Shown here: one piece after another, positions 1-9,528 of the stretch
Layout: each line of letters begins with the position of its first letter
How positions within the stretch are numbered: the stretch's first letter is position 1
Source of the DNA: Gemmatimonadota bacterium
GTDB lineage: Bacteria > GCA-2686955
Direction of reading: 5' to 3'
DNA length: 9,528 bases
NCBI GenBank assembly: GCA_002686955.1
Contig: NYZA01000250.1
Location: 1-9,528 of the forward strand
Made by a program: the position numbers and the translations under genes
The notes under the pieces: model-generated
Database searches by the model: none
The model's input: only the letters and a program-made list of their open reading frames with translations
What the model was told of the DNA's origin: nothing

Positions 1-377
1 GCCGCGCCGGCATCGCCCCCGGCGCCCGCCGCGCCTAGAGAGAGGCCGCCGAACAGACACACCGCCTGAACCTTGTCCAGCCCAACCTCGAGCCACGCGC
101 CGTGCAGGGAGCATTGATTGCGCAGACGCGCCACTTCGCCATCGACATAGTCGAGCAGCATCGATGCGTGAAGGAGAACGAGGGCGGGAACGTTGATCCC
201 GAGAACCAGAAGGGCCGAAGCGGCGATTCCGCAGCCGAAACCGATGACGCTCACGGTGTCGGCCGTCATGACGGCGAATGCCGGCGCGAGTCGTATGGCC
301 GGCACGCGGTAGAGCGCCTTGAGCACCGGATAGTGGTTGCGCGGGAAGTTCCGGATGTCGACTTGAAAGTGGCTCAT
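1..377 (-). CDS. CDP-alcohol phosphatidyltransferase (partial, 3' end outside window)
   Basis: The N-terminal 125 residues of an integral membrane CDP-alcohol phosphatidyltransferase are visible; the gene runs off the left edge. The family transfers a phosphate-linked head group from a CDP-alcohol to an acceptor alcohol in the inner membrane. The signature is present: D76-Y-V-D79-G80-E-V-A83-R84, then G93, residue 97 and D101 (family pattern DxxDGxxAR-x8-GxxxDxxxD). Residue 97 is Glu where Asp is usual. Hydrophobic stretches at about 31-50, 51-75 and 104-120 fit the first membrane helices. The ATG at 377 follows a weak AAAGAG; an in-frame GTG two codons upstream (383) is an alternative. The 109 bp separating it from the preceding minus-strand gene show no clear signal. 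The substrate (glycerol-phosphate, inositol, serine or other) cannot be told from this half. Confidence 0.85.
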   Translation of the reverse strand, partial: MSHFQVDIRNFPRNHYPVLKALYRVPAIRLAPAFAVMTADTVSVIGFGCGIAASALLVLGINVPALVLLHASMLLDYVDGEVARLRNQCSLHGAWLEVGLDKVQAVCLFGGLSLGAAGAGGDAGA

Positions 378-486
378 CGGCACTCTTTCGGGGGTGGTTC
401 GGATCGGCGCGAAGTCCACGCGCAACAGGCTCCTACCCCCTGTGTCGACCGACTGAGCCGGATCACCAGAAAGATCGTCGTCGCGG

Positions 487-1992
487 CTACTTCAGCGCGG
501 CTCGATACGCTCTTCCATCGGTCGGGGACGCCGACACCACCTCCACCGAGAACATATCGGTGTCGTAGTCCGCGACGGGGAAGTCCCCCACGAGTACCTT
601 GAGATCCCACCGGCCAGCGGCGGTACCGATCGGGACGAGCCGTTCCAATCTAAGGATCGAGCTCTCGCCCGGATTCAACGTGATCCGCCGCTTCGAAAGC
701 AGCCCGGAGCGGCCCCGGTCGCCGCTGTATTCGATCCACGCATCCACGGTGCCCGGCCATGAGGTCCAGTTCCCTACCTCGAAGTCGAATCGGATCGAAT
801 CACCCTCGACCAGAGTGGAGACCAGCGTGGAGTCGACCAGGCTGACACCGTAGTCGAGCTCATTGCTCGGATCGGAAAGAGCAAAGGCCAGATCGGCTGA
901 CACGCCGGGCTGTAGACGGTCATCGCTCCAGGTCGCTCCGATCGCGCCATCGGAGAGAACGCCCATGCCGCCGTAATGCGCGAGGACCCTTTTCCAAGCG
1001 TTGTTGAGGCGGGCCGGAGAAGTCCAGGTCCACTCGTCCCAAACCTGGTAGTAGATGTTCTCGGCCTGCCGATAGCTGGCCAAGATCGGCCACCCGGCGA
1101 TCGCGGTTGCCAAATGGACGTCCGCCACTACGCTCTGTGTGTTTTCCAGAATGGCCGACTCGACCTCCCAATCCTCTCCGGAACGTGAGGCGTGGTTCAC
1201 CGAGGAGCGGTCGCCGAAGCGCGTGGAGAAGGCCGCGTGGAGCTGTTCGTTCGCTACGATCAGGTCGCCGGATTCGCTTTGCTCTCCCGAGATCGGCTCG
1301 TAGAGAGAGACTGGCGAGGTCCATGTCTGTCCGTTGTCCCACGAGGATGCCACGTAGAAGGTCTGCGTCGACGGGTTGTCCACCGCATCGGAAAAGAGGG
1401 CAGCCAGCTCTCCGTCGGCCAAGAAGGCGAGCTTCCACAGCCGCAGGCTCGAGGTGTCGCCCACCCGAATCACCGAGGGCGCCGACCAGTTCTCGCCGGA
1501 GTCGGCGCTGAAGCGGGAGTAAGCCACCCCATCGGCGCCATAGGCCAAGACCAACGCTCCATCGTGAGGGTTCTCACCAAGGCACAAACCCCGAGCGGAA
1601 TCGGCCGCGGTCGTGATCTCGGACGAGTTCCAAGTTGTTCCACCATCGGTTGTTCGCGCGAACTTGAGAGCAGGATCGTCGACCCGGTAGAAGGAGTAGA
1701 GATGGTCGGCCTCGACGTCGCCGGCAAGAACCGCCAGCCGATTCCCGCCCCCGAGCACCCCTGTGTCGATGGCGACCTCTGCCCAGCTTACCCCTCGATC
1801 GAGCGAGCTCTGCGCCGCCAGGTCACCGCCGCAAACGTAGATCAGGTGGATCCGATCGGCCAGATCCACCACGATTCGGCTCTCTTCGACAGCGGCCCCC
1901 GAGCTCAGAATCTGGGTCTTGCCGAAATTCTCGTAGCAGCCGGAGCAAGCCCCAGCGATGACCAGAGTGACCACAGGCGCGGTCGCGTGCAT
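487..1992 (-). CDS. Exported Asp-box (BNR/sialidase-like) propeller protein, probable lipoprotein
   Basis: A 501-residue exported protein. The N-terminus is a short hydrophobic segment (residues 5-15) ending in A-G-A-C16 and then S-G-C19, so lipidation at C16 or C19 is plausible, though the n-region lacks a basic residue. At least four Asp-box motifs (SxDxGxxW) are visible, ending at W70, W121, W169 and W224, with a degenerate fifth at W275; these mark the blade turns of sialidase-type beta-propellers. A W-S-D-D-R motif near 355 is common in the same fold. Residues about 380-485 form a beta-rich, Ig/CARDB-like C-terminal domain. I do not see the full sialidase arginine triad, so enzymatic activity is not claimed. 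The ATG is the first possible start after an in-frame stop and follows GAGGGAG at 2000-2006. A palindromic repeat lies directly upstream. Confidence 0.8.
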   Translation of the reverse strand: MHATAPVVTLVIAGACSGCYENFGKTQILSSGAAVEESRIVVDLADRIHLIYVCGGDLAAQSSLDRGVSWAEVAIDTGVLGGGNRLAVLAGDVEADHLYSFYRVDDPALKFARTTDGGTTWNSSEITTAADSARGLCLGENPHDGALVLAYGADGVAYSRFSADSGENWSAPSVIRVGDTSSLRLWKLAFLADGELAALFSDAVDNPSTQTFYVASSWDNGQTWTSPVSLYEPISGEQSESGDLIVANEQLHAAFSTRFGDRSSVNHASRSGEDWEVESAILENTQSVVADVHLATAIAGWPILASYRQAENIYYQVWDEWTWTSPARLNNAWKRVLAHYGGMGVLSDGAIGATWSDDRLQPGVSADLAFALSDPSNELDYGVSLVDSTLVSTLVEGDSIRFDFEVGNWTSWPGTVDAWIEYSGDRGRSGLLSKRRITLNPGESSILRLERLVPIGTAAGRWDLKVLVGDFPVADYDTDMFSVEVVSASPTDGRAYRAALK

Positions 1993-2025
1993 AGAGGTTC
2001 TCCCTCGGCCACCTCACCGAGACTG

Positions 2026-2207
2026 AGCCCGCATCATTCACCGAAACGCGTCGCGAGCCGGCGGAGATCCGTGCGTGGCAGGTGCTTCGTGCCCTTGCCG
2101 CGCGGAGGCGTGGTAGCACCCACGTCGCACAGGCGGCGAGGGTGGGAAGTGCCGGCCACGTGCGGATATGCGCCGGCGTAGTAGCGTTTCGGTGAAAAAT
2201 GCGGGCT
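2026..2207. repeat. 182-bp imperfect palindrome, family A, complete copy
   Basis: The two halves are inverted copies of each other almost to the centre. The ends are AGCCCGCAT on both strands, followed by two differing bases and a perfect 13-bp TTCACCGAAACGC. Further matching blocks are CCGGCG, ATCCG, CGTGGC, CTTC, CCCT, GCCGC and CGTGG, converging on a small apex at about 2115-2117 (GGT-AGC-ACC). By hand alignment about 64 of roughly 89 arm positions match, with a few single-base gaps. It occupies most of the 287-bp gap between the aminotransferase and the propeller gene. The half copy at 9439-9528 shares its sequence, so it is a repeat family rather than a local hairpin. No transposase is nearby; it is MITE-like or REP-like in form but longer than a usual REP. 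Confidence 0.85.
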
Positions 2208-2228
2208 GAGGGGATCGGCGGCCCGCAT
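2195..2228 (-). terminator. Rho-independent terminator after the class IV aminotransferase gene
   Basis: On the minus strand an 8-bp perfect stem ATGCGGGC/GCCCGCAT (2228-2221 with 2206-2199) encloses a 14-base loop and is followed by four further T residues (TTTT, 2198-2195) before a C. It lies about 50 bp past the stop of the aminotransferase gene, in the right orientation to end the glycosyltransferase-aminotransferase transcript. The 3' half of the stem is the end of the palindromic repeat; the 5' half is an adjacent inverted GCCCGCAT outside the repeat. The T run is short, so strength is uncertain. Confidence 0.6.
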
Positions 2229-2279
2229 CTGTGATCCTGGTTCATATTCCCGCGGAGGGAAACTCGCAAGGAGCCTGAA

Positions 2280-3182
2280 TCAGCCGACCATCCTCACCCC
2301 CGCTCGCTCCGATTCGTCTTCGAAAAGCTGAGCGATGTAACGGGTTTCGGGCCCGACCTTTCCGTCGCCGATCGGCCTGCCGTCCACCGCGGTAACCGCG
2401 ACGAGTCCGCCCATCGTGCCGGTACAGAACATCTCGTCGGCGCGGTAGACATCCGTCAGGGTGATTTCGCGGACCTCGCAAGGGATCTCATTCGTCGCGC
2501 AGAGCTCGAGAACGGTCGCCCGCGTGATCCCCTCGGGGCAAGCCCGCGCCGGTGGCGTTACCAACTTCCCCTCTTCGACGAGAAAAACATGCGTAGCGTT
2601 GGTCTCGGCCACCGACCCGTTCAGGTCCAGCATGAGCGCATCGTCGGCGCCCGCAGCGTTCGCCTGGATCTTGGCGAGGATCGACGGGAGCATGTTGGCA
2701 TGGTGGATCTTGGGATCTAGGCAGTCGGGCGAAGCACGCCGGATCGTGCTCGTGATCAGCTCGATCCCGTCGCTGTCGTAGACTGGGGGCTTGTGCTCGG
2801 CGACGATGATGAGCGTGGGGCCGGAGCGATTGAGACGGGGATCCAGTCCAGAGGTGATCTTCTCGCCTCGCGTGAGCGTCAAACGGATGTAGACGCCGTC
2901 GGTCATGTCGTTTTCCTCGAGTGTGCGCCTGATCTCTTCGGTGATGCGCTCTCGGGAGGGAAGATCGGTGTAGGCGAGCGCGAGGGCCGATGAGCGAAGT
3001 CTGTCGAGGTGCTCGGTCAGCTTGAACACGCGGCCCTTGCATAGACGCAGACCCTCCCAGATGGCGTCGCCTCCCTGAACGGCACTGTCGAATGGACTGA
3101 TCCTGGCCTGATCGCGGTGGACCAGCTCGCCGTTGATGTTGACGATGATGTCGCGGTTCTTTTCATTGAAGGTCTGCAGCAT
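2280..3182 (-). CDS. Class IV PLP-dependent aminotransferase (branched-chain / D-amino acid type)
   Basis: A 300-residue fold-type IV aminotransferase, normal length for the family that includes IlvE, D-alanine aminotransferase and PabC. Visible family motifs: W42-E-G-L-R, E57-H-L-D-R-L, Y98-I-R-L-T-L, E193 (pairs with PLP N1) in V-A-E-T-N, G218-I-T-R, and C253-T-G-T-M (phosphate binding). In the active-site segment (D156-P-K-I-H-H-A-N-M-L-P) the position aligned with the usual Schiff-base Lys is H160, and the nearest lysine is K158; see findings. The ATG overlaps the upstream glycosyltransferase by 20 bp and has a very strong AAAGGAGG six bases before it, so the two are co-transcribed. A likely terminator follows. 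IlvE-like substrate use is a guess; I therefore give no symbol. Confidence 0.85.
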   Translation of the reverse strand: MLQTFNEKNRDIIVNINGELVHRDQARISPFDSAVQGGDAIWEGLRLCKGRVFKLTEHLDRLRSSALALAYTDLPSRERITEEIRRTLEENDMTDGVYIRLTLTRGEKITSGLDPRLNRSGPTLIIVAEHKPPVYDSDGIELITSTIRRASPDCLDPKIHHANMLPSILAKIQANAAGADDALMLDLNGSVAETNATHVFLVEEGKLVTPPARACPEGITRATVLELCATNEIPCEVREITLTDVYRADEMFCTGTMGGLVAVTAVDGRPIGDGKVGPETRYIAQLFEDESERAGVRMVG

Positions 3183-4164
3183 CGGGGGCCTCCTTTGCGG
3201 TTCGCGAACGGACGTGCTCCAAGAATCCGCCTTCGGCGCCTCGCTGGGAAGGTCTTTTCGGACCGGTCAGCGAGAGCCGAATGAGCCCCAGTCCGCAACG
3301 AATGCGTTCGCTGGCCGCCGCCGCCCCCATGAACAGCGCGACCGGCAAGGACTCGACGACCCGAATCGCCCCCGCAAGCGCCGTCAGGGCGACGATGGGG
3401 GCACCGGGGAGCCCGCGAAGCCCCCAGTAGATGCGCCAGCTGCGCCAGTGCTCGACATGGCGTCTCGCCGACCAGGGCGGTCCCGTTCCACCCCCGCGAT
3501 GGTGCGCCCTCGCGCTCGGCTCGTACGCAACCTCGGATCCGCTCGCTCGAACCCGCTCGCAAAGATATACATCTTCGCAGTACATGAAGAAGCGTTCGTC
3601 GAAGCCCGCCACACGGCGAAAGATCGTGGCGGGGATCAGCAGAAGGGCCCCACTCACCCAGTGGGGGGCCGCGGGCGCGGAGCGGTCGGCGGCGGCCATC
3701 CGGAAGCTCCCGAGCCAGGGGAAGAGCCGCGCGAACCCATCGAGGCGAAGCGCGATCACGAGCAGATCCCAGGGCCGGGGTCGCCTTCCGAACGAAAGCT
3801 CGTCGCTCCCATCGGGGCGGAGCAGCCTGCCCCCTACGACGCCGATCGCTTCGTCCCTCTCTATCCGGGCGACCAGCGTCTCGACGGCGCCGGGCTCGAG
3901 CTCGGCGTCGGGATTGAGAAGAAGCAGCAGCTCTCCCCCGGCAAGTCGCGCACCTTCGTTGCAGCCCGCGCCAAAACCGCGGTTCCGATCCGCCCTCACG
4001 AGCCGAGCGCCGCGCGGCAGATCGCCCTCGACCACCGGGCGGCCGAGCGGGTGGCCGTGGTCCACGACGATCACCTCGCAGCCCTCTGGGATCGAAGCGA
4101 GTGCTCTCTTCAGCGAAGCTCGCGCGCCGAGGGCAACAACGATCACGGTGACTGTCGGAGGCAT
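3163..4164 (-). CDS. Family 2 glycosyltransferase (rhamnosyltransferase-like)
   Basis: A 333-residue GT-A-fold inverting glycosyltransferase that moves a sugar from an NDP-sugar to a growing surface glycan at the cytoplasmic face of the membrane. Seen: the nucleotide-binding start V4-T-V-I-V-V, V-V-D35, R60-N-R-G-F-G-A-G-C-N (typical of WbbL/RfbF-like members), the metal-binding N84-P-D-A-E, W169-V-S-G-A, G188-F-D-E-R-F-F, the catalytic E197-D198 pair and H221-H222. A hydrophobic segment at about 254-270 could anchor it in the membrane. The C-terminal tail is arginine-rich. The start ATG lies only 30 bp from the divergent GTG of the sugar aminotransferase. It is the first gene of a two-gene unit with the class IV aminotransferase. 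Acceptor and donor are unknown. Confidence 0.88.
   Translation of the reverse strand: MPPTVTVIVVALGARASLKRALASIPEGCEVIVVDHGHPLGRPVVEGDLPRGARLVRADRNRGFGAGCNEGARLAGGELLLLLNPDAELEPGAVETLVARIERDEAIGVVGGRLLRPDGSDELSFGRRPRPWDLLVIALRLDGFARLFPWLGSFRMAAADRSAPAAPHWVSGALLLIPATIFRRVAGFDERFFMYCEDVYLCERVRASGSEVAYEPSARAHHRGGGTGPPWSARRHVEHWRSWRIYWGLRGLPGAPIVALTALAGAIRVVESLPVALFMGAAAASERIRCGLGLIRLSLTGPKRPSQRGAEGGFLEHVRSRTAKEAPDAADLQ
3189..3196 (-). promoter_or_regulatory. Strong Shine-Dalgarno for the class IV aminotransferase inside the glycosyltransferase gene
   Basis: AAAGGAGG sits six bases before the aminotransferase ATG and within the last codons of the overlapping glycosyltransferase gene. It decides the start at 3182 and suggests this gene initiates efficiently on its own, rather than relying only on coupling. 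Confidence 0.85.
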
Positions 4165-4198
4165 GAAGCAGGTCTTTCCGGCTATGCTCGAAGCGTGA
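4163..4198 (+). other. Possible 11-codon mini-ORF coupled to the sugar aminotransferase
   Basis: An ATG at 4163-4165, preceded almost directly by GGAGG (4157-4161), opens an 11-codon frame. Its TGA (4196-4198) overlaps the GTG start (4195-4197) of the sugar aminotransferase as GTGA. Its ATG also forms the CATG palindrome with the ATG of the divergent glycosyltransferase. The spacing of GGAGG to ATG (one base) is too short for good initiation, although a second in-frame ATG at 4184 exists. It may be a coincidental frame. Confidence 0.2.
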
Positions 4199-5325
4199 AA
4201 ATCGTCCGTCTATCCGAGCCTTCGCTCGGCGCGCTGGAGCGCCGCTACATCGAGGAGTGTATCGATTCAGGCCAGCTCACGGCCGGTGGTCCCTTCGGAG
4301 CGCGTCTCGAAGAGATCGTCGCGCGCCATCTGGGCCTTCAGCCGGCGCTGGTCGTGGCCACCACATCGGGCACGTCGGCACTGACCCTCGCCCTGCTCGA
4401 GCTCGGCGTCGGTCCGGAGGATGAAGTCGTCGTTCCGCAGCTCAGCTATGTCGCCCCCGCGAACGCGGCCGCTTGTCTGGGAGCGAGGCTGCTCTTCGCG
4501 GCGGTCGAGCCCGAGACCGGCCTGATCTGCGCTGCCGAGCTGGCCTCATTGCTGGAAGACCGAGTTCGGCATCGAGACCGCCCGCCGAAGGCGGTCATCG
4601 GTGTCGACCTCTTGGGGCGCGTGGCGAGCTGGTCGTCTCTACTCGATATTACCGATCGCCACGGATGCGCGCTGGTGGAAGACGCCTGCGAGGCGCTCGG
4701 CGCCACCGGCGAGAACGATCTTCCGGCGGGTCGGTGGGGCCACATCTCCTGCTTGAGCTTCAACGGCACCAAGACTGTGACGGGAGGAGCGGGCGGCGCG
4801 ATCCGCCTGCCCGATCGGGCGGCAGCGAATCGAACCCGCATGCGCGCGAATCATGGCCGCCGCCCTGGGCGCGATTTCGTCCACGAGCGGATCGGGGACA
4901 ACTGCCGCATCTCGAATCTGCACGCGGCCATTGCAACCGCGCAGATGGAGCGCCTCGGCGAGCTCGTCGCGGGTCGGCGGAGGGGCGAACTCCAGTATCG
5001 AAAAGCCCTTGAGCAGCATCGCCTTCCGCTCGCCTGGCTGGGCGTGCCCCCAGACACCCTCCACCTCGATTGGCTCCCCCCCTGCCTGGCATCCGATCTC
5101 GATACCCGGGAGCGCGTGCTCGATGCGCTCGGGGGCGAGGGCGTCGAAGCCCGTCCCTTCTTCGAACCCTTGCATCGGCTCCCCCCCTTCACGACCTGCC
5201 CGCGGGGTTCGACCGAGGCCGCCGAAGACCTGGCTTCTCGCGGCTTTCTTCTACCCTCCTCCTCGGACATGTCCGACCATCAGATCGAGTCCATCGTCCA
5301 GATCCTCTCCCGCTGCTTCCCGTGA
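4195..5325 (+). CDS. DegT/DnrJ/EryC1/StrS family (LegC/perosamine-synthase-like) sugar aminotransferase
   Basis: A 376-residue PLP enzyme of the family that aminates keto-deoxysugars bound to a nucleotide (PseC, LegC, GDP-perosamine synthase), a cytoplasmic step in making amino-sugars for surface glycans. Seen: S58-G-T-S-A (PLP phosphate), V79-V-P-Q-L-S-Y, V161-E-D-A (D163 pairs with PLP N1), the Schiff-base K193 in F-N-G-T-K-T, G197-G-A-G-G, and N236-C-R-I-S-N-L-H-A-A-I. Length matches the family. The frame is open far upstream, but the conserved start (K-I-V-R-L-S-E-P-S-L) fits a GTG at 4195; there is no clear Shine-Dalgarno. It diverges from the glycosyltransferase across 30 bp and overlaps the following lipoprotein gene by GTGA. 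The sugar made (4-amino-4,6-dideoxy type is usual) is inferred, not shown. Confidence 0.88.
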   Translation: MKIVRLSEPSLGALERRYIEECIDSGQLTAGGPFGARLEEIVARHLGLQPALVVATTSGTSALTLALLELGVGPEDEVVVPQLSYVAPANAAACLGARLLFAAVEPETGLICAAELASLLEDRVRHRDRPPKAVIGVDLLGRVASWSSLLDITDRHGCALVEDACEALGATGENDLPAGRWGHISCLSFNGTKTVTGGAGGAIRLPDRAAANRTRMRANHGRRPGRDFVHERIGDNCRISNLHAAIATAQMERLGELVAGRRRGELQYRKALEQHRLPLAWLGVPPDTLHLDWLPPCLASDLDTRERVLDALGGEGVEARPFFEPLHRLPPFTTCPRGSTEAAEDLASRGFLLPSSSDMSDHQIESIVQILSRCFP

Positions 5326-6404
5326 CCGATCGATTCCCACTCTCCAGCGGCCCTGCCCTCGCCTTGGCGTGCACCGTCGCGCTCGGGGTCCTGCCCGGCT
5401 GCAAAGAGCCCTGCTGTGCCTCCCCGTCCACTCCAGCGGAGCTGGTGCTTCGAGACATCGCGCTGGAAAACGAATCGCTGGCTGGAGTTGTAACCGATCC
5501 CTCGGGCAGCGCATGGACCTCCCGTTTCCGCGGCGAGGGCTACAAGGTCACCCCCGAGGGCTCGACCGAGCTCCTCGCCGCCCCGATTCGGCTCGGCGCG
5601 GATCGTGTCGACATCGACCTCGACGCGACGGGCGATCCGATCTTCGCGGTTTGGTATCGGGGCGTGGCCATCGTGCACGCGGACGACTCCCCCCCCACCT
5701 ACACCGTGTTCGACGGGACGACCGATTGCCTGCCCTCGGTGCGCGCAACCGTGATCCGCGGCGAGCCGGGTGGATCGATCCTGGTCGGAATCGCACGCAG
5801 CGATGGCATCACGCGAATCTTCCCATACAACTCCGCCGGCCCTTGCCCTCGCTGGACCTCGGAGAACACACCGATGTCGCTCGGCCCAGGAATCGAGGAT
5901 GGAGACGGGTGGATCGGCGGGATCAGCGAAGAGCTCTCGGGTGAACACTGGGTCGGCGTCAGCGACGATGCCCTCTACCGCTGGCGCGACGGCGGCACCC
6001 CCAACGACCCCGATGACGATGAATGGACCGCCTTCAGGCCAGCAGATCGCCCAGAGCTGACAACTCTTCGGTTCCCCCATATCGCCCGCGGCCCCGATGG
6101 GGGCGTGTGGGTCGCGACACCCGACGGCCTGATCGTGATCCGCGGCGACACATGGATCCGCGCATCCGAGCTCATGAGCCCAAATGTGTCTCATGTCGAT
6201 TTCGGGCCGCGAGGATTCGCCTGGGTGTCGACCGGTTCAGGAATCTCCGTGCTATCGACCGACACTTTGCGGGAGATGGCCCAATACAGCACATTCTCCG
6301 GGCTCCCAAGCGCGTCGGTCACAGGTGTGGCTTTCGCCCCTTCGGGCGAGATCGCTTATGTCGCGACGGCTTCCGGCCTGGCGATCATGGATCGGATCGA
6401 CTAG
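5322..6404 (+). CDS. Propeller-repeat lipoprotein of unknown function
   Basis: A 360-residue secreted protein. The signal peptide has an R near the N-terminus, a hydrophobic core (about 10-23) and a good lipobox L24-P-G-C27. The C-terminal third holds three W/Y-V-A/S-T-x-x-G-hydrophobic repeats starting near 260, 299 and 344, about 40 residues apart, as in the 'two-component regulator propeller' type of beta-propeller; a more degenerate version of this pattern continues upstream. It is likely a periplasm-facing or surface propeller. The GTG start (5322-5324) overlaps the TGA of the aminotransferase, and no separate Shine-Dalgarno is evident, so translation is probably coupled. The 3' end overlaps the convergent nucleotidyltransferase gene by 20 bp. 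I cannot assign a function. Confidence 0.8.
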   Translation: MTDRFPLSSGPALALACTVALGVLPGCKEPCCASPSTPAELVLRDIALENESLAGVVTDPSGSAWTSRFRGEGYKVTPEGSTELLAAPIRLGADRVDIDLDATGDPIFAVWYRGVAIVHADDSPPTYTVFDGTTDCLPSVRATVIRGEPGGSILVGIARSDGITRIFPYNSAGPCPRWTSENTPMSLGPGIEDGDGWIGGISEELSGEHWVGVSDDALYRWRDGGTPNDPDDDEWTAFRPADRPELTTLRFPHIARGPDGGVWVATPDGLIVIRGDTWIRASELMSPNVSHVDFGPRGFAWVSTGSGISVLSTDTLREMAQYSTFSGLPSASVTGVAFAPSGEIAYVATASGLAIMDRID

Positions 6405-7116
6405 CCCCCTGCGCCACGAGATTGCTGGCGCGCAGAAGCGATTCGAAGGTACCTGCGTCGGTCCACCAGCCATCCAGGATCGAGAACTTCATCTCACCAC
6501 GTTCTACGTAGTGATTGTTCACGTCGGTGATCTCGAGCTCACCGCGTTCAGAAGGCTCGAGTCCGCGCACGATATCGAACACTGAGGCATCGTACATGTA
6601 GACACCGATGACCGCGAATCGGCTCGGCGGAGTGCTCGGCTTCTCGATGATGCGAATAATACTGTCCCCATCGATCTCCGGAACACCGAAACGCTCCGGG
6701 TCGGGCACCTCTTTGAGCATGATCCGGGCGCCTTTCGGGTTCTCACGAAACGCATCGACCGCCGCGGCGATCCCTTTTTCTAGAATATTGTCGCCAAGAA
6801 TCACCGCAATCGGCTCGCCGTCGGCGAAATCCTCAGCCAATGAGAGCGCGTCGGCTATTCCGCCTTCCCCTTCCTGATATGCGTAGTGCATCCGCTTCAG
6901 ACCGAAGTCGCGGCCATTGCGCAACAGTTTGAGAAAGTCCCCGGCCGAATCTCCACCGGTGACGATCAGTATCTCCTCGATGCCGGCGGCCACGAGTGTC
7001 TCGATCGGGTAGAAGATCATCGGCTTCTCGTGCACCGGCAGCAGATGCTTGTTGGTCACGCGGGTCAGGGGGTTCAGCCGCGTACCCAATCCGCCCGCTA
7101 GGATGACACCTTTCAC
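6385..7116 (-). CDS. Sugar-1-phosphate nucleotidyltransferase, short RmlA type (glucose-1-phosphate thymidylyltransferase-like)
   Basis: A 243-residue nucleotidyltransferase that joins an NTP (usually dTTP) and a hexose-1-phosphate to give NDP-hexose and pyrophosphate. Seen: the Rossmann-like G8-G-L-G-T-R-L loop, K23 in T-N-K-H-L-L-P, Q81-E-G-E-G-G-I-A-D-A, the metal-binding D109 in L-G-D-N, E158-K-P, and W217-W-T-D220-A-G-T. It has the short form's length (about 240) rather than the 290 of enterobacterial RmlA, so the regulatory C-terminal part is absent. The start is GTG at 7116, overlapping the ugd TGA as GTGA, with GGGGGAG about nine bases upstream. Partner rmlB, rmlC and rmlD genes are not in this window. 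Being next to ugd, a UTP-using role is possible; the family signature favours dTTP. Confidence 0.88.
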   Translation of the reverse strand: MKGVILAGGLGTRLNPLTRVTNKHLLPVHEKPMIFYPIETLVAAGIEEILIVTGGDSAGDFLKLLRNGRDFGLKRMHYAYQEGEGGIADALSLAEDFADGEPIAVILGDNILEKGIAAAVDAFRENPKGARIMLKEVPDPERFGVPEIDGDSIIRIIEKPSTPPSRFAVIGVYMYDASVFDIVRGLEPSERGELEITDVNNHYVERGEMKFSILDGWWTDAGTFESLLRASNLVAQGASRSDP

Positions 7117-8435
7117 GATGCAGCGCTCCCCCGCCCGAACCCGTCGTAGTGGAATCCCGCCTCGGCCACGACGGTCGGATCGTAGATGTTGCGACCATCA
7201 ATGAGCACTGGGCTCAGCATCGATTCCCGGATCCTTACCAGATCGAGCTCCTTGAATGCGTCCCATTCCGTGACGACCACCATCGCATCGCAGCCGGCCA
7301 CCGTAGCGTACGCCGAGCGACAAAGCTCGATCGGCCATTTGCGCTTCGCGGCCTCTTCTCCGGCAACCGGATCGTAGGCCTTGATCTTGGCGCCCGCCGC
7401 ATGAAGACTCTCGATGATCCGCTCCGAAGGAGCCGCGCGCAGATCGTCGGTATTCGGTTTGAAAGAGAGTCCCAAGAGACCGACAGTGCGGCCGCCCAAG
7501 TCGGGAAAAACCCGTTGCAGCTTCTCGATGACGCGCAATGGCTGAACGTCGTTCACCTTCATCACCGCGTCGACGATCCGTAGATCGTAGCCGGCGTCTC
7601 TCGCGATCTCGAGAAGCCCCTCGGTGTCCTTGGGAAAGCACGAGCCGCCGTACCCGATCCCGGCGTGAAGGAACCTCGGCCCGATGCGGGAGTCCATCCC
7701 CATCCCCTTGGCCACCGTATCGATGTCGGCGCCGACCCGCTCGCAGACGTTGGCGATCTCGTTGATGAAGCTGATCTTCGTCGCCAGGAACGCGTTCGAC
7801 GCATATTTGATCATCTCGGCCGACTCGACATTGGTCGCGATGATCGGCGTCTCCAGGGGCGGGATCGAGAGCGGATCGTAGAGGGCACGCATGGCATCGA
7901 GAGCGCGCTCGGACGTGCAGCCGAGCACGATCCGATCTGGTCGCTTGAAGTCGTTGATCGCCGAGCCTTCGCGCAGAAACTCCGGATTCGACACGATATC
8001 GAAATCGAAGTCGCCGTTTCGCTGGGCACGAATGAGATCCTGCATTCGCGCGCCGGTCCCCGCCGGCACGGTGCTCTTGTTGACAATGATCTTGTAGCTG
8101 TTCATATGGGTGGCGATCTCGGCCGCCACAGCCTCGACGAACTTCAGATCGACCCCTCCGCCCTCTCTCGGCGGCGTCCCCACCGCGACGAAGATGACCT
8201 CTGACGCTCGAACCCCCTCCTCCATGGACAGAGAGAACCTGAGCCTTTCTTGCTGGCAGTTCTGCTCGACCAGCTCTGCCAGGCCGGGCTCGAAGATCGG
8301 CATGATCCCCTTCTTCAGCCCCTCGATCCTATCTTCGTCGACGTCGATGCAGATGACTTCGTTGCCGAGGTCCGCCAGGCATGTGGCCGTGACCAGACCG
8401 ACGTAGCCAGCGCCTACGACACAGATCTTCTTCAT
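7113..8435 (-). CDS. ugd: UDP-glucose 6-dehydrogenase
   Basis: A 440-residue enzyme that oxidises UDP-glucose twice with NAD+ to UDP-glucuronate, a precursor of capsule and other acidic glycans, in the cytosol. Domains: N-terminal NAD-binding Rossmann fold with V7-G-A-G-Y-V-G-L and the NAD-selecting acid D31; a central helix with E207-M-I-K210-Y-A-S-N214; the catalytic C266 in G-Y-G-G-S-C-F-P-K-D270; and a C-terminal UDP-binding domain with G322-L-S-F-K-P-N-T-D-D. All key residues are intact and the length is typical of the TuaD/RkpK group. It is the first gene of a two-gene unit with the RmlA-like enzyme (GTGA overlap). GGGAG lies about ten bases before the ATG. Its 5' region holds a 179-bp palindrome that could form a large leader hairpin. 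Confidence 0.95.
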   Translation of the reverse strand: MKKICVVGAGYVGLVTATCLADLGNEVICIDVDEDRIEGLKKGIMPIFEPGLAELVEQNCQQERLRFSLSMEEGVRASEVIFVAVGTPPREGGGVDLKFVEAVAAEIATHMNSYKIIVNKSTVPAGTGARMQDLIRAQRNGDFDFDIVSNPEFLREGSAINDFKRPDRIVLGCTSERALDAMRALYDPLSIPPLETPIIATNVESAEMIKYASNAFLATKISFINEIANVCERVGADIDTVAKGMGMDSRIGPRFLHAGIGYGGSCFPKDTEGLLEIARDAGYDLRIVDAVMKVNDVQPLRVIEKLQRVFPDLGGRTVGLLGLSFKPNTDDLRAAPSERIIESLHAAGAKIKAYDPVAGEEAAKRKWPIELCRSAYATVAGCDAMVVVTEWDAFKELDLVRIRESMLSPVLIDGRNIYDPTVVAEAGFHYDGFGRGSAAS

Positions 8436-8754
8436 GAGAGGTGGCTCCCAGAGAGGCGAGGTGCGCGGATGGATCGAGCCCCTTCAAGGCTCATTCGGAG
8501 GTTTCGGCCGCTTTTGCTCGCCCTTTGGGTTCGCACAAGAATAACTTGTCATTCGGCATCCCATCCGCACCACGTCTCCGGCCGATCGCCGACCTCCGAA
8601 ATCCTCGAAATAGCTCTGCTATTCCTCCGGTTTCGAAGATCGGCGATCGACCAGATCCGCGGCACATCTGGGCGCCAAGATGGCAAGTTACTCTTGCGCG
8701 AACCCTTTGTTCGTTACTCGATAAAGTGCGGGATTTTAGCAAAGAGCGGGGGGG
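8436..8754. other. 319-bp intergenic region between pyrF and ugd
   Basis: No credible gene lies here. Going from pyrF towards ugd there is an AT-richer stretch (about 8706-8750) in which a promoter could lie but no convincing -35/-10 pair is seen, then the 179-bp palindrome (8527-8705), then about 90 bp of ugd leader. The leader contains a small stem GAGCC/GGCTC (about 8477-8493) and the ribosome-binding site. Small ORFs crossing the palindrome encode similar peptides on both strands simply because the DNA is palindromic. Confidence 0.7.
8527..8705. repeat. 179-bp imperfect palindrome, family B, upstream of ugd
   Basis: Two 88-bp arms of exactly equal length flank a 3-base loop TCT at 8615-8617. 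The ends are a perfect 8-bp inverted repeat GGGTTCGC/GCGAACCC. Longer matched blocks include TAACTTG, CGATCGCCGA and AATAGC next to the loop. By hand alignment 62 of 88 positions are Watson-Crick matched with no gaps. Of the 26 mismatches, 12 would be G-U pairs in a minus-strand RNA and only 3 in a plus-strand RNA, so a minus-strand transcript would form about 74 of 88 pairs. The sequence is unlike the family A palindromes at 2026 and 9439. CCCTTTG is present as a direct repeat at both boundaries (8521-8527 and 8703-8709). Confidence 0.88.
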
Positions 8755-9447
8755 TCAACCAGCGCTTTCGGCCCGGATTTCGTCGAGAATCGCCTCGGCC
8801 GCGGCTCGCGGATCGGCTGCCTGGTAGATCGGTCTGCCCACGACCAGCAGGTCGGCCCCGGCCGCGATCGCTCGCGCCGGCGTCGCCACACGCTTCTGGT
8901 CACCCGCATCACCTCCGGCGGGACGGATTCCCGGCGTCACGATCAATGGACGATCGCCCAGCTCTCGACGCAGTGCCGGCAGCTCCCTCGCCGAAGCGAC
9001 GACCCCGCGCAGTCCCGCATCGCGCCCGGCTCGAGCCAGATCGGTGACTTCGCGCGTGTTGGCCACCGCCCGACTCGTCAAAACGGTGATCCCGAGTACG
9101 GCCGGCTCTGTCCCCCCGCCCTCTCGCGCCCCTTCGACCGCGGCCCGCATCATCGCCTCGCCCCCCGCGATATGGACCGTCAGGTAGCGCACCCCGAGGC
9201 GCGAGGCGGCTCTGCACGCTCCACCGACCGTGGCCGGAATGTCGTGGAACTTCATATCGAGAAACACCTCGAATCCGAGCGCCCGCACTTCGGCGATCGC
9301 TGCCGCGCCATGTCCTACGAAGAGGCGGGGACCGATCTTGAGGGTGCGCACCAACCCCTTCAGCCGCCTGGTCAGGTCGAGCGCGGGGTCCAGCTCCTCG
9401 AAGTCGAGCGCGACCGCGAGGCGCTCCTCCGGTGATCTAGCCCGCAT
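8755..9447 (-). CDS. pyrF: Orotidine 5'-phosphate decarboxylase
   Basis: A 230-residue TIM-barrel enzyme that removes CO2 from OMP to give UMP, the last step of pyrimidine nucleotide synthesis, in the cytosol. Seen: A13-L-D15-F at the first strand, L36-K37-I-G, the catalytic D64-M-K66-F-H-D69-I-P tetrad, T171-P-G-I-R175-P and V203-G204-R205 for phosphate binding. Length fits the bacterial type I form. The ATG at 9447 is the only possible start: an in-frame TGA lies two codons upstream and no ATG or GTG follows before the conserved core. That ATG, the GGTGA before it and the next two codons lie in the end of a family A repeat (see findings). The gene points towards ugd, 319 bp away. It supplies UMP, the root of UDP-sugars, but a functional link to its neighbour is not shown. 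Confidence 0.95.
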   Translation of the reverse strand: MRARSPEERLAVALDFEELDPALDLTRRLKGLVRTLKIGPRLFVGHGAAAIAEVRALGFEVFLDMKFHDIPATVGGACRAASRLGVRYLTVHIAGGEAMMRAAVEGAREGGGTEPAVLGITVLTSRAVANTREVTDLARAGRDAGLRGVVASARELPALRRELGDRPLIVTPGIRPAGGDAGDQKRVATPARAIAAGADLLVVGRPIYQAADPRAAAEAILDEIRAESAG

Positions 9448-9528
9448 TTCTCACCAACTTTCTGCTGTGGCGGCGCATCTCCGCACCCTGGCAGCACTTC
9501 CCCCCGTTTCGCTTTGTGCGACGTGCAA
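9439..9528. repeat. Family A palindrome, half copy running off the right edge
   Basis: From AGCCCGCATTT at 9439 the plus strand follows the minus strand of the 2026-2207 element to the window end. Shared blocks, in order, are AGCCCGCATTT, TCACC, CGGCGCAT, TCCGCAC, GCACTTCC and TGTGCGACGTG, with only two compensating single-base gaps. The window stops close to where the centre of the palindrome should be. It is therefore in the opposite orientation to the first copy, and its other arm should lie just outside. Confidence 0.8.
9451..9455 (-). promoter_or_regulatory. Ribosome-binding sequence of pyrF supplied by the repeat end
   Basis: On the minus strand GGTGA is followed by GAA and the pyrF ATG. 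GGTGA can pair with the TCACC part of the 16S rRNA 3' end. The same GGTGA with a nearby ATGCGGGCT is found at both ends of the 2026-2207 repeat, so this site belongs to the repeat. Confidence 0.5.

Follow-up and report, generated by a model that had tools for sequence, protein, structure and literature searches.

Palindromic intergenic repeats of a Gemmatimonadota genome are very probably non-autonomous transposons of the IS1380 type

Bacterial MITEs, which are non-autonomous transposons, are short non-coding units with terminal inverted repeats, target duplications, many copies, a hairpin fold and a parent insertion sequence (IS) elsewhere, and they are usually lineage-specific. The palindromic repeats described here resemble them in each of these structural features and differ in that interior, length and fold are conserved between phyla. 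Elements of the IS1380 family (NF033539; for example IS1380A, IS1247 and ISPme1) likewise have CCCGCATTTCTCAC ends and a 4- or 5-bp target duplication, but they are about 1.65 kb long and carry a transposase gene, whereas our repeats are geneless, measure 176-178 bp and have an interior unrelated to IS1380 subterminal sequence. REPINs and REP sequences with their RAYT also form populations of intergenic hairpins that are specific to a genome and include no autonomous copy; the present repeats differ from these by their target duplications and IS1380 ends, and a Y1 transposase is absent from some carriers. The Chunjie MITE of Geobacter uraniireducens, as described in a review, is 178-235 bp long, with conserved ends, direct repeats, a mostly intergenic location and dozens of copies (PMC10969869); set against that description, our repeats are alike in length, ends, repeats, location and copy number, and the two might belong to one family. 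A text search of the literature for the end sequences returned no paper printing them, few papers mention IS1380 together with MITEs, IS1380-derived MITEs are not described in those examined, and the papers searched hold no description of this family.

The window, that is, the whole 9,528-bp stretch of DNA analysed, is the whole of contig C250; the assembly to which it belongs comprises 270 contigs (4.28 Mb) and is 84.5% complete. An earlier note had proposed from two copies that the window contains members of a family of ~180-bp palindromes present in many copies, each longer than a REP unit, with no transposase in sight. All of this was borne out: both palindromes are real, with slightly refined boundaries (Table 1), full-length copies measure 176-178 bp, roughly 50 copies occur in the genome, and the window is free of a transposase. 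There is no coding gene within the 178-bp element, so it encodes no IS1380 transposase. Strands are given in a family orientation in which the left arm, marked by CTACTACG, comes first. The copies in the window represent two subfamilies, and the complete one folds far better than its shuffles (z = -8.9 as RNA, -6.4 as DNA).

Table 1. Features of the two palindromic elements in the window.
Feature	Coordinates	Strand	Remark
Left 5-bp target-site duplication CTGAG	2023..2027	.	Direct reading; same as 2206-2210
Complete putative MITE, subfamily A1, 178 bp	2028..2205	-	Full-length hairpin, CCCG...CGGG
Right 5-bp target-site duplication CTGAG	2206..2210	.	
CTAG (YTAR) target site, single side	9437..9440	.	
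Left half (88 of 176 bp) of a putative MITE, subfamily A2	9441..9528	+	Truncated at contig end
IS1380-type terminal inverted repeat CCCGCATTTCTCACC	9441..9455	+	First 14 bases identical to IS1380 plasmid ends

The "half element" that had been placed at 9439-9528 is real, but its size is due to an assembly break: the contig stops at the centre of the dyad, leaving exactly one half, and no half-size variant is involved. It is identical at 83-86 of 88 positions to the first 88 bp of five complete A2 copies on other contigs, and these copies, 176 bp long, continue as palindromes. The condition under which the earlier note would have given up the family, a lack of both further copies and a palindromic continuation of the half, therefore does not apply. 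The minus-strand reading frame next to it (8755-9447, pyrF-like) has its start codon, at 9445-9447, inside the end of the element (GGTGAGAAATGCGGGCTAG), which may thus supply the frame with its ATG and ribosome-binding site.

Searched by blastn against its own genome, each window copy matched tens of places (down to E 1e-81 for 2028-2205 and 1e-42 for 9441-9528, self-matches aside). A loose pattern of the ends hit 65 places without a mismatch; when two mismatches were allowed it gave 401 and 413 matches vs. 145 and 114 for the control, an enrichment that is not clean. A stricter 28-position end pattern matched 48 times, the control (the reversed pattern, which gives 0-1 matches per genome) being 0 here. 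About 55 of the 540 contig ends, counted from match lists, lie within 250 bp of a copy, which makes the repeat one of the chief reasons for contig breaks; adding some 20 complete internal copies leads to the figure of roughly 50 in this genome. Besides A1 and A2, a third subfamily could be distinguished (A3, CCCGGATATCTCACGAGATTCC; e.g. on C108 and C11). Solo ends considered as borders of long elements (on C108, C8, C179, C249 and C47) turned out to be degenerate copies or fragments with no transposase between ends, and a 1.29-kb end pair on C108 consists of one A3 copy and an unrelated solo end, flanking an xdhC-like gene. On C8 (L093:1-672), an element end adjoins DNA that by eye resembles the tail of an IS91-like transposase gene.

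The window also contains other repeats. One, at 8533-8699, belongs to a second palindromic family with ends GCGCAAGAATNACTTGTCATT (113 in the genome, 0 in the control), about 167 bp at full length and with short copies of about 75 bp; it is probably another MITE. A third repeat, TATGCGCAACAGGCTCCTAG, is represented at 425-441 by a diverged copy. Elsewhere this third repeat directly abuts copies of our element (L055, L083 and L097, with close variants in L005 and L019), and the CTAG at the edge of this repeat apparently serves the element as a target.

The ends of the element point to its likely transposase. IS1380 elements on plasmids of Pseudomonas and Stutzerimonas have identical ends: in pKF715A of Pseudomonas putida and in a Stutzerimonas megaplasmid, the element runs from CCCGCATTTCTCACAG to CTGTGAGAAATGCGGG with CTAG on both sides, a Bradyrhizobium plasmid has the same ends with one change, and the common form can be written CCCGCATTT[C/T]TCACA ... 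TGTGAGAAATGCGGG, again between two CTAG. Rhizobium IS1380 ends are a diverged form and those of Acetobacter IS1380A a more distant one, while such ends were not found in a Sinorhizobium relative (L252). These plasmid elements, relatives of a protein from carrier genome G278, were used to read complete IS1380 ends. Our first IS1380 searches, in the source genome and eight carrier sequences, had given weak or fragmentary matches. Over all such searches, G036, G100, G101, G102 and G103 yielded no IS1380 match, and G099 and G155/G098 only weak ones. A subsequent scan of eight carriers for PF01609 (DDE_Tnp_1), with inspection of flanks, yielded one protein with a matching end, in G278. This intact IS1380 transposase scores 390.7 bits with NF033539 (cut-off 180), and the exact end GTGAGAAATGCGGGCTAA follows it. 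The first 14 bases of the window repeat at 9441-9455 equal this right end too; the left end has apparently been displaced by an IS3-like element. The earlier note had recommended looking for a RAYT or another transposase with matching ends; a RAYT link is not supported, and the ends that match are those of IS1380, a DDE transposase family.

In G363, the elements have an end variant of their own, TCTCATCA, and an IS1380 remnant there terminates with CCCGCATTTCTCATCA, so that the ends are shared down to a genome-specific variant. A 178-bp copy in the same genome (L260:1873-2050), with CTAG on both sides, adjoins an IS1380 transposase coding remnant and was possibly inserted into it. Several mini-copies of 48-56 bp consist of the ends only (L094:810-865, L098:1260-1315, L136:2483-2536 and L199:1501-1548), one of them with an intact TTAG duplication; as they keep nothing but the two ends, the ends alone may suffice for movement. 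An IS1634 gene in G099 (L226) near an end-like site was taken as a coincidence, the end being single and degenerate. The source assembly has no intact IS1380 gene, just a fragment of ~98 codons on C237 without the ends of our element. Multi-copy elements are what short-read assemblies lose, and this one is incomplete. Given that no intact gene is present, we infer mobilization in trans by an IS1380 transposase, here by one now missing from the assembly.

Duplicated target sites, which the earlier note did not mention, bound many copies. Identical 4-bp flanks were found in 24 of 56 distinct copies from all genomes, typically of the form YTAR (CTAG, CTAA or TTAG). Fourteen are CTAG, which is self-complementary and cannot separate a direct from an inverted repeat. 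The other 10 (CTAA, TTAG or CCAG) are direct only, vs. a single inverted-only case; we therefore rejected the idea that the YTAR flank is part of the inverted repeat. Direct duplications of this kind are the mark of a DDE transposase and not of a RAYT. The remaining 32 copies lack a perfect 4-bp duplication, as is expected of old copies and is uninformative, and four of these have a 5-bp one; 5-bp repeats flank three of the four A1 copies (CTGAG in the window copy, CTCAG and CTCAA). A check for interrupted genes based on open reading frames was uninformative, since spurious frames are everywhere in this GC-rich DNA. No empty site was seen in a close relative; the sole relative of the same family compared, G001, has no such ends. 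The published IS1380 member IS1247 has 5-bp repeats (PMC3281130 Table 2).

In sum, the repeats are short and non-coding, have terminal inverted repeats and target-site duplications, and occur in multiple copies per genome. They are thus very probably MITEs, 176-178 bp long, of the IS1380 type. An IS1380-family DDE transposase supplied in trans would bind the ends, CCCG[C/G]AT[T/A]TCTCAC, mobilize the unit, insert it at YTAR and duplicate 4 bp (5 bp for A1).

To compare the interiors, we aligned 27 copies from ten genomes in 181 columns, almost without gaps. All but one are 175-178 nt long, the exception being 179 nt. In the common orientation, copies read CCCG..TCTCACC..TTC-TGCTGCGG on the left, have a central hairpin CGACGTAC..GTACGCCT and end in CCTCGCGACGAA..GGTGAGA..CGGG on the right. 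Between genomes, interior identity (columns 23-159) is 53%, vs. 28% for a same-column shuffle and 35-36% for sequences shuffled and realigned. We infer that the interior has one origin and that length and fold were kept across phyla. An unlikely alternative is that these are ordinary recent MITEs, each genome having deleted a resident IS1380 internally, with likeness between genomes confined to the ends. Such deletion would account for the IS1380 ends, it does occur, as the 48-56 bp mini-copies show, and MITEs derived from other IS families are known. However, it would explain neither the nearly gapless interior identity nor the uniform length of 26 of the 27 copies, and by eye the interior is unlike IS1380 subterminal sequence.

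The elements we regard as IS1380-type MITEs are also alike in fold. The outer stem (columns 1-22) is 93% paired in the 27 copies. The consensus has 35 pairs, which are formed in 92.7% of cells; 20 of these pairs show changes on both sides, and the covariation score is 0.36 vs. 0.15 for shuffled alignments and at most 0.07 with the partner slid. Either selection or template-switch repair of quasi-palindromes would have kept this fold; such repair improves imperfect palindromes and also yields paired changes. Positions 23-26 and 157-159 are conserved yet unpaired in the consensus, which may speak for selection or a binding site. The shared skeleton, the covariation and these unpaired positions suggest that the element is a satellite of IS1380 transposases, old and under structural constraint. 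More tentatively, and with somewhat less than even confidence, we consider that it could be an ancient separate lineage, a ~176-nt hairpin with conserved internal loops that parasitizes IS1380 transposases in several phyla under selection on its fold. That selection might act on transposition, on tolerance of the long palindrome by SbcCD-type nucleases, or on an RNA.

A search for exact matches to a 23-base pattern of the ends picked out contigs labelled Fermentibacteria, Gammaproteobacteria (one MAG), Holophagae, Acidobacteria and Actinomycetes; these labels are taken from the titles of the records and may be wrong where genomes were binned. No viral contig matched, and a complete A2 copy used as blastn query found nothing among plasmids and phages. 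Of 386 genomes sampled broadly, six had complete elements (the source genome, G036, G155, G278, G363 and G378); G146 has one end only and a match in G010 is probably due to chance. In a FastTree phylogeny, with weak deep support, copies cluster by genome and the two Holophagae genomes group together. We read the element as one old family, which would have moved between lineages or descended with them and been amplified locally. There is a small probability that this sharing across phyla is partly an artefact of mis-binned metagenome contigs, in that the named carriers are all MAGs and the Fermentibacteria entries G155 and G098 look like one genome. Yet the copies of each genome cluster apart and differ from those of the others at about half of their interior positions, and the six genomes with complete copies represent different families, five of them being 95-98% complete with at most 2% contamination. 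Several carriers have enlarged copies of 180-361 bp (L198, L202, L147, L135, L149 and L117), containing nested insertions or extra hairpin arms. The inner inserts are small palindromes or other DNA; examples are CCGCCAGCTGGCGG, seen in Fermentibacteria, and CGAAAAATTC..GAATTTTTCG, from the MAG of Gammaproteobacteria.

The strong fold and its covariation might also be those of a structured RNA or regulatory element, such as a terminator or attenuator, that merely resides in intergenic regions. We consider this very improbable: Rfam gave no match above the gathering score in the window, and the copies, which have IS1380 ends and target duplications at their borders, are located at unrelated sites, one of them beside an IS1380 coding remnant. 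Least credible of all is the link to REP sequences and RAYTs raised in the earlier note, in which REPIN-like palindromes, which these genome-specific hairpins resemble, would be moved by a single-copy Y1 HUH transposase, since three carriers (G099, G100 and G101) have no Y1 match, the Y1 protein that the source genome does encode (C59:8842-9117) has no element end in the ~1.1-1.5 kb of flank read per side, and the copies lie between direct duplications of variable sequence, a product not known from Y1 enzymes, and end like IS1380.

Identification of these repeats as very probable IS1380-type MITEs names an enzyme family for a previously unlabelled repeat that lies near roughly a tenth of the contig ends in this genome, and the end motif and alignment are sufficient for annotating the element elsewhere. 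The retention of its length and fold across bacterial phyla contrasts with the usual view of MITEs as short-lived, lineage-specific debris. If it is true that the fold is selected, this would be a testable example of a non-autonomous element that is long-lived and depends on its structure.
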